DNA of 64,000 bases from Natrarchaeobius halalkaliphilus (lineage in GTDB: Archaea > Halobacteriota > Halobacteria > Halobacteriales > Natrialbaceae): positions 248,001 to 312,000 of the forward strand of contig NZ_REFY01000004.1 of NCBI RefSeq assembly GCF_003841485.1. Reading direction: 5' to 3'. The translations under genes were made by a program, and so were the position numbers. How positions within the stretch are numbered: the stretch's first letter is position 1; every line of letters begins with the position of its first letter. Under the pieces are notes generated by a model. The model worked only from the letters and a program-made list of their open reading frames with translations, searched no databases and was not told the origin of the DNA. Of this stretch, positions 1 to 64,000 are shown piece after piece.

Positions 1-1
1 C

Positions 2-1795
2 GCTCAGTACTGTGATCACCAGACGTATCAGTTCGACTTTAAAAACACGGACGATCATCGTTTCCTCCGCTCTGCTGCGGGTACGTACGGCGCTCACTTC
101 TCTCGCCCCGGTAACGGCATCTGTCACAACGTCCACCGCGAGAACTTCGCGGCACCGGGCAAGACGCTGCTCGGATCGGACTCACACACCCCGACCCCCG
201 GCGGCCTCGGTGAACTCGCCATCGGCGCTGGCGGGATCGACGTCACCGTCGCGATGGGCGGCGCTCCCTACTACATCGAGATGCCCGAGATCGTCAGCGT
301 CCGTCTCGAGGGCGAACTCCCCGAGTGGGCCACGGCGAAAGACGTCATTCTCGAGCTCCTGCGACGGCTCTCCGTCAAAGGCGGCGTCGGCAAGATCCTC
401 GAGTACACCGGCCCGGGTGTCGAAACGCTCACCGCACCCGAACGGATGACGATCACCAACATGGGGACGGAACTCGGCGCGACGACGTCGATCTTCCCGA
501 CCGACGAACAGACCGAGGACTACCTAGAGCGCGTCGGCCGCGGCGAGGAGTACGTCGAACTCCAGCCCGACGACGACGCCGAGTACGACGACGAGATCGT
601 CGTCGACCTCTCGGATCTCGAGCCGCTGATCGCCCAGCCGTCGATGCCTGACAAGGTCGTTCCCGTCAGCGAGGTCGCCGGCGAGTCCGTCGAACAGGTC
701 ATCGTCGGCTCCTGTACGAACGGCGGCTACGAGGACATCCTTCCCGTCGCCAAGATGCTCGAGGGTCGCGAAACGTCGATGGAGACCGAAACGATCGTCG
801 CTCCCGGCTCCAAGCAGGCCTCCGAGATGCTCGCCCGCGAGGGGTGGGTCGCGGAGATGATGGCCGCTGGCGTCAACTTCTCCGAGGCGACCTGCGGGGC
901 CTGTATCGGCATCGGCCACGTCCCCGCCTCCGATTCGGTCTCGCTGCGGACGTTCAACCGCAACTTCGAGGGACGGTCGGGTATCGAAGACGACAACGTC
1001 TACCTCTGTTCGCCGGAAGTCGCCGCGGCCGCGTCGATCGCCGGCGAGATCGTCGATCCGCGCGACCTCGCGGACGAACTCGGTGACCTGGAGGATCCCG
1101 GCGTCGAGCTTCCGGACGAGTACGACGGCTCCAAGACGGACCTCATCAGCCCCGACGAGGCCGTCGACGACGAACTGATCAAGGGCCCGAACATCGGAGA
1201 CGTCCCGATCCGCGACCAGCTCGGCTCCGAGATCGAAGGCGACGCGCTGCTCAAGATGGAGGACAACATCACGACCGATCACATCATCCCGGCGACCCAG
1301 GACATCCTGATGTACCGGTCGAACGTACCCAAACTCTCCGAGTTTACCCTCTCTCGAGTCGACGAGACGTTTGCCGAGCGCGCGCTCGAGGCCGACGGCG
1401 GCTTCCTCGTCGCCGGCGAGAACTACGGTCAGGGATCCTCGCGCGAACACGCCGCTCTCTGTCCGATGTACCTCGGTATCGAGGGCGTCCTCGCACAGAG
1501 TTTCGCACGTATTCACCGCGCAAACCTGTTCAACTTCGGAATCGTTCCGCTGACGATCGACGAAGAGACCTACGCGAACATCGATCAGGGCGACGAGATC
1601 GAAGTCGTCGACGACGTCTACGAGGCCGTTACCACCGGCCAGGAGGAGTTCACCGTCCGCATCAACGACGACTACGAAGTCACGGCGACCCTCGACGCCT
1701 CCGAGCGTGAGCGCGACATCCTCGCCGCCGGCGGCAAGCTCGCCTGGACGAAAGAACAGGCCGAAGAAAGCGGCGCTGCACCGGCTGACGACTGA
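2..1795 (+). CDS. acn: Aconitate hydratase, 5'-truncated by window edge
   Basis: Converts citrate to isocitrate in the TCA cycle using a 4Fe-4S cluster. The reading frame is open from base 2, so the start lies outside the window; 597 residues are visible and about 60 N-terminal ones are probably missing. The visible part begins with the conserved run DHQTYQFD and GSDSHTPTPGGLG. The three cluster cysteines are present, one in GSCTNGG (about residue 238 of the visible part) and two in CGACIGIGH. The C-terminal swivel domain carries GENYGQGSSREHAAL, which contains substrate-binding residues. It converges on folA across a pyrimidine-rich spacer. The family assignment is secure. Confidence 0.97.
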   Translation, partial: AQYCDHQTYQFDFKNTDDHRFLRSAAGTYGAHFSRPGNGICHNVHRENFAAPGKTLLGSDSHTPTPGGLGELAIGAGGIDVTVAMGGAPYYIEMPEIVSVRLEGELPEWATAKDVILELLRRLSVKGGVGKILEYTGPGVETLTAPERMTITNMGTELGATTSIFPTDEQTEDYLERVGRGEEYVELQPDDDAEYDDEIVVDLSDLEPLIAQPSMPDKVVPVSEVAGESVEQVIVGSCTNGGYEDILPVAKMLEGRETSMETETIVAPGSKQASEMLAREGWVAEMMAAGVNFSEATCGACIGIGHVPASDSVSLRTFNRNFEGRSGIEDDNVYLCSPEVAAAASIAGEIVDPRDLADELGDLEDPGVELPDEYDGSKTDLISPDEAVDDELIKGPNIGDVPIRDQLGSEIEGDALLKMEDNITTDHIIPATQDILMYRSNVPKLSEFTLSRVDETFAERALEADGGFLVAGENYGQGSSREHAALCPMYLGIEGVLAQSFARIHRANLFNFGIVPLTIDEETYANIDQGDEIEVVDDVYEAVTTGQEEFTVRINDDYEVTATLDASERERDILAAGGKLAWTKEQAEESGAAPADD

Positions 1796-2002
1796 TCGTC
1801 GGTCGAGTGCGAGCCGTTCCGTTTTCGTTCGGTTTCGTATATCCTTGCTCGCTTTCGCTCGTTTCCGATTGATTCTGCTCGTTTCCCGTCTTCACTCGCG
1901 TCTACGCGTTCGATTTCGTCCGTTCGCATTCGCTCCCGTTCGTTTCGTTATCTGTTCGTTCGGTTTCGACCGCTTTCGCTCGGGGGAACTCGACCCAGAT
2001 GG
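1796..2002. repeat. Pyrimidine-rich degenerate repeat between convergent genes
   Basis: The spacer between the convergent acn and folA stops is built from degenerate TTCGYT-like units. A longer unit, TTCGTTCGGTTTCG followed by CGCTTTCGCTCG, occurs twice, near 1820-1856 and near 1952-1980. The plus strand is T-rich, which suits termination of the acn transcript because archaeal terminators are runs of T. I see no gene here. A slippage-generated spacer would look the same. Confidence 0.5.
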
Positions 2003-2557
2003 CTACTCGAGACGAACGTATTCGACGAAACCGAAGCCGTCGCGTTCGTCCCGGTCGACCTCCCGCCAGCGGCTGCGATCCCAGTCGGGAAAGTGCGTGT
2101 CTCCGTCGGGTTCGTCGTGGATCTCGGTCACGACGAGCCGGTCGACGGCGGGAAACAGTCCGTCGTAGACGGTCGCCCCGCCGCCGACGAAAATACGATC
2201 GGTACCGTCGTGGCGGTCACGGGCCACACGTTCGGCCGCACGGAGTGCCTCCTCGAATCCGCTTACCGTCACCGTCCTCTCCGGTGTCGCGAAGTCGCGA
2301 CTGGTCAGGACGATCGACGTCCGGCCGGGCAGGGGTTCTTCGAGTTGCTCGAGAATCCCCTCGTAGGTCACCCGTCCCATGATGACCGGATGATCCATCG
2401 TCTTCGATTTGAAGTGCTCGAGGTCGGCAGGAACGTGCCAGGGCATCTCGCCGTCCCGGCCGATGACGCCGTTTTCTGCGACGGCCACGATCGCGACGAG
2501 TTCGCGGTCAGTCTCGAGGCCGTCGGACGTCGACGGCTCGTCGTCGCTCTCGGTCAT
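2003..2557 (-). CDS. folA: Dihydrofolate reductase
   Basis: Reduces dihydrofolate to tetrahydrofolate with NADPH, regenerating the cofactor oxidised by thymidylate synthase. The protein has 184 residues. After an acidic, low-complexity leader of about 20 residues come the DHFR hallmarks VAIVAVAENGVIGRDGEMPW (substrate loop), the DLEHFKSKT helix with the VIMGRVTYEGI strand, and IFVGGGATVYDGL (cofactor site). The start overlaps the thyA stop by 4 bp (ATGA), so the two genes are translationally coupled. Haloferax has a similar thymidylate synthase-DHFR pair. The acidic N-terminal extension could instead indicate a later start. Confidence 0.95.
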   Translation of the reverse strand: MTESDDEPSTSDGLETDRELVAIVAVAENGVIGRDGEMPWHVPADLEHFKSKTMDHPVIMGRVTYEGILEQLEEPLPGRTSIVLTSRDFATPERTVTVSGFEEALRAAERVARDRHDGTDRIFVGGGATVYDGLFPAVDRLVVTEIHDEPDGDTHFPDWDRSRWREVDRDERDGFGFVEYVRLE

Positions 2558-3570
2558 TCGGCCACCGAAAACCGGATCCCGTCGTGGGCGTCGTACGATC
2601 GCAACTGGACGTCCTCTGCGGTCAGCTCGTCGATCGAGACGTCAGCCACCTCGAGTTTCGGGCGCTCGAGGGGCTCTCGCGAAAGCTGCTCGAGCAGGCC
2701 GGGAACGTGATCGAGTCGGTCCTCACCGTCGGCTTCGTCGGGCGCTTCGGACTCGAGCCACTCGCGAAGAGTGCGGTACCCCTCGCGGCCGTCGACCGCC
2801 TCGAGACGGGCCTGGAACGTCTCGAGGTTGTCGGCGTACCACTCGCCGCGTGCGTCCGTGCCGCAGTAGACGTGGGCGTCGACGACCGTGTGGGCGAACG
2901 TTCCCGGTTCGTAGCCCGTCTGCCCGGCGATCACCTCCGTCAACAGCGCGTAGGCAGCGATGTTGAACGGGACGCCGAGTGCGATGTCGCCTGATCGCTG
3001 GGTGAGGTGGCAGTTCAGCCGGTCGCCCTGGACGTTGAAGACGAAGGTGTAGTGACAGGGTGGTAGCGTCGAAACGGCCGCGTTCGCGGGGTGCCAGGCG
3101 CTGACGGCCAGCCGCCGCGAGTTCGGGGTATCCGAGAGCGTATCGATCACGTACTGGAGCTGATCGAACGTTCGGCGGCCGTCCGCCTCCGTCGTCACCC
3201 ACCGATGGGCCTCGTCCGGCCAGGATTCGCCCTCGAGGCGAGCGGCATCCTCCGGGATCGGATACCGCCGCCAGAACCGTCCGTACGCGGTGTCGAGACG
3301 TCCGCGGTCGTCGGCCCAGGCGTCCCAGATCTTCGTTTCCTCGCGGAGGTCCCGAATGTGCTCGTCGCCCGAAAGATACCAGCAGACCTCGTGAATCATC
3401 GAGTTCCACCGGTAGCCGTCCATTCGCTTCGTCGTCAGGAGGGGATAGCCCTCCCCAAGGTCGACCTCGTAGTGTTCGCTGAACGAGGAGATCGTGTCGA
3501 CGCCGGTCCGGTTCGACTTGTAGTTCCCACCCGAGAGAGCCGCGTCGACGAGCTCGAGGTACTGTCGCAT
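2554..3570 (-). CDS. thyA: Thymidylate synthase (ThyA type)
   Basis: Methylates dUMP to dTMP using methylene-tetrahydrofolate. The protein has 338 residues from the ATG at 3570. The catalytic cysteine lies in LPPCHY (about residue 172), followed by QRSGDIALGVPFNIA, the conserved folate/dUMP binding segment. The frame stays open to 3669, but the region beyond 3570 is non-homologous and contains a clear TATA box (3595-3604) about 29 bases upstream of this ATG, which fits a leaderless transcript. It is the first gene of a two-gene operon with folA. Confidence 0.97.
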   Translation of the reverse strand: MRQYLELVDAALSGGNYKSNRTGVDTISSFSEHYEVDLGEGYPLLTTKRMDGYRWNSMIHEVCWYLSGDEHIRDLREETKIWDAWADDRGRLDTAYGRFWRRYPIPEDAARLEGESWPDEAHRWVTTEADGRRTFDQLQYVIDTLSDTPNSRRLAVSAWHPANAAVSTLPPCHYTFVFNVQGDRLNCHLTQRSGDIALGVPFNIAAYALLTEVIAGQTGYEPGTFAHTVVDAHVYCGTDARGEWYADNLETFQARLEAVDGREGYRTLREWLESEAPDEADGEDRLDHVPGLLEQLSREPLERPKLEVADVSIDELTAEDVQLRSYDAHDGIRFSVAE

Positions 3571-3594
3571 CGTCCCCCGTTTCGGCCGGGAGTA

Positions 3595-3604
3595 CAAATA
3601 TACT
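3595..3604 (-). promoter_or_regulatory. TATA box of thyA-folA
   Basis: On the minus strand the sequence reads TATATTTG, centred about 29 bases before the thyA ATG at 3570. This is the spacing expected for an archaeal leaderless promoter, and it supports the shorter start. Confidence 0.6.
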
Positions 3605-3696
3605 ACCGACTGAAGACGAACTCGAGCGAACCACCGCGGGGTTTTCTCCGCCCGCTCCGACAGTATCATTTATCCCGAGCGAGATCGTCCGTACGC

Positions 3697-4068
3697 ATGA
3701 GCAGTTCCATCCGCGTGTTTCCGAGTGCGATCGGACTCGGCATCGTCCTCGTCCTCCTGGGAATCGGTGCGTACGTCGGTACCGGTTTCGCGAGTGTCAC
3801 GGCGCTTATTCCCGCGTTCTTCGGCGTCTTGATCGCGCTCTTTGGCGTCGCTGGCGGACGGCTGGACCGGGAGCGACTCGCGACCTACGGAATCGTGGCG
3901 CTCTCGATCCTCGGTATCGTCGGATCGGCACAGAGCGTTCCGGACGCGATCGCGTTGCTAACCGGCGATTCGGTCGACTCCGTCGTCGCGACCGCCTCAC
4001 AGGCCGTGATGATCCTCGTCTGTCTGGTGCTCCTGGGAGTCGTTGCACTGGACCGTATCGAAACGTAA
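3697..4068 (+). CDS. Small four-helix membrane protein, unknown function
   Basis: A 123-residue protein made almost entirely of hydrophobic stretches. Four probable transmembrane segments lie at about residues 9-29, 33-52, 62-80 and 97-117, with short charged loops such as GGRLDRERLATYG. The ATG at 3697 is chosen because a TATA-like ATTTATC (3668-3674) lies 26 bases upstream, which suits a leaderless transcript; the frame is open further upstream only as the antisense of thyA. It is divergent from thyA. I do not recognise a functional family; it resembles the many small haloarchaeal integral membrane proteins of unknown role. Confidence 0.75.
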   Translation: MSSSIRVFPSAIGLGIVLVLLGIGAYVGTGFASVTALIPAFFGVLIALFGVAGGRLDRERLATYGIVALSILGIVGSAQSVPDAIALLTGDSVDSVVATASQAVMILVCLVLLGVVALDRIET

Positions 4069-4245
4069 CCACGGATGTAACCACAGGAATCCGGCTTTAA
4101 CCGTTCGATCCCGAAAGCGGATCCGGTCGACGTGATCCGACCGACGGCTGGGCGGCGCTTCGAACGGGTTTCGTTCCGCCCGAATCGCGCGAGAGAATGT
4201 TCCGAGACCGCGGCCTTTTTCGTATCGGCGTTCGAACCTGAAGGC

Positions 4246-4677
4246 ATGCCAGCCCTGCGCGACGCGTTGCGAGACCTCTCGGAGGACGTCTTCTTCGATC
4301 TGCTCGAGAGCGACGAGACGTACCTGATCGTCCTCGACGTTCCCGGCGTCACCGCCGACTCACTCGACCTCTCCGTCGAGGCCGATCGCCTCTGCATCGA
4401 GGCACGGAGAGCGAAGGACCTCCCCGGCGAGTACCGCTATCTCGAGGAGAACCGGCCGATGTTTCTGGACGCGGAGTTACCCCTCCCCGACGACGCGATC
4501 GGCGGGGAGACGACGGCCTCCGTCGATCGAGGTGTTCTCGAGTTGACGATCCCCAAGCGACCCGGCGGCGGGGAGACGACGATCGACGTCGTCGATCGAT
4601 CCGGGAGTCGAACGGGAAGCGATGCGGACGACCGCGACGATAGCGAAGACAACAGGGAGCCGACGGAATCGAGGTGA
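4246..4677 (+). CDS. Hsp20/alpha-crystallin-like small heat-shock protein
   Basis: A 143-residue protein. An N-terminal helix (MPALRDALRDLSED) is followed by an alpha-crystallin-like beta sandwich: TYLIVLDVPGVTADSLDLSV, RLCIEARR, and near the end GVLELTIPKRPG, which matches the usual ACD ending GVLxxxxPK. The tail (from about residue 115) is acidic and disordered. Such proteins act as ATP-independent holdases in the cytoplasm. The ATG at 4246 sits about 28 bases after a CTTTTTC TATA-like box (4215-4221). Its TGA is in the same frame as, and only 66 bases before, the first plausible start of the UbiB-like gene. Confidence 0.82.
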   Translation: MPALRDALRDLSEDVFFDLLESDETYLIVLDVPGVTADSLDLSVEADRLCIEARRAKDLPGEYRYLEENRPMFLDAELPLPDDAIGGETTASVDRGVLELTIPKRPGGGETTIDVVDRSGSRTGSDADDRDDSEDNREPTESR

Positions 4678-4743
4678 CAGACGCTGTCCTTTCTCCGCGC
4701 GTACAGGCGCTTCGTCCTCGTCGCGTGGCAGTTCTTTCCGCTG

Positions 4744-6387
4744 TTGGTCGCCTACGCCCGTGATCGCCGGCGATTCGTGTTGTTCGGTCGCCCTCGCCGG
4801 GTCGACCCCGAAACCCACCGCTACCGGGCCGAAGTGTTGCTCGAGTCGCTGTTGACGCTCGGGCCGACGTTCATCAAACTCGGCCAGTTGCTCTCGGCGC
4901 GACCCGACGTGTTACCGCCGGCCTACATCGACGTCCTCTCTGCGCTCCAGGACGATGTCCCGCCCGCCGAGTGGACGGACGCGAGTCGGGTACTCGAAAA
5001 CGAGCTTGGACCCGTCGATGACCGGTTCGAGACCTTCGAGACCGAACCGATCAGCGGTGCGAGCCTGGGGCAGGTCTATCGAGCGAGCATCGGCGAGGAA
5101 GCCGGAGAAGCCGCCACGAGCGGCGGATCAGATCGTGACGTCGCGGTGAAGATCAGGCGACCGAACGTCGAAGAGCTGGTCGAGGCCGACCTGCGCGTCA
5201 TCCACTGGTCGTTGCCGGTCCTCCTGTATTTCGTCGACGAGTCCCGATCGTTCTCGCTCGAGAATCTGGCCGACGAGTTCTCGAGAACGATCCGCGAGGA
5301 GATGGACTACGAACGCGAAGCCGAGATGCTGACCGAGATCCGTTCGAACTTCGCCGACAACGATCGGTTCGTTATTCCGGAGGTCATCGAGAGTCACTCC
5401 TGTCAGCGGGTCCTGACCATGGAGTACATCGAGGGGACGAAGATCAACGACGTCGAGGAACTCGAGCGCAGAGGGATCGATCGGACGCGGGTTGCAGAAC
5501 ATCTCGAGCGGTCGTATCTGCAGATGATCGTCGAGGATGGCGTCTTCCACGCCGATCCACATCCCGGCAACCTCGCCGTCACCGACGACGGCCGGATCGT
5601 CTTCTACGACTTCGGTATGTCGGGTCGGGTCGACGAGTTCGTACAGAACAAGATCGTCGAGTTCTACGTCGCAGTCGCCAATCAGGACATCGATGCGATA
5701 CTCGATGCGCTGATCGAGATCGGAACGCTCTCTCCCGAAGCCGACCGAGCGGTGATGGCCGAGGTGATGGAGATCGCGATCCAGGACGCTCGCGGCGAAG
5801 ACGTCGAACAGTACCGGATCAACCAGATCGTCGGCCAGATCGAGGACTCGATTTACGTCTTTCCGTTCCGCCTGCCGAAGAATCTCGCGCTCGTCCTCCG
5901 GGTCGCGACCGTCGTCGAAGGCGTCTGTGTGACCCTCGATCCGGACTTCGATTTCATCGCGACTGCGACCGACTATCTCACCGAGCAGGGCTATCGCGAA
6001 GAGACCGTGCGACGCTACCTCGCGGAATCTGGCGAGCGACTCAAAGAGACCGGCGAGTCGTTGACGCGAATCACCCCGAAAGCCGAGCGAGCGTTCGACC
6101 GCCTCGAGCGCGACGATCTCTACGTTCGAATCGGCGTCGAGGATTCGGAGAACGTCTTCGACAAACTCGCAAAGCGGTTGATTTACGGGATGTTGCTCAC
6201 CATGTCGCTGTTCTCGATGGGCGTCCTCTACGCGCTCGAGACACCCGAGGCGACCGTCGTCGCCGCCGGCTTTTCGGTAATCGTAGCGATCCAGCTCTAT
6301 CGGAGCTTCCGGACGCGTCGGCCAACTCGAGTCAAACCACAGTTCACCCGGCAGAACCTCAGACAACGCCAGCGCCGCGAGGAGTGA
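4744..6387 (+). CDS. ABC1/UbiB-family atypical kinase-like membrane protein
   Basis: A protein of at least 547 residues. ABC1/UbiB/COQ8 proteins are atypical kinases or ATPases linked to isoprenoid-quinone metabolism at the membrane. Visible motifs are the KxGQ helix (FIKLGQLLSARPDVLPP), the alanine-rich loop SGASLGQVYRA, the ATP-binding Lys in VAVKIRRP, the catalytic HADPHPGNL and YDFGMSG. Two hydrophobic segments lie near the C-terminus. TTG at 4744 is the first usable start, but the upstream codons in the same frame (4681-4743) still read like the conserved N-terminus (LRAYRRFVLVAWQFFPLL). No ATG or GTG lies between them and the upstream stop, so the true start is unclear. Confidence 0.9.
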   Translation: MVAYARDRRRFVLFGRPRRVDPETHRYRAEVLLESLLTLGPTFIKLGQLLSARPDVLPPAYIDVLSALQDDVPPAEWTDASRVLENELGPVDDRFETFETEPISGASLGQVYRASIGEEAGEAATSGGSDRDVAVKIRRPNVEELVEADLRVIHWSLPVLLYFVDESRSFSLENLADEFSRTIREEMDYEREAEMLTEIRSNFADNDRFVIPEVIESHSCQRVLTMEYIEGTKINDVEELERRGIDRTRVAEHLERSYLQMIVEDGVFHADPHPGNLAVTDDGRIVFYDFGMSGRVDEFVQNKIVEFYVAVANQDIDAILDALIEIGTLSPEADRAVMAEVMEIAIQDARGEDVEQYRINQIVGQIEDSIYVFPFRLPKNLALVLRVATVVEGVCVTLDPDFDFIATATDYLTEQGYREETVRRYLAESGERLKETGESLTRITPKAERAFDRLERDDLYVRIGVEDSENVFDKLAKRLIYGMLLTMSLFSMGVLYALETPEATVVAAGFSVIVAIQLYRSFRTRRPTRVKPQFTRQNLRQRQRREE

Positions 6388-6467
6388 TACGGTCTATTGT
6401 AACGATTTACCGCTGGGACCGCAGACGGGTCGCGGTCCCACCGGCAATGGCTTACGATAGTCCGTAT
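6388..6467. repeat. Long imperfect palindrome directly after a stop codon
   Basis: Starting one base after the UbiB stop, ATACGGTCTATTGTAA on the left is mirrored on the right by TTACGATAGTCCGTAT. The core is a perfect 8-bp stem, GGGACCGC / GCGGTCCC (6415-6439), so the whole can fold into a long hairpin of about 80 bases. Related sequences follow the stops of three other plus-strand genes in this window. It could be a small palindromic mobile element or a 3'-UTR structure. The rest of the spacer to 6599 shows nothing recognisable. Confidence 0.6.
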
Positions 6468-6599
6468 GAGAGGGTACGACTTACAGCAATCCGTACGAGT
6501 CGATCGGGCCCGGTCAGAAACGTATCGGAACAACGGCGACGAGTCACACATCGATCGCACGATGACCGTGCGATCAGGCGTGCAGTGAGTTGGAATGGA

Positions 6600-7166
6600 C
6601 TAGAGCGGCGTCTCGGTACAATCCCCCCAGAACACCGCTCGTCCCTCGTCGTCGTCCCGTTCGATCGTCCGCCAGAGGTCGAACGCGCGGTAGTTCTCGT
6701 CCACGAGCAGTCGCTCCGCCAGTTCCGGCGGGATCGAAACGCGGCGACACTCCCCGTCGACGATCAGTCCGGAGGGACCGAACGTGAACTCCACGTCGTA
6801 CCGACGAACGCGGTCTTCTCGCGCCTCGAAAACGGGATGGATCGCCTCGAGCACGTCGGCCACGTACCCGAAAGCGAACTCCGTTCTCGGCACATCGACC
6901 ATTCCGAGGTCGACACGAACGGTGGGGACGTACACCGTCCGTGACACGTCGTCTTCGTCCCCGGTCGTCTCGACGACTGCGAGACGGCGAACGGTCGGTG
7001 AGCGGTCGAGGTGTGAGGCCGTCCCCGCCGGAATCGCCTCCGCAAGGCGGCTGTCGAGGTCACGCTCGAGGCCGCGCCGCTCTCGCGTTCGCCACCGGTG
7101 GCGACCGAACAGCACGAGCCCAGCGACCAGAACTGCGGCGAGGACGAAGAGGTGATACCTCGTCAT
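6600..7166 (-). CDS. Membrane-anchored protein of unknown function
   Basis: A 188-residue protein. The N-terminus is one hydrophobic segment (residues 4-21, HLFVLAAVLVAGLVLFG) followed by basic residues, suggesting a membrane anchor with the rest in the cytoplasm. The body is soluble with predicted beta strands (RLAVVETTGD, YDVEFTFGPSGLIVDGE) and ends in ELAERLLVDENYRAFDLWR. No catalytic motif is evident and I do not recognise a family. It lies downstream of the HFX_2341-type regulator on the same strand with a gap of about 120 bases, so co-transcription is possible but not shown. Confidence 0.7.
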   Translation of the reverse strand: MTRYHLFVLAAVLVAGLVLFGRHRWRTRERRGLERDLDSRLAEAIPAGTASHLDRSPTVRRLAVVETTGDEDDVSRTVYVPTVRVDLGMVDVPRTEFAFGYVADVLEAIHPVFEAREDRVRRYDVEFTFGPSGLIVDGECRRVSIPPELAERLLVDENYRAFDLWRTIERDDDEGRAVFWGDCTETPL

Positions 7167-7285
7167 CGACTGCTCGTTGAGCCCCCACTCGGGAGTCGAT
7201 TTCGGTGTCTCGACCGAGCCGAAACGACGCGTCGGTATTCCGAGCCCGCGACGACGAGACCGTGGCGAAAACGCGAGTGGACGAC

Positions 7286-8197
7286 CTACTCCATCGTATC
7301 GTTGTCCGAGTGGGCGCGAACCCAGAGCTCACCGATCCTCGAGAGTCGCGTCCGGTAGGATTTTCCGCGCTCTTCGCGTTCGATGTAGCCCTTGCCACCG
7401 GGGCCCAGCCGATCGACGTTGTAGATGACTTTCGACCGGAAGCTATCGGTGTACTCCTCGTTGAGTTCGCGAGCGAGCGACTCCGCGAGTTCGGAGACGG
7501 AAGCGAACTCGCCGTCCTCTCCGAGTTTGTAGAGAATGAGTTCCTCGAAGGGCTTGACGTTGGAAAAGGAGGCGACGGGCAACTCGACGATGTGGCTGTC
7601 TCCGATTTTCTTCGCTCCGATCGTCGTCCCGCGCTCGTCGAACTCCGAGAGGAGATCCCGAGCACTCTCGAGTCGACTTTCGATCCGGTCGTGTGCGGTC
7701 GCGCCGATCCTGTCGTCATCGTCGAGGTTCTCGAGGAGTGTGATCTGCTCGCGGAGCTCCTCTGCGAGTTCGGTCTCCAGGTATTTCTCGGGAGCCGTGT
7801 AGTAGGTGTGAATCTGTTCGCGTTCGTCCTCGCGTTCGACCATCAGCGAGTGAGCGGCGTTCGCGAACGCGAAACTCACCGTTCGCGGCATCGCCGCGAC
7901 GTTGACCCAGACCTCGTTGCCGCGGTCGAGTTCGACCGTAATGAGGTCGAACGCTTGCTCGAACGCCCCGTCGTAATCGTAGACGTCCTCGAGGACGAAC
8001 CGGTCCGTCTCGGCACCCAGCAGGTTCCGAAAGTCCGTCTCGAGTTTCTTCGAGAGGTGCCGAGAGTACTCGACGTTGGCCTCGCTCCCGACGGCCCCCT
8101 CGAGCAGAATAACGCTGTCGACGTCGATCTGATCGCGGACCAATGGTGCGATCAGCCGGTCGTAGTCGAAGCCGACCGGGACGATGTGGGTTTGCAT
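7286..8197 (-). CDS. HFX_2341-type regulator: CARF-like N-terminus plus winged helix
   Basis: A 303-residue protein. The N-terminal half (about 1-150) looks like a Rossmann-type sensor: MQTHIVPVGFDYDRL, VDSVILLEG, then NEVWVNVAAMPRTVSFAFANAA, a pattern reminiscent of CARF domains that bind cyclic nucleotides in Csa3-type regulators. The C-terminal part (about 205-295) reads as a winged helix (FEELILYKLGEDGEFASVSELAESL and GKGYIEREERGKSYRTRLS). This architecture matches the haloarchaeal DUF6293/HFX_2341 regulator family as I remember it. The start at 8197 is the ATG before the conserved N-terminus; the frame extends to 8287 without homology. No CRISPR array or cas gene is nearby. Confidence 0.8.
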   Translation of the reverse strand: MQTHIVPVGFDYDRLIAPLVRDQIDVDSVILLEGAVGSEANVEYSRHLSKKLETDFRNLLGAETDRFVLEDVYDYDGAFEQAFDLITVELDRGNEVWVNVAAMPRTVSFAFANAAHSLMVEREDEREQIHTYYTAPEKYLETELAEELREQITLLENLDDDDRIGATAHDRIESRLESARDLLSEFDERGTTIGAKKIGDSHIVELPVASFSNVKPFEELILYKLGEDGEFASVSELAESLARELNEEYTDSFRSKVIYNVDRLGPGGKGYIEREERGKSYRTRLSRIGELWVRAHSDNDTME

Positions 8198-8344
8198 ACG
8201 TCCCCATTGCGAGGAAGACGCCGTAACAGTGTTGATCCGGGAGGGGTATTTGTACATATTGTCAGGTGAAACACTGTTCAATTGCACGGCGTCAATGTTG
8301 GCCCGTACTCCCGTCTTGGGTTTCTCACTGGGATCGTGAACTAC

Positions 8345-8386
8345 CCACCCTACTCGGCCGCCACAGGGCGGCCTCCTTGAGGGTGG
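8345..8386 (-). ncRNA. Putative omega-RNA-like 3' hairpin of a TnpB relic
   Basis: On the minus strand a nested hairpin spans the tnpB stop codon. The outer stem is CCACCCT / AGGGTGG and the inner stem GGCCGCC / GGCGGCC around a CTGT loop. It is followed by GTAGTTCAC, the same sequence that follows the equivalent hairpin of the second TnpB copy at 13.9 kb. IS200/IS605 elements make guide RNAs from exactly this region (omega RNA, or sotRNA in haloarchaea). Whether this relic is transcribed is unknown. Confidence 0.45.
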
Positions 8387-8541
8387 CTTCCCGTCTCTCG
8401 AACGGGACTTCCTGACTCGACGACGCGACTTGCACTCACTACACGCGACTCAAAAGAGCCACCGTTGGAAAGGACAGCGGTCGCATCTCCGCAGACGTAT
8501 CTTCGGCCAGTCCATTGCCTAGATTCTTCGCGTCGAAACAC
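8350..8541 (-). pseudogene. 3' remnant of IS200/IS605-family tnpB
   Basis: Only the last codons of a TnpB remain. The end reads SASRVVESGSP...VAAE, which aligns with the C-terminus of the copy at 12.7-13.9 kb (VSAKRVVESGSP...AIAAE). No RuvC motif or zinc ribbon is left, so the gene is dead. The open frame reaches 8541, but similarity is clear only from about 8480 downward. It lies upstream of the nitrite reductase gene on the opposite strand and marks the left side of an island whose right side is the other TnpB copy. Confidence 0.75.
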
Positions 8542-8821
8542 CCAAACGACTCCGTCTCAGCATCAGCCTCACCAGAACTCACCAACTCCACCCATCCTGT
8601 AGAATATTCCAATACGATTTATTTTCCTGGGTTTTCACCCCCTTATGTTATCTATATACCTAATATACTGGACGTATAAATACTCTCATCTCATTTATTT
8701 GGATTTTTTAAATACCAATATTTATCACCGATTGTCTGAACCACTCTACCAGGAAGAATCGGACAAACAAATAGCGTTCATCCGAAGTGGTGGATGAATG
8801 GCCTTCTAATATCAAAATATC
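8542..8821. other. AT-rich intergenic region upstream of nirA
   Basis: Much richer in A and T than the surroundings. It holds several overlapping TATA-like stretches (TATCTATATACCTAATATAC, GTATAAATA, TTTTTTAAATACC) between 8645 and 8725 and no credible reading frame. It probably contains the nirA promoter, which would give a leader of roughly 80-100 bases. The base composition suggests either a strong promoter or foreign DNA brought in with the flanking insertion elements. Confidence 0.55.
8777..8798. promoter_or_regulatory. Inverted repeat in the nirA leader
   Basis: TTCATCC and GGATGAA form a perfect 7-bp inverted repeat with an 8-base centre, ending 23 bases before the nirA ATG. It could be an operator for nitrogen-dependent control or an mRNA hairpin near the start. 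There is no further support. Confidence 0.35.
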
Positions 8822-10585
8822 ATGGCACACAAGAAAGAAGAATGGAAATCCGAGATGTACGGTGACGAAATTAGAGCGAAGATCGAGGAGTTCGCCGAGC
8901 GCGGCTGGGACGATATCCCCGAAGCGGAGCGTGAGAAGTGGTTCTCGCGATTCAAGTTCTGGGGGGTGTTCCACCACCGCAGCGGTCAAGAGTCGTATTT
9001 TATGATGCGGCTCACCAATTGCGGCGGGGTGCTCGAACCAGGACAATTTCGCGCAATCAGTGAAGTCTCCCGCGAGTACGCATCCGGTCCCGTGGAAAAC
9101 CCCGAATTCGGCGCCACCTGGATCGACTTCACGACCCGCCAGTCGATCCAGCTCCACTGGTTGAAGCTGGAGGACATTCCCGCGATCTGGGAGAAACTCG
9201 AGTCCGTTGGTGTCTCGTCCCGATCGGCAGGCGGTGATACGATGCGCAATATATCCGGCTGTCCCGTTGCCGGGAAGGCTGAAGAGTTCGTCGAGTCACG
9301 GCCGGTTCTCAATGAGATCCAGGAGACGATCCGCGAGGACGACGGCCTGAGTAACATGCCCCGAAAGTTCAACATCTCTGTCTCCGGCTGCCGCCAGGGT
9401 TGTGCCCAGGACGCGATCAACGATATCGGACTCGAACCAGCCCACAAGATGATCGACGGCGAGCACGTGGACGGATTTAACGTGCGGGTTGGCGGCGGAC
9501 TCGGCGGACGTGAACCGCGCGAGGCCCGACCGCTGGACATGTTCGTCCGGCCGGAGTACGCGGTCGAGACGGTCCGGGCGTTCGTGGAGCTCTATCACGA
9601 GGAGGGAAACAGGCAAAACCGAGCGAAGAACCGGGCCCGCTTCTTCGTCGACGACTGGGGAACCGACACCATTCGAGAGGAACTCGACGAGCGACTCGCC
9701 TTCGCCTTCGAGCCGGCCGGAACCGACTTTCGCGGCGAGTATACGTACAACGCCGGCAGACCCGCGGAATTCGGTTCACACGACCACGTCGGCGTCTACG
9801 ACCAGGCCGACGGGAGAAACTACGTCGGTCTCTCGGTGGCGGTCGGTCGGCTGCCGGCCGAAGAGGCGATCGACCTTGCCGACCTGGCAGACGAGTACGG
9901 TTCGGGCGAAGTACGACTCACTCGCCGGCAGAACCCCCTGATTATGGACGTACCGGACGACGAACTGGACGCCCTGCTTGCCGAGCCAATGCTGGAGAAA
10001 CACCAGCCGGAGCCGAACCCGTTTGTCAAGGGGACGATGGCGTGTACGGGTACGGAGTTCTGCTCGCTCGCGCTTACCGAGACGAAGGCCCGGACGGCCC
10101 GGCTGCTCCGGTGGCTCGGGGACAACGTCGAGGTGCCCGAGGACGTCGATCGAATTAAGCTCCACTACTCCGGCTGTACGGCCGACTGCGGGCAGGCTAT
10201 GACGGCTGACATCGGACTACAGGGCATGCGCGCCCGAAAGAATGGGGAGATGGTTGAGGCCGTGGACGTCGGCATCGGCGGTGGTATCGGCGAGAACCCG
10301 AGCTTCATCGAGTGGATCCGTCAGCGAGTGCCGGCGGACGAACTCCCCGGCCTGATCGCAAACCTCCTCGAGGCGTACGCCGCGCTCCGGACGGAGGGAC
10401 AGACGTTCCGCGAGTGGGTCGAGGCGACCGGCCACGAAACGATCGTCGAACTCGCTGAACCCGAGGAGGTCGTTGGCTACGAGGACCCCTGTTTGACCGA
10501 CGGCAAGCAGTCTTGGTACCCGTTCGCGGAGGGGGAGAGTCCGGCCCCGACGGCGGCCGACGGGACGCCGCTGACCTCCGATTGA
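8822..10585 (+). CDS. nirA: Ferredoxin-dependent assimilatory nitrite reductase
   Basis: Reduces nitrite to ammonium with six electrons from ferredoxin, using siroheme coupled to a 4Fe-4S cluster. The 587-residue protein has the two-fold repeated layout of the nitrite/sulfite reductase family: ferredoxin-like half-domains (about 40-130 and 320-395) alternate with the siroheme domains. The cluster cysteines are in CTGTEFCSLA (about residues 405-412) and SGCTADCGQAM (about 450-455). The degenerate N-terminal counterpart SGCRQGCAQDAIND is also present. Sulfite reductase is the alternative, but the neighbouring NarK-type transporter favours nitrite. The stop is followed after 2 bases by the next gene, so the two form an operon. 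Confidence 0.9.
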   Translation: MAHKKEEWKSEMYGDEIRAKIEEFAERGWDDIPEAEREKWFSRFKFWGVFHHRSGQESYFMMRLTNCGGVLEPGQFRAISEVSREYASGPVENPEFGATWIDFTTRQSIQLHWLKLEDIPAIWEKLESVGVSSRSAGGDTMRNISGCPVAGKAEEFVESRPVLNEIQETIREDDGLSNMPRKFNISVSGCRQGCAQDAINDIGLEPAHKMIDGEHVDGFNVRVGGGLGGREPREARPLDMFVRPEYAVETVRAFVELYHEEGNRQNRAKNRARFFVDDWGTDTIREELDERLAFAFEPAGTDFRGEYTYNAGRPAEFGSHDHVGVYDQADGRNYVGLSVAVGRLPAEEAIDLADLADEYGSGEVRLTRRQNPLIMDVPDDELDALLAEPMLEKHQPEPNPFVKGTMACTGTEFCSLALTETKARTARLLRWLGDNVEVPEDVDRIKLHYSGCTADCGQAMTADIGLQGMRARKNGEMVEAVDVGIGGGIGENPSFIEWIRQRVPADELPGLIANLLEAYAALRTEGQTFREWVEATGHETIVELAEPEEVVGYEDPCLTDGKQSWYPFAEGESPAPTAADGTPLTSD

Positions 10586-10587
10586 GT

Positions 10588-10884
10588 ATGACCGGTCGAA
10601 TATTGGACGTCACGGCGCACACCACGTTCGATTACCTTGAGGTGCAGGCGATCGGAAACGGCTGGATTGACGAGACGGTCGGCGTTCTCGACGTAGAATC
10701 ACCACGAGGTAAACGGACGGTTACATTCGGGTTGGAATCCGATCCTGCGGATCTCCATCACATCGAACATCACGCGGAGTCCGTCACACTGACACCCGAC
10801 CAAGCACGGTCGCTCGCCGAAGAGCTGCGAGAAGCCGCTTCGGCCGCCGAACGAGGTGACGCGATGTCGAGTAGACGGCGATAG
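10588..10884 (+). CDS. Small protein between nirA and narK, DUF6360-like
   Basis: A 98-residue soluble acidic protein. The first half forms alternating strands (MTGRILDVTAHTTFDYLEVQ, VGVLDVESPRGKRTVTFGLE) and the second half is helical (LTPDQARSLAEELREAA). It recalls a small haloarchaeal family that I know as DUF6360, but I am not certain of the match. Its ATG lies 2 bases after the nirA stop and its stop 57 bases before narK, so it is probably co-expressed with nitrite reduction. No catalytic or metal-binding motif is visible. Confidence 0.75.
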   Translation: MTGRILDVTAHTTFDYLEVQAIGNGWIDETVGVLDVESPRGKRTVTFGLESDPADLHHIEHHAESVTLTPDQARSLAEELREAASAAERGDAMSSRRR

Positions 10885-10941
10885 GATGAACCGAGAAACC
10901 GTCTCCTGAGACGACGCGAATCCACACAGATAGAGGCAACT

Positions 10942-12318
10942 ATGGACAACGGAGTACTGGAGGACTGGAATCCCGAAGACGAATCGTTCTGGAACGAACA
11001 AGGTAAGCGTATCGCGTGGCGAAACCTCACGGTTTCAGTGTTCACGCTGTTCCTCTCGTTCGCGATCTGGGTACTGTGGAGCCTGATCGTCGTATATCTC
11101 CCAGAGGCTGGTTTCACCTACTCGGAAAGTCAATTGTTCCTGCTTATCGCGATCCCGTCGCTCGTGGGTGCGACGGGACGGCTCGCGTATTCGTTCGTCG
11201 TCCCGATCTTCGGGGGCCGTCGCTGGAACGCGTTCGCTACCGCGACCCTGTTGATCCCGGCGATCGGGATCGGCTTCGCCGTCCAGAACCCGAATACGCC
11301 GTTCTGGATCATGGCGGTACTGGCGGCGACTGCCGGTTTCGGCGGGGCGAACTTCAGTTCCAGCATGGACCACATCGCGTATTTCTTCCCCAAACGGGAT
11401 GAGGGGACCGCACTCGGGATCAACGCCGGGATCGGCAACGTCGGCGTAAGTGCCGCCCAGTTCCTCGTACCCGTCGTCATCTTCCTGGGAGCGTTCGACG
11501 GGTTCGGCGGTGCCACCCAGACGTACGTCACCGGTAATCCCGGTGAACAGTCGATGTGGCTGCAGAACGCTGGCTTCGTCTGGGTTCCATTTATCTTGGT
11601 TGGTACCGTTGCCTCGTACCTGTGGATGAACGACATCGCCAACGTCGAGGCGAACTTCGGGGAGCAACTGACGATCCTGACGGAGAAACACAACTGGATC
11701 ATGTGCTGGCTGTACACCGGGACGTTCGGCTCCTTCCTCGGATACGCGACCGCGTTCCCGCTGTTGACGAGCATCCAGTTCCCAGGGCGGAACGTCGCAC
11801 TGTTCGCGTTCGCGGGCCCGCTGGTCGGCGCACTCGTCCGGCCGCCGGGCGGCTGGCTCGCCGATCGTCTCGGCGGCGCGCGGGTGACGCTCTGGGTGTT
11901 CGTGACGATGGCGATCGGAACCGGTCTCGTTATCTACTTCATGATCGAGGGGATCTTCTGGGGCTTCTTCGCGGCGTTCATACTGCTGTTTCTCGCTAGC
12001 GGAATCGGTAACGGATCGACGTTCAAGATGGTCCCGGTAATCTTTCGGAAACAGCACCTTCGTGAGGTAAACGAGGACGATTCCGAAGCCCAGAAGAAGG
12101 CACACTCACGTGCCGAACTGGAAGCGGGAAGTGTCCTCGGGTTCAGCGGTGGGATCGGCGCGTACGGCGGGTTCTTCATCCCACAGGGATTCAGCACGTC
12201 AGTGGAGTTAACCCAGGCGACGACCGCAGCGATGGGGGCATTCCTGGCGTTCTACCTTTCGTGTATCCTGATCACCTGGTACTACTACGAGCGCGCTGGA
12301 GCAGAAGTACCCTGTTGA
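10942..12318 (+). CDS. narK: NarK/NasA-type nitrate/nitrite MFS transporter
   Basis: A 458-residue integral membrane protein with about 12 transmembrane helices. It moves nitrate and/or nitrite across the cell membrane. It carries glycine-rich segments resembling the nitrate-porter signatures, GFGGANFSSSM (about residues 133-143) and FSGGIGAYGGFF (about 400-411). The MFS loop motif appears as PPGGWLADRLGG (about 298-309). It lies at the end of the nirA operon, consistent with uptake of the substrate. The window holds no nitrate reductase or molybdopterin-guanine gene beside it, so nitrite uptake, or a nitrate reductase encoded elsewhere, are both possible. Confidence 0.88.
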   Translation: MDNGVLEDWNPEDESFWNEQGKRIAWRNLTVSVFTLFLSFAIWVLWSLIVVYLPEAGFTYSESQLFLLIAIPSLVGATGRLAYSFVVPIFGGRRWNAFATATLLIPAIGIGFAVQNPNTPFWIMAVLAATAGFGGANFSSSMDHIAYFFPKRDEGTALGINAGIGNVGVSAAQFLVPVVIFLGAFDGFGGATQTYVTGNPGEQSMWLQNAGFVWVPFILVGTVASYLWMNDIANVEANFGEQLTILTEKHNWIMCWLYTGTFGSFLGYATAFPLLTSIQFPGRNVALFAFAGPLVGALVRPPGGWLADRLGGARVTLWVFVTMAIGTGLVIYFMIEGIFWGFFAAFILLFLASGIGNGSTFKMVPVIFRKQHLREVNEDDSEAQKKAHSRAELEAGSVLGFSGGIGAYGGFFIPQGFSTSVELTQATTAAMGAFLAFYLSCILITWYYYERAGAEVPC

Positions 12319-12323
12319 GTCGC

Positions 12324-12344
12324 GACTCCCACTATCGTGGGTCA
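12324..12344 (+). terminator. Hairpin after narK
   Basis: GACTCCCAC and GTGGGTCAC form an imperfect stem around TATC, starting 5 bases after the narK stop. It may end or stabilise the nirA-narK transcript. There is no run of T immediately after it, so a terminator role is uncertain. Confidence 0.35.
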
Positions 12345-12386
12345 CACCACTCAAGACGAAACGGGAGGGGTACACGGTCTTGCTCC

Positions 12387-12609
12387 ATGTCTTTCAGATG
12401 GTTTGTCGATGCTATTTTTAATCTCACAGAGGACGTAGATCTCTTCGAGCCGGAAACAGCGAAGAACAATACGAGCCCAGCGATCGAACCCACCAGTTGA
12501 GAACGAAGTTGAGACGCTGACCCTCGTGGATTTTACCAGAGATGAGGCGAGAAGGGCCCCTTCCTCAAGGAGTGAACGAGTAGAGCGGAGTGAGCGAGTA
12601 GGGAGGGGA
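12387..12609 (+). pseudogene. Possible decayed reading frame, unidentified
   Basis: A 37-codon frame (MSFRWFVDAIFNLTEDVDLF...IEPTS) ends at 12500. In the +1 frame the text continues as VENEVETLTLVDFTRDEARR and then becomes RS/ER-rich until a stop near 12609. The acidic, haloarchaea-like style of both pieces and their direct junction suggest one gene broken by a frameshift. I cannot name it. It lies in the gap between narK and the tnpB copy and may have been damaged when that element inserted. Confidence 0.3.
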
Positions 12610-12669
12610 TGAATCGTCGTACGAATGTCAAACAATTAAATAATAATACCTCGTAACTACGAGACAGCG

Positions 12670-13919
12670 ATGGAGTACAGTCACCGCTACGCTGCCGACC
12701 CAATCCAGCCAATAGCGGAGCGACTGGAACACCACATCGACATTCATCGCCAAGCCTACAACTACACCCGATACGAATACGAACACGGAGACGCTGACAC
12801 CATCGCCTCCGCGTACAAACACCACTACAGGCTCCCAGACTGGAAAGACGAGTTTCCCCTCTTCTCAGAGGTCAACTCGAAGGCGCTACAACGAACTGTT
12901 ACACGGTTCTATCAGAACCTCTCGACCCTCTCAGAGCAGAAGAAAAATGGGAACAACGTTGGGTGGCTCACGTGGAAATCGCCGACGGAGTTCCAGAGTA
13001 TGACGTCTCGCAGTCTGGCTTCGAACTCAAAAACACGAGTGGTCACACTGCAACGCTCTGGCTCTCCAAAATCGGCGACATCCAGATTCGTTATCACCGC
13101 GAAATCCCCGACGAAGCCACTATCAAGGAAGTCACGGTGAAGAAAGAAACGACGGATGAATGGTTCGTCTCGTTCGGTCTCGAAACCGACGACGAAGACT
13201 TACCCGAGAAACCCGACGTAGACTCGCTCGATACGAGCAATAGTATCGGAATTGACCTCGGAATCCTCAATTACATCCACACAACAGATGGTCTCAGCGT
13301 AGACTGGCTCGATCTCGATGAAGAGTACGAGCGATTGCGCCGAGAGCAACGCAAACTCTCTCAGAAAGAAGACGGGTCGAACAACCGGGAAAAGCAGCGC
13401 GTCGAGGTTGCAACGATCAAGCGTCGGATTCGGCGGAAAGTACTGGACTACCAGCAGAAGTTGACGACGTGGCTCGTCCGTGAGTACGATGGCGTATTCG
13501 TCGAGGACTTAGACGTGAAGCCACTGCTTGAGGACTCGCACACCGCTCGCAACAAGCAGGATGCCGCGTGGCGGCAGTTCATCACGTTGCTCGACTACAA
13601 GGCAGAGTTGTATGGTGTCCACGTCGTGCAAGTCGAGCCCCACGGGACGACGAAAGAATGCGCGTCGTGTGGGGCTGAAACTGAGAAGCCGATTTGGGTG
13701 CGGGAGCATTCGTGTCCATCGTGCGGGTTTGAGTGTGACCGTGACGCGAACGCAGCGTTGAATGTCTTGCACCGCGGTTTCGAAGAGCTAGGGCTGGGAT
13801 GGCCCGAATCCACGCCTGTGGAGACTGCGCTCCCTACGGACACTGCAGTAGTGTCTGCAAAGCGCGTCGTTGAATCAGGAAGCCCCATCCTCACTGAAGC
13901 CGCTATCGCGGCTGAGTAG
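12670..13919 (+). pseudogene. tnpB: IS200/IS605-type TnpB (IS1341-like), single-base frameshift
   Basis: An RNA-guided nuclease homologue of about 415 codons. The first part (from 12670) runs to about 13006 in one frame, ending KSPTEFQSMT. The expected continuation (QSGFELKNTSG...) is in another frame from about 13007, so one base is missing; inserting one base between ACGT and CTCG would give ...QSMT-Y-SQSGF. Everything downstream is intact: RuvC-I Asp in GIDLGI, RuvC-II Glu in VFVEDLDV, zinc-ribbon cysteines CASCGAE and CPSCGFEC, and RuvC-III Asp in CDRDANAALN. It is a recent break or a sequencing error. No tnpA is adjacent. Confidence 0.88.
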
Positions 13920-13934
13920 GGTGGGGTAGTTCAC
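13883..13934 (+). ncRNA. Putative omega-RNA 3' scaffold at tnpB end
   Basis: A nested hairpin spans the tnpB stop: outer stem CCCCATCCT / AGGGTGGGG, inner stem AGCCGC / GCGGCT around TATC, followed by GTAGTTCAC, the likely right end of the element. The fold is shared with the relic at 8345-8386 although the stem bases differ. In IS200/IS605 elements the guide RNA is made from this region and the guide is the sequence just beyond the right end (here from about 13935). The 5' end of the RNA cannot be set from sequence. Confidence 0.5.
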
Positions 13935-14244
13935 CGTTTGTTCTCGGCAATAGACGTTCTAACCAGTCGCTTCAGAAGTGCTAAATTCAGCTTATCTGTA
14001 TCTTCTTGCTCGCACCACACTATAAGTATCGTCAACTTATGACGATAGGTGTTGATCGTTCAATCTGCTCGTTCGTTACGTCGGTCTTACAGGTATGTCG
14101 AAAGGGACGCTTATATATTCCCACAACCTCCCGACCGAACACTCGTCCTGAAAGGGAGATGCTACTCGGAGTTCCAGCGATACGATCCGCTCGGTCAGTG
14201 AGTCCGTACTCGATCTACCGTATTTCTGCTAAATACACCAGTAG
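13935..14244. other. Intergenic region between tnpB and the histidine kinase
   Basis: There is no convincing gene. It holds a perfect 8-bp palindrome (14027-14047), a TATA-like CTTATATATTCCC near 14109-14121 with no credible reading frame after it, and sequence presumably carried beyond the insertion-element end. An unannotated small RNA is conceivable but not supported. Confidence 0.4.
14027..14047. promoter_or_regulatory. Perfect palindrome, possible operator
   Basis: TATCGTCA and TGACGATA are perfect inverted repeats around ACTTA. The dyad resembles a binding site for a dimeric regulator, but no gene starts just downstream, so its target is unclear. Confidence 0.3.
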
Positions 14245-15297
14245 TCACGAGTCGGCAGATTCGTGTCTGATTTTTGGCAATCCAATTCTGACGGTATTTC
14301 CCCTCGGCGTGTTCTCCTCAAAAGCCAGTTCGCCGCCGAGAGAATCGACGCACCACTTGATGACCCAGAGGCCAACGCCAGAACCGTGGTACGTACTATC
14401 AACGATCGACTCATCCCGGAGGACGTCGATTTCAACGTCCGGAATTGAAGGTCCGTTGTCGGCGATAGAAATGATACCCAGACCGTTCCTGGGGTCGGTC
14501 TCTGTCGTTATCTCCACCTTCGGTGGATCCCTGTCGTTGTGCTCGACTGCGTTTTCGATTGCGTTTTCGATCGCATGCTCGAGGCTTCGATCCGCGCTTA
14601 CCCAGACTCCCGAGTTCAGGTTGACCGTTATATCAGCAGACGGGTACTCAGATTTGGCCTGTACGGCGTGCATCTGTGCGAGATTTCGAAGGTTAGTCGG
14701 CTCTCGATGAGTCGCATCCGGTTGGACGACGTTTTCGATCTGGTCGAGAGAATCGCTCAATGAGCCGACCTCTGTAGCGATATCCAGAATCGTATCGATC
14801 TCCTTTTCGACCTGTTCGTTTTCGATCGCTCCTTTAACCCGGTCAGCATATCCCAGAAGAACGTTCATATCGTTTCTGAGATTGTGGCGGATAACCCGAT
14901 TCAACAGTCTGAGCAGATGTTCACGTGCCCTGTACTCGGTAACGTCGTTGATCTCAGCGAGGACGTATGGCACGTCTTCGATCTCCGTACGTGTCAGTTG
15001 AACGGTGACCCACCGATATTCTCCGTTTGCGCGTTCGATTTTCCAATCGAATGTCTGGGGCGAACCGTTTGCGGCTGCTCGAATCCGATGAACCGCCTTC
15101 TCCTGAGTGAACGTCGTGGATGGGGCCGTATAGTCTTCGACGGTCATTTCTCGAAGCTCGGCCGTGGAATATCCGTATAATTGTTCCAGCCGACTGTTCA
15201 CGTTGAGAACGGCACCCGATTCCGGATCGTGTATCGTGATACCGGTGTCCAGTTCTTTCAAAACGGACGGTAGTTCTACACACTCCGTTTCTGTCAT
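14245..15297 (-). CDS. PAS-domain sensor histidine kinase
   Basis: A 350-residue cytoplasmic kinase without membrane segments. A PAS domain occupies about residues 10-130 (TGITIHDPESGAVLNVNSRL, ending YVLAEINDVTEYRAREHLL). The phosphoacceptor helix contains HNLRNDMNVLLGYADRV (His about 146). The catalytic domain has the N box ENAIENAVEH, the G1 box IADNGPSIP and the G2 box GSGVGLWVIKWC. It senses an unknown signal, and no response regulator gene is adjacent. A GATACTATAT box 28 bases upstream of the ATG at 15297 supports this start as leaderless. Confidence 0.93.
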   Translation of the reverse strand: MTETECVELPSVLKELDTGITIHDPESGAVLNVNSRLEQLYGYSTAELREMTVEDYTAPSTTFTQEKAVHRIRAAANGSPQTFDWKIERANGEYRWVTVQLTRTEIEDVPYVLAEINDVTEYRAREHLLRLLNRVIRHNLRNDMNVLLGYADRVKGAIENEQVEKEIDTILDIATEVGSLSDSLDQIENVVQPDATHREPTNLRNLAQMHAVQAKSEYPSADITVNLNSGVWVSADRSLEHAIENAIENAVEHNDRDPPKVEITTETDPRNGLGIISIADNGPSIPDVEIDVLRDESIVDSTYHGSGVGLWVIKWCVDSLGGELAFEENTPRGNTVRIGLPKIRHESADS

Positions 15298-15868
15298 ATA
15301 CGGAAATTGTGATCAATCGGATATAGTATCCACTCCAAACATGTTTGGTACGCGAGTAATTGTTGGACGACGTATATTTTCAGAGGGCGAGGTGACGCGT
15401 GCTCCCGCCCAAACGGAGGCTGAAATCCAACAGATTGATACTGACCGACCAGTTAGTCAGCACGCCCGGAGCGATTCAAACGCCAATCCCAACCATCTAC
15501 CCACCCACTCCGGGCTACCACTGGTAGACGACACGGGTCGTTCGACCCGTGGGCCCCTCTCAACCTCGAGAACCGTGCCGTTAGCATGTGAATTAGTAGC
15601 AATATTTATTATCGCGCGTGAGAATGTGCGAACTGCTCGGGGATTGGGGGTACACCACAGATCACGTCATCCGATCGTTGCCAATTCATCCGTTCGTGAC
15701 CGAATTACCCCCCGAGCACCGTTCGAACGAACTACTATCAGTCAGTTTTGGTGTGACCGAACGGTCTGGCCTGTACCGGTGTGCGTTCCGGCAGTTCGAG
15801 GAAGACCAACCCTTGAGTGCGACCGACGGGTAGAAAAACACTTGAGGACGAGTCCCGACCGATATCCC
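15298..15868. other. Long spacer between divergent genes
   Basis: It holds the histidine-kinase promoter (minus-strand TATA near 15322-15331) and a strong hairpin CACGGGTC / GACCCGTG (15532-15551). A frame from 15618/15624 to 15833 could encode 69-71 residues (MCELLGDWGYTTDHVIRS...) after a TATA-like ATATTTATTA. Its third codon positions are much less GC-rich than in real genes here, so I do not call it a gene. The 3' part is the YkgJ upstream region. Confidence 0.5.
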
Positions 15869-16381
15869 GTGAGCGCTGACGTCTCGCGGCGCGTCGAAGT
15901 CTATCCCGGTCGAACGGTCACCGTCGAGTTCGACCCGACCCTCACGTTCGAGTGCGTCGACGACTGTACCTGGTGTTGTCACCACGGGGTCTTGCTCTAC
16001 GATCGGGATCTGATCGGACTCGCACAGCGAGCCAATCTCGCGGAGACGACCACGGAGTTCCGCGGCGAGAAGTTCGTCACTCGCGAGAACAAAGACCGAG
16101 AGGATCACGTCTCCGGGGACGGCCGTGCCTGTGCCTTCCTTCGCGATGACGGCCTCTGTACGCTCCACCTCGAGGAGGACTGGAAACCAACCCGGTGTTC
16201 GGTCTTTCCCCTCGGGGTCTGGCTCGAGGACGACGGTCTTCACGTCGATATCCGGGAGTCCGCACACGACCACTGCGACGGGTTGAACGTCAGCCAGCGG
16301 CGCGTGATCGACAATCTCGAGGCGTTTTTGCCCGAGTTACTCTGGGAGCTCGACGACCCCGACTCGAACCGGGAACTCTAG
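15869..16381 (+). CDS. YkgJ-family cysteine-cluster protein
   Basis: A 170-residue protein of the YkgJ (CxxCxxxxCC-type zinc/iron chelatase-like) family. The N-terminal cluster is FECVDDCTWCCHHGV (cysteines at about residues 29-37). Further conserved cysteines are in CAFLRDDGLCTLH and PTRCSVFPLGVW, the usual C-x-F-L...C-x-I...P-x-x-C-x-x-F/Y-P ending of the family. The cysteines probably bind a metal or Fe-S cluster; the substrate is unknown. GTG at 15869 is chosen because the family similarity begins just after it; the frame runs open far upstream without homology. Confidence 0.85.
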   Translation: MSADVSRRVEVYPGRTVTVEFDPTLTFECVDDCTWCCHHGVLLYDRDLIGLAQRANLAETTTEFRGEKFVTRENKDREDHVSGDGRACAFLRDDGLCTLHLEEDWKPTRCSVFPLGVWLEDDGLHVDIRESAHDHCDGLNVSQRRVIDNLEAFLPELLWELDDPDSNREL

Positions 16382-16509
16382 TGGAGAACTACTCGCCAGA
16401 CGATCTGTATCACGCGACGGCTACAACGCGGCCAGCACACCCGGATCGATAGCATACGTTAGAGAGGACGCTCGAGACCACGACAAACGCTACCGTTCCT
16501 CTCCGATGA

Positions 16510-16516
16510 TTTAAAC
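16510..16516 (+). promoter_or_regulatory. TATA box of the aIF-1A gene
   Basis: TTTAAA is centred 27 bases before the GTG at 16539, the distance expected for a leaderless archaeal transcript. It supports GTG as the start codon. Confidence 0.55.
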
Positions 16517-16538
16517 GTATGGTCTGCGTAGTGAGAGT

Positions 16539-16823
16539 GTGACAGAAGAATCCGGGCGGCGGAACCTCCGCATGCCCAACAGCGATGAAGTATTCGCCGT
16601 CGTAACCGAACACCTCGGTGGCAACCACGTCCGCCTCCGCTGTCAGGACGGCGAGGAGCGGCTCGGCCGAATCCCCGGCCGAATGAAATACCGAACCTGG
16701 ATCGAGCAAGACGACATCGTCGTCGCTGAACCCTGGGATTGGCAGGACGAAAAGGCCACGATCGAGTGGCGCTACACCGGTCAGGACGCGGATCAGCTCC
16801 GACGCGAAGGCCACATCGACTGA
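16539..16823 (+). CDS. eif1a: Translation initiation factor aIF-1A
   Basis: A 94-residue protein of the eIF-1A (bacterial IF1-like) family, which binds the A site of the small ribosomal subunit and helps place initiator tRNA. It has a basic N-terminus ([19 protein letters not shown]) and an S1/OB fold: [20 protein letters not shown], then [20 protein letters not shown], the family's PWD signature. The length is normal. GTG at 16539 follows a TATA box at leaderless spacing. It is a monocistronic housekeeping gene between YkgJ and DUF2339. Confidence 0.96.
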
Positions 16824-17147
16824 TACCCGAATTCTCTCGAACGCATCGCCCGTGAGCGGATGCACTCGGTTTTCCCGTAAAGGTGGTGTCGATCTACTGG
16901 TTAGCACTCCGGATAGCGGCGGGACTCGAGTCCGCTCGTCTCGCTCGGTTCCGGAAACATCGACTCGATCGACGGGTCAGGCACCGGTAGTCGGTTCGGA
17001 CGGAGGCCACCGAGAGACGGACGACCGAACGAGGCAGGTGTTGTCGCCGCTCGATCACACCTCCTGCAGTGCGTTCCGAGGAACTAACCGAGACGCACCA
17101 CCATCCACCCCGGCGTTTATGTCGACGGAGCCGAACGATATCCAGAG
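16824..17147. other. Intergenic spacer, nothing identified
   Basis: About 320 bases without a credible reading frame. A GCGTTTATG element near 17113-17121, about 30 bases before the next ATG, may be the promoter of the DUF2339 gene. A segment near 16895-16945 with a G-rich, TCGA-containing arm superficially recalls part of a tRNA but does not fold as one. Confidence 0.5.
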
Positions 17148-19025
17148 ATGAACGACGATGATCTCCGTCGTGAAGTCGAGCGGCTTCGTCAGGAGGTCGA
17201 CGCCCTCCACCGTCGACTCGAGGCGCTCGAAGACTCGAGCGCTGGCGATGAGCCAACGAGAGAAAGCGAGGCACTGAGACAGTCGGAGACGCGATCCGCG
17301 ACACCCGCGGAAAAATCGGATTCGGTGGCCGAAACGCCGTCGGAGACGCCCGAGAGACCGACCGAATCCACCGAGCCATCGGACGACAGCGACTGGGAGT
17401 CGGCCGTCGGGATTCGATGGCTTGGGCTCGTGGGCGCGCTCGCGGTCGTCGTCGGCGTCGTGTTCTTCGTCCGGCTCGCGATCGAAATCGGACTGCTCGG
17501 ACCCGGTGGACGAATCGCCGTCGGGACGCTCGCCGGGCTCTCGCTGTTCGGCGGGGGCCGGTACGCCGCCAGCCGGCGAGGGTACGTTCGCTGGGGACGC
17601 ATCGCCGCCGGAACCGGGCTCGCAGTCGCCTACTTTAGCATCTACGCGGCGTACGGCTTCGAAGGGTATCGAGACGCCATCGGGACACCGCTGTGGGCCG
17701 TCCTCGTCGCACTGACGCTGCTCGTCGCCGTCACGGCTGCCCTCTCGATCCGGGACCGTACGCCGCTCGTCGCCGGCGAGGCGTTCCTCCTCGGCTATGT
17801 CACCGCCACGATAAGCATGGACGCCGCGACGGTCGTCGTGACCCCGATCTACGCCCTCGTGCTCGCTGCGGGTCTCGTCGCCATCGCGACGATCCGCCCG
17901 TGGAGCCGGCTGGTCGTCTCGAGCGCGTTCGCCTCCTACGGCGTCGTTTTGCTGTGGCTCGCCAACCTCGAGCCACCCGCCGCGGCGGTCGGTGCGGTCG
18001 GTGCCACCGCGTTCGTGCTCTACCAGATCGGCGGACTCGTCCTCCGATCGAGCGGTGGCGGGCCCACCGCTTCGGGGCACGACGACACCGCCGAAAGCGC
18101 CGAGCGGAGGGGGGCCGACGTCACGTTCGATCGAACGTATCGCGCCCGGCTAGTCGTTCTGACGGTCGCGAACGCGGCTTTCGCGGCGTTTCTGCTCGAG
18201 ATCGCCGTTCGTGACGCCGTTCTCTCGTTCGCGGCCGATGGGACGGGGACGATCGCTGTCGCCGTAGCGCTCGCCGGAACGTACGCATTGACGAACCGAG
18301 GGGGGATTCCGGTCGACGCGGCGGCGGCCGCCGGTTCGGTGGTCTTTCTCGCAGCCGGACTCGGGCTCGCCGTCGGGACGTTCGCGACGACCGTCGGCGC
18401 GCTGGCGGTGATCGTCGCCGCGGTCGTCCTCTCGGAGGCCGTCGATACCCCGGCGTTTCGGATCGGTGGCCACGTCGTCGCCGGTGGGCTCCTCGTGAAA
18501 CTGCTCGCCGTCGACGCGAGCGAGCTTGCGTCGTTCGACGCGTCCGAACCGCTGGCGACGCTGACCGGGCGTCCCGTCGCGTTCGCGCTCGCGGTCGGAA
18601 CGTTCTACGCGCTCGCGTGGTGGTTCTCGAGAACGGACTCGCTGCTCGAGGCCGAGCGCGCCTCCGACGATCGGGCGGTGGTTCCCGCGGCTTACGCCGC
18701 CGTCGCGACCGGTCTTGGCGTCCTCGTTCTCGGACTCGAGCTCTCGGGAGTCGGCACCTCGATCGCCTGGGTGCTGTTCGGACTCGTCCTGCTGGGGATC
18801 GGGTTCGCCACGGACGGTCGGGGTATCCGGCTGCTCGGAATCTGCGTGTTCGGGCTCGCGACCGTCAAAGTGTTCCTGTTCGATACGCGCGGCCTCGACA
18901 CCGTCGCCAGGACGCTGTCGTTTCTCGTTCTCGGAGCCGTCCTGCTCGCCACCTCTTATGCCTATGCGAGGTTTCAGAGCGATCTCGAGATCGATCTTCC
19001 GTCGTCCGAACGCGGCGACGAGTAG
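17148..19025 (+). CDS. DUF2339-family polytopic membrane protein
   Basis: A 625-residue protein. Residues 1-27 form a short coiled coil (DLRREVERLRQEVDALHRRL), followed by an acidic disordered linker to about residue 82. The remainder is a membrane domain with about 16 or more hydrophobic helices, beginning VGIRWLGLVGALAVVVGVVFF with the GRIAVGTLAGLSLF and AYFSIYAAYGF features of DUF2339. An internal hydrophilic loop (about 300-325) separates two membrane halves. The function of the family is unknown; the coiled-coil N-terminus suggests oligomerisation. It stands alone, with 107 bases before the next gene. Confidence 0.88.
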   Translation: MNDDDLRREVERLRQEVDALHRRLEALEDSSAGDEPTRESEALRQSETRSATPAEKSDSVAETPSETPERPTESTEPSDDSDWESAVGIRWLGLVGALAVVVGVVFFVRLAIEIGLLGPGGRIAVGTLAGLSLFGGGRYAASRRGYVRWGRIAAGTGLAVAYFSIYAAYGFEGYRDAIGTPLWAVLVALTLLVAVTAALSIRDRTPLVAGEAFLLGYVTATISMDAATVVVTPIYALVLAAGLVAIATIRPWSRLVVSSAFASYGVVLLWLANLEPPAAAVGAVGATAFVLYQIGGLVLRSSGGGPTASGHDDTAESAERRGADVTFDRTYRARLVVLTVANAAFAAFLLEIAVRDAVLSFAADGTGTIAVAVALAGTYALTNRGGIPVDAAAAAGSVVFLAAGLGLAVGTFATTVGALAVIVAAVVLSEAVDTPAFRIGGHVVAGGLLVKLLAVDASELASFDASEPLATLTGRPVAFALAVGTFYALAWWFSRTDSLLEAERASDDRAVVPAAYAAVATGLGVLVLGLELSGVGTSIAWVLFGLVLLGIGFATDGRGIRLLGICVFGLATVKVFLFDTRGLDTVARTLSFLVLGAVLLATSYAYARFQSDLEIDLPSSERGDE

Positions 19026-19132
19026 CGTCGTCATCGAGTGATCGGTCCGTGACGCGTTCACCCTGACTACCGAAATCGGGCTCCGGACGGGAACTTTTTC
19101 TCGCTGCGGTTTGATACGCCGGTCGAGAAGAC

Positions 19133-21202
19133 ATGGACCTCGAGTCGATCCCTGGCGTCGGAGAAAAGACCGCCCGGGCGCTGGCCGATCTCGACGAGCC
19201 CGAACGAGCGCTGCGGACGGGCGATGTGGCGGCAATCGCGAGCGCGCCGGGACTCAGCCAGGGGCGCGCTGCGCGAATCGCGCGCGGGGCGATCCGCCGC
19301 GAGCACGACGACCCCGGCGGCTTTCTCGCGACCGATCGCGCTCGAGAGGTCTATCGCACCGTCCTCTCGCTGCTCACCGACCGAACGGTCACCGACTACG
19401 CGGCCCAGCGACTCGAGACGATCTATCCGAGTCCGACGCGCTCTCGCATCGAGGAGGTCCGGGCGTTCACCGACGAGGCGATCGATCGCGAGCCCGATCC
19501 AGACGCTCTCGAGGCGCTCGAGGGGGTTTCTCCGCTCGAGGAACCGGGAGACGTTCGCGTCCGAGAGCGGTGTCTGGCGACGGCCGACGCCGAGCGGTAC
19601 TCGGCCGCGCGCGAGGCGATCCCGGAGCTGTCGGTCGAAATCGTCGAGGACGCACAGGGGCTTGCAGAACTCGCTCGCGGCTATTCGACGGTGATCGCGC
19701 TCGACGAATCGTTCGCCGGCATCACTGTCGAGGGCGACGTACAGGTCAGACCCGATGCGCTCGAGGTATCCGCGGAGATCGTTCCCGAACGACCGCTTTC
19801 GTTTTTCGCCCGGAACAGAGACCGGATCAACGCGGCGATCGAAGTCCACCGAGTCGCAGCCATAGAGACCGACGACGACTGCGATCTCGACGCGCTCGAG
19901 GAGGGACTCAGCCGGCTCGAAGCCGACGGAACGGTCGCGGGTGACGACGAACTCGATCGCCTCGAGAGGGCGGTCGACAATCTCGATGCGGCGGTCGGAA
20001 CGGCCGAGAGCGTCGCCAACGATCACCTCCGGGAGGCGATCCGAGAAGAGGACGTAACGATCGAGGGATCGGACCTGCTCTCGCTGGTCGAACGCGGTGC
20101 GGGTATCGATTCGCTCCTGTCGCGAGAGCTTTCCGACGAGTACGACGCGGCGATCGAAACGGCTCGCGAGCACCTGATCGATGCGTTGTCGCTCGATGCG
20201 GGCGAAGCCGACATCGCCCGCCGACTCTTCGTCGACGAACCGACGTTCCCGGTCGAACGCGACGAGAGCGCCCTGAGCCGGCTCCGCGAGGAACTAACCG
20301 CGGCGAAAGAGCGCCGCGCCGGCCGACTCAAACGCGAAGTAGCGGCTGATCTCGCTGATCGACGTGCGACCGCCCGGCGGCTCGTTCGTGACGCCCTGGA
20401 GCTCGACGTCGAACTCGCGATCGCCCGGTTTGCCGACGACTTCGCGTGTTCGATGCCCGAGTTCGTCTGGGGCGACGCCGACGAACCCGATAGCGAAGAA
20501 ATCGCCGGAGTCGCTGGCGAATCGGTCGGCTTCGAGATCGACACCGGGCGCTCACCGCTTCTCGAGGAGCCGCTCGAGGCGATCGATCCGGTCGACTACG
20601 AAGTCCGTGGCGTCGCCCTGCTATCGGGCGTCAACAGCGGTGGAAAGACCTCGACGCTCGATCTGGTCGCGAGCGTGGTCGTACTCGCTCACATGGGGCT
20701 TCCGGTCCCCGCCGATCGGGTCCGGCTTCGCCGGTTCGACGACCTGCACTATCACGCAAAAACCCAGGGGACGCTCGACGCGGGTGCGTTCGAATCCACC
20801 GTCCGGGAGTTCGCCGCCCTCGCGGACGGTGGCGAAGGATCGCTCGTCCTCGTCGACGAACTCGAGAGCATCACCGAGCCCGGTGCGTCAGCCAAGATTA
20901 TCGCGGGGATTCTCGAGGCGCTGTCGGAAAACGGCGCGACTGCGGTGTTCGTCTCGCACCTGGCAGACGAGATCCGCGAGATGGCCGACTACGACGTCAC
21001 CGTCGACGGTATCGAGGCCGTCGGTCTGGTCGACGGGGAACTCGAGGTGAACCGTTCGCCGGTCAAAGACCACCTCGCGCGATCGACGCCGGAGCTCATC
21101 GTCGAGAAGCTGGCGACCGACGCCGTCGCGGCGAACGGCGGCGAGGCCCCCGGCGAGTCCGCACCGCAGTTTTACGACCGGTTGCTCGAGAAGTTCGAGT
21201 GA
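19133..21202 (+). CDS. MutS-family ATPase with N-terminal helix-hairpin-helix
   Basis: A 689-residue protein. The N-terminus (MDLESIPGVGEKTARALADL, then LSQGRAARIARG) is a helix-hairpin-helix DNA-binding unit. The middle (about 200-470) is a long helical clamp/lever region. The C-terminus is a MutS ATPase: Walker A GVNSGGKTS (about residue 501), then FDDLHYHAKTQGTLDAGAF, Walker B LVLVDELES and the switch FVSHLADEI. The mismatch-recognition domain I of true MutS, with its Phe-x-Glu, is absent, so it resembles archaeal MutS5/MutS2-like proteins that act on branched DNA or recombination intermediates. The exact substrate is unknown. Confidence 0.88.
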   Translation: MDLESIPGVGEKTARALADLDEPERALRTGDVAAIASAPGLSQGRAARIARGAIRREHDDPGGFLATDRAREVYRTVLSLLTDRTVTDYAAQRLETIYPSPTRSRIEEVRAFTDEAIDREPDPDALEALEGVSPLEEPGDVRVRERCLATADAERYSAAREAIPELSVEIVEDAQGLAELARGYSTVIALDESFAGITVEGDVQVRPDALEVSAEIVPERPLSFFARNRDRINAAIEVHRVAAIETDDDCDLDALEEGLSRLEADGTVAGDDELDRLERAVDNLDAAVGTAESVANDHLREAIREEDVTIEGSDLLSLVERGAGIDSLLSRELSDEYDAAIETAREHLIDALSLDAGEADIARRLFVDEPTFPVERDESALSRLREELTAAKERRAGRLKREVAADLADRRATARRLVRDALELDVELAIARFADDFACSMPEFVWGDADEPDSEEIAGVAGESVGFEIDTGRSPLLEEPLEAIDPVDYEVRGVALLSGVNSGGKTSTLDLVASVVVLAHMGLPVPADRVRLRRFDDLHYHAKTQGTLDAGAFESTVREFAALADGGEGSLVLVDELESITEPGASAKIIAGILEALSENGATAVFVSHLADEIREMADYDVTVDGIEAVGLVDGELEVNRSPVKDHLARSTPELIVEKLATDAVAANGGEAPGESAPQFYDRLLEKFE

Positions 21203-21467
21203 GGAGCGAACGAATCGGTTCGAACTCGAATGAACGAAACCCGTTCCATCCTGTACGAACGTCTATCTAGGTGCTCGAGAAGAAACGCAGTACGGCGAGT
21301 TCGACGGCGAACTCGAGGAGATGCATCGGCTCGGACAGCCCCGCGTCCGCGCGGTCATCGAGGAGGGATCACGCGGGTCGACCTCGAGTGCGAAACGGAG
21401 GGAATCGAACTCGCGAGACGGCGGGGGCGGCGAACAACTAAGTAGCTCCGAGAGCGTGGTGAAAGTG
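21203..21467. other. Upstream region of orc1/cdc6 with a possible coding relic
   Basis: I looked for origin recognition boxes and saw none. Part of the sequence reads like protein in shifting frames: EFDGELEEMHRLGQPRVRAV in one frame and RVDLECETEGIELARRRG a little later in another. This may be the decayed end of an unidentified gene. Three in-frame GTG codons (21456, 21459, 21465) precede the chosen Orc1 ATG. Confidence 0.35.
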
Positions 21468-22598
21468 ATGGGAGACGATCCCGACGGGGGGATGTTGTCG
21501 TGGGATGAGTCCGTGTTCCGGAACGAGCACGTTTTCGAAATCGACTACGTTCCCGAGACGTTCAAACATCGCGAGAGTCAGACGGAGAGTCTGACGTACG
21601 CCTTGCGTCCGGCCGTCCGCGGGTCGCGTCCGCTCAACGTGATGGTTCGCGGGCCGCCGGGAACCGGCAAGACCACGTCCATCCAAAAACTCTTCGACGA
21701 GGTCGGCACCCAGACCAGCGAGGTCCGGACGATCCGCGTCAACTGTCAGGTCAACGCGACCCGGTACTCGGTCTTCTCGCGATTGTTCGAGGGAACGTTC
21801 GACTACGAGCCGCCCTCGTCGGGAATCTCGTTCAAGAAGCTATTCGGCCAGATCGCAGAGAAACTCGTCGAAGATGACCGGGTGCTCGTCGTCGCTCTCG
21901 ACGACGTCAACTACCTCTTCTACGAGAACGAGGCCTCCGATACGCTCTACTCGCTGTTGCGCGCTCACGAGGAACATCCCGGCGCGAAAATCGGTGTCAT
22001 CGTCGTCTCCTCCGATCCCGCCCTCAACGTCATCGACGAACTCGATTCGCGGGTGCAGAGCGTCTTTCGTCCCGAGGACGTCTACTTCCCGGTCTACGAT
22101 CAGCCCGAAATCGTCGACATCCTCGACGAGCGAGTGCGACGCGGCTTTCACGACGGCGTGATTTCCCGGGCAACCCTCGAGTACGTCGCTGAACTCACCG
22201 CCGAAAGCGGCGACCTCCGTGTCGGAATAGATCTGTTACGACGGGCCGGGCTGAATGCGGAAATGCGCGCCAGCCGGACCGTCGAACGCGAGGACGTCGA
22301 AGGTGCCTACGAGAAGTCGAAGTACCTCTCGCTTTCGCGGTCGCTTTCGGGACTTGCCGACACCGAGCGGGCGCTGCTCGAGGTGATCGCACACCACGAC
22401 GGCGACCAGGCCGGCGACGTCTACGAGGCGTTCCGGGACCGAACCGATCTCGGCTACACGCGCTACTCCGAAATCGTCAACAAGCTCGATCAGCTCGGCC
22501 TGATCGACGCTGAGTACGCTGACGTCGACGGACGCGGACGATCGCGGTCGCTGTCGCTATCGTACGACCGAGACGCGATCCTCGATCGTCTCGAGTGA
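21468..22598 (+). CDS. orc1: Orc1/Cdc6-family replication initiator
   Basis: A 376-residue AAA+ ATPase with a C-terminal winged helix, related to the archaeal proteins that bind origins and load the MCM helicase. Motifs: Walker A VRGPPGTGKTTSIQKL (about residues 60-75), Walker B VLVVALDDVNYLF, sensor 1 GVIVVSSDPAL, and sensor 2 in the lid with SGDLRVGIDLLRRAG. The winged helix ends in YTRYSEIVNKLDQLGLIDAE. ATG 21468 is preferred over nearby in-frame GTGs. No origin box cluster was seen beside it, so it may be one of the several haloarchaeal Orc paralogues not tied to an adjacent origin. Confidence 0.93.
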   Translation: MGDDPDGGMLSWDESVFRNEHVFEIDYVPETFKHRESQTESLTYALRPAVRGSRPLNVMVRGPPGTGKTTSIQKLFDEVGTQTSEVRTIRVNCQVNATRYSVFSRLFEGTFDYEPPSSGISFKKLFGQIAEKLVEDDRVLVVALDDVNYLFYENEASDTLYSLLRAHEEHPGAKIGVIVVSSDPALNVIDELDSRVQSVFRPEDVYFPVYDQPEIVDILDERVRRGFHDGVISRATLEYVAELTAESGDLRVGIDLLRRAGLNAEMRASRTVEREDVEGAYEKSKYLSLSRSLSGLADTERALLEVIAHHDGDQAGDVYEAFRDRTDLGYTRYSEIVNKLDQLGLIDAEYADVDGRGRSRSLSLSYDRDAILDRLE

Positions 22599-22660
22599 GA
22601 CGGTCTGATGTACCGCTGGGCCGCTACACCCGGATCCGTCCGTGGGTTCAGGTGTCCGTG
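22599..22660 (+). repeat. Post-stop element, short degenerate copy
   Basis: Directly after the orc1 stop the sequence reads GACGGTCTGATGTACCGCTG then GGCCGC. This matches the left arm of the palindrome at 6388 (ACGGTCTATTGTAACG...ACCGCTGGGACCGC) with about 10 bases deleted. It is one of four similar elements, all starting within 2 bases of a TGA stop. Confidence 0.4.
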
Positions 22661-22683
22661 GATTGTAGTGTGGCGGAACTGGA

Positions 22684-22950
22684 TTAGCCCTGCTCGAGTT
22701 CCTCCCGAAAGGCCTCGGCCGCCTCGAGCCCGTCGTCGATTCGCTCGCGCGTCTCGCCGGAAGCCCGTTCGCTGGCCTGACGAAGCGTGTTGAGGTGGCC
22801 GTCGAAGACGGCGTGGTCGGGAAGGCGATCCTCGATCTCGTACTCTTCGAAGGCGGAGAGCACCACCTGGACGTCCTCACGAACGTCGTCCGATGCGGTT
22901 TCGGCCGCGCGCTCGAGTTCGGTGTGGGCCCGATCGAGTCCTGTTCCCAT
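22684..22950 (-). CDS. Small helical protein, DUF7553-like
   Basis: An 88-residue acidic protein predicted to be two long helices (LDRAHTELERAAETASDDVREDV and HLNTLRQASERASGETRERI), a style shared with a small haloarchaeal helical family I know as DUF7553; the match is tentative. ATG 22950 is chosen over an upstream GTG (22965) because a TTATCTATC box (22972-22980) lies about 26 bases before the ATG, giving a leaderless transcript. It is divergent from the MinD-RecA fusion gene. The function is unknown. Confidence 0.65.
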   Translation of the reverse strand: MGTGLDRAHTELERAAETASDDVREDVQVVLSAFEEYEIEDRLPDHAVFDGHLNTLRQASERASGETRERIDDGLEAAEAFREELEQG

Positions 22951-22971
22951 GTCCGGTTCGACCACGACCTG

Positions 22972-22980
22972 ATAGATAAC
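22972..22980 (-). promoter_or_regulatory. TATA box of the small helical protein gene
   Basis: The minus strand reads TTATCTATC, centred 26 bases from the ATG at 22950. It decides the start in favour of that ATG over the GTG at 22965. Confidence 0.5.
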
Positions 22981-23105
22981 GGTTGGCCGGCGAGCAGCGC
23001 TATCAAGAACGAGACGACCGCGTCGACGGAGCCCCTCCGAGAGGTTCGAACGCCCGCGTCGAAGCCGTCCACAGGTTCAAATGAGAAGGGGCAACCAGAG
23101 TCGGC

Positions 23106-24404
23106 ATGATCGCGATCGCCGGTTCGAAAGGTGGCTGTGGAAAGACGACGGTGACGGTGGGTCTGGCCAGGGCGTTCGCGCGGGCCGGCGATCCGACCGT
23201 CGCCGTCGACGCCGATCGACAGCTTCCCAACCTCCACGCCGTCGCGAACGTCGACCGAACGCCGACGCTCGCAACCGTCGAGGCCGACGCCGTCGGAGCG
23301 GCCGTTCAACCGCTGTCGGGAACGACCGGTGCCGGCGTGATCGCGGCACCGGACACCACCGATAGGATCGACCTCGAAACGGCACTCGATCGCCTCGGAA
23401 ACGAAGACGTTCGAATACTGCTCGATTGCCCCTCCGGATGCGGCCCCGACGTGACCGATCCGCTCGCGGTTGCCGACGCGGTCGTGGTCGTCACAACCGA
23501 TACCGACCGTGCCAGACGCGGTGCGCGGACCACGATCGAACTGGCCCGCCGTCTCGAGGTCCCCGTCGCCGGTGCCGTCGTCACGAAACACGGCGGCGAA
23601 ACTGAAACGATCGGATCCGAACTCGGTATCCCGGTGCTCGGAACGATACCCGAACACGACGCGCCGCTTTCGGCCGACGCCACGGAGCGCGCGTTCGACC
23701 ACGTCGTCGACCGGCTTCGACGCGAGTCGTTCCCAGATCGGGCGAGAGCCGCGACGGACAGCAACCGCCTGTCGACCGGAATCTGCGCGCTTGATGGGGC
23801 GCTTGGTGGTGGGTTCCGTCCCGGGTCGGTCGTCGCGCTCACCGCCGATCCGGCGAGCCAGTCCGAACACCTCCTCGCTGCTCTCACGGGAACCAGGGGA
23901 ACGCTCTATCTCACCGCGGCGCGCTCGAGACGAAGCGTCGAACGAACGCTCGAGTCGACCCGCGAGGGGGCCGTCACTCCGACCGTTCGTCGGGTCGGCG
24001 GCGACGCTCGGTTCGAGGACGCGACCGAACTGATCGACAAGCTTCCCGAGGGTGCGAACCTCGTCATCGACTCGATGAACGCCTTCGAGCGTGGCGATCG
24101 TGAACGGTATCTCGAGTTCCTGTCCGGACTCGTCGACCGGGTCACAGAGACTGACGGACTCGCCGTCTGTCACTGTCTCGAGGGGGGATCGACACCGACG
24201 AACCGATCGGTGACGACGCATCTTGCCGACGTCGTCGTTTCCCTCCGGACGTATTCGGCGGGTGTCGGAACGGGGATCGAACACACGCTCTCGATCCCGA
24301 AGGTTCGCACCGAGCGGGCCGCCGTGGAAACGGTCGCACTCGAACTCGATACCGACCGCGATTACGAACGCGAGAGAGAGCCGTCGTCGGCCCGCCGTCG
24401 GTGA
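23106..24404 (+). CDS. MinD/ParA ATPase fused to a RecA-like domain
   Basis: A 432-residue protein with two NTPase-type modules. Residues 1-210 are a MinD/ParA ATPase with deviant Walker A KGGCGKTT, switch I VAVDADRQLPNLH and VRILLDCPSG. Residues about 215-400 resemble a RecA/KaiC-like fold: STGICALDGALGGGFRPGSVVALTADPASQSEHLLAAL, with a degenerate P-loop lacking GKT, and a Walker-B-like strand ANLVIDSMNAF. The second module looks like a haloarchaeal RecA-superfamily domain (DUF7125-type, from memory). A membrane- or DNA-associated positioning role is plausible but unproven. Its 3' end overlaps the convergent minD-like gene by 43 bases. Confidence 0.8.
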   Translation: MIAIAGSKGGCGKTTVTVGLARAFARAGDPTVAVDADRQLPNLHAVANVDRTPTLATVEADAVGAAVQPLSGTTGAGVIAAPDTTDRIDLETALDRLGNEDVRILLDCPSGCGPDVTDPLAVADAVVVVTTDTDRARRGARTTIELARRLEVPVAGAVVTKHGGETETIGSELGIPVLGTIPEHDAPLSADATERAFDHVVDRLRRESFPDRARAATDSNRLSTGICALDGALGGGFRPGSVVALTADPASQSEHLLAALTGTRGTLYLTAARSRRSVERTLESTREGAVTPTVRRVGGDARFEDATELIDKLPEGANLVIDSMNAFERGDRERYLEFLSGLVDRVTETDGLAVCHCLEGGSTPTNRSVTTHLADVVVSLRTYSAGVGTGIEHTLSIPKVRTERAAVETVALELDTDRDYEREREPSSARRR

Positions 24405-25069
24405 CACCGTTCGAGCTGTCGGGCGATCCGCTCGAAAACCTCGAGAACACGATCGGTCGGTCGAACGTCACGGACCGGTTTCCCCGCTCGAGTGGCGTCT
24501 GCGATTGCCGCTCGCTCGGGAACGACGGTGGCTGGCGCTTCGAACGTGGCTTCGACGCGACCGTCGATCTGTGCCCCACGGCCGTTTCGCGAGCGGTTGA
24601 GGACGACGGCCGCGATCGGTGTCTCGAGATCGAGCGCGAGTCGGCGGGTACGAACCGCATCGAGCAGTGCGGGCCGGTTCGGTGTCGTCACCAAGACGGC
24701 GACGTCCGCACAGTGTAGCGCCGTGCCGACGTCGCGTGCCAGCCCGGCCGGACAGTCGACGACGACGTCACCGTAGTCGCGCTCGACCCGTCGAACTGTC
24801 CGCCCCATCTCTGCGAGGTCCGACGCGCGTGCGCCAGCGAGCGTTCGGCCACAGGGAAGGATGCAGAGCGATCCGTGGTGAACAACGGCGTCCATCGGAT
24901 CAGCACGACCGGCGAGAACGTCGTGTAGATCGACCGCCCGTCCTCGTGGAAGGTCCGGGGCTGTGAGATCGGCGTCAACGACGATCGCCTCGAGCTCTCG
25001 AGCCAGGTTCATCGCCACGGTCGACTTTCCGACGCCGCCCTTTCCGCCGCTGATCGCGACGATCATCAA
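24362..25069 (-). CDS. minD: MinD/ParA-family ATPase
   Basis: A 235-residue deviant-Walker-A ATPase: GGKGGVGKSTVAMNLA at residues 8-23, switch I IVVDADLTAPDLPRG, switch II DVVVDCPAGLARDVG, and a base-recognition-like VVLNRSRNG. These ATPases dimerise on ATP and position cellular structures or cargo at the membrane or nucleoid. No obvious C-terminal amphipathic membrane helix is seen; the tail is basic and Ser-rich. Its ATG overlaps the stop of the upstream 122-residue gene (ATGA), so the two are coupled. It converges with and overlaps the MinD-RecA fusion gene. Confidence 0.88.
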   Translation of the reverse strand: MMIVAISGGKGGVGKSTVAMNLARELEAIVVDADLTAPDLPRGRAVDLHDVLAGRADPMDAVVHHGSLCILPCGRTLAGARASDLAEMGRTVRRVERDYGDVVVDCPAGLARDVGTALHCADVAVLVTTPNRPALLDAVRTRRLALDLETPIAAVVLNRSRNGRGAQIDGRVEATFEAPATVVPERAAIADATRAGKPVRDVRPTDRVLEVFERIARQLERCHRRRADDGSLSRS

Positions 25070-25434
25070 TCGGGGAACGACGAAACGACGTCACGTGACG
25101 GGGCACTTTCCGCGAGCGATGCGAGTACGGCATCCGGTGAGGAACGCGTCCGATCGGAAGCGCGGATCGCAGAGACGAGCTCGATCGGCGGATCGGTCGT
25201 CTCGACCGATGTCGCAAATCCGAGGCCGCAACGGCGTTTCGGCGCAACGGTCGACTCCCAGCGATTCCCATTCCACTCGGGAGCGATCGAACCGCGACGA
25301 CGCGGAGGCCACGTCGGTCCCTCGATTCGACTCTCGAGACGGACTCGCTGTGGTGTCGTCTGCGGGTTGGCGACGGTTGCGCTCACCAGCGTTACGCCGT
25401 TGATTCGACACGTCGTCGTCTCGAGTTCGACCAT
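25066..25434 (-). CDS. Uncharacterised protein coupled to minD-like gene
   Basis: A 122-residue protein. The first 75 residues look like an immunoglobulin-like or accessory beta fold (MVELETTTCRINGVTLVSAT, QRVRLESRIEGPTWPPRRRG), and the C-terminus is a disordered Ser/Ala-rich tail. No catalytic motif is visible. The start at 25434 is the ATG before the conserved-looking part; the frame remains open to 25701 but that part overlaps the divergent Lrp gene. The 4-bp ATGA overlap with the minD-like gene makes it a likely functional partner. I do not recognise the family with confidence. Confidence 0.65.
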   Translation of the reverse strand: MVELETTTCRINGVTLVSATVANPQTTPQRVRLESRIEGPTWPPRRRGSIAPEWNGNRWESTVAPKRRCGLGFATSVETTDPPIELVSAIRASDRTRSSPDAVLASLAESAPSRDVVSSFPD

Positions 25435-25606
25435 ACCGTCGTTGGCTTCCCGATACGGTTTAAATTCACGCACACCCCATCGGAGTGAATGGGATGGTCG
25501 GGCCCACCACGTCGGCGGAAAGCCGCTTATCGCATCGACGTGAAGGCGCCCATTCCGAATGCGTTTTTTCGTCTCGCAACTAACAGGTTCGTAGATAGCC
25601 ATACCG

Positions 25607-26131
25607 ATGAGCACGTTAGACAGACGAGACATCGACATTCTGTTCGCGATTGCCAACAACCACACAATGAGCACGGAGACGATCCACGAGGTGACGGACA
25701 TTCCGAAATCGACGGTGCACTATCGGATTCAGAGCCTGAAAGACGGCGGCGTCATCGTAAACGACCTGTGCGAACTCGCTCGAGAGAAGATCGGCCTCGA
25801 GATCACGGTCATCTCGGAAGTGTGGGCCGAGTACGGGGAAGGATACCACGAAGAGATCGGAGAGAAACTCTCCGACATCGAAGGCGTCAATCAGGTGTAC
25901 TTCACGATGGGAGATACAGACTTCGTCGTCATCGCCCGACTCACCTCCCGGGATATGGTCGAAAAGCTCGTCGAGGATTACGAGTCGATCGAAGAGATCC
26001 GCCGAACGAGTTCGAAGTTCGCGATCACGACGATCAAAGAGACCGTCGGCGTTTCGACTCTCCGAGACTACGACGTCGAAACGGTACGAGCTGCACAGGG
26101 TCTCAGCGAAGATGGCGAGGACGGGGGTTGA
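25607..26131 (+). CDS. Lrp/AsnC-family transcriptional regulator
   Basis: A 174-residue protein. An N-terminal winged helix-turn-helix (MSTLDRRDIDILFAIANN, then KSTVHYRIQSLKDGGVI) is followed by a RAM-type ligand-binding/oligomerisation domain (VWAEYGEGYHEEIGEKLSDI, VNQVYFTMGDTDFVVIARL) that ends in TTIKETVG. It lies 172 bases upstream of the biotin carboxylase gene on the same strand and may control it and the divergently placed pxp genes, as Lrp proteins often govern neighbouring amino-acid or organic-acid pathways. The effector is unknown. Confidence 0.9.
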   Translation: MSTLDRRDIDILFAIANNHTMSTETIHEVTDIPKSTVHYRIQSLKDGGVIVNDLCELAREKIGLEITVISEVWAEYGEGYHEEIGEKLSDIEGVNQVYFTMGDTDFVVIARLTSRDMVEKLVEDYESIEEIRRTSSKFAITTIKETVGVSTLRDYDVETVRAAQGLSEDGEDGG

Positions 26132-26303
26132 GACGGCCTATCGTGCCGGTTTGCTGGTGTAGCCGGTACTCCGGCTACGACGCCGTAATCTCAGTAGCGT
26201 AGATATTCACAGAAACGTATAGTTATCCGGACTACTGCTGACCGTTGACCAACCTTTTCCGGCGGATAGACTTATCTTTCGACAGAGCAAAGATAATACT
26301 ACT
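26132..26303 (+). repeat. Post-stop element with hairpin, then accC promoter region
   Basis: The Lrp stop is followed at once by GAGACGGCCTATCGTGCCGG, related to the elements after three other stops. A perfect 8-bp hairpin, GTAGCCGG / CCGGCTAC with loop TACT, spans 26159-26178. The 3' part of this spacer is AT-rich, and CTTATCTTTCG (26270-26280) lies about 29 bases before the GTG of accC, as a TATA box should. Confidence 0.45.
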
Positions 26304-27647
26304 GTGTTCGACAGGGTACTGATCGCGAACCGCGGAGAGGTTGCCGTCCGGATCGTTCACGCCTGTACGGAACTGGATATCGATGCGGTCGCGGTCTACA
26401 GCGACGCAGACGAGGAGGCCAAACACGTTAGAGTCGCTGATGAGGCGTACTACCTCGGCGGATCGCAGGCGAAAAAGAGCTACCTCAATCAGGACGCGCT
26501 CCTCGATGTCGCGCGTTTAGCCGACGTGGACGCGGTTCATCCCGGATACGGCTTCCTGGCCGAGAATCAGTCGTTTGCAGCCAACGTCGAAGAAAGCGAG
26601 TTCGCGTGGATCGGGCCACCGAGTAGCGTGATGGCGGATTTCGGTGAAAAGACGAGCGCACGGACCATCATGAAACAGGCGGATGTCCCGATCGTCCCTG
26701 GAACGACCGAGCCGATAGAGGCTCCTGGCGCAGTCGAGGCCTTTGGCGAGGAATACGGCTACCCCGTCGCGATCAAAGCCGACGGCGGCGGCGGGGGCCG
26801 AGGGCTCAAGATCGTTCACAAACCGTCCCAGACCGAATCCAAGCTCCAGGACGCGGTCCGTGAAGGAGAGGCGTACTTCGACAATCCCATGGTCTACCTC
26901 GAGCGCTTCCTCGAGAATCCCCGACACATCGAGGTCCAGGTGATCGGGGACGGTCACGGAACCGTCAGACATCTGGGCGAACGCGACTGTACCATCCAGC
27001 GCCGTCAGCAGAAGCTCGTAGAGGAGTCACCATCGCCGGTCCTCGACGAGGAGGTGCGAGACGAAATCTGTGAGGCCGCCAGGCGAGGCGTTGCCGAGGC
27101 GAGCTACGAAAACGTCGGCACCGTCGAATTTCTCTACGAAGACGGGGAGTACTATTTTCTGGAGGTCAACGCCCGCATCCAGGTCGAACACCCGATCACG
27201 GAGGTGCGCACGGGCATCGATCTCGTCAAGTGGCAGATCCGCGTCGCCGCTGGCGAGAAGCTATCGTTCAGTCAGGACGAGGTCGATCCGCGCGGTACGG
27301 CGATCGAGTTCCGGATCAACGCCGAGGACCCGGACAACGACTTCACGCCGCTTCCCGGCACCCTTTCCACGTTTCGACCTCCGACCGGAATCGGCGTCCG
27401 AGTCGAGACCGGCGTCGATCAGGGCGACTCGATCGCGCCGTTTTATGACTCGCTGTTCGCGAAGCTAATCGTCACCGGCGAGGACAGAGACGAAGCCATC
27501 GCCCGTGGCAAACGGGCGCTCGAGGGCTTCGATATCGAGGGCATCCCGACGACGATTCCCTTCCACCGTACGCTGCTCGAGGACCGCGGCTTCCTCGAGA
27601 ACGAGCACACGACGACGTACGTCGAACGGGAGCTACTGGACGAGTAG
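26304..27647 (+). CDS. accC: Biotin carboxylase subunit (AccC-like)
   Basis: A 447-residue ATP-grasp enzyme that carboxylates biotin on a carrier protein using bicarbonate and ATP. Motifs: N-terminal [25 protein letters not shown], the glycine-rich ATP loop [15 protein letters not shown] (about residues 153-167), the bicarbonate-binding region [20 protein letters not shown], and the active-site [16 protein letters not shown]. The length is that of a stand-alone biotin carboxylase, without the carrier domain. A biotin carrier gene and PxpABC homologues lie 4-7 kb away on the other strand, so the carboxyl acceptor may be 5-oxoproline or a related amide rather than acetyl-CoA. GTG start with a TATA box at leaderless distance. 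Confidence 0.94.
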
Positions 27648-27863
27648 GTTCATCCGGTGGAAGTATACCTGATCGATATGAATGTGAAACGTTTCGAATC
27701 GACGGCGTAGTCGAGGTACGCCCCGTATTCGGCACGACTCAGGTGGTATCCGCGACGAACAGCACTTTCAACGGTCAGTAACCGACTTAGAGGATGGGTG
27801 TGTCAGACCAAGCTGGTTTTACTGATAGAAAAGTACATTTCGGTCGGATGTAGCTCTGTTATT

Positions 27864-29135
27864 ATGCCAACTGATTCGTCCGACGATCAGGAGACGACGG
27901 ATTCGGGCGAGCCCGAGCCGACAGATCCGTCCGATCGGATCGTTGCTCTCGACGCTCTCCGTGGGTTTGCTCTGCTCGGGATTCTGGTGATCAACATCTG
28001 GCTATTCGGGATGCCGACTGTAGCGACGTTCAACCCGGCCCTCTACGGGGACTTTACCGGCGGGAATTACCTCGCTTGGTTCATCAGCCACGTGTTCTTC
28101 GAGCGGAAGTTCGTGACTCTGTTTACGTTCTTGTTCGGTGCCGGAATCGTCCTGTTCCTGGAATCGAAGGACAGAAAGGGCCAGTCCGGGCGGAAGTTAC
28201 ACCTTTCAAGGACGTTCTGGCTGCTTGTGATCGGCCTCGGACACGCATATTTGCTATGGTACGGCGACATCCTCGTCTTCTACGCTCTCTCCGGCTTCCT
28301 CGTCGTCTGGGTGTGGCGGTGGCGTCCACGTCGTCAGTTTATACTCGGCACCGCACTGTTCTCGATTCCGTCCATCCTCTACCTCTTGACGGGTTTGGGC
28401 TACCTCTCCTTCTCTGAGGACGGGCGGGCCGAGTTCGAAGAAGAGTTGCTCGCCGCGTTCGGCGCAGATTTCTCACCCGAAAGGGAAATCGGGATCTATC
28501 AAAGCGGCTGGCTGGATCAGATAGCTCACCGGGCCCCAGTCCTTCTCGAATATCACACACTCGGATTCGTCTTCGAGATGTTCTGGTCGGTGGGTGGAAT
28601 GATGATCATCGGAATGGCGCTCTACAAGTGGGGCATCATCTCAAATACGCGGAGCACACGCTTTTACAAACGCGTCCTCGTCGGCGTCGGTGGAGCCGGA
28701 CTTGCACTCGTCCTCGTCGGCGTGTGGCTTCGCGAGGTGTTTGCCTGGGAGACGGTCCCGGTACTCACTCTCGCGTTTCAACTCAATTACTGGGGTGCCC
28801 TGCTCCTTGCAACCAGCTATATCGCGGGGATTATGCTTCTCTGTCGGTGGATCCGCGACGGCGTGGTCGTCCACGCGTTGACCGCGGTTGGCCGGACCGC
28901 GTTTACGAATTATCTGCTTCAAACCATCATCGCGACGATGATCTTCTACGGTCACGGACTCGGGTTGTTCGGACAGTTGAGTCGCGTTGAGTTGCTGGGA
29001 GTGGTCGTGCTGATCTGGGCGATTCAAATCCCACTTTCGGTGTGGTGGCTGGAGCGGTTCCGCTTCGGACCGGTCGAATGGGTGTGGCGAACGCTTACGT
29101 ACCGTGAACGTCAGCCGATGCGGCTCGAAAAGTAA
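27864..29135 (+). CDS. DUF418-family polytopic membrane protein
   Basis: A 423-residue protein with an acidic N-terminal tail (about 30 residues) and about 10 transmembrane helices. The family signature RIVALDALRGFALLGILVIN and the later ERKFVTLFTFLFGAGIVLF place it with the DUF418/YeiB acyltransferase-like membrane proteins. The C-terminal DUF418 region includes WIRDGVVVHALTAVGRTAFTNYLLQ and ends in an arm with PVEWVWRTLTYRERQPM. The ATG at 27864 is preferred because the conserved part follows it; the frame extends upstream to 27798. It sits between accC and pxpA without an obvious link to them. Confidence 0.9.
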   Translation: MPTDSSDDQETTDSGEPEPTDPSDRIVALDALRGFALLGILVINIWLFGMPTVATFNPALYGDFTGGNYLAWFISHVFFERKFVTLFTFLFGAGIVLFLESKDRKGQSGRKLHLSRTFWLLVIGLGHAYLLWYGDILVFYALSGFLVVWVWRWRPRRQFILGTALFSIPSILYLLTGLGYLSFSEDGRAEFEEELLAAFGADFSPEREIGIYQSGWLDQIAHRAPVLLEYHTLGFVFEMFWSVGGMMIIGMALYKWGIISNTRSTRFYKRVLVGVGGAGLALVLVGVWLREVFAWETVPVLTLAFQLNYWGALLLATSYIAGIMLLCRWIRDGVVVHALTAVGRTAFTNYLLQTIIATMIFYGHGLGLFGQLSRVELLGVVVLIWAIQIPLSVWWLERFRFGPVEWVWRTLTYRERQPMRLEK

Positions 29136-29313
29136 TCGGACGGAGCTACCGGGTGAGAGTTACTGGACCATGGGGAGCAGCTCGTGGTCACGTCTCGGAG
29201 ATCTGTTCCGCCCTCCGATTCACCCGCTCGAGGTACAAGGTGGCTGTTTCTCCGGTTTGTGTGTTGTCAACCGATCCTCAAGTAATACGGGCGTAGCGGT
29301 CCAACCGAAGTGT

Positions 29314-30282
29314 ATGATGCGAACAGTTCGGGCGGTGATACCGTCCGTTACGGCCCTTGTATGGAACGAAGCGCAGGGTCGAGTGCGAGCACCGTGGCGG
29401 ATTCTTGCGCCGCTACTGCCGATGTTCGGTGTTGGCATCGTCGTGAGCACGCTTCTGTTCGGCCGAGTGTCTGTCCCGGTGCTCATCACGGCGACGCAAA
29501 TGACGTTGGCGATCGCTATGGTTACTGCGGTTGCAGTGACGACTCGGTATCTCGACCGAGGACGGACCGTTTGGCAGTACGGGTTACGGGCTGACAGACG
29601 CTGGGCACATGATCTGCTTGCCGGGTTCGGCCTCGCAGCCGGTGCAGTGGCGATTCCGTACCTGATCGGGGTTGCGATCGGATGGTACGAGATCTCGACG
29701 ACGTTCGCTGCCGGTCACGTGAGCTTCTGGATGGGACTGTTGTTGGTCGTCATCGCGTACCTAGGGACGGGCGTTTGGGAGGAGGTGTTCTTCCGGGCGG
29801 TGTTCATGGTGAATGCTGCGGAGGGACTTCGCCGGTGGCTGTCCCCGAAACATACGCTCGTCGTTGTGCTTGCCGTACAAACTGTAATTTTCGGTGTTAT
29901 TCATCTCGAACACTGGTCGGTGCAGGCTCCGCATCCGGCGTTCGTCGTGACGTGGATCCTCGCTGGACTCGTGTATGGTGTGTTGTACCTGCTGAGTAAT
30001 GACCTCGCGCTGCCGATCGCGGCCCATGCAGGTGGGAATGCCGCGGGGGCAAGCCTGATTTCTGCGACCGATCCTGCAGATAGTGGATGGGGTGTACTCG
30101 TCCTCGTCGAGCCGACCAGCGAGGCGATCCTACTCGGACACGGCGGCGTGATGATGTTCAGTGCGAACGTGCTCGTGCTGTCGTTTGGAATTGGATGGTT
30201 GCGGTACACCCGGAAAGGGCCGCTTGAATTATGGGACCATCCAGCGTTCTTCGTGACCGAGCAGATCGGCGAGTCGGAGTAA
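29314..30282 (+). CDS. CPBP-family intramembrane metalloprotease
   Basis: A 322-residue integral membrane protein of the CPBP/Rce1-type (Abi) family. The conserved motifs are EEVFFRAVF (Glu-Glu and Arg, about residues 166-174), the histidine in IFGVIHLEHW (about residues 206-209), and PIAAHAGGNAAG, where the second conserved His/Asn pair lies. These residues bind the metal in glutamate-type intramembrane proteases that process prenylated proteins or bacteriocin-type peptides. About 8 hydrophobic segments are seen. Two ATGs at 29314 and 29317 are both possible starts. Codon use is less GC-extreme than in the housekeeping genes. Confidence 0.88.
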   Translation: MMRTVRAVIPSVTALVWNEAQGRVRAPWRILAPLLPMFGVGIVVSTLLFGRVSVPVLITATQMTLAIAMVTAVAVTTRYLDRGRTVWQYGLRADRRWAHDLLAGFGLAAGAVAIPYLIGVAIGWYEISTTFAAGHVSFWMGLLLVVIAYLGTGVWEEVFFRAVFMVNAAEGLRRWLSPKHTLVVVLAVQTVIFGVIHLEHWSVQAPHPAFVVTWILAGLVYGVLYLLSNDLALPIAAHAGGNAAGASLISATDPADSGWGVLVLVEPTSEAILLGHGGVMMFSANVLVLSFGIGWLRYTRKGPLELWDHPAFFVTEQIGESE

Positions 30283-30567
30283 CGAGTCTGGTCGTTGAAC
30301 GGGTCGTACAAAGAGTGTGTCTGATCGTCCAGTTTGGGTGACTGATCTGAATCAGCCTGTGCGAACTGCACGCATCATTCGGTGCAGTCCTGTGATCAGA
30401 GCCAACGGAAGCCAGATGTCTCGACGATACATTCGTTACCTGTACTTACCGCCAGGTCAGTAGTCCACTAAAGGAGGAAAATCGGACAAGGAGCGTACAC
30501 TACAGATGCAAATGGAGCAGTGAATCACCAGAAAATCTTATTAATAGCATACTATTTGGTATATATA

Positions 30568-30813
30568 ATGTCTGAATCTGAAACTGAGAAATCGATACTA
30601 AAGTGGTTTGTTCTCCCAGCCACACTTACGTTTTTTCTCGTCAATCTCTTCCAAATTAGCCCGATTCTTTCGGTTTGGACTACATCGGTAATCGGTGGAG
30701 GAAACATCCTTTGGGTTATACTTATTCCCACGTATTCTCTGCTATTAGCGGTTCTCGTAGGGTTTTGTGGTCTTCATTTCCCCCCTCCGGACCAGTGCGA
30801 ACGGCCAGTCTAA
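30568..30813 (+). CDS. Small two-helix membrane protein, unknown function
   Basis: An 81-residue protein: a charged N-terminus (MSESETEKSILKW) and two hydrophobic helices (about residues 15-36 and 43-69), with a short polar C-terminus. The codons are rich in A and T compared with the rest of the window, and the upstream 30530-30567 is very AT-rich with several TATA-like stretches, both suggesting acquired DNA. ATG 30568 is chosen because it opens the charged cytoplasmic start; a GTG at 30520 would add 16 residues. I do not recognise a family. Confidence 0.5.
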   Translation: MSESETEKSILKWFVLPATLTFFLVNLFQISPILSVWTTSVIGGGNILWVILIPTYSLLLAVLVGFCGLHFPPPDQCERPV

Positions 30814-30891
30814 TTTTGGGAGAGATGAATTCAAAAAAACGATACATAGAATCCCAATAGTGTATGCCCACTGACCGAGATCTTCCTCGAG

Positions 30892-31659
30892 TCAGTCCGC
30901 GACGAGTTCCGGCAGGCCGACGAGTTCGATGTCGTGGTCGTCGATCCGTTCGTGGATCGCCTCGAGGAGTTCGACGGCGTTGGGATTGTCGCCGTGGATG
31001 CAGATGCTGTCGGCGGGAACTGAGATTTCCTCGCCGTTTGCGGCCTCGACGACGCCGTCGGTGGCGATGGAGACGAACCGGTCGGCGACGAGATCGGGAT
31101 CGCGATCGGACAGCTCCTGTTCGACGATGAGCGACCGGTCGGCCCGGTAGTCGAGATCGACGTAGCCCTCGAAGACGGCTCGCAGGCCGTCGACTTGCTG
31201 GGCGACCTCGTGAATATTCATATCGGTCGCGAGGTAGATGAGATCCTCGTCGACCTCGAGCATGCCCTCCATGACGGCTCGAGCGTGCTCGGCGCTGTCG
31301 GACAGCATCGAGTACATCGCACCGTGGGGTTTGACGTGCTGGACGGAGGTCCCGTGGCGGCGGGCGAACGCCGCGAGTGCGCCGAGCTGATAAACGACGT
31401 AGTCGCGGACCTCCGCTGGGCTGGCGTCCATCGTCCGTCGACCGAATCCCACCTTGTCGGGAAGGCCGGGGTGAACGCCGATACCGACGCCGTGGTCGGC
31501 GGCAAGCTCGACGGTTTCGCGCATGACGTGGGGATCACCGGCGTGATAGCCCCCGGCGATGTTCGCGGACGTCACGTAGGGCATGACGTCGGCGTCGTTC
31601 CCCATCGTCCAGTTGCCGAAGCTCTCGCCCATGTCACAGTTGATATCGATTCCAGTCAT
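30892..31659 (-). CDS. pxpA: 5-oxoprolinase subunit A (LamB/YcsF family)
   Basis: A 255-residue protein of the PxpA family; with PxpB and PxpC it forms the ATP-dependent enzyme that opens 5-oxoproline to glutamate in prokaryotes. The signature IDINCDMGESFGNW is at residues 4-17, followed by SANIAGGYHAGDPHVM, GVHPGLPDKVGFGRR and VKPHGAMYSML, all typical. The C-terminus carries SICIHGDNPNAVELL. ATG 31659 starts the conserved part. It is the last of four minus-strand genes (PxpB, PxpC, carrier protein, PxpA) with spacers of 88 and 154 bases, so a second promoter before it is possible. Confidence 0.95.
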   Translation of the reverse strand: MTGIDINCDMGESFGNWTMGNDADVMPYVTSANIAGGYHAGDPHVMRETVELAADHGVGIGVHPGLPDKVGFGRRTMDASPAEVRDYVVYQLGALAAFARRHGTSVQHVKPHGAMYSMLSDSAEHARAVMEGMLEVDEDLIYLATDMNIHEVAQQVDGLRAVFEGYVDLDYRADRSLIVEQELSDRDPDLVADRFVSIATDGVVEAANGEEISVPADSICIHGDNPNAVELLEAIHERIDDHDIELVGLPELVAD

Positions 31660-31813
31660 GGATGTACGTCCACCACAAGTTCGCATATAGCTTGGGTGAC
31701 CCCGCTCGCCGCGCGTCAGTGGACGTCTGTACTCGTTCTCGAGACGCGTCTCGAGACGACGGAAAACTATTCGGTTTCGCCACCGGTGAGGGTCGGTTCG
31801 CTGCCGGGAAAGG

Positions 31814-32062
31814 CTACGCCGCGTCGATCTCGACGAGTGGCTGATCGGCCTCGATTTCGGCTTCGTCTCCGACGAGGAACTCGCTGACGGTTCCCGCCCG
31901 ATCGGTTTCGATCTCGTGGAAGTTCTTCATCACTTCGACGAGACCGATCGTCTCGCCAGCGTCGACGCTGTCACCCGGTTCGACGAACGGTGCTTCTTCG
32001 GGATCGGGACGTCGGTAGAAGACGCCCGGCATCGGTGAGTTGATCGTGATGGTCTCGGACAT
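31814..32062 (-). CDS. accB: Biotin carboxyl carrier protein (AccB-like)
   Basis: An 82-residue stand-alone biotinyl domain. The biotinylated lysine is in LVEVMKNFHEIE (Lys about 46), and the flanking strands ITINSPMPGVFYRR and AEIEADQPLVEIDA close the barbell fold. It has no N-terminal Pro/Ala linker, so it is a minimal carrier. It probably shuttles carboxy-biotin from the AccC homologue at 26.3 kb to a transferase. Its position between pxpC and pxpA suggests that the transferase is PxpBC-like rather than an acetyl-CoA carboxylase. Confidence 0.92.
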   Translation of the reverse strand: MSETITINSPMPGVFYRRPDPEEAPFVEPGDSVDAGETIGLVEVMKNFHEIETDRAGTVSEFLVGDEAEIEADQPLVEIDAA

Positions 32063-32150
32063 GGTCGGTCGTATTATATTGGACCTCGTTCGATTTGTAG
32101 TTTCTCTCCTGATTCACATCCTGACTTGGGCAGAATCACTCGGATCACGG

Positions 32151-33122
32151 TCATCCGTCGATCACGGATCGGATCTCCTTGAGTCGCTCGCTCCGTCGCG
32201 TTCGCGCGTCGATCGCCTCCTCGACGTCGACGGACTCGAACGAAACCGTCTTGTGCGTCTGTCGCTGGGCGAGCAGTCCGCGGTCGGCACTGATGACCGT
32301 GCCGACGGTGGCGTAACCGCCGCCAGTGACCGCATCCTGCATGAGAACGATCGGCTGCTGGGGAACCTGGATCGAACCGATCGGATAGCCCAGGTCGACG
32401 ACGTTCGACGGATCCGTGCCCGCCCCGAACGGCTGCTCGCGCTCTTCGAACTCGAGGTCCGGTCCCTCGAGGCGGTAGCCGACGCGGTCGGCTTCGGCGG
32501 AGACCGTCCACTCCGCGTCACAGAGCGTCGCTCTCGCCTCGTCGGTGAGACGGTAGCTGGTCAATCCGACGACGATCCGGACGGCGTTTTCGTCGGCGTA
32601 CTCGGGGATGTACTCGTCGGGAAGTCGCGTGCCGACCAGGTCGACGCTCCCGTTCGGCGGCTCACCGACCGAAAGTTCGTCGCCCGCCTCGAGCCCGCGG
32701 CCCTCGTGACCGCCGATCCCGACGAGCGTGTACGTCGACCTGCTCCCCATCACCTCGGGGACGTCGATGCCGCCCGCGACGGCGAGGTACGCGCGAGCGC
32801 CGTCGGTCGCGAACTGGACGGAGAGCTCGTCGCCGGCCTCGACGGCCACGGTTTCCCAGCTTCCGATCGGATCACCGTTCAGTTCGGGTGACATGTCGGC
32901 ACCGGTGATCGCGATAACGGCGTCGTCGTCGAACGTGGCCGTAATCCCCTGGTAGGTCATCTCGATGGTCGCGGCGTCGGCGTCGTTGCCGACGAGGTAG
33001 TTAGCAACCGTGTGTGCGTACTCGTCCATCGCACCCGACGGAGGCATGCCGATATGATAGTGTCCGGTTCGGCCGAGATCCTGAACCGTACTCGAGATGC
33101 CTCCCTCGTGGACGTCGATCAT
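32151..33122 (-). CDS. pxpC: 5-oxoprolinase subunit C / KipA-like (biotin-dependent carboxyltransferase family)
   Basis: A 323-residue protein of the KipA/PxpC family, homologous to the C-terminal half of the urea carboxylase transferase and allophanate-hydrolase-like subunits. Typical features: VHEGGISSTVQDLGRTGHYH at the N-terminus, GMPPSGAMDEYA, and MTYQGITATFDDDAVIAITGA with later SDRTDRRAS. Its start overlaps the PxpB stop by 4 bp, so the two are translationally coupled and likely form a heterodimer. The carrier protein follows after 88 bases. Confidence 0.93.
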   Translation of the reverse strand: MIDVHEGGISSTVQDLGRTGHYHIGMPPSGAMDEYAHTVANYLVGNDADAATIEMTYQGITATFDDDAVIAITGADMSPELNGDPIGSWETVAVEAGDELSVQFATDGARAYLAVAGGIDVPEVMGSRSTYTLVGIGGHEGRGLEAGDELSVGEPPNGSVDLVGTRLPDEYIPEYADENAVRIVVGLTSYRLTDEARATLCDAEWTVSAEADRVGYRLEGPDLEFEEREQPFGAGTDPSNVVDLGYPIGSIQVPQQPIVLMQDAVTGGGYATVGTVISADRGLLAQRQTHKTVSFESVDVEEAIDARTRRSERLKEIRSVIDG

Positions 33123-34021
33123 TCGATCACCGCCGTGAGGTCGTCGGTGTACTCGTGTGGCGACTCGAAGAACTCGTCGGGCGAGAAGCTCACTCGCTGG
33201 TAGGTGTACTCGTACTCGCCGGCCTCGACCGACTCGCGGATTTCGTCGTACGTGTCGCGGTCGATTCGCCTGTAGTTCAGGATGTCGCCCGGATTGGGAA
33301 ACACCATCGAATCACGGAAATCCGGCAGGATCTGGTCGACGTCCAGTACTTCGATCGGCGTCCGACCGTATAGCTGGTAGCCGCCCGCTCCCTGAACCGG
33401 GTAGATGACCGAGAACGCACCGCCGAAGCCGACCGCGCGACTCGGCGTGTCGGTTCGGGGTTCGACGTACTTCGGCACCTCGAGTTGTTCGCTCCGTGGC
33501 ACCATCTGGAAACACCAGGGGAGGCCGGGGACGAACCCGACCATCGTCACCATGTGTGGCGCGCCGACGAACGCGTCGAGAAACGCCTCGACGGAATCGT
33601 AGCCGTTGATCTGCGCCGAGTACTCGAGATCCGTCGCATCGGCGTCCTGATGGCGGTCACGAAACTCCATGAGCGTCTCGTGGGTCCATGGATCCTGAAA
33701 GAGGACGGGGACGTCGATCAGTCGCGTATCCCACTCGTACTCCGTCAGGTCGAGGTCGGATTCGATCTCCCGGAGCTGTGCGATCAGGTCGTCCGGGTGG
33801 ATCACCTCGGGATCGATCCGGAGCATGTACGAGGCGTTGGCCGGACAGTTCTCGATGACGCCGTCGATCTCCCGTTCGGCCACCTGCTGGGTGATCGCCA
33901 TCGCCTTGACGTTAGCAGTGAAGCTCATCGCTTCCGCGAGTTCGACGAATACGTGATCGTCAGCGCCGTATTCGTATCGAGGCTCGGGAAGATCGTCTGG
34001 AGTGATCCGTTCGTTCGCCAT
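33119..34021 (-). CDS. pxpB: 5-oxoprolinase subunit B / KipI-like
   Basis: A 300-residue protein of the KipI/PxpB (allophanate hydrolase subunit 1) family. Characteristic segments are FVGAPHMVTMVGFVPGLPWC (about residues 153-172), YVEPRTDTPSRAVGFGG, YPVQGAGGYQLYGRTP and a C-terminal FPNPGDILNYRRID. Bacterial PxpB is usually about 220 residues; this one has roughly 80 more, split between the N-terminus and an acidic C-terminal tail, as in other haloarchaeal homologues I recall. An AT-rich box near 34049-34062 lies about 34 bases before the ATG. It is the first gene of the pxpB-pxpC-accB-pxpA run. Confidence 0.93.
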   Translation of the reverse strand: MANERITPDDLPEPRYEYGADDHVFVELAEAMSFTANVKAMAITQQVAEREIDGVIENCPANASYMLRIDPEVIHPDDLIAQLREIESDLDLTEYEWDTRLIDVPVLFQDPWTHETLMEFRDRHQDADATDLEYSAQINGYDSVEAFLDAFVGAPHMVTMVGFVPGLPWCFQMVPRSEQLEVPKYVEPRTDTPSRAVGFGGAFSVIYPVQGAGGYQLYGRTPIEVLDVDQILPDFRDSMVFPNPGDILNYRRIDRDTYDEIRESVEAGEYEYTYQRVSFSPDEFFESPHEYTDDLTAVIE

Positions 34022-34120
34022 GCCCTACGCTACCAAATCAGAGTCAGCTATGAATAGATATTGGTTAGTTGAGAAGTAATTCACCGCCGCGAAAACGGTT
34101 GCAGGTCTCGAGCGCCCGGA

Positions 34121-36136
34121 CTACGTCCGTCGCGCGAGCAACGTTGCGACGAGCGCACTGAGCGCAACGAGCGCCGCTGCGAGGCCGAAGCCGGGGATAC
34201 CGTCGTCTCCCGAGAGATCGACGTCGAGGAAGTCAGCCGCGCGTTCGGTGTCCATCTCAGCGAACTCGCGGTCGCCTTCACCGGGTTCGTACACCTCGGT
34301 GTCGTCGTCGACGAGACCCAGTTCCGCGAGCGTGGATTCCGACAGCTCGTCGTCGGTCTCGAGGTCTTCGATGTAGACGTAGGTGACGACGTCGCCGTCC
34401 TCGTCCTCGCCGGCGATCTGCGTCACGGCGACGTTGTCTCCGAGGATGCCGTCTTCGATCAGCGACTCCGTGTTCTCGAACTTCGCACCGGCTTCGAGTT
34501 CGACCGTCTCGCTGTCGAAGTCGACGTCGACTTTCGCGATCTCGAGTTCGGAGTCCTCGAGAGTCGAGGCGAAACTACCCAGTTCGTCGGATTCGTCCTG
34601 TATCACCGTCGTCATGGACGTCAGCACTTCTTCTGCGAGGTCGTCCATCCCGATCTCGACGGTGCCGTCGACGTACACCTCTTCGCCCTCCGTGTAGGCG
34701 GTGAACTCGAAGACGACCTCTTCGTCGGCGGCATCGATGCCGCGGTCTGCGAGTTCGTCCGTGTACGCGTCGTAGTTCTCGGTGTCTCCCGTCGCCTGGG
34801 CCTCGAGTTCGATCTGGTTGTCGTCGGTGAACTCGGCGGTTGCGTCCCACTCGAACGTCGTTCGGAGGTCAGCCGCCTGCTGGGCCTCGAACATGTCGTC
34901 GAACTCCTCGAACTCGTCTTCGAACAGGTCCTCGTCGTCCATCGAGGCCTCACCGAGCTCACCGATCGCCTCGATAGCTGCCGCGTACTCGTTGATCTGG
35001 ACGTTCCAGGTCGCCTCGAACTCCTCGTCGCTCGAGATCATCTCGAACTCGACGGTCTCGATCTCGAGTTCGGTCACCTGGGCCGCGATGCGCTCTGCAT
35101 CGTCCACGGAGAGATCAGTCTGTGGATCGTCGACGAGCTCCTCGGTGAGTGCGTCCTGGAGACCCTCTTCGATTCCCTCGTAGGTGACCGTGTAATCGAG
35201 TTCCTTCCAGTAGGTGTTCTCGTCGTGCTCGTCGAAGTCGTGGTGGTCGATCTCGACCGTCACCTCACCGCCGAGTTCCTCCGCCATCTCGGCGTACTGC
35301 TCTTCGAGGGTCGCTTTCGCCTTCGCTTCGGTTTCCCACTCCTCGACCGGGTCGGAAAACATCGAATCGAACTCGGTTTGGCGTTCGCTGACGGCGATTT
35401 CGTAGCCGTCTGCGGTCTCGGACAGTTCGAACGAGAACGTTTCATCGGGCGAGTCGCCCATCGCTGACGTTCCCAGGTCGACGTGGACGTCACCGCTCGT
35501 CCGGAAGGTGTCCGCGGCGACCTCGACGTCGCCCGACGTACTGGCGGATTCGAACAGACTCTGTTGTTGGGTCTGGGCTCCGGCAGTCGACAGCTGCTGA
35601 GTGTCCGCGTCGTCCGAATCGCCGCTAAAGAGCGCGTAGATGTCGGCGTCGAACTCGCTCGTCTCTTCGGTCTGTTCGCCGGAGATCTCGACGTCGAGTT
35701 CGTCGAGTTCGGGCGGTTGCTCCATCGTCAAGTGACCATCGGCGGAGAAGAGATCCTCCTCGAGAGACGCGCTCATCTCCCCTTCGATGTCCTCGTCGCC
35801 GTCGTTCTCGCCGGCGATGAGGACGTGTGCGAGTCCCTCGCTGACGTCGGCACCGAGTTGGAACTCGTCGATGTCGTCGTCGCCGTCGTCGGTGTAGACG
35901 AGGACGCCGCTGCCGTCGTCCTCGACGTACAGTTCGTCCGCGCTCCCGAGCGTGTCTCCGGCGTCGTCGAAATCGCCAACGGCGTCGACGTCGTACTCGG
36001 GTTGATCCGGTTCGGCCGCCGATACACCGTGCATTCCACCCATCGCAACCATCGACAGTCCCACGATCACCGCGAGCGTGACTGCGATCGATGGCCTACC
36101 ACGGACCGATGGAATCGATATCCTATTGGAGGGCAT
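34121..36136 (-). CDS. Secreted PGF-CTERM surface protein, very acidic
   Basis: A 671-residue exported protein. The N-terminus is a signal peptide (IAVTLAVIVGLSMVAMGGMH, cleavage near AEPDQ). The long ectodomain is rich in Asp and Glu, with alternating beta-like and helical stretches and no known enzymatic motif. The C-terminus is a PGF-CTERM anchor: DGIPGFGLAAALVALSALVA followed by ARRT, the site processed by archaeosortase A and lipid-modified. It is probably part of the cell envelope. A strong TATA box (36161-36170) lies 30 bases before the ATG at 36136. Its exact role is unknown. Confidence 0.88.
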   Translation of the reverse strand: MPSNRISIPSVRGRPSIAVTLAVIVGLSMVAMGGMHGVSAAEPDQPEYDVDAVGDFDDAGDTLGSADELYVEDDGSGVLVYTDDGDDDIDEFQLGADVSEGLAHVLIAGENDGDEDIEGEMSASLEEDLFSADGHLTMEQPPELDELDVEISGEQTEETSEFDADIYALFSGDSDDADTQQLSTAGAQTQQQSLFESASTSGDVEVAADTFRTSGDVHVDLGTSAMGDSPDETFSFELSETADGYEIAVSERQTEFDSMFSDPVEEWETEAKAKATLEEQYAEMAEELGGEVTVEIDHHDFDEHDENTYWKELDYTVTYEGIEEGLQDALTEELVDDPQTDLSVDDAERIAAQVTELEIETVEFEMISSDEEFEATWNVQINEYAAAIEAIGELGEASMDDEDLFEDEFEEFDDMFEAQQAADLRTTFEWDATAEFTDDNQIELEAQATGDTENYDAYTDELADRGIDAADEEVVFEFTAYTEGEEVYVDGTVEIGMDDLAEEVLTSMTTVIQDESDELGSFASTLEDSELEIAKVDVDFDSETVELEAGAKFENTESLIEDGILGDNVAVTQIAGEDEDGDVVTYVYIEDLETDDELSESTLAELGLVDDDTEVYEPGEGDREFAEMDTERAADFLDVDLSGDDGIPGFGLAAALVALSALVATLLARRT

Positions 36137-36160
36137 ACACGTTCCAGTTAACAGCGACTA

Positions 36161-36170
36161 CATATAAATA
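36161..36170 (-). promoter_or_regulatory. TATA box of the PGF-CTERM gene
   Basis: The minus strand reads TATTTATATG, centred about 30 bases before the ATG at 36136. It stands out in an otherwise GC-rich region and suggests strong expression. Confidence 0.6.
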
Positions 36171-36523
36171 TTCAAATTCGTCTCGATGGTCAGAATGTTC
36201 GTCTCGAGTTCCACCCGAGGGAGGAACAGTCAACGGCGCGTAGTACGCCCCGCGGAACGCGTCGTCGAGCTAACCAGCGCATCGCCGTCGACGGTCGGGT
36301 CCCGGACGCGGTCATCCGTCCGGCGTGCGACAGTCCGGATTTCCGCGGCGATTATCGCCCGTTCGATACGAAATTCGTGGAGAGGGTTTTGAAAGTGGGT
36401 CAAACAACCCTCTATGGGGTAAATTCACTAGTATAGGAATGATAAGTTTTGAGAGTATTTCGAGGTATCTTTTTGACCGCTCGTCGCAACTGGTTGTGTT
36501 GTGGTGACAATTCCCAGTAAGCC
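36171..36523. promoter_or_regulatory. Spacer with inverted repeat and promoter of the cox operon
   Basis: No gene is seen in this stretch. A long inverted repeat lies at 36382-36412: GAGGGTT and TTGA are mirrored by TCAA and AACCCTC around a short centre. Beyond it, TATCTTTTT (36467-36475) is a good TATA box, which would give a short leader before coxG at 36524. The inverted repeat lies about 55 bases upstream of that box, a suitable place for an activator site. Confidence 0.45.
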
Positions 36524-37135
36524 ATGAGATTCGATGGCACGTTCGAGCTCGGGGACGTATCGACGGAGGCAGTCTGGCTCGTGCTGTCGGACCCGGTGAT
36601 GATCGAGCAGGCGCTGCCCGGCTGTGAGTTTCTGCTCGAGGTCGACGACGACGCGAACTTCGACGAGCTTCGGGAACGGGCCGAGGCGACCGAGGAAAAG
36701 CCGCCGACGCTGCCGGAGGCGACACCCGAAGCGGTCGGTGAACGGGCCTTCGAGGAAGGCGAGACGTACGCCGCGTTGATGGAGCTGGGCGTCGGGGGCG
36801 TCAAGCCGAGTTTCGAGACGACCGTGACGATCGCAGAGCGAGAGTTCCCGCGGATGGCGACGACCGGCAACGGCTCCGCCGCGAACAGTTCGTTCGAGAT
36901 GTCCGCCTGGATGGAACTCGAGGAGATAGACGACGGCGTCGCCGTCGAGTGGGAAGCCGAAGCCGACGTGTTCGGGAAGATCGCCCAGCTTGGCGGCCGG
37001 GTGATAAACCCCGTCGCGAACCGCATCGTCAACCAGTTCTTCGAGGACGTCGCCTCCCGACTGGACGAGGTCGAAGAGCCCGACGACGAGACCGAACGAA
37101 CCCGGCTCAGAGACCGGATTCAGGACGCGCTATGA
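36524..37135 (+). CDS. coxG: CoxG/SRPBCC-domain protein
   Basis: A 203-residue protein of the CoxG (carbon monoxide dehydrogenase subunit G, START-like) family. The fold starts MRFDGTFELGDVSTEAVWLVLSDP and contains the characteristic MIEQALPGCEFL. After an acidic insert of about 40 residues it continues with strands SSFEMSAWMELEEIDDGVAVEWEAEADVFG and a C-terminal helix NRIVNQFFEDVASRL. CoxG recruits the dehydrogenase to the membrane in bacteria. It opens the four-gene cox operon and its stop overlaps a tiny coupling frame that leads into coxS. Confidence 0.9.
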   Translation: MRFDGTFELGDVSTEAVWLVLSDPVMIEQALPGCEFLLEVDDDANFDELRERAEATEEKPPTLPEATPEAVGERAFEEGETYAALMELGVGGVKPSFETTVTIAEREFPRMATTGNGSAANSSFEMSAWMELEEIDDGVAVEWEAEADVFGKIAQLGGRVINPVANRIVNQFFEDVASRLDEVEEPDDETERTRLRDRIQDAL

Positions 37136-37215
37136 GTGACGGTCAGGCGGTTGCGAGCGACGTACCCGCGCTCAGCGGAGACCGATCAGTAACCAGCGGA
37201 GACCGATCAGTATGA
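37132..37215 (+). CDS. 27-codon coupling peptide between coxG and coxS
   Basis: The ATG overlaps the coxG stop (ATGA) and the frame ends in a TGA that overlaps the coxS ATG, so ribosomes finishing coxG could read straight into coxS. The peptide is [20 protein letters not shown] plus TSGDRSV. A 21-bp tandem duplication (37173-37212) makes up the end, and each copy contains a GCGGAGA stretch that may act as a ribosome-binding site. It is probably a coupling device rather than a functional peptide; it could also simply be a spacer. Confidence 0.35.
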
Positions 37216-37706
37216 CGATCACGACACACGAAATTACGCTCACGGTTAACGGAACGAAACGAGAACTGAGCGTCGAGCCGCGCACGCTGTTGATACACGC
37301 CCTCCGGGACCACCTGGGATATACGGGTCCGAAAGTCGGCTGTGAGAGTAGCCTCTGTGGGGCCTGTACGGTCCACGTCGACGGGAAGGCGGTCAAGTCC
37401 TGTACGCTGTTGGCCGTTCAGGCCGACGGTGCAGACGTGACCACCGTCGAGGGCCTCGGCGCGGCGGACGAACTCCACCCGCTCCAGGCGGCCTTTCAGG
37501 ACGAACACGGGCTCCAGTGTGGCTACTGTACGCCCGGCGTGTTGCTGAGCGCGCTGGCGCTACTCGAGAGCGAACCCGACCCCTCGCGGACGGAGATCAG
37601 GGCGGCGCTCGAGGGGAACCTCTGTCGCTGTACCGGCTATCAGAACATCGTCGACGCGGTCGAAACCGCCGCCGACAGAATGCCCGCGGCCGAGGGGGAC
37701 GACTGA
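37212..37706 (+). CDS. coxS: CO-dehydrogenase-like small subunit, 2Fe-2S protein
   Basis: A 164-residue protein of the xanthine-oxidase-family small subunit. The plant-type 2Fe-2S cluster is bound by [15 protein letters not shown] and the later Cys in VKSC. The second, helical-domain cluster is bound by QCGYCTPG and [13 protein letters not shown]. It passes electrons from the molybdenum centre of CoxL to FAD of CoxM. The coxL ATG follows the stop after one base. The ATG at 37212 lies inside the duplicated coupling sequence. Confidence 0.95.
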
Positions 37707-37707
37707 G

Positions 37708-40077
37708 ATGGCATCCGAATCTGACGCGGACGAGCGGGTCTTCGGCTCGTCGGTCGAACGACGCGAGGACGTCGGTCTGCTGACCGGCGAGGCGACGTTC
37801 ACTGACGACGAACTCCAGGACGCCGCCCACGTCGCGATCCTGCGCAGCCAGTACGCCCACGCGACGATCGAGGGAGTCGAGACGAGCGCGGCCGAGGAGC
37901 GCGACGGCGTCCTCGCGGTCTACACCGGCCGGGACGTCGAGGACAGCGGGATTCCGAACGATATTCCGACGGCGTGGATGCTGCCCGGTCTGGTCACTCC
38001 GCAGTACCGTATCATGGCGACCGACAGGGTCCGTCACACTGGCGACGCCCTCGCCGCGGTCGTCGCCGAGGACCGGTATACGGCCTACGACGCTCTCGAG
38101 GAGATCGACGTGAGCTACGACCGTCTCGAGGCGGTCACGAGACCCGACGAGGCGGTCGACGCCGACGTGACGGTCCACGAAGAAGCCCCGGACAACGTCG
38201 CCTTCGACTTCGAACTCGGTGACGCGGACGCCGTCGACGACGCCTTCGAGGCGGCCGACCACGTCACGAGCGTCGACCTCGAGCAACCTCGCATCATCCC
38301 GAACGCCGTCGAACCGCGCGCCGCGGCCGCCGCCTACGACACCTCGAGCGACGACCTGACGATCTGGATGACGTCGCAGAATCCGCACCTCCACCGGGTG
38401 TTGCTATCGACGGCGACGCTCGGCCACCCCGAGCACAAACTCCGGATCGTCGCCCCCGAGGTCGGCGGCGGGTTCGGGAGCAAGATCTACCACTACCCCG
38501 ACGAGGCGATCACGGCGTGGTGTGCGAAGCAACTCGGCGGCGCGGTCGAATGGCAGGCGACTCGAACGGAGGGGTACGTCACCGACTGCCACGGTCGCGA
38601 TCACGTCACCGAGGCCGAACTCGCGCTCGATTCCGACGGAACCATCCGCGGGTTGCGCGTCGAAACGCACGCGGGCCTCGGCGCGCACCTCTCGCAGTTC
38701 GCCACGGCGACGCCGTCGTACCTCTACGCGACCATCCTCTCGAGCGAGTACGCCATCCCGGCAATCCACTGTCGCGTGATCGGTGCGTTCACGAACACGA
38801 CGCCGGTCGACGCCTATCGTGGCGCAGGCCGGGCCGAGGGAATTTACGTCACCGAGCGGATCGTCGACGTCGCGGCGAGAGAACTCGACCTCGATCCGGT
38901 CGACGTCCGTCGAACGAACCTGATCCCGCCCGAGGAGTTCCCCTACGAGACCGCGGTTGCCCTCGTCTACGACAGCGGCGAGTACGAGGAGGCGATGGAC
39001 CGCGCTCTCGAGTTGATCGACTACGAGGACGTCCGCGAGCGACAGGCGAAACTCCGCGAGGAGGGACGGTATCTCGGCGTCGGCGTTGCCAATTTCGTCG
39101 AGTCGGCGGGACTGTCGCCGTCGAAAGCCGCCGGCGAACTCGGCGCGACGGCCGGCGGCTGGGAGGCCGGCGTCGTCCGGTTTCATCCGTCGGGAACGGT
39201 CTCGGTCGCCTGTGGAACGGCCGATCAGGGCCAGGGTCACCGCACGACGCTCGCACAGGTCGCCGCCGCCGAACTCGGCGTTCCGGTCGAGGACGTCGAA
39301 GTCGTCGAAGGCGACACCGACGAAGTCCCACAGGGAATGGGGACCTACGGCAGCCGAAGCGCCCCCGTCGGCGGCGGTGCCGTCGCCCAGAGCGGACGCA
39401 AAGTCGTCGAGAAGGGCCGCTCGATCGCCGCCCACAAACTCGAGGCCAGCGAGGAGGATGTCGAGTTCGACGACGGAACGTTCCACGTCGCGGGCGCGCC
39501 GGATCGCTCGATTTCGATCCAGGAGCTCGCCTACGCGGCTTACCTGGGCCACGACATCCCCGACGAGATGGAGCCCGGGCTCGAGGCGACGTCGTACTAC
39601 GATCCGGAGAACTTCACCTTCCCGTTCGGGACCCACGCCGCTGTCGTCGAGGTGGATCCGGACACCGGCGAGGTCGAGTTCCACCGCTACGTCGCGGTCG
39701 ACGATTGTGGCGAGCAGATCAATCCGATGATCGTCGAGGGACAGGTCCACGGCGGGATCGCACAGGGTATCGGCGCGGCGCTCTTCGAGGCCGCGAACTA
39801 CGACGACAACGGAACGCTCGTCTCCGGGTCGATGAACGAGTACGCGCTTCCGCGAGCCGAGCGCCTGCCGGAGTACGAGACGGACAGCACCGTCACGCCG
39901 AGTCCCCACAACCCCATCGGCGTCAAAGGCGTCGGGGAGTCCGCGACGATCGGCGCGACGCCGGCCGTCGTCAACGCCGTCGTCGACGCCCTCGAGCCGT
40001 TCGGCGTCGACCACCTCGACATGCCGCTGACGAACGAGACGGTCTGGGCGGCCATCGATTCCGGAGGTGAGCCCTGA
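37708..40077 (+). CDS. coxL: CO-dehydrogenase-like molybdenum large subunit (form II)
   Basis: A 789-residue molybdenum hydroxylase. Cofactor-binding motifs include EVGGGFGSKIYHYPDE, QGQGH, GTYGSRSAPVGGGA and CGEQINPMIVEGQVHGGIAQ; the catalytic Glu is in GVGESATIG near the end. The active-site loop reads PVDAYRGAGRAEG. True CO dehydrogenases of form I carry AYxCSFR with an active-site Cys, while form II proteins carry AYRGAGR. This is therefore form II, and CO may not be its real substrate; another aldehyde, purine or aromatic substrate is possible. One base overlaps with coxM. Confidence 0.93.
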   Translation: MASESDADERVFGSSVERREDVGLLTGEATFTDDELQDAAHVAILRSQYAHATIEGVETSAAEERDGVLAVYTGRDVEDSGIPNDIPTAWMLPGLVTPQYRIMATDRVRHTGDALAAVVAEDRYTAYDALEEIDVSYDRLEAVTRPDEAVDADVTVHEEAPDNVAFDFELGDADAVDDAFEAADHVTSVDLEQPRIIPNAVEPRAAAAAYDTSSDDLTIWMTSQNPHLHRVLLSTATLGHPEHKLRIVAPEVGGGFGSKIYHYPDEAITAWCAKQLGGAVEWQATRTEGYVTDCHGRDHVTEAELALDSDGTIRGLRVETHAGLGAHLSQFATATPSYLYATILSSEYAIPAIHCRVIGAFTNTTPVDAYRGAGRAEGIYVTERIVDVAARELDLDPVDVRRTNLIPPEEFPYETAVALVYDSGEYEEAMDRALELIDYEDVRERQAKLREEGRYLGVGVANFVESAGLSPSKAAGELGATAGGWEAGVVRFHPSGTVSVACGTADQGQGHRTTLAQVAAAELGVPVEDVEVVEGDTDEVPQGMGTYGSRSAPVGGGAVAQSGRKVVEKGRSIAAHKLEASEEDVEFDDGTFHVAGAPDRSISIQELAYAAYLGHDIPDEMEPGLEATSYYDPENFTFPFGTHAAVVEVDPDTGEVEFHRYVAVDDCGEQINPMIVEGQVHGGIAQGIGAALFEAANYDDNGTLVSGSMNEYALPRAERLPEYETDSTVTPSPHNPIGVKGVGESATIGATPAVVNAVVDALEPFGVDHLDMPLTNETVWAAIDSGGEP

Positions 40078-40976
40078 TGTACCCCGCGCCGTTCGAGTAC
40101 GTGAGCGTCGAAAGTACGGCGGAAGCGGTCGACTCCCTCTCGGAGTACGGCGATCGGGAGGTGACGCTGCTCGCCGGCGGCCACAGCCTGCTGCCGACGA
40201 TGAAATCCGGTCTTTCGACCCCGGAAGTGATCGTCGACCTGGCCAGCGTCGAATCGTTGTACGGAATCGATCACGACGACGGCGTTACGCGCATCAACGC
40301 GATGACCGAGTACGCGGCGATCGAACGAGACGAGACGCTGTGGAACGAGAACCCGGTCGTTCCGGAGGCCGCCGCCGAGATCGCGGACGTCCAGGTGCGA
40401 AACATGGGTACCATCGGTGGGAACATCGCCCACTCCGATCCGGCGGCCGATCTCCCCGCCGCGGTACTCGCCGCAGACGCCACGATCCACGCGCTCGGAC
40501 CCGACGGCCGGCGGGAGATTCCAGCCGCCAACTTCTTCGAGGCGATGTTCACGACCGCGCTCGCGGACGGCGAACTCCTCACCGCGATCGACGTCCCCCA
40601 CCTCGGGGAGAACGACGCCGCTGCGTACGTAAAGAAAGCCAGCGCCTCGTCGGGCTACGCGCTCGTCGGCGTCGCAGCGGTCCTCGAGACCGACGGCGAG
40701 GAGATCACTGATGCGCGCGTCGCCGCCAACGGCGCGTTCGATCACGCGATGGCCCTCGAACCGGTCGAAACGGAACTCGTCGGCGGCTCCCTGGACGACG
40801 ACGGGGTAGCCGAACGAGCCGCCGCGTTCGTCACCGACGACGTCGAATCGTACGTTCTCATGGACGACGAACAGGCCTCGGGCGAGTTCCGAGAACACCT
40901 CCTCGAGGTCTATACGGAACGCGCACTCGAGACGACGATCGCTCGCGTCGATGGCGGCTCGTCCGCGAACGAGTAA
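40077..40976 (+). CDS. coxM: CO-dehydrogenase-like FAD subunit
   Basis: A 299-residue FAD-binding subunit of the xanthine-oxidase family. Its FAD-binding motifs are LLAGGHSLLPTMKSGL (about residues 33-48) and VRNMGTIGGNIAHSDPAADL (about 105-124), followed by the CO_deh_flav_C-type C-terminal domain. It accepts electrons from CoxS and passes them to a quinone or other acceptor. Its ATG overlaps the coxL stop by one base (TGATG), so the subunits are made together. The gene order coxG-S-L-M differs from the common bacterial coxM-S-L order. Confidence 0.94.
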   Translation: MYPAPFEYVSVESTAEAVDSLSEYGDREVTLLAGGHSLLPTMKSGLSTPEVIVDLASVESLYGIDHDDGVTRINAMTEYAAIERDETLWNENPVVPEAAAEIADVQVRNMGTIGGNIAHSDPAADLPAAVLAADATIHALGPDGRREIPAANFFEAMFTTALADGELLTAIDVPHLGENDAAAYVKKASASSGYALVGVAAVLETDGEEITDARVAANGAFDHAMALEPVETELVGGSLDDDGVAERAAAFVTDDVESYVLMDDEQASGEFREHLLEVYTERALETTIARVDGGSSANE

Positions 40977-41060
40977 CGCCATCTCGGTCGTCGTCCATCC
41001 CGCAGACGAGTGATCCGAATCGATCGGTTACTCGCGGTGTGACCGCGTCGTCCCGGTCAT

Positions 41061-41570
41061 TCACTCGAACACCAGACGCTCGCGCTCGAACGCGCCGCAG
41101 TCGTCGACCGCCGCACCGTCGTCGGTCGCGCCGCTACCGTCGCGTTTGGTCCCCGAGCACCAGCGCCACGAGCCGAGTTCGAACGGCTCGAGCGAGACGA
41201 TCAGGTACGATCGATCGGGCCAGGTCGCCATCGCGGCGTCCGTCGCGCTCGGGTGCGGCGGTCCGGTCGGATGCGAGTGATAGAAGCCGACGATTTCCTC
41301 GCCCCGCCCCTCGAGTCGATCGAAGATCGAGAGCTGCTGTTGGGGATCGATCCGATAGCGAGTCCGCGGCGTCTCGGCAGCGTTGTCGGCGGGATACTGC
41401 GATCGAACGCGAGCGCGGTCGGCGTCGAACTCCCCGCCGAGAACGCCACAGATCTCCGCCGGCCGACCGTCTCGAGCGCGACCGACGATCGCATCGCGGA
41501 TCGAGGCGGGAACGACGAGCGTCGGCGCGGGGGGACCGGCCGGCCGCTCGGAGTCGGCATCGGACGTCAC
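41061..41570 (-). CDS. JAMM/MPN+ metalloprotease, probable desampylase
   Basis: A 169-residue JAMM protease. The zinc motif is complete: the upstream Glu in AEICGVLGGE (about residue 39) and HSHPTGPPHPSATD (His-x-His-x7-Ser-x2-Asp, about 98-111). HvJAMM1 of Haloferax, a close functional model, removes the ubiquitin-like SAMP proteins from targets, including the molybdopterin synthase subunit MoaE. The C-terminal third is a disordered acidic tail. Its ATG overlaps the stop of the BtuF-like gene by 4 bp, so the two are coupled. UbaA, which activates SAMPs, lies 2 kb away. Confidence 0.88.
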   Translation of the reverse strand: MTSDADSERPAGPPAPTLVVPASIRDAIVGRARDGRPAEICGVLGGEFDADRARVRSQYPADNAAETPRTRYRIDPQQQLSIFDRLEGRGEEIVGFYHSHPTGPPHPSATDAAMATWPDRSYLIVSLEPFELGSWRWCSGTKRDGSGATDDGAAVDDCGAFERERLVFE

Positions 41571-42571
41571 GGTTCGGTCTCGGTCGTCGAACGCCGTTCC
41601 GAGCCCGTCTCCGGCTCGAGCCGTCCCTCCGAGGCGAGTCGATCGGAGAGCCGGTCGAAGGGAGCGGCGACTCCCTCGAGTGCATCGGCCGGCCGGGCCG
41701 CGTCGAACAGCGTCGGCTGGACGATCCGAGCGATCGCCTCGAGCGTGTCGACCAGCCGCGGTCCGGGGCGGTTGAGGAGATGGTGGCCGTCCATCGCCCA
41801 GACGCGGTCTTCGCGAACGGCGGTCAGCTCCGCCCAGCCGTCGCGGCCGGTGAGATCGCTCCGGTTTTCGGCGATCTGTGCGAGCGAGAACCCACAGGGG
41901 GCGACGATCACGAGTTCGGGATCGTACGCGCGGATCTCATCCCACTCGCGCGGCCTCGAGCGGTCGCCGGCTGAGGCGAGTCCGTAATTCCCGCCGGCCC
42001 ACTCGACGAGTTCGGCCGTCCAGTGGCCCGCGATCATGGCGGGATCGGTCCAGTCGAAAACCGCCACTCGTGGCCGATCGTCGGCCGTGAGATCCGCCGT
42101 TCGCTCTCTGATCCGGTCGATCCGTCCGTCGAGTCGTTCGCGAACTTCGTTCGCCCGCTCGATTCGATCCGTCGCCCGACCGAGTCGCTCGAGGTCGGAG
42201 AGCACGTCACTGACGGTGTGCGGGTCGGTAGTCAGAACGTCAGGGTCGGCGTCGATACGCTCGACGGCGTCGGCAACGATCACCTCGTCGACCGCACAGA
42301 CGTCACAGATCCCCTGGGTGACGATCAACTCGGGCTCGAGGTCAGCGAGCGTTTCCACGTCGACGTCGTAGACGCCATCGTCTTCTACGGCTTCGAGCAC
42401 CTGCCGGTCGATCTCGCCGCTTTCGGCGTCGGCGTCGATCCGTGAGCGAGTGACCGAAGGAAGCGACTCGACTGCAGGGGGATAGTCGCACTCGTGGGAG
42501 ACGCCGACCGGCTCGAGACCGAGCGCGACGGCCATCTCGGTCGCCGACGGGAGCGTCGTGACGGTTCGCAT
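41567..42571 (-). CDS. Cobalamin-binding BtuF-like protein (TroA fold)
   Basis: A 334-residue protein of the periplasmic-binding helical-backbone family: MRTVTTLPSATEMAVALGLE with GVSHECDYP at the start, ELIVTQGICDVCAV in the middle, and VFDWTDPAMIAGHWTAEL then YDPELVIVAPCGFSL in the second lobe. No signal peptide or lipobox is present, so it probably stays in the cytoplasm, unlike a true BtuF; it resembles the cobalamin-binding proteins found beside other genes in haloarchaea. ATG 42571 is the first before the conserved part. It is coupled to the JAMM gene by a 4-bp overlap. Confidence 0.85.
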   Translation of the reverse strand: MRTVTTLPSATEMAVALGLEPVGVSHECDYPPAVESLPSVTRSRIDADAESGEIDRQVLEAVEDDGVYDVDVETLADLEPELIVTQGICDVCAVDEVIVADAVERIDADPDVLTTDPHTVSDVLSDLERLGRATDRIERANEVRERLDGRIDRIRERTADLTADDRPRVAVFDWTDPAMIAGHWTAELVEWAGGNYGLASAGDRSRPREWDEIRAYDPELVIVAPCGFSLAQIAENRSDLTGRDGWAELTAVREDRVWAMDGHHLLNRPGPRLVDTLEAIARIVQPTLFDAARPADALEGVAAPFDRLSDRLASEGRLEPETGSERRSTTETEP

Positions 42572-42626
42572 TGGCGACCGTAGGTGGCCAGCGAACAAAA
42601 ACGGCGGGCTCGAGTTCGGGACGACG

Positions 42627-43127
42627 TCAGCGTTCGTCCACGGAACCCGATTCGTCCGAATCGCGGTCGTCGTGCTCTTCGGAAGCCCGGCCGTCCACGT
42701 CGAAGGCGTCCGTCTCGAGTCGGTCGCCGTCGACGCCGACGCGACCGTCTTCGATTTCGATCACCACGCCTTCGTGACCCGCCGATCCGCCGAGCACGCG
42801 ATCCGTCGCGGACTCGAGTTCCCTGTTGACCGACCAGACGAATCGAAGGACCGACTCGAGCTCGGTGCTGGCCCGCCGATCAGTTCGGTCGGACGAGAGT
42901 TCGGCCATACTCACGGCACCCTCGGGGTGGAGGTACTGGATCGGGTGATCGTTTGGCACCTCCTGCAGGTCGACATCGAACGACCAGAGATACGGCACGA
43001 GCTGGACGGCGTATCCCTGGGGTTTCGGTGCTCGACGACCGGCCGCGGTCGTGACGGCTGCGAGTGCCGTCGTTCCCGTATCGGTGTCGTAGTAAACGCC
43101 AGGAACGCCCGGGATCGAAACGCGCAT
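42627..43127 (-). CDS. Uncharacterised acidic protein
   Basis: A 166-residue protein. The first 100 residues look folded (MRVSIPGVPGVYYDTDTGTT, AVQLVPYLWSFDVDLQEVP, ELESVLRFVWSVNREL) and the last 50 are acidic and disordered (DGRASEEHDDRDSDESGS). I do not recognise a family, and no catalytic motif is visible. It lies 55 bases upstream of the BtuF-like gene in the same direction, so it may begin the JAMM operon. A plus-strand CCTTTTATCGG near 43178-43188 reads as a TATA box on the minus strand (GATAAAAGG). Confidence 0.7.
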   Translation of the reverse strand: MRVSIPGVPGVYYDTDTGTTALAAVTTAAGRRAPKPQGYAVQLVPYLWSFDVDLQEVPNDHPIQYLHPEGAVSMAELSSDRTDRRASTELESVLRFVWSVNRELESATDRVLGGSAGHEGVVIEIEDGRVGVDGDRLETDAFDVDGRASEEHDDRDSDESGSVDER

Positions 43128-43270
43128 ACTCGAGCCGTCGAACCCGTCGGAGATGAGTCTAGTGCCGGCAGTTCCAGACCCCTTTTATCGGTCTCGCGTG
43201 GGGCCCGTTCGGTCCGACGAACAGCCGGGTTCGAACAATCGTCACGATAGCACCTGGCTGGAAAGGGGCT

Positions 43271-43294
43271 GACGGTCCGGTAGGACCGACCGTC
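43271..43294 (-). terminator. Hairpin downstream of the zinc-finger gene
   Basis: GACGGTC and GACCGTC pair perfectly (7 bp) around a 10-base centre that itself contains CGGTCC / GGACCG. It sits about 75 bases after the stop of the HVO_0416-like gene on the minus strand and about 145 bases before the next gene in that direction. It is a candidate terminator or mRNA structure. Confidence 0.35.
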
Positions 43295-43368
43295 GCAATC
43301 GGTCCAGTCGGCACTCACAACTCGAAAATCGGGGGTGATGGTCGAAAATCTATCGGGCCGCTCGGCGC

Positions 43369-43554
43369 TCAGACCGTCGGCGTCCACCCGCAGACGGTAC
43401 AGTCCGTGGCGGATGACTCGTGGAGGCCGCCACACTCAGGACACTGTTTCTTGTTATACTCCTGTTCCCACCCTACGTGTTCGACAGTGTGACCGCGATC
43501 AGTGAGGAACTGGTCGAAAACGTCGTCGCCGGCACCATTGGGTGAGGTTGCCAT
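43369..43554 (-). CDS. HVO_0416-family small zinc-finger protein
   Basis: A 61-residue protein ending in a zinc ribbon: CPECGGLH and CTVCGW (two CxxC pairs). The N-terminal half (DDVFDQFLTDRGHTVEHVGW) is typical of the HVO_0416 family of haloarchaeal micro-zinc-finger proteins, as I recall it. Small haloarchaeal zinc proteins of this sort often act as regulators or adapters. ATG 43554 follows a GATTTAAG box (43581-43590) by about 30 bases, consistent with a leaderless start. It is divergent from ubaA. Confidence 0.82.
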   Translation of the reverse strand: MATSPNGAGDDVFDQFLTDRGHTVEHVGWEQEYNKKQCPECGGLHESSATDCTVCGWTPTV

Positions 43555-43710
43555 AGGTATGCCAATGCACACCACGGACTTAAATCGTTGGGTTCGCTGA
43601 AAGCCTGCCGCAATCCGCGTTTGCGACTCGGACGCTCTTGGTCGTCGTCGGTCAAACGGTGCCGACAGCCGACCCGCGGACTTTTCTCTCTGACGGTCCA
43701 ACGCGAACGC

Positions 43711-44562
43711 ATGAGCGACTTACGCCTCGATGCGACGCAACTCGATCGCTACTCGAGACACGTCATCATGGACGAGATCGGTCCGGAGGGACAGAAGCGA
43801 CTGCTCGAGGGATCCGTCCTGGTCGTCGGCGCGGGTGGGCTCGGTTCGCCGGCGATCCAGTACCTCGCGGCGGCCGGTATCGGACGTCTCGGACTCGTCG
43901 ACGACGACGTCGTCGAACGGTCGAACCTCCAGCGCCAGATCGTCCACAGCGACGACGACGTCGGTCGGCCGAAAGTCGAGAGCGCGGCCGACTACGTCGC
44001 GGCGTTGAATCCCGACGTCGACGTCGACACCGACGAGACCAGACTCACCCCGGACACCGTCGCTGATCTGGTCGCCGGCTACGACGTCGTTCTCGACGCC
44101 AGCGACAACTTCGCCACCCGCTACCTGCTCAACGATCACTGCGTTCTCACGGGAACGGCGCTCTCTCACGGCGCGATCTATCGGTTCGAGGGACAGGTGA
44201 CCACCTTTACCAACGATCGAGACGATCACGCTGACGAGGAGGGGAGCGATCGCCCCTGTTACCGGTGTCTGTTCCCCGAGGCACCCGAGCCCGGCACCGT
44301 CCCCGACTGTGCCACGACCGGCGTCCTCGGCGTTCTCCCCGGTACCGTCGGCTGCATTCAGGCCACCGAGGTCGTCAAGTATCTCCTCGAGAGCGGCGAG
44401 TTACTCGAGGGGCGGCTCCTGATGTACGACGCGATGGATATGAGCTTCGAGACCGTAGACATTCTGGCCAATCCGGCGTGTCCGGTGTGTGGCGACGATC
44501 CCGCGATCGAGTCGGTTCGGGACGGGAGCTACGAGGGAAGCTGTTCGCTGAGCGCCGACTGA
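43711..44562 (+). CDS. ubaA: UbaA: E1-like SAMP-activating enzyme (ThiF/MoeB family)
   Basis: A 283-residue adenylyltransferase. It adenylates the C-terminal glycine of ubiquitin-like SAMP/MoaD proteins for protein tagging, tRNA thiolation and molybdopterin synthesis. Motifs: RYSRHVIMDEIGPEGQKRL, ATP loop VVGAGGLGSPAIQYL, the Arg finger in ERSNLQRQI, the catalytic Cys in VPDCATTGVLG (about residue 196) and the two zinc pairs CYRC and CPVC. It lacks the C-terminal rhodanese domain, as UbaA proteins of Haloferax also do. A TATA-like ACTTTTCTC is centred about 28 bases before the ATG. Confidence 0.93.
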   Translation: MSDLRLDATQLDRYSRHVIMDEIGPEGQKRLLEGSVLVVGAGGLGSPAIQYLAAAGIGRLGLVDDDVVERSNLQRQIVHSDDDVGRPKVESAADYVAALNPDVDVDTDETRLTPDTVADLVAGYDVVLDASDNFATRYLLNDHCVLTGTALSHGAIYRFEGQVTTFTNDRDDHADEEGSDRPCYRCLFPEAPEPGTVPDCATTGVLGVLPGTVGCIQATEVVKYLLESGELLEGRLLMYDAMDMSFETVDILANPACPVCGDDPAIESVRDGSYEGSCSLSAD

Positions 44563-44644
44563 GACGGCCCACCGTCGCCGTGTGCCGCTGCAACCGAGAC
44601 GATCAACAGGAGACGGCAGACAGCAGTTCGTATGAGGGGGCTCG
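44563..44644 (+). repeat. Post-stop element, degenerate copy
   Basis: After the ubaA stop the sequence reads GACGGCCCACCGTCGCCGTG then TGCCGCTGCAACCG. This aligns with the left arm of the palindrome at 6388 at the ACGG-C-GT-CCGCTG-ACCG positions. The similarity is weaker than for the other copies and no strong palindrome is seen. Confidence 0.3.
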
Positions 44645-45427
44645 CTAGTTCCGCATCAATCCGCCGTCGATCGCCAGTTCGGCTCCGTTGACGTAACTCG
44701 AGTGCGGACTCGAGAGGAAGGCGACGACCTCCCCGAGTTCGCGAGGCTCACCGATCCGCTCCATCGGTATTTCGCTCGCGAGATCCTCGAGTCCGTCACG
44801 GTAGTCGTCGTAGACGCCGGACTCGATGCGCGCCTCGACGAGCTCTTCGATGCGAGGCGTCTCGATCGTACCGGGAAGCACCGCGTTCGCTCTGATCTCG
44901 GGGGCGAACTCCCTCGAGATCGTCTGTATCAGACCGGTTACACCCCGCCGAACGGCATTGGATAGCAAGAGACCGTCGGCTGCCTCACGGACCGTCCGTG
45001 AGGTGATACAGGTGATCGTTCCGGACGGCGACTCGAGGAGGTGCGGACGGGACTCCTCGATCGCCCAGACGACGCTCATCACCAGCGTGTCGTACGCCCG
45101 ATACCAGTCCCGGTCGTCGGTCTCGATAAACGTCGCACTCGGCGGACCGCCCGCGGAGGTGACGAGGTGGTCCAGTCCGCCGAACGCGTCGACGGTCTCG
45201 GTGACGAGCCGCGATACGTCGTCGGGGTCCGTGACGTCCGCCCGAACGGCGAGCACCTCGCCCGCCGCTCCGTCGAGTTCCGCCCGGGCGGACTCGAGGC
45301 GGTCCGCGCTTCGACCACAGATCGTGACGTTCGCACCCTCTTCAGCGAGTGCGCGCGCACTCGCGAGTCCGAGCCCGCTCGAGGAAGCCGTAACCAGTGC
45401 GGCGTTGCCGGTAAGCTCGAGGTCCAT
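44645..45427 (-). CDS. SDR-family oxidoreductase with altered active site
   Basis: A 260-residue Rossmann protein. The cofactor-binding motif TASSSGLGLASARAL (about residues 13-27) and the DVTD and SAGG motifs are typical of classical SDRs. The catalytic Ser is in CITSRTV, but the expected YxxxK is replaced by SNAVR in LLLSNAVRRGVTGL, so the Tyr and Lys acid-base pair is missing. Similar variants exist among FabG-like proteins and may be non-catalytic or use another residue. It ends with the family-like NGAELAIDGGLMRN. It converges on ubaA. The substrate is unknown. Confidence 0.85.
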   Translation of the reverse strand: MDLELTGNAALVTASSSGLGLASARALAEEGANVTICGRSADRLESARAELDGAAGEVLAVRADVTDPDDVSRLVTETVDAFGGLDHLVTSAGGPPSATFIETDDRDWYRAYDTLVMSVVWAIEESRPHLLESPSGTITCITSRTVREAADGLLLSNAVRRGVTGLIQTISREFAPEIRANAVLPGTIETPRIEELVEARIESGVYDDYRDGLEDLASEIPMERIGEPRELGEVVAFLSSPHSSYVNGAELAIDGGLMRN

Positions 45428-45516
45428 ACGGACACGAGAGTGCCGAGTACCATAGTAGCCACTGGACCGACACTGGGGGCATCGCGTCGGCCGTCATCCC
45501 GCCGATCGACGGTCCG

Positions 45517-45975
45517 TCACTCCTGGTGGCGAACCCGGACCATTCCGTCGGAGGTGACGCCGACGATCAGCGGCGTCGTGACCTGTCGGCCGGAGACGGC
45601 CGATCCCGCCGCGTCGCTGACGACTTTCATTAGGTTCGGTGCGGTGTAATCGACCTTGACACCGGCTTCGTCGCAGGCCTCGTAAACGAGCTGTGGAACG
45701 TCGTAGAGGTCCGTTCCGCTCGAGACGCGGACGCGAACCGGTGCCCGAAGCGCCTCTGCGAACGCGACCGTCTCGCGGGCCTTCTCCAGGTTCTCGCGAG
45801 CGCTCGCTTCCACCGACGAGACGTTCGCCCGGGAGGTTCCGAGCGCGTCAGCGATGTCGGCCTGTGAGATGCCGCGTTCGCGGAGAGCAAGCACCTGCGC
45901 CTGACGGTGCGTCAGAACGCTCGTCTCCGGCTCGAAACCGATCTCCTCGAGTAACTCCTCGGTGTCGTCGATCAT
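45517..45975 (-). CDS. tfx: Tfx-family DNA-binding regulator
   Basis: A 152-residue protein of the Tfx family, named after the regulator of the molybdenum formylmethanofuran dehydrogenase genes in methanogens. The N-terminal helix-turn-helix reads LTHRQAQVLALRERGISQAD then IADALGTSRANVSSVEASA. The C-terminal domain contains RVRVSSGTDLYDVPQLVYEA and the Tfx ending APNLMKVVSDAAGSAVSGR. ATG 45975 is the start before the conserved part; the open frame runs to 46056. It is divergent from the molybdopterin gene moeA, a suggestive pairing for a regulator linked to molybdenum metabolism. Confidence 0.88.
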   Translation of the reverse strand: MIDDTEELLEEIGFEPETSVLTHRQAQVLALRERGISQADIADALGTSRANVSSVEASARENLEKARETVAFAEALRAPVRVRVSSGTDLYDVPQLVYEACDEAGVKVDYTAPNLMKVVSDAAGSAVSGRQVTTPLIVGVTSDGMVRVRHQE

Positions 45976-46122
45976 ACCGTTCGCCTCCGGCGGCGGTCGA
46001 ACGGGTCCGGAGAGAGTCGCGCGTGCATACCAGGCAATAACCGGTGGAGGGATCAAAGCTTCCCCGGTCCGTCCGCGGGGAGAGTCGTGATTTCATCGGC
46101 CGTCGGACTCGATCGACCGACG

Positions 46123-46129
46123 TTTTTAG
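46123..46129 (+). promoter_or_regulatory. TATA box of moeA
   Basis: TTTTTAG is centred 25 bases before the moeA ATG at 46151, in the 175-base divergent spacer shared with tfx. This is leaderless spacing. Confidence 0.5.
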
Positions 46130-46150
46130 GCTTCCCCCCGAAGGGACGGT

Positions 46151-48085
46151 ATGGACCGCAAAGAGTTTCGCGACCTCGCTGATCCGGCGGAGGCACACGA
46201 GACCATCGCGTCGCTATCGCTCGAGGCCGGGATCGATCGCGTCTCGCTCGAGGACGCTCGCGGGCGAGTGCTCGTCTCGCGTCTCGACGCCGAACTCGAC
46301 GTTCCCGGCTTCGACCGGGCTTCACTCGACGGCTACGCGCTTCGAGCGCGGGACACGTTCGGGGCCGACGAAGCCGATCCCGCCCGACTCTCCGTCGCCG
46401 GAACCGTCCACGCCGGACAGGAGCCGGACGTCTCGCTCGGGGAGGGACAGGCCGCAGAGATCTCGACGGGTGCGGTGATGCCCGACGGCGCCGACGCGAT
46501 GGTGCCGATCGAGCGCATCGACGCTGCGAACGGAGCGGCGGGCGACGCCGCGCCGGGAACGATTCTGGTTCGAACGAGCGTCGCGCCCGGTGACAACGTC
46601 ATGTTCGCGGGCGCTGACGTCGCCGCCGGCGAGCGCGCACTCGGTCCCGGCGCGCGGATCACGCCCCGCGATATCGGTCTGCTTTCGGCGCTCGGAATCG
46701 ACGAAATTCCGGTCCGGGGTCGGCCGCGAGTCGGTATCGTCTCGACAGGCGACGAGCTCGTCCGACCGGGCGAGGACGTCGACAGCGCCCGCGGGGAGAT
46801 CTACGACGTCAACAGCTACACGATCGCGGCTGGCGTCGAGGACGCGGGCGGCGAGGCGGCACTCTACCCGCACGCCGGTGACGACCGCGAGGAGATGGAA
46901 CGCGTTCTCCGGACGGCCGCGGACGAGTGCGATCTTGTCCTCTCGTCCGGCTCGACCAGCGCGAGCGCGGTCGACGTGATCTACCGCGTGATCGAGGACG
47001 GGGGCGAGCTACTACTCCACGGCGTGAGCGTCAAACCCGGAAAACCCATGCTCGTCGGACGGCTCTCGGAATCGGCGTACGTCGGTCTCCCCGGCTACCC
47101 CGTCTCGGCCATGATGGTCTTTCGGAGCTTCGTCGCCCCGGCGATCCGCTCCGCCGCCGGATTGCCAGAGCCCGCGGCGGCCAGGGTCACCGGCCGGATG
47201 GCGCGCGAGGAACGCTACGGAGAGGGGCGACTTCGACTCATGCCGGTCGGACTTATTCAGAGTGGATCCGATTCAGCGACCTCGAGCGACGATCAGCCGG
47301 AGGGTGACACGCTCGTCTATCCCGTAGACAAGGGAAGCGGCGCGACGACGAGCCTCGCACAGGCCGACGGCGTCGTCGAAGTCGATCCGGAAACCGACTA
47401 CCTCGAGGCGGGCGAATCCGTCACGGTACAGCTGTTCTCGCCGGACGTGCACCCGCCGGCGCTACTCGGCGTCGGCGAGGACGATCCGACCATGAACCGG
47501 CTGCTCGATCGCCTCGAGAACGCGCGGTATCTCTCGGTCGGTTCGCGGCCCGCGCTTCGACGACTCCGCGACGGCGTGCCCGACGTGGCGGTCATCGCCG
47601 GGCCGATCGAACGGGCGATCGACGCCGCGGAACTCGGCGGCTGGGGCCGGGAGTGGGGGCTGATCGTCAAACCGGGAAACCCGGACGAGATCGAGGGACT
47701 GTCCGACCTGATCGAACGCGATATCCGTTTCGTCAACCGGACCAACGACTCGGGCACCCGCACGAGTCTGGATCGCCTGCTGGCGGAGCGGTCGCACGAC
47801 GAGGGGGTTGCGCGCAACGATCTCGAGGACGCGATCGACGGATACGGCGTCGGGCTCCGAGCCCACGAAAGTCCCGCCCGAACGGTCATCGCCAGCGACG
47901 CCGACGCCGGACTGGGGCTCGCAGAAACGGCCGACCGGCTCGACCTCGCGTTCGTTCCGCTTGGAACACACCGGGTGCGACTCCTCGCGAACCCGGATCG
48001 TCTCGAAAAGCCCGAGATGCGCGAACTCGAGGAGATGCTCGCCGCCGAAGCGTTCCCCCCTGGGACGGAATTTCAACGAGAGTGA
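46151..48085 (+). CDS. moeA: MoeA with C-terminal PBP-like domain
   Basis: A 644-residue fusion. Residues 1-400 are MoeA, which inserts molybdate into adenylylated molybdopterin: VPGFDRASLDGYALRARDT, GAVMPDGADAMVPIER, GARITPRDIGLLSALG, VGIVSTGDELVRPG, the motif SGSTSASAVDVIY, and GVSVKPGKPMLVG with GLPGYPVSAM. Residues about 435-640 are a periplasmic-binding-protein-like domain (PBP_like) often attached to archaeal MoeA, including VNRTNDSGTRTSLDRLL. It may bind molybdate or another oxyanion. It serves the Mo enzymes here, such as CoxL. It is followed after 54 bases by a Bat-type regulator. Confidence 0.94.
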   Translation: MDRKEFRDLADPAEAHETIASLSLEAGIDRVSLEDARGRVLVSRLDAELDVPGFDRASLDGYALRARDTFGADEADPARLSVAGTVHAGQEPDVSLGEGQAAEISTGAVMPDGADAMVPIERIDAANGAAGDAAPGTILVRTSVAPGDNVMFAGADVAAGERALGPGARITPRDIGLLSALGIDEIPVRGRPRVGIVSTGDELVRPGEDVDSARGEIYDVNSYTIAAGVEDAGGEAALYPHAGDDREEMERVLRTAADECDLVLSSGSTSASAVDVIYRVIEDGGELLLHGVSVKPGKPMLVGRLSESAYVGLPGYPVSAMMVFRSFVAPAIRSAAGLPEPAAARVTGRMAREERYGEGRLRLMPVGLIQSGSDSATSSDDQPEGDTLVYPVDKGSGATTSLAQADGVVEVDPETDYLEAGESVTVQLFSPDVHPPALLGVGEDDPTMNRLLDRLENARYLSVGSRPALRRLRDGVPDVAVIAGPIERAIDAAELGGWGREWGLIVKPGNPDEIEGLSDLIERDIRFVNRTNDSGTRTSLDRLLAERSHDEGVARNDLEDAIDGYGVGLRAHESPARTVIASDADAGLGLAETADRLDLAFVPLGTHRVRLLANPDRLEKPEMRELEEMLAAEAFPPGTEFQRE

Positions 48086-48139
48086 CCGTCAGGATTGCCT
48101 GAACAGCGGTTTTTACGTTCCGGTGGTGTACGAACGGTG

Positions 48140-48799
48140 ATGTCGACGATAGCCGAGCTCCGGTTTCCAGTACCGGATACGACACTCGAGACGGCCTTCG
48201 AGTACGCGCCCGACGCGACGTTCGAACTCGAGTCGTCGGTTTCGAAAACCCGGCCCTGTCTCTGGGTCTCCGGCGTCGATCGCGATCTGGCGGTGGCATC
48301 GTTCGACGCTGATCCGACCGTCGAGGCGTGCGAACTCGTCGTCGAAACGAACTCGAGACTGCTGTTCGACGTAACGTTCGGCGACGGCGCTGGAATCGAC
48401 CAGCTCTGTGATCCGCTGCTCTCCGACGGCGGCTCGTTGCTCGAGGCGTGGGCGACCGACGGCTGGTGGCAGGTTCGAGTTCGGTTCCCCGATCGAGACG
48501 CACTTTGTAACGCCTACGACCGGCTCGTCGATCGCGATATCAACGCCGATCTTCGGCGCGTGACCGACGTGACCGACACGGCGGAGCCCGAGACGAGGCT
48601 GACGCCACAGCAACGCGAGGCGCTCGAGGCCGCCCTCGAGTACGGCTACTTCGAGATCCCCCGACGGATCTCGATGGAGGAGCTCGCGGCCGAACTCGGA
48701 ATCTCTCACCAGGCACTCTCCGAGCGGTTCCGTCGAGCCTACGAGACGCTGGTCGACGAGGAACTCCAGCCCGTTGGCGAGCGATCGGCCGCCGAATGA
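48140..48799 (+). CDS. Bat-type helix-turn-helix regulator
   Basis: A 219-residue protein. The N-terminal 150 residues form a BAT GAF-like sensor domain (TIAELRFPVPDTTLETAFEY, VSKTRPCLWVSGVD, WWQVRVRFPDRDALC). The C-terminal HTH_10 (bacterio-opsin activator) domain is clear: LTPQQREALEAALEYGYFEI, then ISMEELAAELGISHQALSERFRRA. A GTG precedes the ATG at 48140. It follows moeA on the same strand by 54 bases, so it might be co-transcribed and might respond to molybdenum or oxygen. The ligand and targets are unknown. Confidence 0.88.
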   Translation: MSTIAELRFPVPDTTLETAFEYAPDATFELESSVSKTRPCLWVSGVDRDLAVASFDADPTVEACELVVETNSRLLFDVTFGDGAGIDQLCDPLLSDGGSLLEAWATDGWWQVRVRFPDRDALCNAYDRLVDRDINADLRRVTDVTDTAEPETRLTPQQREALEAALEYGYFEIPRRISMEELAAELGISHQALSERFRRAYETLVDEELQPVGERSAAE

Positions 48800-48944
48800 A
48801 CCGGCCGTAGAACGGTGATCGACGGTGGTACCGGAACGGTACTACTCTTGATGACGATTCGATTGCGCGATTGGGCGACCGTCCACCCGGCCACGACGTA
48901 GTCGGTGAGGGGGAGACTATTTTCCTCGACTCACACCTCGAAGA
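48800..48944. other. Spacer between convergent genes, nothing identified
   Basis: About 145 bases between the Bat-type regulator and the beta-CASP RNase gene, which converge. It holds a GGTACCG / CGGTAC type short repeat but no gene-like frame. Confidence 0.4.
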
Positions 48945-50225
48945 TCACGGAGAACCGACCTCGAGTCGCGCCCCCAGTTCGGGCGCGCTCGCGTCGAACC
49001 CGTCCGCTCGCAGTTCCGCGGCGAACGCCTCACACCGGTCGCCGTGATTGACGAGCACCGTGTCATTTCGGTAGGACTCGAGGAACGAGCGCAGGCCGGT
49101 TCGATCGGCGTGCGCGGAGAAATCGAACTGTTCGACCTGGGCGCTGACGGGCATAACCCGTCCGTCGATCTCCGCGCTACCGGTCTCGAGGAGGTCCCGA
49201 CCGGGCGTTCCCTCGACCTGATACCCCGTCATTGCGATCTTGTTCACCGGATGCGAGCGGATCTCCGGGACGTAGGTCATCGCGGGGCCGCCGTGGAGCA
49301 TCCCGCTCGTGGTGACGACGACCGTGTTTTGGGCCGCGATTCGCTTGCGTTGGCCGTCCCGGCCGTCGACGAAGCGAGCGTTCCCTTTCGCCCGCCGCAA
49401 GAGGTCTGGGTCGCGAAGGAACGCGCGGTTTTCCGCCCGCAAGAACAGTTCGGTGACGCGTTTTCCCATTCCGTCGACGTAACACTCGAGGTCGTGTTCC
49501 TCGCAGAGACACAGCACCTCCTGGGTGCGCCCGATGGCGAAGGCGGGAACGACGACGGTGCCGCCCTCCCAGATCGTCGTCCGCAGGCTTTCTGCGAACC
49601 CGGCTTCGATCTCCGCTCGCGGTCGGCGGGCGGTATCCGCGTACGTACTCTCACAGATCACGACGTCGGCGTTCGGACGCGCCGTCGTTCCGGCGAGCAG
49701 TTGCTGGTCGCCGGTGTGGAAGTCGCCGGTGTAGAGCAGCCGCGTCCCGCCGTCGGCCCCGGGTCGGCCGCTCGAGAAGCCGTTATCCTCGATCAGAACG
49801 TGGGCGCTGCCGGGGACGTGGCCCGCATCGAAGAAGGTAATCTCGTAGCCCGCGGCCTCGAACGGCTCGCGGTAGCCGTGGGTCTCCGAAACCTGTGTGA
49901 GCCGGGCGAGTTCGGCCTCCGTGAACGGACAGTCGTAGGTTCCGCCGTGGAGCTTCAGCGTGTCGCGGGCGAGGACCATCGCGAGGTCGCGTGTCGGCGG
50001 CGTCCAGTGAACCGGAGGACGGCCGTCGCCCGACAGCAACGAGGGCAGCGATCCGACGTGGTCGAGGTGGCCGTGGCTCACGATGACCGCCTCCGGATCG
50101 ACATCGCCGATCGGAAACGACGGGGGGTTCCCCGAATCCATCCCGAAATCGAGCAGGAGCCGGTCGTCGACGAGGATCGCACTCCGACCGATCTCGCGGG
50201 CTCCACCGAGAAACTGAACCTCCAT
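48945..50225 (-). CDS. Metallo-beta-lactamase/beta-CASP ribonuclease, aCPSF2-like
   Basis: A 426-residue RNase of the aCPSF family, which cleaves or trims archaeal RNA. It has the metal site HGHLDH, the downstream His in DAGHVPGSAH, the Asp in YTGDFH and the beta-CASP motifs CESTY, VPAFAIGRTQEVL, and the terminal DFSAHAD and LVNHGD. The KH domains of aCPSF1 (FttA) are absent, so aCPSF2 is the best match. A role in transcript processing or 5'-3' decay in the cytoplasm is expected. No close operon partner is visible; the gene converges on the Bat regulator and is divergent from moxR. Confidence 0.93.
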   Translation of the reverse strand: MEVQFLGGAREIGRSAILVDDRLLLDFGMDSGNPPSFPIGDVDPEAVIVSHGHLDHVGSLPSLLSGDGRPPVHWTPPTRDLAMVLARDTLKLHGGTYDCPFTEAELARLTQVSETHGYREPFEAAGYEITFFDAGHVPGSAHVLIEDNGFSSGRPGADGGTRLLYTGDFHTGDQQLLAGTTARPNADVVICESTYADTARRPRAEIEAGFAESLRTTIWEGGTVVVPAFAIGRTQEVLCLCEEHDLECYVDGMGKRVTELFLRAENRAFLRDPDLLRRAKGNARFVDGRDGQRKRIAAQNTVVVTTSGMLHGGPAMTYVPEIRSHPVNKIAMTGYQVEGTPGRDLLETGSAEIDGRVMPVSAQVEQFDFSAHADRTGLRSFLESYRNDTVLVNHGDRCEAFAAELRADGFDASAPELGARLEVGSP

Positions 50226-50348
50226 CGCGGAGGGATTGGGACTCGAGTGGTTTGCACCCGTCGGTTTCGGCGGCCGTGTCGCGCCGTCGATTCACCTGGC
50301 GAGCTTGTTCACACGATCAGAATCCGATCCTCGAGAACGGGCCAAACC

Positions 50349-50354
50349 CTATAT
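50349..50354 (+). promoter_or_regulatory. TATA box of moxR
   Basis: CTATAT is centred about 28 bases before the ATG at 50380, which supports that start over the ATG at 50353, which overlaps the box. Confidence 0.5.
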
Positions 50355-50379
50355 GGGCGTCGGGAAACTGATCGGTTTC

Positions 50380-51333
50380 ATGAACGCTGCCGAGGCCGCC
50401 CGGACGTGCGATGCCGTCTTCGGGGAGATTCAGACCGCCGTCGTCGGTGAACACGACCGCTTCGAGACGATCCTGACGGCCGTCGTCGGGCAGGGCCACG
50501 TCCTCCTCGAGGACGTGCCCGGAACCGGAAAGACCCTGACTGCGCGGACGCTCGCGACGGCGCTGGACCTCGAGTTCAGCCGGATTCAGTTCACGCCGGA
50601 TCTGCTGCCGGCGGACATCACGGGAACGCACGTCTACGACGAACACGCGGGCCGATTCGAGTTCGAGGCCGGACCGATCTTCGCGAACGTCGTCCTCGCG
50701 GACGAGATCAACCGCGCGCCGCCGAAAACGCAGGCGGCGTTGCTCGAAGCGATGGGCGAAAAGCAGGTTTCGACCGGCGGCGAAACCCGAACGCTCCCGG
50801 AGCCGTTTTTCGTCATCGCGACGCAGAACCCGGTCGAACAGGAGGGAACGTTTCCGTTGCCCGAGGCACAGATCGACCGGTTCATGATAAAGACGACGAT
50901 GGGGTATCCCGACCGCGACGGGGAACTCGAGCTACTCGATCGCCGCGCGAGTCGACGCTCGCGAACGCCGAACGTGTCCCCCGTCATCGACCGGGAGTCC
51001 GTTCTCTCGCTGCAGTCGGTTCCCGAGTCGGTCGCCGTCGAACCCGAGGTCCGGGAGTATCTCGTCGATATCTGTCGTTCGACCCGCGAGGACGACCGCG
51101 TCGACGTCGGTATCTCGCCGCGTGGCGTCCAGCGGCTGTTCGAAGCGACGCGAGCCCGCGCGGCGATCGTTGGACGGGACTACGTGGCACCGGAAGACGT
51201 CCACGCGATCGTTCACCCGGTGCTCGATCACCGGATCGTCCTGACGACCGAGTCGGACGTGCGTGGCGTCGATCCGACGGCGGTCGTCGAGACCGCACTG
51301 AACGACGTCTCGGTGCCGTCGATGAGCGTGTGA
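50380..51333 (+). CDS. MoxR-family AAA+ ATPase
   Basis: A 317-residue AAA+ ATPase of the MoxR/RavA branch. Walker A is LEDVPGTGKTLTART (about residues 44-58), Walker B VLADEINRAPPKTQAALLEA, with sensor 1 IATQNPVEQEGTFPLPEAQ and a C-terminal lid domain. MoxR proteins work as chaperones with VWA or DUF58 proteins in maturing enzyme complexes. ATG 50380 is chosen over ATG 50353 because a CTATAT TATA box (50349-50354) lies 28 bases before it. It converges on the DUF58 operon rather than joining it. Confidence 0.93.
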   Translation: MNAAEAARTCDAVFGEIQTAVVGEHDRFETILTAVVGQGHVLLEDVPGTGKTLTARTLATALDLEFSRIQFTPDLLPADITGTHVYDEHAGRFEFEAGPIFANVVLADEINRAPPKTQAALLEAMGEKQVSTGGETRTLPEPFFVIATQNPVEQEGTFPLPEAQIDRFMIKTTMGYPDRDGELELLDRRASRRSRTPNVSPVIDRESVLSLQSVPESVAVEPEVREYLVDICRSTREDDRVDVGISPRGVQRLFEATRARAAIVGRDYVAPEDVHAIVHPVLDHRIVLTTESDVRGVDPTAVVETALNDVSVPSMSV

Positions 51334-51458
51334 AGGACCGACGGTCCCTGACTCGACGAAGTGACTACGGAATCCCAGTCGCGAAACGACCGCGAGCTAT
51401 CTGTCAACGACCGCTCGACTTGCGAGATACGTCGGAAACGGGACATCCGCAGTATCCG

Positions 51459-53060
51459 TCAGCCGCGGAGTGCCCAGGAAACGAGAACGACCGCGAGCAG
51501 TCCCGTTCCGAGGGCGATCGCGGCGTTCGTCGGGTCGGAGATCTGCGCTCCCGAAACCCACCGATAGAGCGCGATGGTTCCACCGGCGACGACGGCACCG
51601 GAGAGCAGCGTTCCCCCGACGTGAACCATCTCGGCGCGGACGGTCTCGGCACCACGGCCCAGTTCCGCCCGGACGCCGTCGGCGTACTCTCCGATGTCCC
51701 AGATCACGAACGCGAAGGCGGCGGCGACGACGCCGAGTTCGATCCGATCGACGACCGCGAGACCGACGGCGAGTACGAACACGGAACCGGCCGCGAGCGC
51801 ACCGCCGATCGCGCGTGCGGGCACCAGCCGGAACACCCGCACCATCGTCACGGTCGATAGCACCGACGAGAGGGCGAACAGTGCGAGGACGAGAACGGCC
51901 GCGGCCAGTGCGAACGGTGGGAACGACGCCAGAAGCTCGAGAACCGACGGTGGAGCCGTTCCCTCGAGCACCGCCGCCGGATCGACGGCCAGAACGGCGT
52001 CCGAGAGCGCGAACGCGAGGACCACTGCGACGAGAGCCCCGCCGATCGCCGGTCCGGACACTCGCGCGAGGACGACGGCGATATCGCGGCGGAGCGTTCG
52101 TCGACCCCACTCGAGAGCGGCGAGTGAGACGGCCAGCCCGAACAGCGAGAGCAGCCCGAGTCGGATCGACGAGTCCGTCACGAGGGTCGCGATGGCGATT
52201 CCGATCGGATGGGGAAGTTCAGCGACAACGGCGGGCGGCGTCAGGGGAACCTCCTCGATCCGTTCCGTCACGGTTGGGGTGACGAACGCCGCGAGCGCAA
52301 GGGCTATCGCGAGCCGAATCGCGTACGAGCACACCCGCGTGGCTGTGGCGACCGCGTCGGAAAACGCGGTCCGACGATCCGGCGGGATGACGCGCTCGAG
52401 TGGAACGTACGCGAGACAGTAGCTCGTCGACAGCGCGGCACCGAACAGGAGACCAGCGAACCAGACGACCGCCCACGATCCGTCGGCAACGACGAGGACG
52501 TTCCAGATCGCATCCAAGGTGTCCGCCGCCGCGGTACCGGCGCGCTCGCGGGCGGTCGATTCGGGGAGTATCCGAGCGACGACGACGGCTCCGACGCCGA
52601 CGGCGGCGAGCATCGTTCCGGTCGCACCCCGTCGCGCACCGCCGTGTCCGAGACGGTGCCAAGAGACGAGTCCCGACGCGAGCCCGGCCACGACGAGCGC
52701 CCACACGGTCAGTCCGGCGAAGAGGCCAACGCCGCCGGAGACGACGAGCGCACCCGCCAGCACGGCCGGCGAGACCATCAGGAGCGCCGTCGGAACCGAG
52801 ACGATGCCGCCCACCGTCCGGACGATCGGCCGATCGCTGGCGAGCAACACCGTCGCGAGCGCGGCGACCAGCCCTGCGACGGTCGCGAAGACGGCGAGAG
52901 CGGTGCCGACCAGCGCCGAACCCACCACGACCGCGACGGCGAGCGTACAGCCGATCGTCGCGACGTCGCTCGCCGTCGGTCGGGCGAGTGCCGTGCGGAC
53001 CTGTTGGACCGTCGACGAGAGGAGAGCCCGGCCCTCCCGTCTGAGCCGATCGGTCGTCAC
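51459..53060 (-). CDS. Polytopic membrane protein, DUF7519-like
   Basis: A 533-residue protein with about 13-15 hydrophobic helices and few charged loops; after a short soluble start (MTTDRLRREGRALLSSTVQQ) it consists of membrane helices such as LAVAVVVGSALVGTALAVFA. It ends in IALGTGLLAVVLVSWALRG. I recall a haloarchaeal family of this kind (DUF7519) accompanying DUF58 and MoxR genes, but the name is tentative. Its ATG overlaps the DUF58 stop by 4 bp, so the two are translationally coupled. Confidence 0.8.
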   Translation of the reverse strand: MTTDRLRREGRALLSSTVQQVRTALARPTASDVATIGCTLAVAVVVGSALVGTALAVFATVAGLVAALATVLLASDRPIVRTVGGIVSVPTALLMVSPAVLAGALVVSGGVGLFAGLTVWALVVAGLASGLVSWHRLGHGGARRGATGTMLAAVGVGAVVVARILPESTARERAGTAAADTLDAIWNVLVVADGSWAVVWFAGLLFGAALSTSYCLAYVPLERVIPPDRRTAFSDAVATATRVCSYAIRLAIALALAAFVTPTVTERIEEVPLTPPAVVAELPHPIGIAIATLVTDSSIRLGLLSLFGLAVSLAALEWGRRTLRRDIAVVLARVSGPAIGGALVAVVLAFALSDAVLAVDPAAVLEGTAPPSVLELLASFPPFALAAAVLVLALFALSSVLSTVTMVRVFRLVPARAIGGALAAGSVFVLAVGLAVVDRIELGVVAAAFAFVIWDIGEYADGVRAELGRGAETVRAEMVHVGGTLLSGAVVAGGTIALYRWVSGAQISDPTNAAIALGTGLLAVVLVSWALRG

Positions 53061-54355
53061 TGCGCCCCCCTCCCTCCTGAGCCGCCCGCTCGCCCGGCGT
53101 TTTCTCCCCTTTCGCGAAACGCGCGCGCGAGATCGACGGAGATCGGATCCTGGAGATTCCAGTCGACGACCGGAACGCCGACGCTTCGAAGCTCGTCGAT
53201 TCGGTTGGTCCGGACGAGACCGGCGATTCGAGCACCCGGTGGAACCGACCGTGAGGCGACGCCGGTCGTCAGATCGGGGGTAACAACCGTGACGTCTCGA
53301 TCACGGGTTCGAAGCGTCTCCGCGAGGTCGACGGCGTCGCGATCGGTCAGTGGCGTACAGAGGACGACCTGGGCCCGCCGCGGAAGGCGGCGCTCCAGAT
53401 CGACCGCGAGCGAGCCGCCGTCAGCGATCGTTCGCTGGCCGTCGGCCGTGTCCTCCCAGCGCCGACGAACGCCGTCTTCGGCCGCCGGCCGGATCCAGGT
53501 GTCGCCCGAGAGGGTCGCCACACCGGTCCGATTGCCGTCCTCGAGCGATCCGACGACGCCGCGCGAGGCGGCATAAAGCGTGAGATCGTAGGAATCGGGA
53601 CCGCCATCGAGCGAGCCGCGATGAACCTCCGGACGGTCGTCGACGACGAACACGACGGTCACTGCCCGCTCCTCGCGGTACTCGATCGTCGCGAGTTCGC
53701 CGGTTCGGGCGAAGCGGTGCCAGTCGATCCGATTGATCGGATCGCCTCGTCGATAGCTCCGCGTCGAAAAGAACTCGATGCCGCTGCCACCGTCGTCGGT
53801 GGGCGTCTGACCGACGAACTGGATCGTCCGATCCTGAACGGGGAACGAATCGAGGAGCGTTTCACAGCGAAACGTGGTCTCCCCCTCGGGCTCTCGCTTC
53901 TCGGTCACGGCCGTCGTCGCGGACAGCGAACGGACTCGGATCGTCGCGGGTCCGAACGCGAACTCGCCTCGAGGCGGCCGAAGTTCGTACGTGTGCGTGA
54001 TCGTTTCGCCGGGCCGGATTGCGGTCGCGAATCCGAGAGCGCCGTCGGTCACCGGAACCGAATCCGGCGGATCGTCAGCGAGACGGACGTCCGGAAGGAC
54101 CCGGTCGCCGTCGTTGGTCACCGCCAGCGTCACCGTGACCGGTCGTCCGGGTGGCACGCGCGACTCCTCGAGTCGGCGCTCGAGACAGAGGTCGACGTCG
54201 GGTTCGGCGCTCAGTTGTCCGACGAGGACGAATCCGAGTGCGACCACCGCGAGGACGAACAGTCCGGGGATACCGAGTGCGACGGCGAGCAGAGACGAGA
54301 GCAGCGCCACCACGAGCGCACCCTGCCAGCGTGCCCGGCGGACGACGTCGCTCAT
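53057..54355 (-). CDS. DUF58 protein
   Basis: A 432-residue protein anchored by two hydrophobic helices at the N-terminus (WQGALVVALLSSLLAVALG and GLFVLAVVALGFVLVG). An Ig-like beta domain follows, with PGRPVTVTLAVTNDGD and RPPRGEFAFGPATIRV, and then the DUF58 core: STRSYRRGDPINRIDWHRFARTGEL (about 220-240) and a vWA-like fold with VTVVFVVDDRPEV. DUF58 proteins act with MoxR ATPases in an unknown assembly process at the cell surface. ATG 54355 is preferred over a GTG at 54412. The DUF7519-like gene starts within its stop. Confidence 0.9.
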   Translation of the reverse strand: MSDVVRRARWQGALVVALLSSLLAVALGIPGLFVLAVVALGFVLVGQLSAEPDVDLCLERRLEESRVPPGRPVTVTLAVTNDGDRVLPDVRLADDPPDSVPVTDGALGFATAIRPGETITHTYELRPPRGEFAFGPATIRVRSLSATTAVTEKREPEGETTFRCETLLDSFPVQDRTIQFVGQTPTDDGGSGIEFFSTRSYRRGDPINRIDWHRFARTGELATIEYREERAVTVVFVVDDRPEVHRGSLDGGPDSYDLTLYAASRGVVGSLEDGNRTGVATLSGDTWIRPAAEDGVRRRWEDTADGQRTIADGGSLAVDLERRLPRRAQVVLCTPLTDRDAVDLAETLRTRDRDVTVVTPDLTTGVASRSVPPGARIAGLVRTNRIDELRSVGVPVVDWNLQDPISVDLARAFRERGENAGRAGGSGGRGAQ

Positions 54356-54437
54356 CGTATTCCCATCCTGAGGTGTCCCCGATCGGTGCGTCCGTCGTCG
54401 TTTCCGTCCCACCGTTCCTCGGCGCTATTCGTTCCTC

Positions 54438-55142
54438 TCACGCGGCCTCACCTCCGCTTTCCTCCCGTGGCGTTCTCGGCCGCTCCGGTGGCGTCGACTG
54501 GATCGCATCGATCTCGTCGATCGTGTGCTCGAGACTCCGGACGAAGGGATCGACGCCGCTGACGAGATCGAACAGCCAGATCCAGACCGGTGTCGACGGC
54601 CCCGACTCGCTCGCGAGCAACGCCGCCGCACGCGGATCGTCGGTCCAGCTCCCGTCCTCGATCGCGGCCGCCGCGTCGTCGGTCGAGTGACCGCGGCTGG
54701 TGGCATACGCCCTCGTCGCGATCGGTCGGAGCGAGTCGATCACCTGCGTTCGCGCCTTCGATCGGACCTCGTGGGACCTGCCGTCGTAATCCGTCGCGCG
54801 CTCGACGTCCCCGTCGATCGATGCACCGACGATCGGACTGCGCCGTGCGTCGCTATCCCGATCGACTCGAGACGCTGCGCTCGAGTCGGCCGCCTCGACC
54901 AGCGGGTCCGTCGACGACGCTCGAAGCTTCCCCGAGATGCCGATCGTCGGTGCAAATAAGGCGAGCGCGAGTACGGCGACCAACAGGAGCGTCGCGGGAT
55001 CGACGAGCGCCACCAGCGCCTCGAGTGCGAACAGTTCGTGGGCGAGCGCCGGCCGAAAGGCGAACGTCGCCCCGACGGCGACCGATGCGCCCGCAACGAG
55101 CGTGACGACGAGGAGTCCGAGCCGCGACGGGGCTCGGTTCAT
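54438..55142 (-). CDS. Membrane protein, DUF7269-like
   Basis: A 234-residue protein. Two transmembrane helices are near the N-terminus (LGLLVVTLVAGASVAVGATF and PATLLLVAVLALALFAPTIG), then a soluble acidic domain with helices ARTQVIDSLRPIATRAYATS and WIWLFDLVSGVDPFVRSLEH. I associate it with a small haloarchaeal family (DUF7269) in the DUF58 cluster, without certainty. Its ATG overlaps the stop of the DUF4129-like gene (ATGA), and 82 bases separate it from the DUF58 gene. Its role is unknown. Confidence 0.75.
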   Translation of the reverse strand: MNRAPSRLGLLVVTLVAGASVAVGATFAFRPALAHELFALEALVALVDPATLLLVAVLALALFAPTIGISGKLRASSTDPLVEAADSSAASRVDRDSDARRSPIVGASIDGDVERATDYDGRSHEVRSKARTQVIDSLRPIATRAYATSRGHSTDDAAAAIEDGSWTDDPRAAALLASESGPSTPVWIWLFDLVSGVDPFVRSLEHTIDEIDAIQSTPPERPRTPREESGGEAA

Positions 55143-57049
55143 TCGTCGCCGTCCTCCGTCGCCGTCACGTCGTCGGACGCCGTGGTTCTGGTCGATTCGG
55201 CTTCACCGGACGAGTCCGTCGCTGAAACGGATTCCTCGAGCGACGTTCGAAGCTGATCGTGAGCGGTCGCGGTCGTCTCGACGTACGGCTCCGGATCACG
55301 AGCGCCGTACTCGACGTCTCGAAAGGAACCGGTGATCGTTTCGACCGGCTCTGGCGGAGCACCGGCTCGTTTCGCATCCCGGGAGACGTCGGCCGGAGTC
55401 GCCGTCCCGATCGCAGAGCGCGGCAGCGTCGACGCGGAGATGACGCTTTCGAACGCATCCCGGATTCGTTCGCGCGCACTGCCGTGCGTTCCTTCGTCCG
55501 CCACCGTCTCGATCTGGGCGTTATCGTCGACGAGTCCGAGCGTCGATCCGACGTCTCGAGTCCGCCTTCGAACGGATCCGGCGACGCTCGCGAGTGCGTC
55601 GCGGAGCAGTCCGGGCACCTCGGTGAGCGAAGTCAGTCTCGAGAGCGCCGTGATCGCGCGCTCGAGCACCTGAGCGCAGGCGACGACGACGGACAGAACC
55701 GCCGAGACGAATCGGCCGGGAATCGAACGCAGCGTTCCGATCGGGTCGTCCCGCGCGTAGAGGACGTAGCCGAGTGCGACCAACGCGAGCGCGATCCCCA
55801 CCGCGAGGAGGATCGAGTTCGAGGAGCCAGGGACGCTATCCTCGAGCGTCGATTCGCCATCCTGTCCCGATTCGGCCGCAGCCCCCTCCTCGTCGGAGTC
55901 GGCCGTTGGGTCGTCGTTTCCGTCCGCGTCTGGATCGCTGTCTGCGGTCCCGTCGCCGGACGAGTCGTGTTCGGTCGTCGACTCGTCGCTCGTCGAGAAC
56001 TGCGCCGAGTCAGCGTCCCCGCTCTCGGTCGTGTCGCTCTCGACACCGTCCGCGTCCGAGTCGGTGGAACTGTCCGCGTCCGGGTCGGTGAGATCGTCCG
56101 CATCCGGATCGGCGGTGTCGTCGCCGGAACTCCCTCCGTAGTCGTCCTCACCGGCCGTTGACTCGCCGTCGTCACCGGGGCCGACGCTCGAGTCCTCGAG
56201 TTCCTCGTCTTCGGGTGGTTCACCGTCGGCGATCTCGCCGGTATCGTCCGCTACCTCGAGCGGTTCACCGCCGTTTGATTCCGACTCGGGCGAGTGGTCT
56301 CCATCGATTCGAGCGTCGTTCTCGTTCGTCCGCTCGCCCGCGTCCGGGTCGGTGTCGTTCGCGTCGTTCTCCGGTACGAGCAGTGATCCGAACTCGCCAC
56401 CCATTCCCGATTCGGTGGTGGCGTCCTCGACGCCGTCCGCTGGTTCGAGATCATCGTCCGAGAGCTCCGACGGAGACGCCCCGCTCTCGTCGGTCTCGCT
56501 GGCGTCGGTCGTCCCTCCGGTCGAATCGGCGGCCGCTACCGGATCCGCGTCGTCGGGTGAATCACCCTGAACCGACGAAAACAGGGTTCCGAGACCGTAG
56601 AGGGCTGCACCTGCGAGCGTCTCGGCCGGTCCGTCGGCCGGCGTTCCGTCCTCGAGTGCCGAAGCGCTGTCGTCCGGATGTGCGTCGCCGCGATCGGTTC
56701 CGGGCTCGCCAAAGTCGACGTCCGCGTCCGCTCCGCTGTCCGCGTCAGCGCCCCCACCGTCCGCCTCTCTGCCGTCACCATCGACGCGGTCCTCGCGTTC
56801 GGTCGTCGATCGCTGGACGTCGCCCTCGGATGGGTGGTCCGCCTGCTGTATCGGCGTCTCGGCCGTTCGATCGTCGGCTGCGTTGCCGGCAAGCCCGCTC
56901 GCGGGCGAGTGCGACGCGAGTATCGGCATCGCACCCGCTGCGAGCAAGAGCCCGAATACGGCACAGATAGCGGCGGCCACTGCAAGTGATCGTCGTCCGG
57001 CGTTCGACCCGACTGCCATTACTCGGCGTATACCACGATAAACAGACAT
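55139..57049 (-). CDS. Signal-anchored acidic protein with DUF4129-like C-terminus
   Basis: A 636-residue protein. The N-terminal hydrophobic segment (LAVAAAICAVFGLLLAAGAM) is a signal peptide. Residues about 45-390 are a highly acidic, repetitive, disordered stretch rich in D, E, S, G and T (for example SSTDSDADG repeats). One transmembrane helix follows (ILLAVGIALALVALGYVLYA), and the C-terminal 130 residues resemble DUF4129 (PADVSRDAKRAGAPPEPVET, DVEYGARDPEPYVE). DUF4129 often pairs with transglutaminase-like DUF58/MoxR systems. M11 (57019) is an alternative start. It is the first gene of a four-gene operon. Confidence 0.78.
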   Translation of the reverse strand: MSVYRGIRRVMAVGSNAGRRSLAVAAAICAVFGLLLAAGAMPILASHSPASGLAGNAADDRTAETPIQQADHPSEGDVQRSTTEREDRVDGDGREADGGGADADSGADADVDFGEPGTDRGDAHPDDSASALEDGTPADGPAETLAGAALYGLGTLFSSVQGDSPDDADPVAAADSTGGTTDASETDESGASPSELSDDDLEPADGVEDATTESGMGGEFGSLLVPENDANDTDPDAGERTNENDARIDGDHSPESESNGGEPLEVADDTGEIADGEPPEDEELEDSSVGPGDDGESTAGEDDYGGSSGDDTADPDADDLTDPDADSSTDSDADGVESDTTESGDADSAQFSTSDESTTEHDSSGDGTADSDPDADGNDDPTADSDEEGAAAESGQDGESTLEDSVPGSSNSILLAVGIALALVALGYVLYARDDPIGTLRSIPGRFVSAVLSVVVACAQVLERAITALSRLTSLTEVPGLLRDALASVAGSVRRRTRDVGSTLGLVDDNAQIETVADEGTHGSARERIRDAFESVISASTLPRSAIGTATPADVSRDAKRAGAPPEPVETITGSFRDVEYGARDPEPYVETTATAHDQLRTSLEESVSATDSSGEAESTRTTASDDVTATEDGDE

Positions 57050-57146
57050 TTACCTCTTGTTGCAGTGTCCGAATCGACCGCGTTTCGGTCGGGACGGACG
57101 GCGGCCTCCGTGACTGTCCACGCCGGGTTCGTCAAGAACCGTTCGA

Positions 57147-57626
57147 TCAGGAGCCCCAGAAGTTTTCGCGACTGCCGAGATGCTCGCGCTCGCCGCGACT
57201 GGCGGTTCCGTCTGAGTCCGTGCCGTCCGCCTCAGTCGTTCCATCTACCGGTCTCTCGTCGTCCGTTCCATCCGCTTCGTCCGCGTCGTCCTCGAGCGGA
57301 AGAATCTCGAGTTCTTCGGCGCGTGCGTGATTGCTGTGAACTCGCGTAATTTCGACTCGAGCGCGGGCCTCCGGCAACACGCCGTCGACCATGACGATGA
57401 ATCCGTCCTCGGTTCGACCGACGCCGGCACCGCTTTCGTGCATGTCGACAACGTCGATAACGACCTCTTCGCCCGACTTTACCGGCTGGGTTTTGAGATC
57501 GTCGATCGGCTGGCTGTAGTGTTGACACCACTCTTTGCCACCGCGGTCCCCGTAGTGTTGACACCCCATCCCGGAGATCCGTTCGGAAAAGCTCGGACAG
57601 TCGTCGGCGAGTGGACAGTCTGCCAT
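57147..57626 (-). CDS. TRAM-domain protein with cysteine-rich N-terminus
   Basis: A 159-residue protein. The N-terminus (MADCPLADDCPSFSERISGM then GCQHYGDRGGKEWCQHY) has five cysteines and may bind zinc or Fe-S. Residues about 53-110 form a TRAM RNA-binding barrel: VKSGEEVVIDVVDMHESGAG, VGRTEDGFIVMVDGVLPEAR, ARVEITRVHSNHARAE. The remainder is a disordered acidic tail. TRAM proteins bind tRNA or other RNA. ATG 57626 starts the conserved part; the frame extends to 57722. It is divergent from etfB. The function is unknown. Confidence 0.85.
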   Translation of the reverse strand: MADCPLADDCPSFSERISGMGCQHYGDRGGKEWCQHYSQPIDDLKTQPVKSGEEVVIDVVDMHESGAGVGRTEDGFIVMVDGVLPEARARVEITRVHSNHARAEELEILPLEDDADEADGTDDERPVDGTTEADGTDSDGTASRGEREHLGSRENFWGS

Positions 57627-57778
57627 ATACGTAGTACCGGTGGCGTCGTTAAACCGTTTCCGTCTCATAGCGGGCGTCACGACCGACAGCGGGCGCCCTA
57701 GCCAGCCACTTGTAAACACCAACTGAGGGAAGTCCCGTTTCGAAAACGTTTACGGGAGTGCGGTTGGAGTGATGAACG

Positions 57779-58567
57779 ATGAAAATCCTCGTTACGGTCA
57801 AAGAAGTCGGGACCGTCGAAGACGAGTTCGACATCGAGGGGACCACGATCGCGGATCGCTCTCTCAACGTCGATCTCAACGAATGGGACGACTACGCGAT
57901 CGAAGAAGCAGTTCAGCTTCAGGAAGCGGGCATCGCTGACGAGGTCGTCGCCGTCACGATCGGTCCCGAAGACTGTGAACAGACCATCCGGCAGGCGCTT
58001 GCGAAAGGTGCCGACCGGGCGATTCGCGTCTGGGACGACGCCATCGCGGATTCCGATCTGCTCGACGTCGGGGCGAAAACGGAGATTCTCGGTGCCGTCG
58101 TCGAAGACGAAGCGCCGGATCTCGTCCTGACGGGCGTCCAGGCGGACGACGATAGTTTCGGTGCGACCGGCGTCTCCGTAGCCGACGCCGTCGGCTACGA
58201 GTGGGCCGCCGTCGTCAACCATCTCGAGCGCGAGTTCGACGACGCGGTCTCGCTGCGACGCGAGCTTGAGGGCGGCGTCGAGGAACTTACGACCGTCGAA
58301 CTCCCGGCCGTATTGACGATCCAGACGGGGATCAACGAGCCGCGGTACGCGAGCCTTCGGGGCATTCGTCAGGCACAGCGAAAGGAACTCGCAGTGGCGG
58401 ACCTGGCGGAACTCGGAATCGACGAGGACACGGTCGAACCGACGCTCGAGCTGACGGAGATGTACGAACCCGAGAGCGAAAGCGACGTGACCGTCTGGGA
58501 GGGAGGAGCCGACGACACGGCCTCCGAGCTCGCTGCGTTGCTCCGTGAGAAAGGGGTGGCACAATGA
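57779..58567 (+). CDS. etfB: Electron transfer flavoprotein beta subunit
   Basis: A 262-residue protein. EtfB forms a heterodimer with EtfA and passes electrons from acyl-CoA-type dehydrogenases toward the quinone pool. The nucleotide-binding part reads MKILVTVKEV, LNEWDDYAIEEAVQLQEAG, AVTIGPEDCEQTIRQALAKGADRAI and the family's ADDDSFGATGVSVAD. It ends in an acidic tail with ESDVTVWEGG. The ATG at 57779 has a TTTACG TATA-like element about 28 bases upstream. The etfA ATG overlaps its stop (ATGA). Confidence 0.95.
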   Translation: MKILVTVKEVGTVEDEFDIEGTTIADRSLNVDLNEWDDYAIEEAVQLQEAGIADEVVAVTIGPEDCEQTIRQALAKGADRAIRVWDDAIADSDLLDVGAKTEILGAVVEDEAPDLVLTGVQADDDSFGATGVSVADAVGYEWAAVVNHLEREFDDAVSLRRELEGGVEELTTVELPAVLTIQTGINEPRYASLRGIRQAQRKELAVADLAELGIDEDTVEPTLELTEMYEPESESDVTVWEGGADDTASELAALLREKGVAQ

Positions 58568-59517
58568 CGGACGTACTCGTCGTTGCCGAGCACCGTCGCG
58601 GCGAGGTACGCGACGCCAGCTACGAGGTCATCACCGCGGGCCGCGAACTCGCGGCCGAGACGGGCGGCGAGCTACACGTCGCCGTCATCAGCGGAACCGT
58701 CGACGGGTTCGCAGAGAAGTGCAACCGTGACGGTGTCGACGCCGTCCACACCGTCGATCACGGCGAGGAGTTCAACCACGGCGTCTACAGCCAGACGGTC
58801 ACAAAGCTGTTCGACGAACTCGCCCCGCAGTACGTCCTGGTACCGAACAGCGTCAACGGGCTCGACTACGCGCCGGCCGTCGCCAACCGGCTGGGACTCC
58901 CCATCGTTACCGACACGATCGACCTCGAGAGCGACGGCGACGCGCTCACGGCGACACGCGAGATGTACGGCGGCAAGGTCGAGACGACGGTCGCACTCGA
59001 GGGCGAGGCCGTCGTTACGATCCGCGGTGCTGAGTGGCCGGCTGCCGAAGGGACCGGCGATGCGACGGTCGAGTCGTTCGATCCCGAGATCGACGAGTCC
59101 GCACTCGGCTCGAACGTCACCGGCTTCGAAGAGGTCGCCGGCGGCGACGTCGACATCAGCGACGCCGAAGTCCTCGTCTCCGTCGGCCGCGGGATCGACG
59201 AGGAAGAGAATCTGGAGATTATTCGCGACCTCGCTGATGCACTCGGCGCGACGGTCTCATCCTCGCGTCCGATCGTCGACAACGGCTGGCTGCCGAAGAA
59301 CCGCCAGGTCGGTCAGTCCGGGAAAGTCGTCACGCCGGACGTCTACATCGCGATCGGGATCTCCGGTGCGGTCCAACACGTCGCGGGGATGAAAGGGTCG
59401 GACACGATCGTGGCGATCAACACCGATCCGAACGCGCCGATCATGGATATCGCGGATTACGCGATTCACGACGACCTCTTCGACGTCGTCCCCGCCCTGA
59501 CCGCCGAGTTCCAGTAG
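58564..59517 (+). CDS. etfA: Electron transfer flavoprotein alpha subunit
   Basis: A 317-residue protein that carries the FAD in its C-terminal domain. The signature is SSRPIVDNGWLPKNRQVGQS then GKVVTPDVYIAIGISGAVQH with AGMKGSDTIVAINTDPNAPI, the canonical EtfA motif. The N-terminal domain (VLVVAEHRRGEVRDASYEVI) is the usual alpha/beta unit. It is coupled with etfB through a 4-bp overlap. No EtfAB-dehydrogenase or EtfD gene lies beside it; the partner is encoded elsewhere. Confidence 0.96.
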   Translation: MTDVLVVAEHRRGEVRDASYEVITAGRELAAETGGELHVAVISGTVDGFAEKCNRDGVDAVHTVDHGEEFNHGVYSQTVTKLFDELAPQYVLVPNSVNGLDYAPAVANRLGLPIVTDTIDLESDGDALTATREMYGGKVETTVALEGEAVVTIRGAEWPAAEGTGDATVESFDPEIDESALGSNVTGFEEVAGGDVDISDAEVLVSVGRGIDEEENLEIIRDLADALGATVSSSRPIVDNGWLPKNRQVGQSGKVVTPDVYIAIGISGAVQHVAGMKGSDTIVAINTDPNAPIMDIADYAIHDDLFDVVPALTAEFQ

Positions 59518-59590
59518 GCCCGAGCGAGTATCCGATCGGGACCCTTTTCGAACCGTCACCTACTTTTTCACCCTCTCCTAAGGACCGGCA

Positions 59591-60433
59591 ATGGAACTTC
59601 TGGAGCGCCGTCGGGCGCTGGTCGAAGCGCGTCTCGTCGACGTCATCGACGGACTCGAGCCCGAGACGCTCACCGAAGAAGTTCGCCACGTCGCACTGTC
59701 GGGTGGGAAACGGGTTCGACCGATGGTTACCATCCTGACGTGCGAGACGGTCGGCGGCGTCGCCGAGGACGCGGTCGACTTCGGCGTCGGTATCGAACTC
59801 GTTCACAACGCCTCGCTCGTCATCGACGACATCATCGATCGGTCGGAGCTTCGCCGCGGGACGGGGAGCGCCTGGGCCGAGTTCGGCCACGGACCCGCGA
59901 TCATCACGAGCGACGGGCTCCTTGGCGAAGCGTTCGCGCTGTTTTCCGCCGATCCACACGCGACGCGCGTGGTGTCGGAGGCCATGGTCGAACTCGGCAT
60001 CGGTGAAGCGACCGAACTGTCGGCACAGCCGGACTGCGAGGAGGAGTACATGACTCTCGCGAGACGCAAGACCGGTGCCCTCTTTCGAGCAGCGGCGGAA
60101 CTGGGCGCGATCGCCGCCGATTCGGATCCCGTCACCGTCGAAGCGGTCGGGGAGTACGCAGAACGGGTCGGCGTCGCCTTCCAGATCCGCGACGACGTCC
60201 TCGACGCCGTCGCAGACGCAGATGACCTGGGGAAACCGACCGGACACGACGCCGTCCTCGAGCGCCCATCGGTGGTACAGGTCACGGACCTGACGCCCGA
60301 AGAAGCCAACGACCGCGCGCGGACCGAAGCCGATCGGGCGATCGACGCCCTCGAGCGCGTCGACGTTTCGGATCCCGAAGCGAGAGGCTACCTGCTCGAT
60401 CTGGCGGAGTTCGTCGTCGAGCGAGAACGGTGA
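59591..60433 (+). CDS. Isoprenyl diphosphate synthase
   Basis: A 280-residue polyprenyl synthase. It condenses isopentenyl diphosphate units; its product could be geranylgeranyl diphosphate for archaeal lipids or a longer chain. The first Asp-rich motif is VIDDIIDRSELRRG (about residues 77-90) and the second FQIRDDVLDAVADADDLGK (about 198-216). The N-terminal ALSGGKRVRP motif also binds isopentenyl diphosphate. The family is clear but chain length cannot be read from this. It follows etfA after 73 bases on the same strand. Confidence 0.93.
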   Translation: MELLERRRALVEARLVDVIDGLEPETLTEEVRHVALSGGKRVRPMVTILTCETVGGVAEDAVDFGVGIELVHNASLVIDDIIDRSELRRGTGSAWAEFGHGPAIITSDGLLGEAFALFSADPHATRVVSEAMVELGIGEATELSAQPDCEEEYMTLARRKTGALFRAAAELGAIAADSDPVTVEAVGEYAERVGVAFQIRDDVLDAVADADDLGKPTGHDAVLERPSVVQVTDLTPEEANDRARTEADRAIDALERVDVSDPEARGYLLDLAEFVVERER

Positions 60434-60502
60434 CGGAGCGACCTGGAACGAGGTGACTTTTCGAAGAGTTCACCAGACGCGACAGCGATAACCGGCGACC
60501 GC

Positions 60503-61618
60503 TTACGCTCGTTTGGGATCGTGCGTCTCGCCCGAATCGCCCGAGTCAGAGAGCCGGGACTCGGCAACTGCGAACGTGAGCGTACTCACGATCCCGAGGA
60601 GCGTCCCCGCTGTCAGGGCCATCGCGAGATAGGTCGTGCCGACCCGGTCGAGAAAGAAGGCGCTGACGGCCTGCAGAACGATCGCGATCGAGAGCACGTA
60701 GAAGGGTGCGTTGAGATACCGCCACTCGAGGGAGTCAGCGATGTACTCGTCGGTGATCTGGCCGAGGCTGGTCGTCACGGCGGCGGCTGCGATCCACTGG
60801 ATCGATCCGTATCCGAACGCGGCGACGCTCGCAAGCGCGCCGACCTCCGTCGCCGTCGTCTCTCGGACCGCCTCGAGTTCGTTCAGTCCGCTTACGATCC
60901 CCAGGACGACCAGCACGGCGGCGACGACGTAAGCCAGGATCGTCGTCCGACCGGCGTACAGCGATCGTCGGCCGCGTTCGACGGCGGCGTCGAGCCGGTC
61001 ACCCAGACGAAGCCCTCTCGAGATCAGGTAGAAGCCGAGGAGCGCAGAAGTCGCGCCCAGGACGAACCCGGGTCGCTCCAGGGCGCTCCCGATCAGCGCG
61101 AGCGGATAGATCAACAGAAGGATTCCGAGGGGGATAAGGATGGTTCCCCGAGTTTCGGGGTCGTCGAGGACCTGTTTGATCGTGTAGTACATCGACTCGA
61201 GGTTCTGTGCCTGGCGGACGACGACGCGGCGAACGCCGTCGATCGGGACTCTCGAGCGGATGATCGGAATAACCGATTCGTCCTGTGCCCCGTCGGTGAT
61301 CACGAGCGCGGTGACGTCCTCCGCCGTCGAGAGACTCGCAAGGACGGTGTCGACTTCGTCTCCCACCTCGCGGTTGGCGTCGACGTCGCCCTCGTCGTTT
61401 CCGGTGACGACAGCGACCTCGACGCTCTCGTCGCGTTCCGTGAGATCGTCGTAGACGTGGAGCCCCTGGAAGATGACGTTGACGTCGGAGTCTTCGGGGT
61501 CCGCCGTCGCGAGTGCGACGGCCGCCTCTTCGACGGGAGCGCGGCCGATCACCGGCGTCGAAAAGCCGGTCTTTCGACCGAGGTCGTCATCGAGGTCGAC
61601 ACAGAGGACCAACAGCAT
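60503..61618 (-). CDS. DUF373-family polytopic membrane protein
   Basis: A 371-residue archaeal DUF373 protein. The soluble N-terminal half has MLLVLCVDLDDDLGRKTGFS, VIGRAPVEEAAVALATADPE and GVRRVVVRQAQNLESMYYTI (about residues 130-150), and about 7 transmembrane helices follow from TILIPLGILLLIYPLAL. The function of the family is unknown. It is divergent from the radical SAM gene and converges on the prenyl synthase gene. ATG 61618 begins directly with the conserved part. Confidence 0.88.
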   Translation of the reverse strand: MLLVLCVDLDDDLGRKTGFSTPVIGRAPVEEAAVALATADPEDSDVNVIFQGLHVYDDLTERDESVEVAVVTGNDEGDVDANREVGDEVDTVLASLSTAEDVTALVITDGAQDESVIPIIRSRVPIDGVRRVVVRQAQNLESMYYTIKQVLDDPETRGTILIPLGILLLIYPLALIGSALERPGFVLGATSALLGFYLISRGLRLGDRLDAAVERGRRSLYAGRTTILAYVVAAVLVVLGIVSGLNELEAVRETTATEVGALASVAAFGYGSIQWIAAAAVTTSLGQITDEYIADSLEWRYLNAPFYVLSIAIVLQAVSAFFLDRVGTTYLAMALTAGTLLGIVSTLTFAVAESRLSDSGDSGETHDPKRA

Positions 61619-61722
61619 CGGATCGTGGTTGGGTACGACGCTATATCCTTCTTCTGGAGAACGGAGCCGGCCGACGATCGTTTCGCACCGTTTTTGAGGC
61701 TCGACCGGCTACAGCTAGTCGA

Positions 61723-62718
61723 ATGATCTCCAGGGGCTGTGAGCAGTGTGCAAGCGGCGGAAAGATGGTCCTGTTCGTCTACGGCTACTGCGACCAGCGC
61801 GACTGCTTTTACTGCCCGCTCGGTGAGAATCGAAAGAACGTCACCGACGTCTACGCCAACGAACGGCGCGTCGAGAGCGACGAGGACGTTCTCGAGGAAG
61901 CCCACCGAATGGACGCACTGGGCACCTCGATCACCGGCGGCGAGCCCCAAGAAGCTCTGGAGCGAACCTGTCACTACCTCTCGCTGCTCAAAGACGAGTT
62001 CGGTGAGGATCACCACACGCACCTGTATACCGGTATCACCGGCGGCAGAGAGAACATGCGCAAACTCTCCGAGGCCGGGCTCGACGAGATTCGATTCCAC
62101 CCGCCGTACGAGCAGTGGGGCGACCTCCACGGTACAGAGTGGGAAGACGTTCTCTACGTCGCCCGCGAGGAAGGACTCACACCGGCGTTCGAAATTCCCG
62201 GTATTCGTGCCGAGACGGAGTTCCTCGAGTTCCTCGATGAGGGTGCAGCGGAGTTTTGCAACGTAAACGAGTTCGAGATGTCACAGGGGAACTACCGCCG
62301 AATGCAAACGCAAGGCTTCGAACTCAAGGAGGGCCACATGAGCGCCGTCGACGGCTCTCGAGAAGAGATCCTCGAGACCATGGGCGATCACGAACGCGTC
62401 TACTTCTGTACGTCGGTGTTCAAAGACGCGGCCCAGCACCGGCGGCGCCTCAAGCGAATGGCTCGCAACGTTCGTCGGGAGTTCGACGACGTCACCGACG
62501 ACGGAACGCTCGTCTACGGGAAGACGACCACCGATCCCGCCCGTCTCGTTTCCCTGGGCGTCCCCGAGGAATTTTACACCGTCAAGACGAACCACGTCGA
62601 GGTCGCCTGGTGGCTCTTAGAGGAGATGATCGAGGAGGGTGACATAGAGGACGGAGAGATCGTCGAGCAGTACCCGAGCTACGACGGACAGGTCGTCGAG
62701 CGGACACCCTTAGCGTAG
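61723..62718 (+). CDS. Radical SAM protein with CX4CX2C motif
   Basis: A 331-residue radical SAM enzyme of an archaeal uncharacterised group (COG2108-like, from memory). The cluster-binding motif reads FVYGYCDQRDCFYCPLG (about residues 18-34), with spacing CX4CX2C instead of the usual CX3CX2C. SAM binding is supported by TSITGGEPQEALERT. An extra CEQCASG at the N-terminus (residues 6-12) could bind a second metal. ATG 61723 is chosen because the conserved part starts there. Substrate and product are unknown. The body is a TIM-barrel pattern and the end is acidic. Confidence 0.88.
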   Translation: MISRGCEQCASGGKMVLFVYGYCDQRDCFYCPLGENRKNVTDVYANERRVESDEDVLEEAHRMDALGTSITGGEPQEALERTCHYLSLLKDEFGEDHHTHLYTGITGGRENMRKLSEAGLDEIRFHPPYEQWGDLHGTEWEDVLYVAREEGLTPAFEIPGIRAETEFLEFLDEGAAEFCNVNEFEMSQGNYRRMQTQGFELKEGHMSAVDGSREEILETMGDHERVYFCTSVFKDAAQHRRRLKRMARNVRREFDDVTDDGTLVYGKTTTDPARLVSLGVPEEFYTVKTNHVEVAWWLLEEMIEEGDIEDGEIVEQYPSYDGQVVERTPLA

Positions 62719-62808
62719 CAGAAATACCACGGTTCACGCAGGTCCCACAAAAAGGAGGACGGAAACTCCGGCCGCGCCGTGATCGTTGATGTGAGCGGGG
62801 ACTGTCGT

Positions 62809-63999
62809 TCACTCGACTTCCGTGGGATCAACTTCGGGGAGGGTGATGAGGTTTTCCCGACCGATTCGGAGTTTGTCTATCTCCTCGTCGTCGTCCATCT
62901 GTGAGAGTAACTGCGACACCTTGGCGTTCGACCAGCCCGTCTCTTTGACGATGGTAGCCTGTTTCAGCCTTCCGCCGTTCTGCTTGAGTAGACGGTGGAC
63001 GCGTTCTTCATCGCTCAACAGCTCGAGATCAACGTCCTCTTCGAGTTCTTCCTGATACTCGATGCTGGTTCCGGCCGGCGTGTCATCGCCACCAGCCGTC
63101 GGCCGTTCGGATGCGACTTCGTTACCGCCGTTCTCGCCGGCGGGCGTCACCGTCTCCTCGAGCTCGCTCTCGGCAGCGCTCGGCTCCGATCGCGATGACT
63201 GCGGGAGGATTCCGTCGCCGGACGACATTCGTCCGAAGCGATAAAAGAGGTAGCCGACGACGAGGAGAGCGACCACTGCGCCGGCAGCCGGAACGACGGG
63301 CGAGGAACCGCCGGTGTCGGGAACGTGTCCCCGGAGGAAGACGATCTCGAGATCGCCGTCTTCGAACTGGTGTGGTCCGTCCCAGGTGAGTTGCGTCGGC
63401 GTCTCGAGGCCGTAGTTCGGTGGGGACTCGATGACCAGACGCTGGCCGTCGACGAGGTCGATGTTTGTTCCGGCCGACGACTGGAAGGCGTCTCCGAAGT
63501 AGATCCGCCCGTCGTCGATGGTCGCCAGATTCGTCCAGGTGAACGAGTACGAAATAACGCCGATCCGAGCGTCGTCGTCAAGATCGGCGTCCTCGGGTGG
63601 ATCCTCGAAGTGCGGAGCGTTCCAGCCGGCGTTTTCGAGGGTCATCTCGCGATCGGTCGCGCCGGCTGCACTGTCGACGAACGGCTCGAACTGCGCGACG
63701 TCGTAGCCGACCTCTCGGTCGCCGCTCGAAACGGAGTCGGCGTGCTCGACGAGGAGTTCCTCGTCGGCTTCCTCGGAGACGACGAACCGGCTTTCGATCG
63801 TCCAGCGAGCGTCGCCGTCGTCGCTGACGTTGATCCGGATCACCTGAAACGGCTCGGCGGATGGAAGCGGCGTCTCGTTGGACGTGGTCGTGAGAGAGGG
63901 CTCGGGGACCTGTCCCGACTCGAGAGAGGAGAGGGACGGTGATTCGTGTGGAGGGTCTGCGCCGGAGACCGTTCCGGACTCGGGTTCGGCCCCGAGCGC
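62809..63999 (-). CDS. Membrane-anchored winged-helix protein (DUF7343-like), 5' end outside window
   Basis: The frame is open to the window edge and therefore lacks its start; 396 residues are seen. The extracellular part resembles a beta-rich domain (DVAQFEPFVDSAAGATDREM, NAPHFEDPPEDADLDDDARI) followed by one transmembrane helix (VVPAAGAVVALLVVGYLFY). After an acidic linker, the cytoplasmic winged helix reads LSDEERVHRLLKQNGGRLKQ then WSNAKVSQLLSQMDDDEEID, similar to the haloarchaeal DUF7343 wHTH. Such proteins are expected to sense something outside the cell and act on DNA or RNA inside. The visible start of the protein (ALGAEPESGTVSGADPP) is disordered. Confidence 0.85.
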   Translation of the reverse strand, partial: ALGAEPESGTVSGADPPHESPSLSSLESGQVPEPSLTTTSNETPLPSAEPFQVIRINVSDDGDARWTIESRFVVSEEADEELLVEHADSVSSGDREVGYDVAQFEPFVDSAAGATDREMTLENAGWNAPHFEDPPEDADLDDDARIGVISYSFTWTNLATIDDGRIYFGDAFQSSAGTNIDLVDGQRLVIESPPNYGLETPTQLTWDGPHQFEDGDLEIVFLRGHVPDTGGSSPVVPAAGAVVALLVVGYLFYRFGRMSSGDGILPQSSRSEPSAAESELEETVTPAGENGGNEVASERPTAGGDDTPAGTSIEYQEELEEDVDLELLSDEERVHRLLKQNGGRLKQATIVKETGWSNAKVSQLLSQMDDDEEIDKLRIGRENLITLPEVDPTEVE

Positions 64000-64000
64000 G

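Follow-up and report, generated by a model that had tools for sequence, protein, structure and literature searches.

The closest described systems are urea carboxylase and urea amidolyase (K. lactis, PDB 5i8i and 3va7), which have a biotin carboxylase (BC), a biotin carrier, a carboxyltransferase (CT) homologous to that of the present locus and an amide hydrolase acting next; in the K. lactis urea amidolyase, Lys1605 is described as probably acting as the general base in carboxyl transfer (PMC5770610). The PxpABC 5-oxoprolinase of E. coli, B. subtilis and C. glutamicum shares with the locus PxpA and a CT_C_D/CT_A_B pair, but ordinary PxpB is short, has Arg at the position of the general base and usually has no AccBC nearby. 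Operons alike in gene content (pxpB, pxpC, accB, accC and pxpA) occur in S. aureus and L. plantarum, though the latter belongs to the short Arg type and its carrier has the motif AMKM. In PDB entry 9yx5, the long-chain acyl-CoA carboxylase of M. smegmatis, a PxpB/PxpC-type pair (MSMEG_0435-0436) is bound to the complex with AccA3, its biotin carboxylase-carrier subunit, which shows that binding of such a pair to a complex with a subunit of this kind is possible; that pair, however, is of the short Arg type, and no PxpA was found among the sequences of the entry. ATP-driven lactam opening is known from caprolactamase CapAB and HyuAB-type lactamases, which belong to an unrelated protein family and do not use biotin, and the mechanisms considered for this reaction include a carboxylated intermediate (PMC8453981). 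A biotin-dependent lactamase was not found in literature searches confined to open-licence papers, which is weak evidence of novelty.

The window, i.e. the whole 64,000-nucleotide stretch analysed, belongs to a haloarchaeal genome of 3.5 Mb in 12 contigs. Its open reading frames were assigned domains using Pfam and NCBIfam profiles, which agreed with the sequence-only reading on the identity, coordinates and strands of AccC, AccB, PxpC, PxpB and PxpA and on an Lrp regulator beside accC. The features are as follows.

25607..26131, plus strand: Lrp/AsnC-type regulator (AsnC_trans_reg, HTH), probable regulator of the cluster
26304..27647, plus strand: AccC, stand-alone biotin carboxylase (Biotin_carb_N, CPSase_L_D2, Biotin_carb_C)
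27798-29135: DUF418 protein, between accC and pxpA
29104-30282: CPBP/Rce1 protein, between accC and pxpA
30892..31686, minus strand: PxpA-like hydrolase (LamB/YcsF; PF03746, E 3e-88; NF003814 above cut-off), proposed ring-opening subunit
31814..32062, minus strand: AccB, minimal biotin carrier of 82 aa with the motif EVMKN (PF00364, Biotin_lipoyl; NF005457, 109.6 bits against a cut-off of 87)
32151..33122, minus strand: PxpC-like carboxyltransferase half (CT_A_B) of the long type (PF02626, E 1e-89)
33119..34021, minus strand: PxpB-like carboxyltransferase half (CT_C_D) of the long type, with Lys184 (PF02682)
36524..37135, plus strand: CoxG-like protein (PF06240)
37212..37706, plus strand: CoxS-like 2Fe-2S subunit (Fer2_2, Fer2)
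37708..40077, plus strand: CoxL-like molybdenum subunit (MoCoBD_1, MoCoBD_2) with an AYRGAGR motif in place of the form I motif of CO dehydrogenase
40077..40976, plus strand: CoxM-like FAD subunit (FAD_binding_5, CO_deh_flav_C)

A 97-aa open reading frame is the third gene between accC and pxpA. AccC matches solved biotin carboxylases over its full length, and its [10 protein letters not shown] motif is preserved. The 671-aa open reading frame between pxpB and the cox genes (34121-36136) ends in a hydrophobic C-terminal tail and matched no Pfam family.

Neither carboxyltransferase half reached the curated model of its name. PxpB scored 68.4 bits on the PxpB equivalog TIGR00370 (cut-off 145.55) and PxpC 218.6 bits on the PxpC equivalog NF045499 (cut-off 500), and both scored higher on the urea carboxylase model, PxpC with 231.8 bits. 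The equivalog for a single urea carboxylase of ~1200 aa (TIGR02712) does not describe them either, the genes being separate and the scores far below its cut-off of 1303.85. In phylogenetic trees the long type and urea carboxylase were recovered as one clade, with support values of 100/98 for PxpC and 100/100 for PxpB, and in both the long type formed its own clade, sister to urea carboxylase; the trees are midpoint-rooted only, and it is the split that is supported, not its direction. The position aligned with K1605 of the K. lactis enzyme is Lys in 115/115 long PxpB proteins and in both urea carboxylases, and Arg in 42/42 short PxpB proteins; in the PxpB of the window it is Lys184. The alignment also disclosed insertions in long PxpB and PxpC that are common to urea carboxylase and missing from the short type. 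A structure model of the window PxpB (pLDDT 93.5) had urea amidolyase/urea carboxylase (5i8i, 3va7; TM ~0.78) as its best PDB matches, compared with TM ~0.55 for E. coli YbgJ and the mycobacterial pair. Judged from these sequence and fold comparisons, the PxpB/PxpC pair is of the urea-carboxylase type and not of the short 5-oxoprolinase type. It departs from urea carboxylase and urea amidolyase in that the subunits are separate, the hydrolase is PxpA instead of allophanate hydrolase, and the carrier motif is VMK[N/T/S] instead of AMKM. The single Lys/Arg position offers a simple sorting criterion for PxpB-type proteins. The idea that Lys marks every link to biotin was dropped, as short Arg-type PxpB adjoins AccBC in three of the fetched loci (L031, L033 and L117). 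Three actinomycete loci (L081, L086 and L093) carry, beside the main cluster, a second Lys-type PxpB/PxpC pair that groups with urea carboxylase and not with the type found in the window.

The PxpC family (PF02626) was found in 20/194 haloarchaeal genomes, spanning several families and 13 genera, and the AccB family (NF005457, at the curated cut-off) occurred in exactly these genomes and in no others (p ~1e-27 with genomes treated as independent, the true value being larger through relatedness). This agreement lies far beyond chance and bears out the idea that accC, accB and pxpABC occur together in other haloarchaea. PxpA was present in 19 of the 20 genomes and in four other haloarchaea. In the fetched haloarchaeal loci the acc and pxp genes stay near each other while their order and strand are shuffled, and a similar Lrp/AsnC-type gene lies near accC in many of them; some loci end before the whole cluster, and the partner-gene counts are lower bounds. 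Two genomes are exceptions in that one gene, accB in the first and pxpA in the second, is located elsewhere on the same contig. All five genes form one same-strand run in 18 loci. One of the 20 genomes (G122, L028) has a broken pxpC next to an accB that still scores above the family cut-off, apparently a decaying copy of the system.

Scanning of bacterial and archaeal species with the long-PxpB alignment gave 219 relatives, and 80 loci were kept, from haloarchaea, Rubrobacteraceae, other actinomycetes and Bacilli. Long PxpB is adjoined by AccB, AccC and PxpC in almost all of these, and mostly by PxpA too. The same gene set was found in Rubrobacter, actinomycetes, Bacilli, Rhizobium and Acidiphilium, with the order pxpA-accB-accC-pxpB-pxpC on plasmids of Rhizobium leguminosarum and Acidiphilium. 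AccB was near the long type in 86/91 loci, compared with 0/35 short-type loci sampled from genomes, which were drawn mainly from Bacillota; haloarchaeal and bacterial loci alike are related by descent, and p-values overstate their independence. On the Acidiphilium conjugative plasmid (L030) the run continues into bioB, so that the system travels on a mobile element along with a gene of biotin synthesis. Two Bacilli genomes (G199 and G194; L127, L129 and L130) contain extra long-type PxpBC pairs that lack their own AccBC, which is encoded elsewhere in the genome, and one biotin carrier may serve more than one carboxyltransferase there. An aminotransferase link in Bacilli (5/15 long-type against 4/33 short-type loci, p 0.11) was not significant and is a lead only.

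Taken together, it seems likely that the five genes constitute one biotin-dependent system, comprising a split urea-carboxylase-like carboxylase and a PxpA-type hydrolase, with a lactam other than 5-oxoproline as the most likely substrate. By analogy with urea amidolyase, AccC would use ATP and bicarbonate to carboxylate biotin carried on AccB. PxpB and PxpC are predicted to associate as the carboxyltransferase, which would move the carboxyl group from AccB-biotin to an amide nitrogen; the general base is probably Lys184 of PxpB. PxpA would then hydrolyse the amide bond activated in this way, and the N-carboxy product would subsequently lose CO2. The substrate, presumably of the lactam class, would often be made by a neighbouring molybdenum hydroxylase.

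The genes for this hydroxylase, coxG-coxS-coxL-coxM (36524-40976), are part of the same association and were absent from the sequence-only reading. A CoxSLM-type molybdenum hydroxylase lies near 25/91 long-type loci and 0/35 short-type loci. In 12 other loci, from archaea and bacteria, it shares a gene run with pxp/acc genes, as in Natrinema gelatinilyticum (pxpB-pxpC-accB-coxG-coxS-coxL-coxM-pxpA) and Janibacter (coxS-coxL-coxM-pxpA-pxpB-pxpC-accB-accC). With about seven such molybdenum proteins in the genome of the window, a chance neighbour within 15 kb is expected in ~3% of cases. Molybdenum hydroxylases can convert imines and N-heterocycles to lactams, and for this reason a lactam substrate fits; against the preferred explanation, only about one in four long-type loci has the hydroxylase nearby. 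A MoeA-like protein, recognised by sequence only, is encoded close to the hydroxylase genes (46151-48085) and would supply the cofactor.

The same carboxylation chemistry could instead act on 5-oxoproline, in haloarchaea without ordinary PxpABC. This is rather unlikely, although the window encodes a clear PxpA homologue, the catalytic-core residues are kept in PxpA of the long-type loci, neither a second PxpC-type gene in the genome of the window nor a second PxpBC in haloarchaea was found, and a single S. aureus operon combines pxpBC, accBC and pxpA (PMC11315280). Arg189, which at least 95% of the ordinary PxpA proteins have, is absent from all PxpA of the long-type loci, that of the window included, and this residue may be one that reads the substrate. 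The system is missing from 174/194 haloarchaea, and the genome of the window also has a gene for a HyuB-type ATP-dependent hydrolase. Moreover, all six of the bacterial genomes with the long type that were compared (6/6) also contain an ordinary short PxpB, which argues for a different job of the long-type protein. The lactam opened is probably not 5-oxoproline, or not 5-oxoproline alone, and the earlier suggestion that the true substrate may be different is strengthened both by the urea-carboxylase type of PxpBC and by this retention of ordinary PxpB.

PxpA was also found on its own: in three haloarchaeal genomes (G017, G072 and G172; L165, L166 and L168) it is encoded without PxpBC or AccB, and adjoins an amidase in two of them and coxS-coxL-coxM in the third. 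Since four haloarchaea have PxpA without PxpBC or AccB, the protein may also have a biotin-free role in which it works alone.

Action on urea itself, as a split urea carboxylase with PxpA in place of allophanate hydrolase, is highly improbable. BC, carrier and CT are all present, with the general base and the shared insertions of urea carboxylase, and urea amidolyase is the best structural match; yet the long type forms its own clade beside urea carboxylase, and PxpA belongs to the LamB/YcsF proteins and not to the amidase-signature enzymes. The C-terminal domain of allophanate hydrolase (AH_C) was not found in the genome of the window, and urea transport genes were not recognised among the most frequent neighbours of the loci, both of which count against urea.

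That AccC and AccB are surplus acetyl/propionyl-CoA carboxylase subunits, with an ordinary ATP-dependent 5-oxoprolinase merely nearby, accords with current annotation, with the NCBIfam names and with the counting of accBC among fatty acid synthesis genes in S. aureus (PMC11315280), but is strongly disfavoured and was rejected, given the exact co-occurrence of AccB and PxpC over 194 genomes, the grouping of PxpB and PxpC with urea carboxylase, and a fused BC-BCCP that already serves the acyl-CoA carboxyltransferase. The PF01039 carboxyltransferase genes of the genome are on other contigs, and one adjoins a 615-aa gene for this fused BC-BCCP; having its own fused subunit, the acyl-CoA carboxyltransferase does not need AccC and AccB, and it is the fused protein, not these two, that was found to pair with it. 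The genome also encodes a biotin ligase family protein, and biotin genes occur near the cluster elsewhere (BioY in Rubrobacter, bioB in Acidiphilium). Nearly all long-type AccB proteins have VMK[N/T/S] in place of MKM, the MK of the window AccB being followed by Asn; this departure from the usual motif weighs against the preferred explanation, in which AccB is presumed to be biotinylated, as do the three loci with short Arg-type PxpBC beside AccBC, where biotin use may not depend on Lys. On the genomic evidence, the biotin dependence of the AccC-AccB-PxpBC system is nevertheless well supported, and the proposal of the sequence-only reading that the carboxylation step uses biotin is upheld by the co-occurrence and by the separate BC-BCCP of the propionyl/acetyl-CoA carboxyltransferase.

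For the split lactam carboxylase favoured here, a wider pathway in haloarchaea and bacteria can be put forward tentatively, with rather less confidence than the enzyme itself: a molybdenum hydroxylase would make a lactam from a cyclic imine or N-heterocycle, the split biotin enzyme would carboxylate the lactam nitrogen, and the PxpA-type hydrolase would open the ring; at some of the loci, breakdown of the amino acid so formed may then fall to a class III aminotransferase and an aldehyde dehydrogenase. The structure 9yx5 makes it worth asking whether ordinary PxpABC, too, uses a biotin carboxylase in trans. Enzymes able to open stable lactams under mild conditions have practical uses for polyamide monomers. 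If the proposed function is correct, biotin-dependent carboxylation would reach beyond urea to cyclic amides, as biotin-dependent lactam opening. A recurrent, mislabelled system that databases now spread over the labels 'fatty acid synthesis', '5-oxoprolinase' and 'allophanate hydrolase' could then be recognised as one enzyme.
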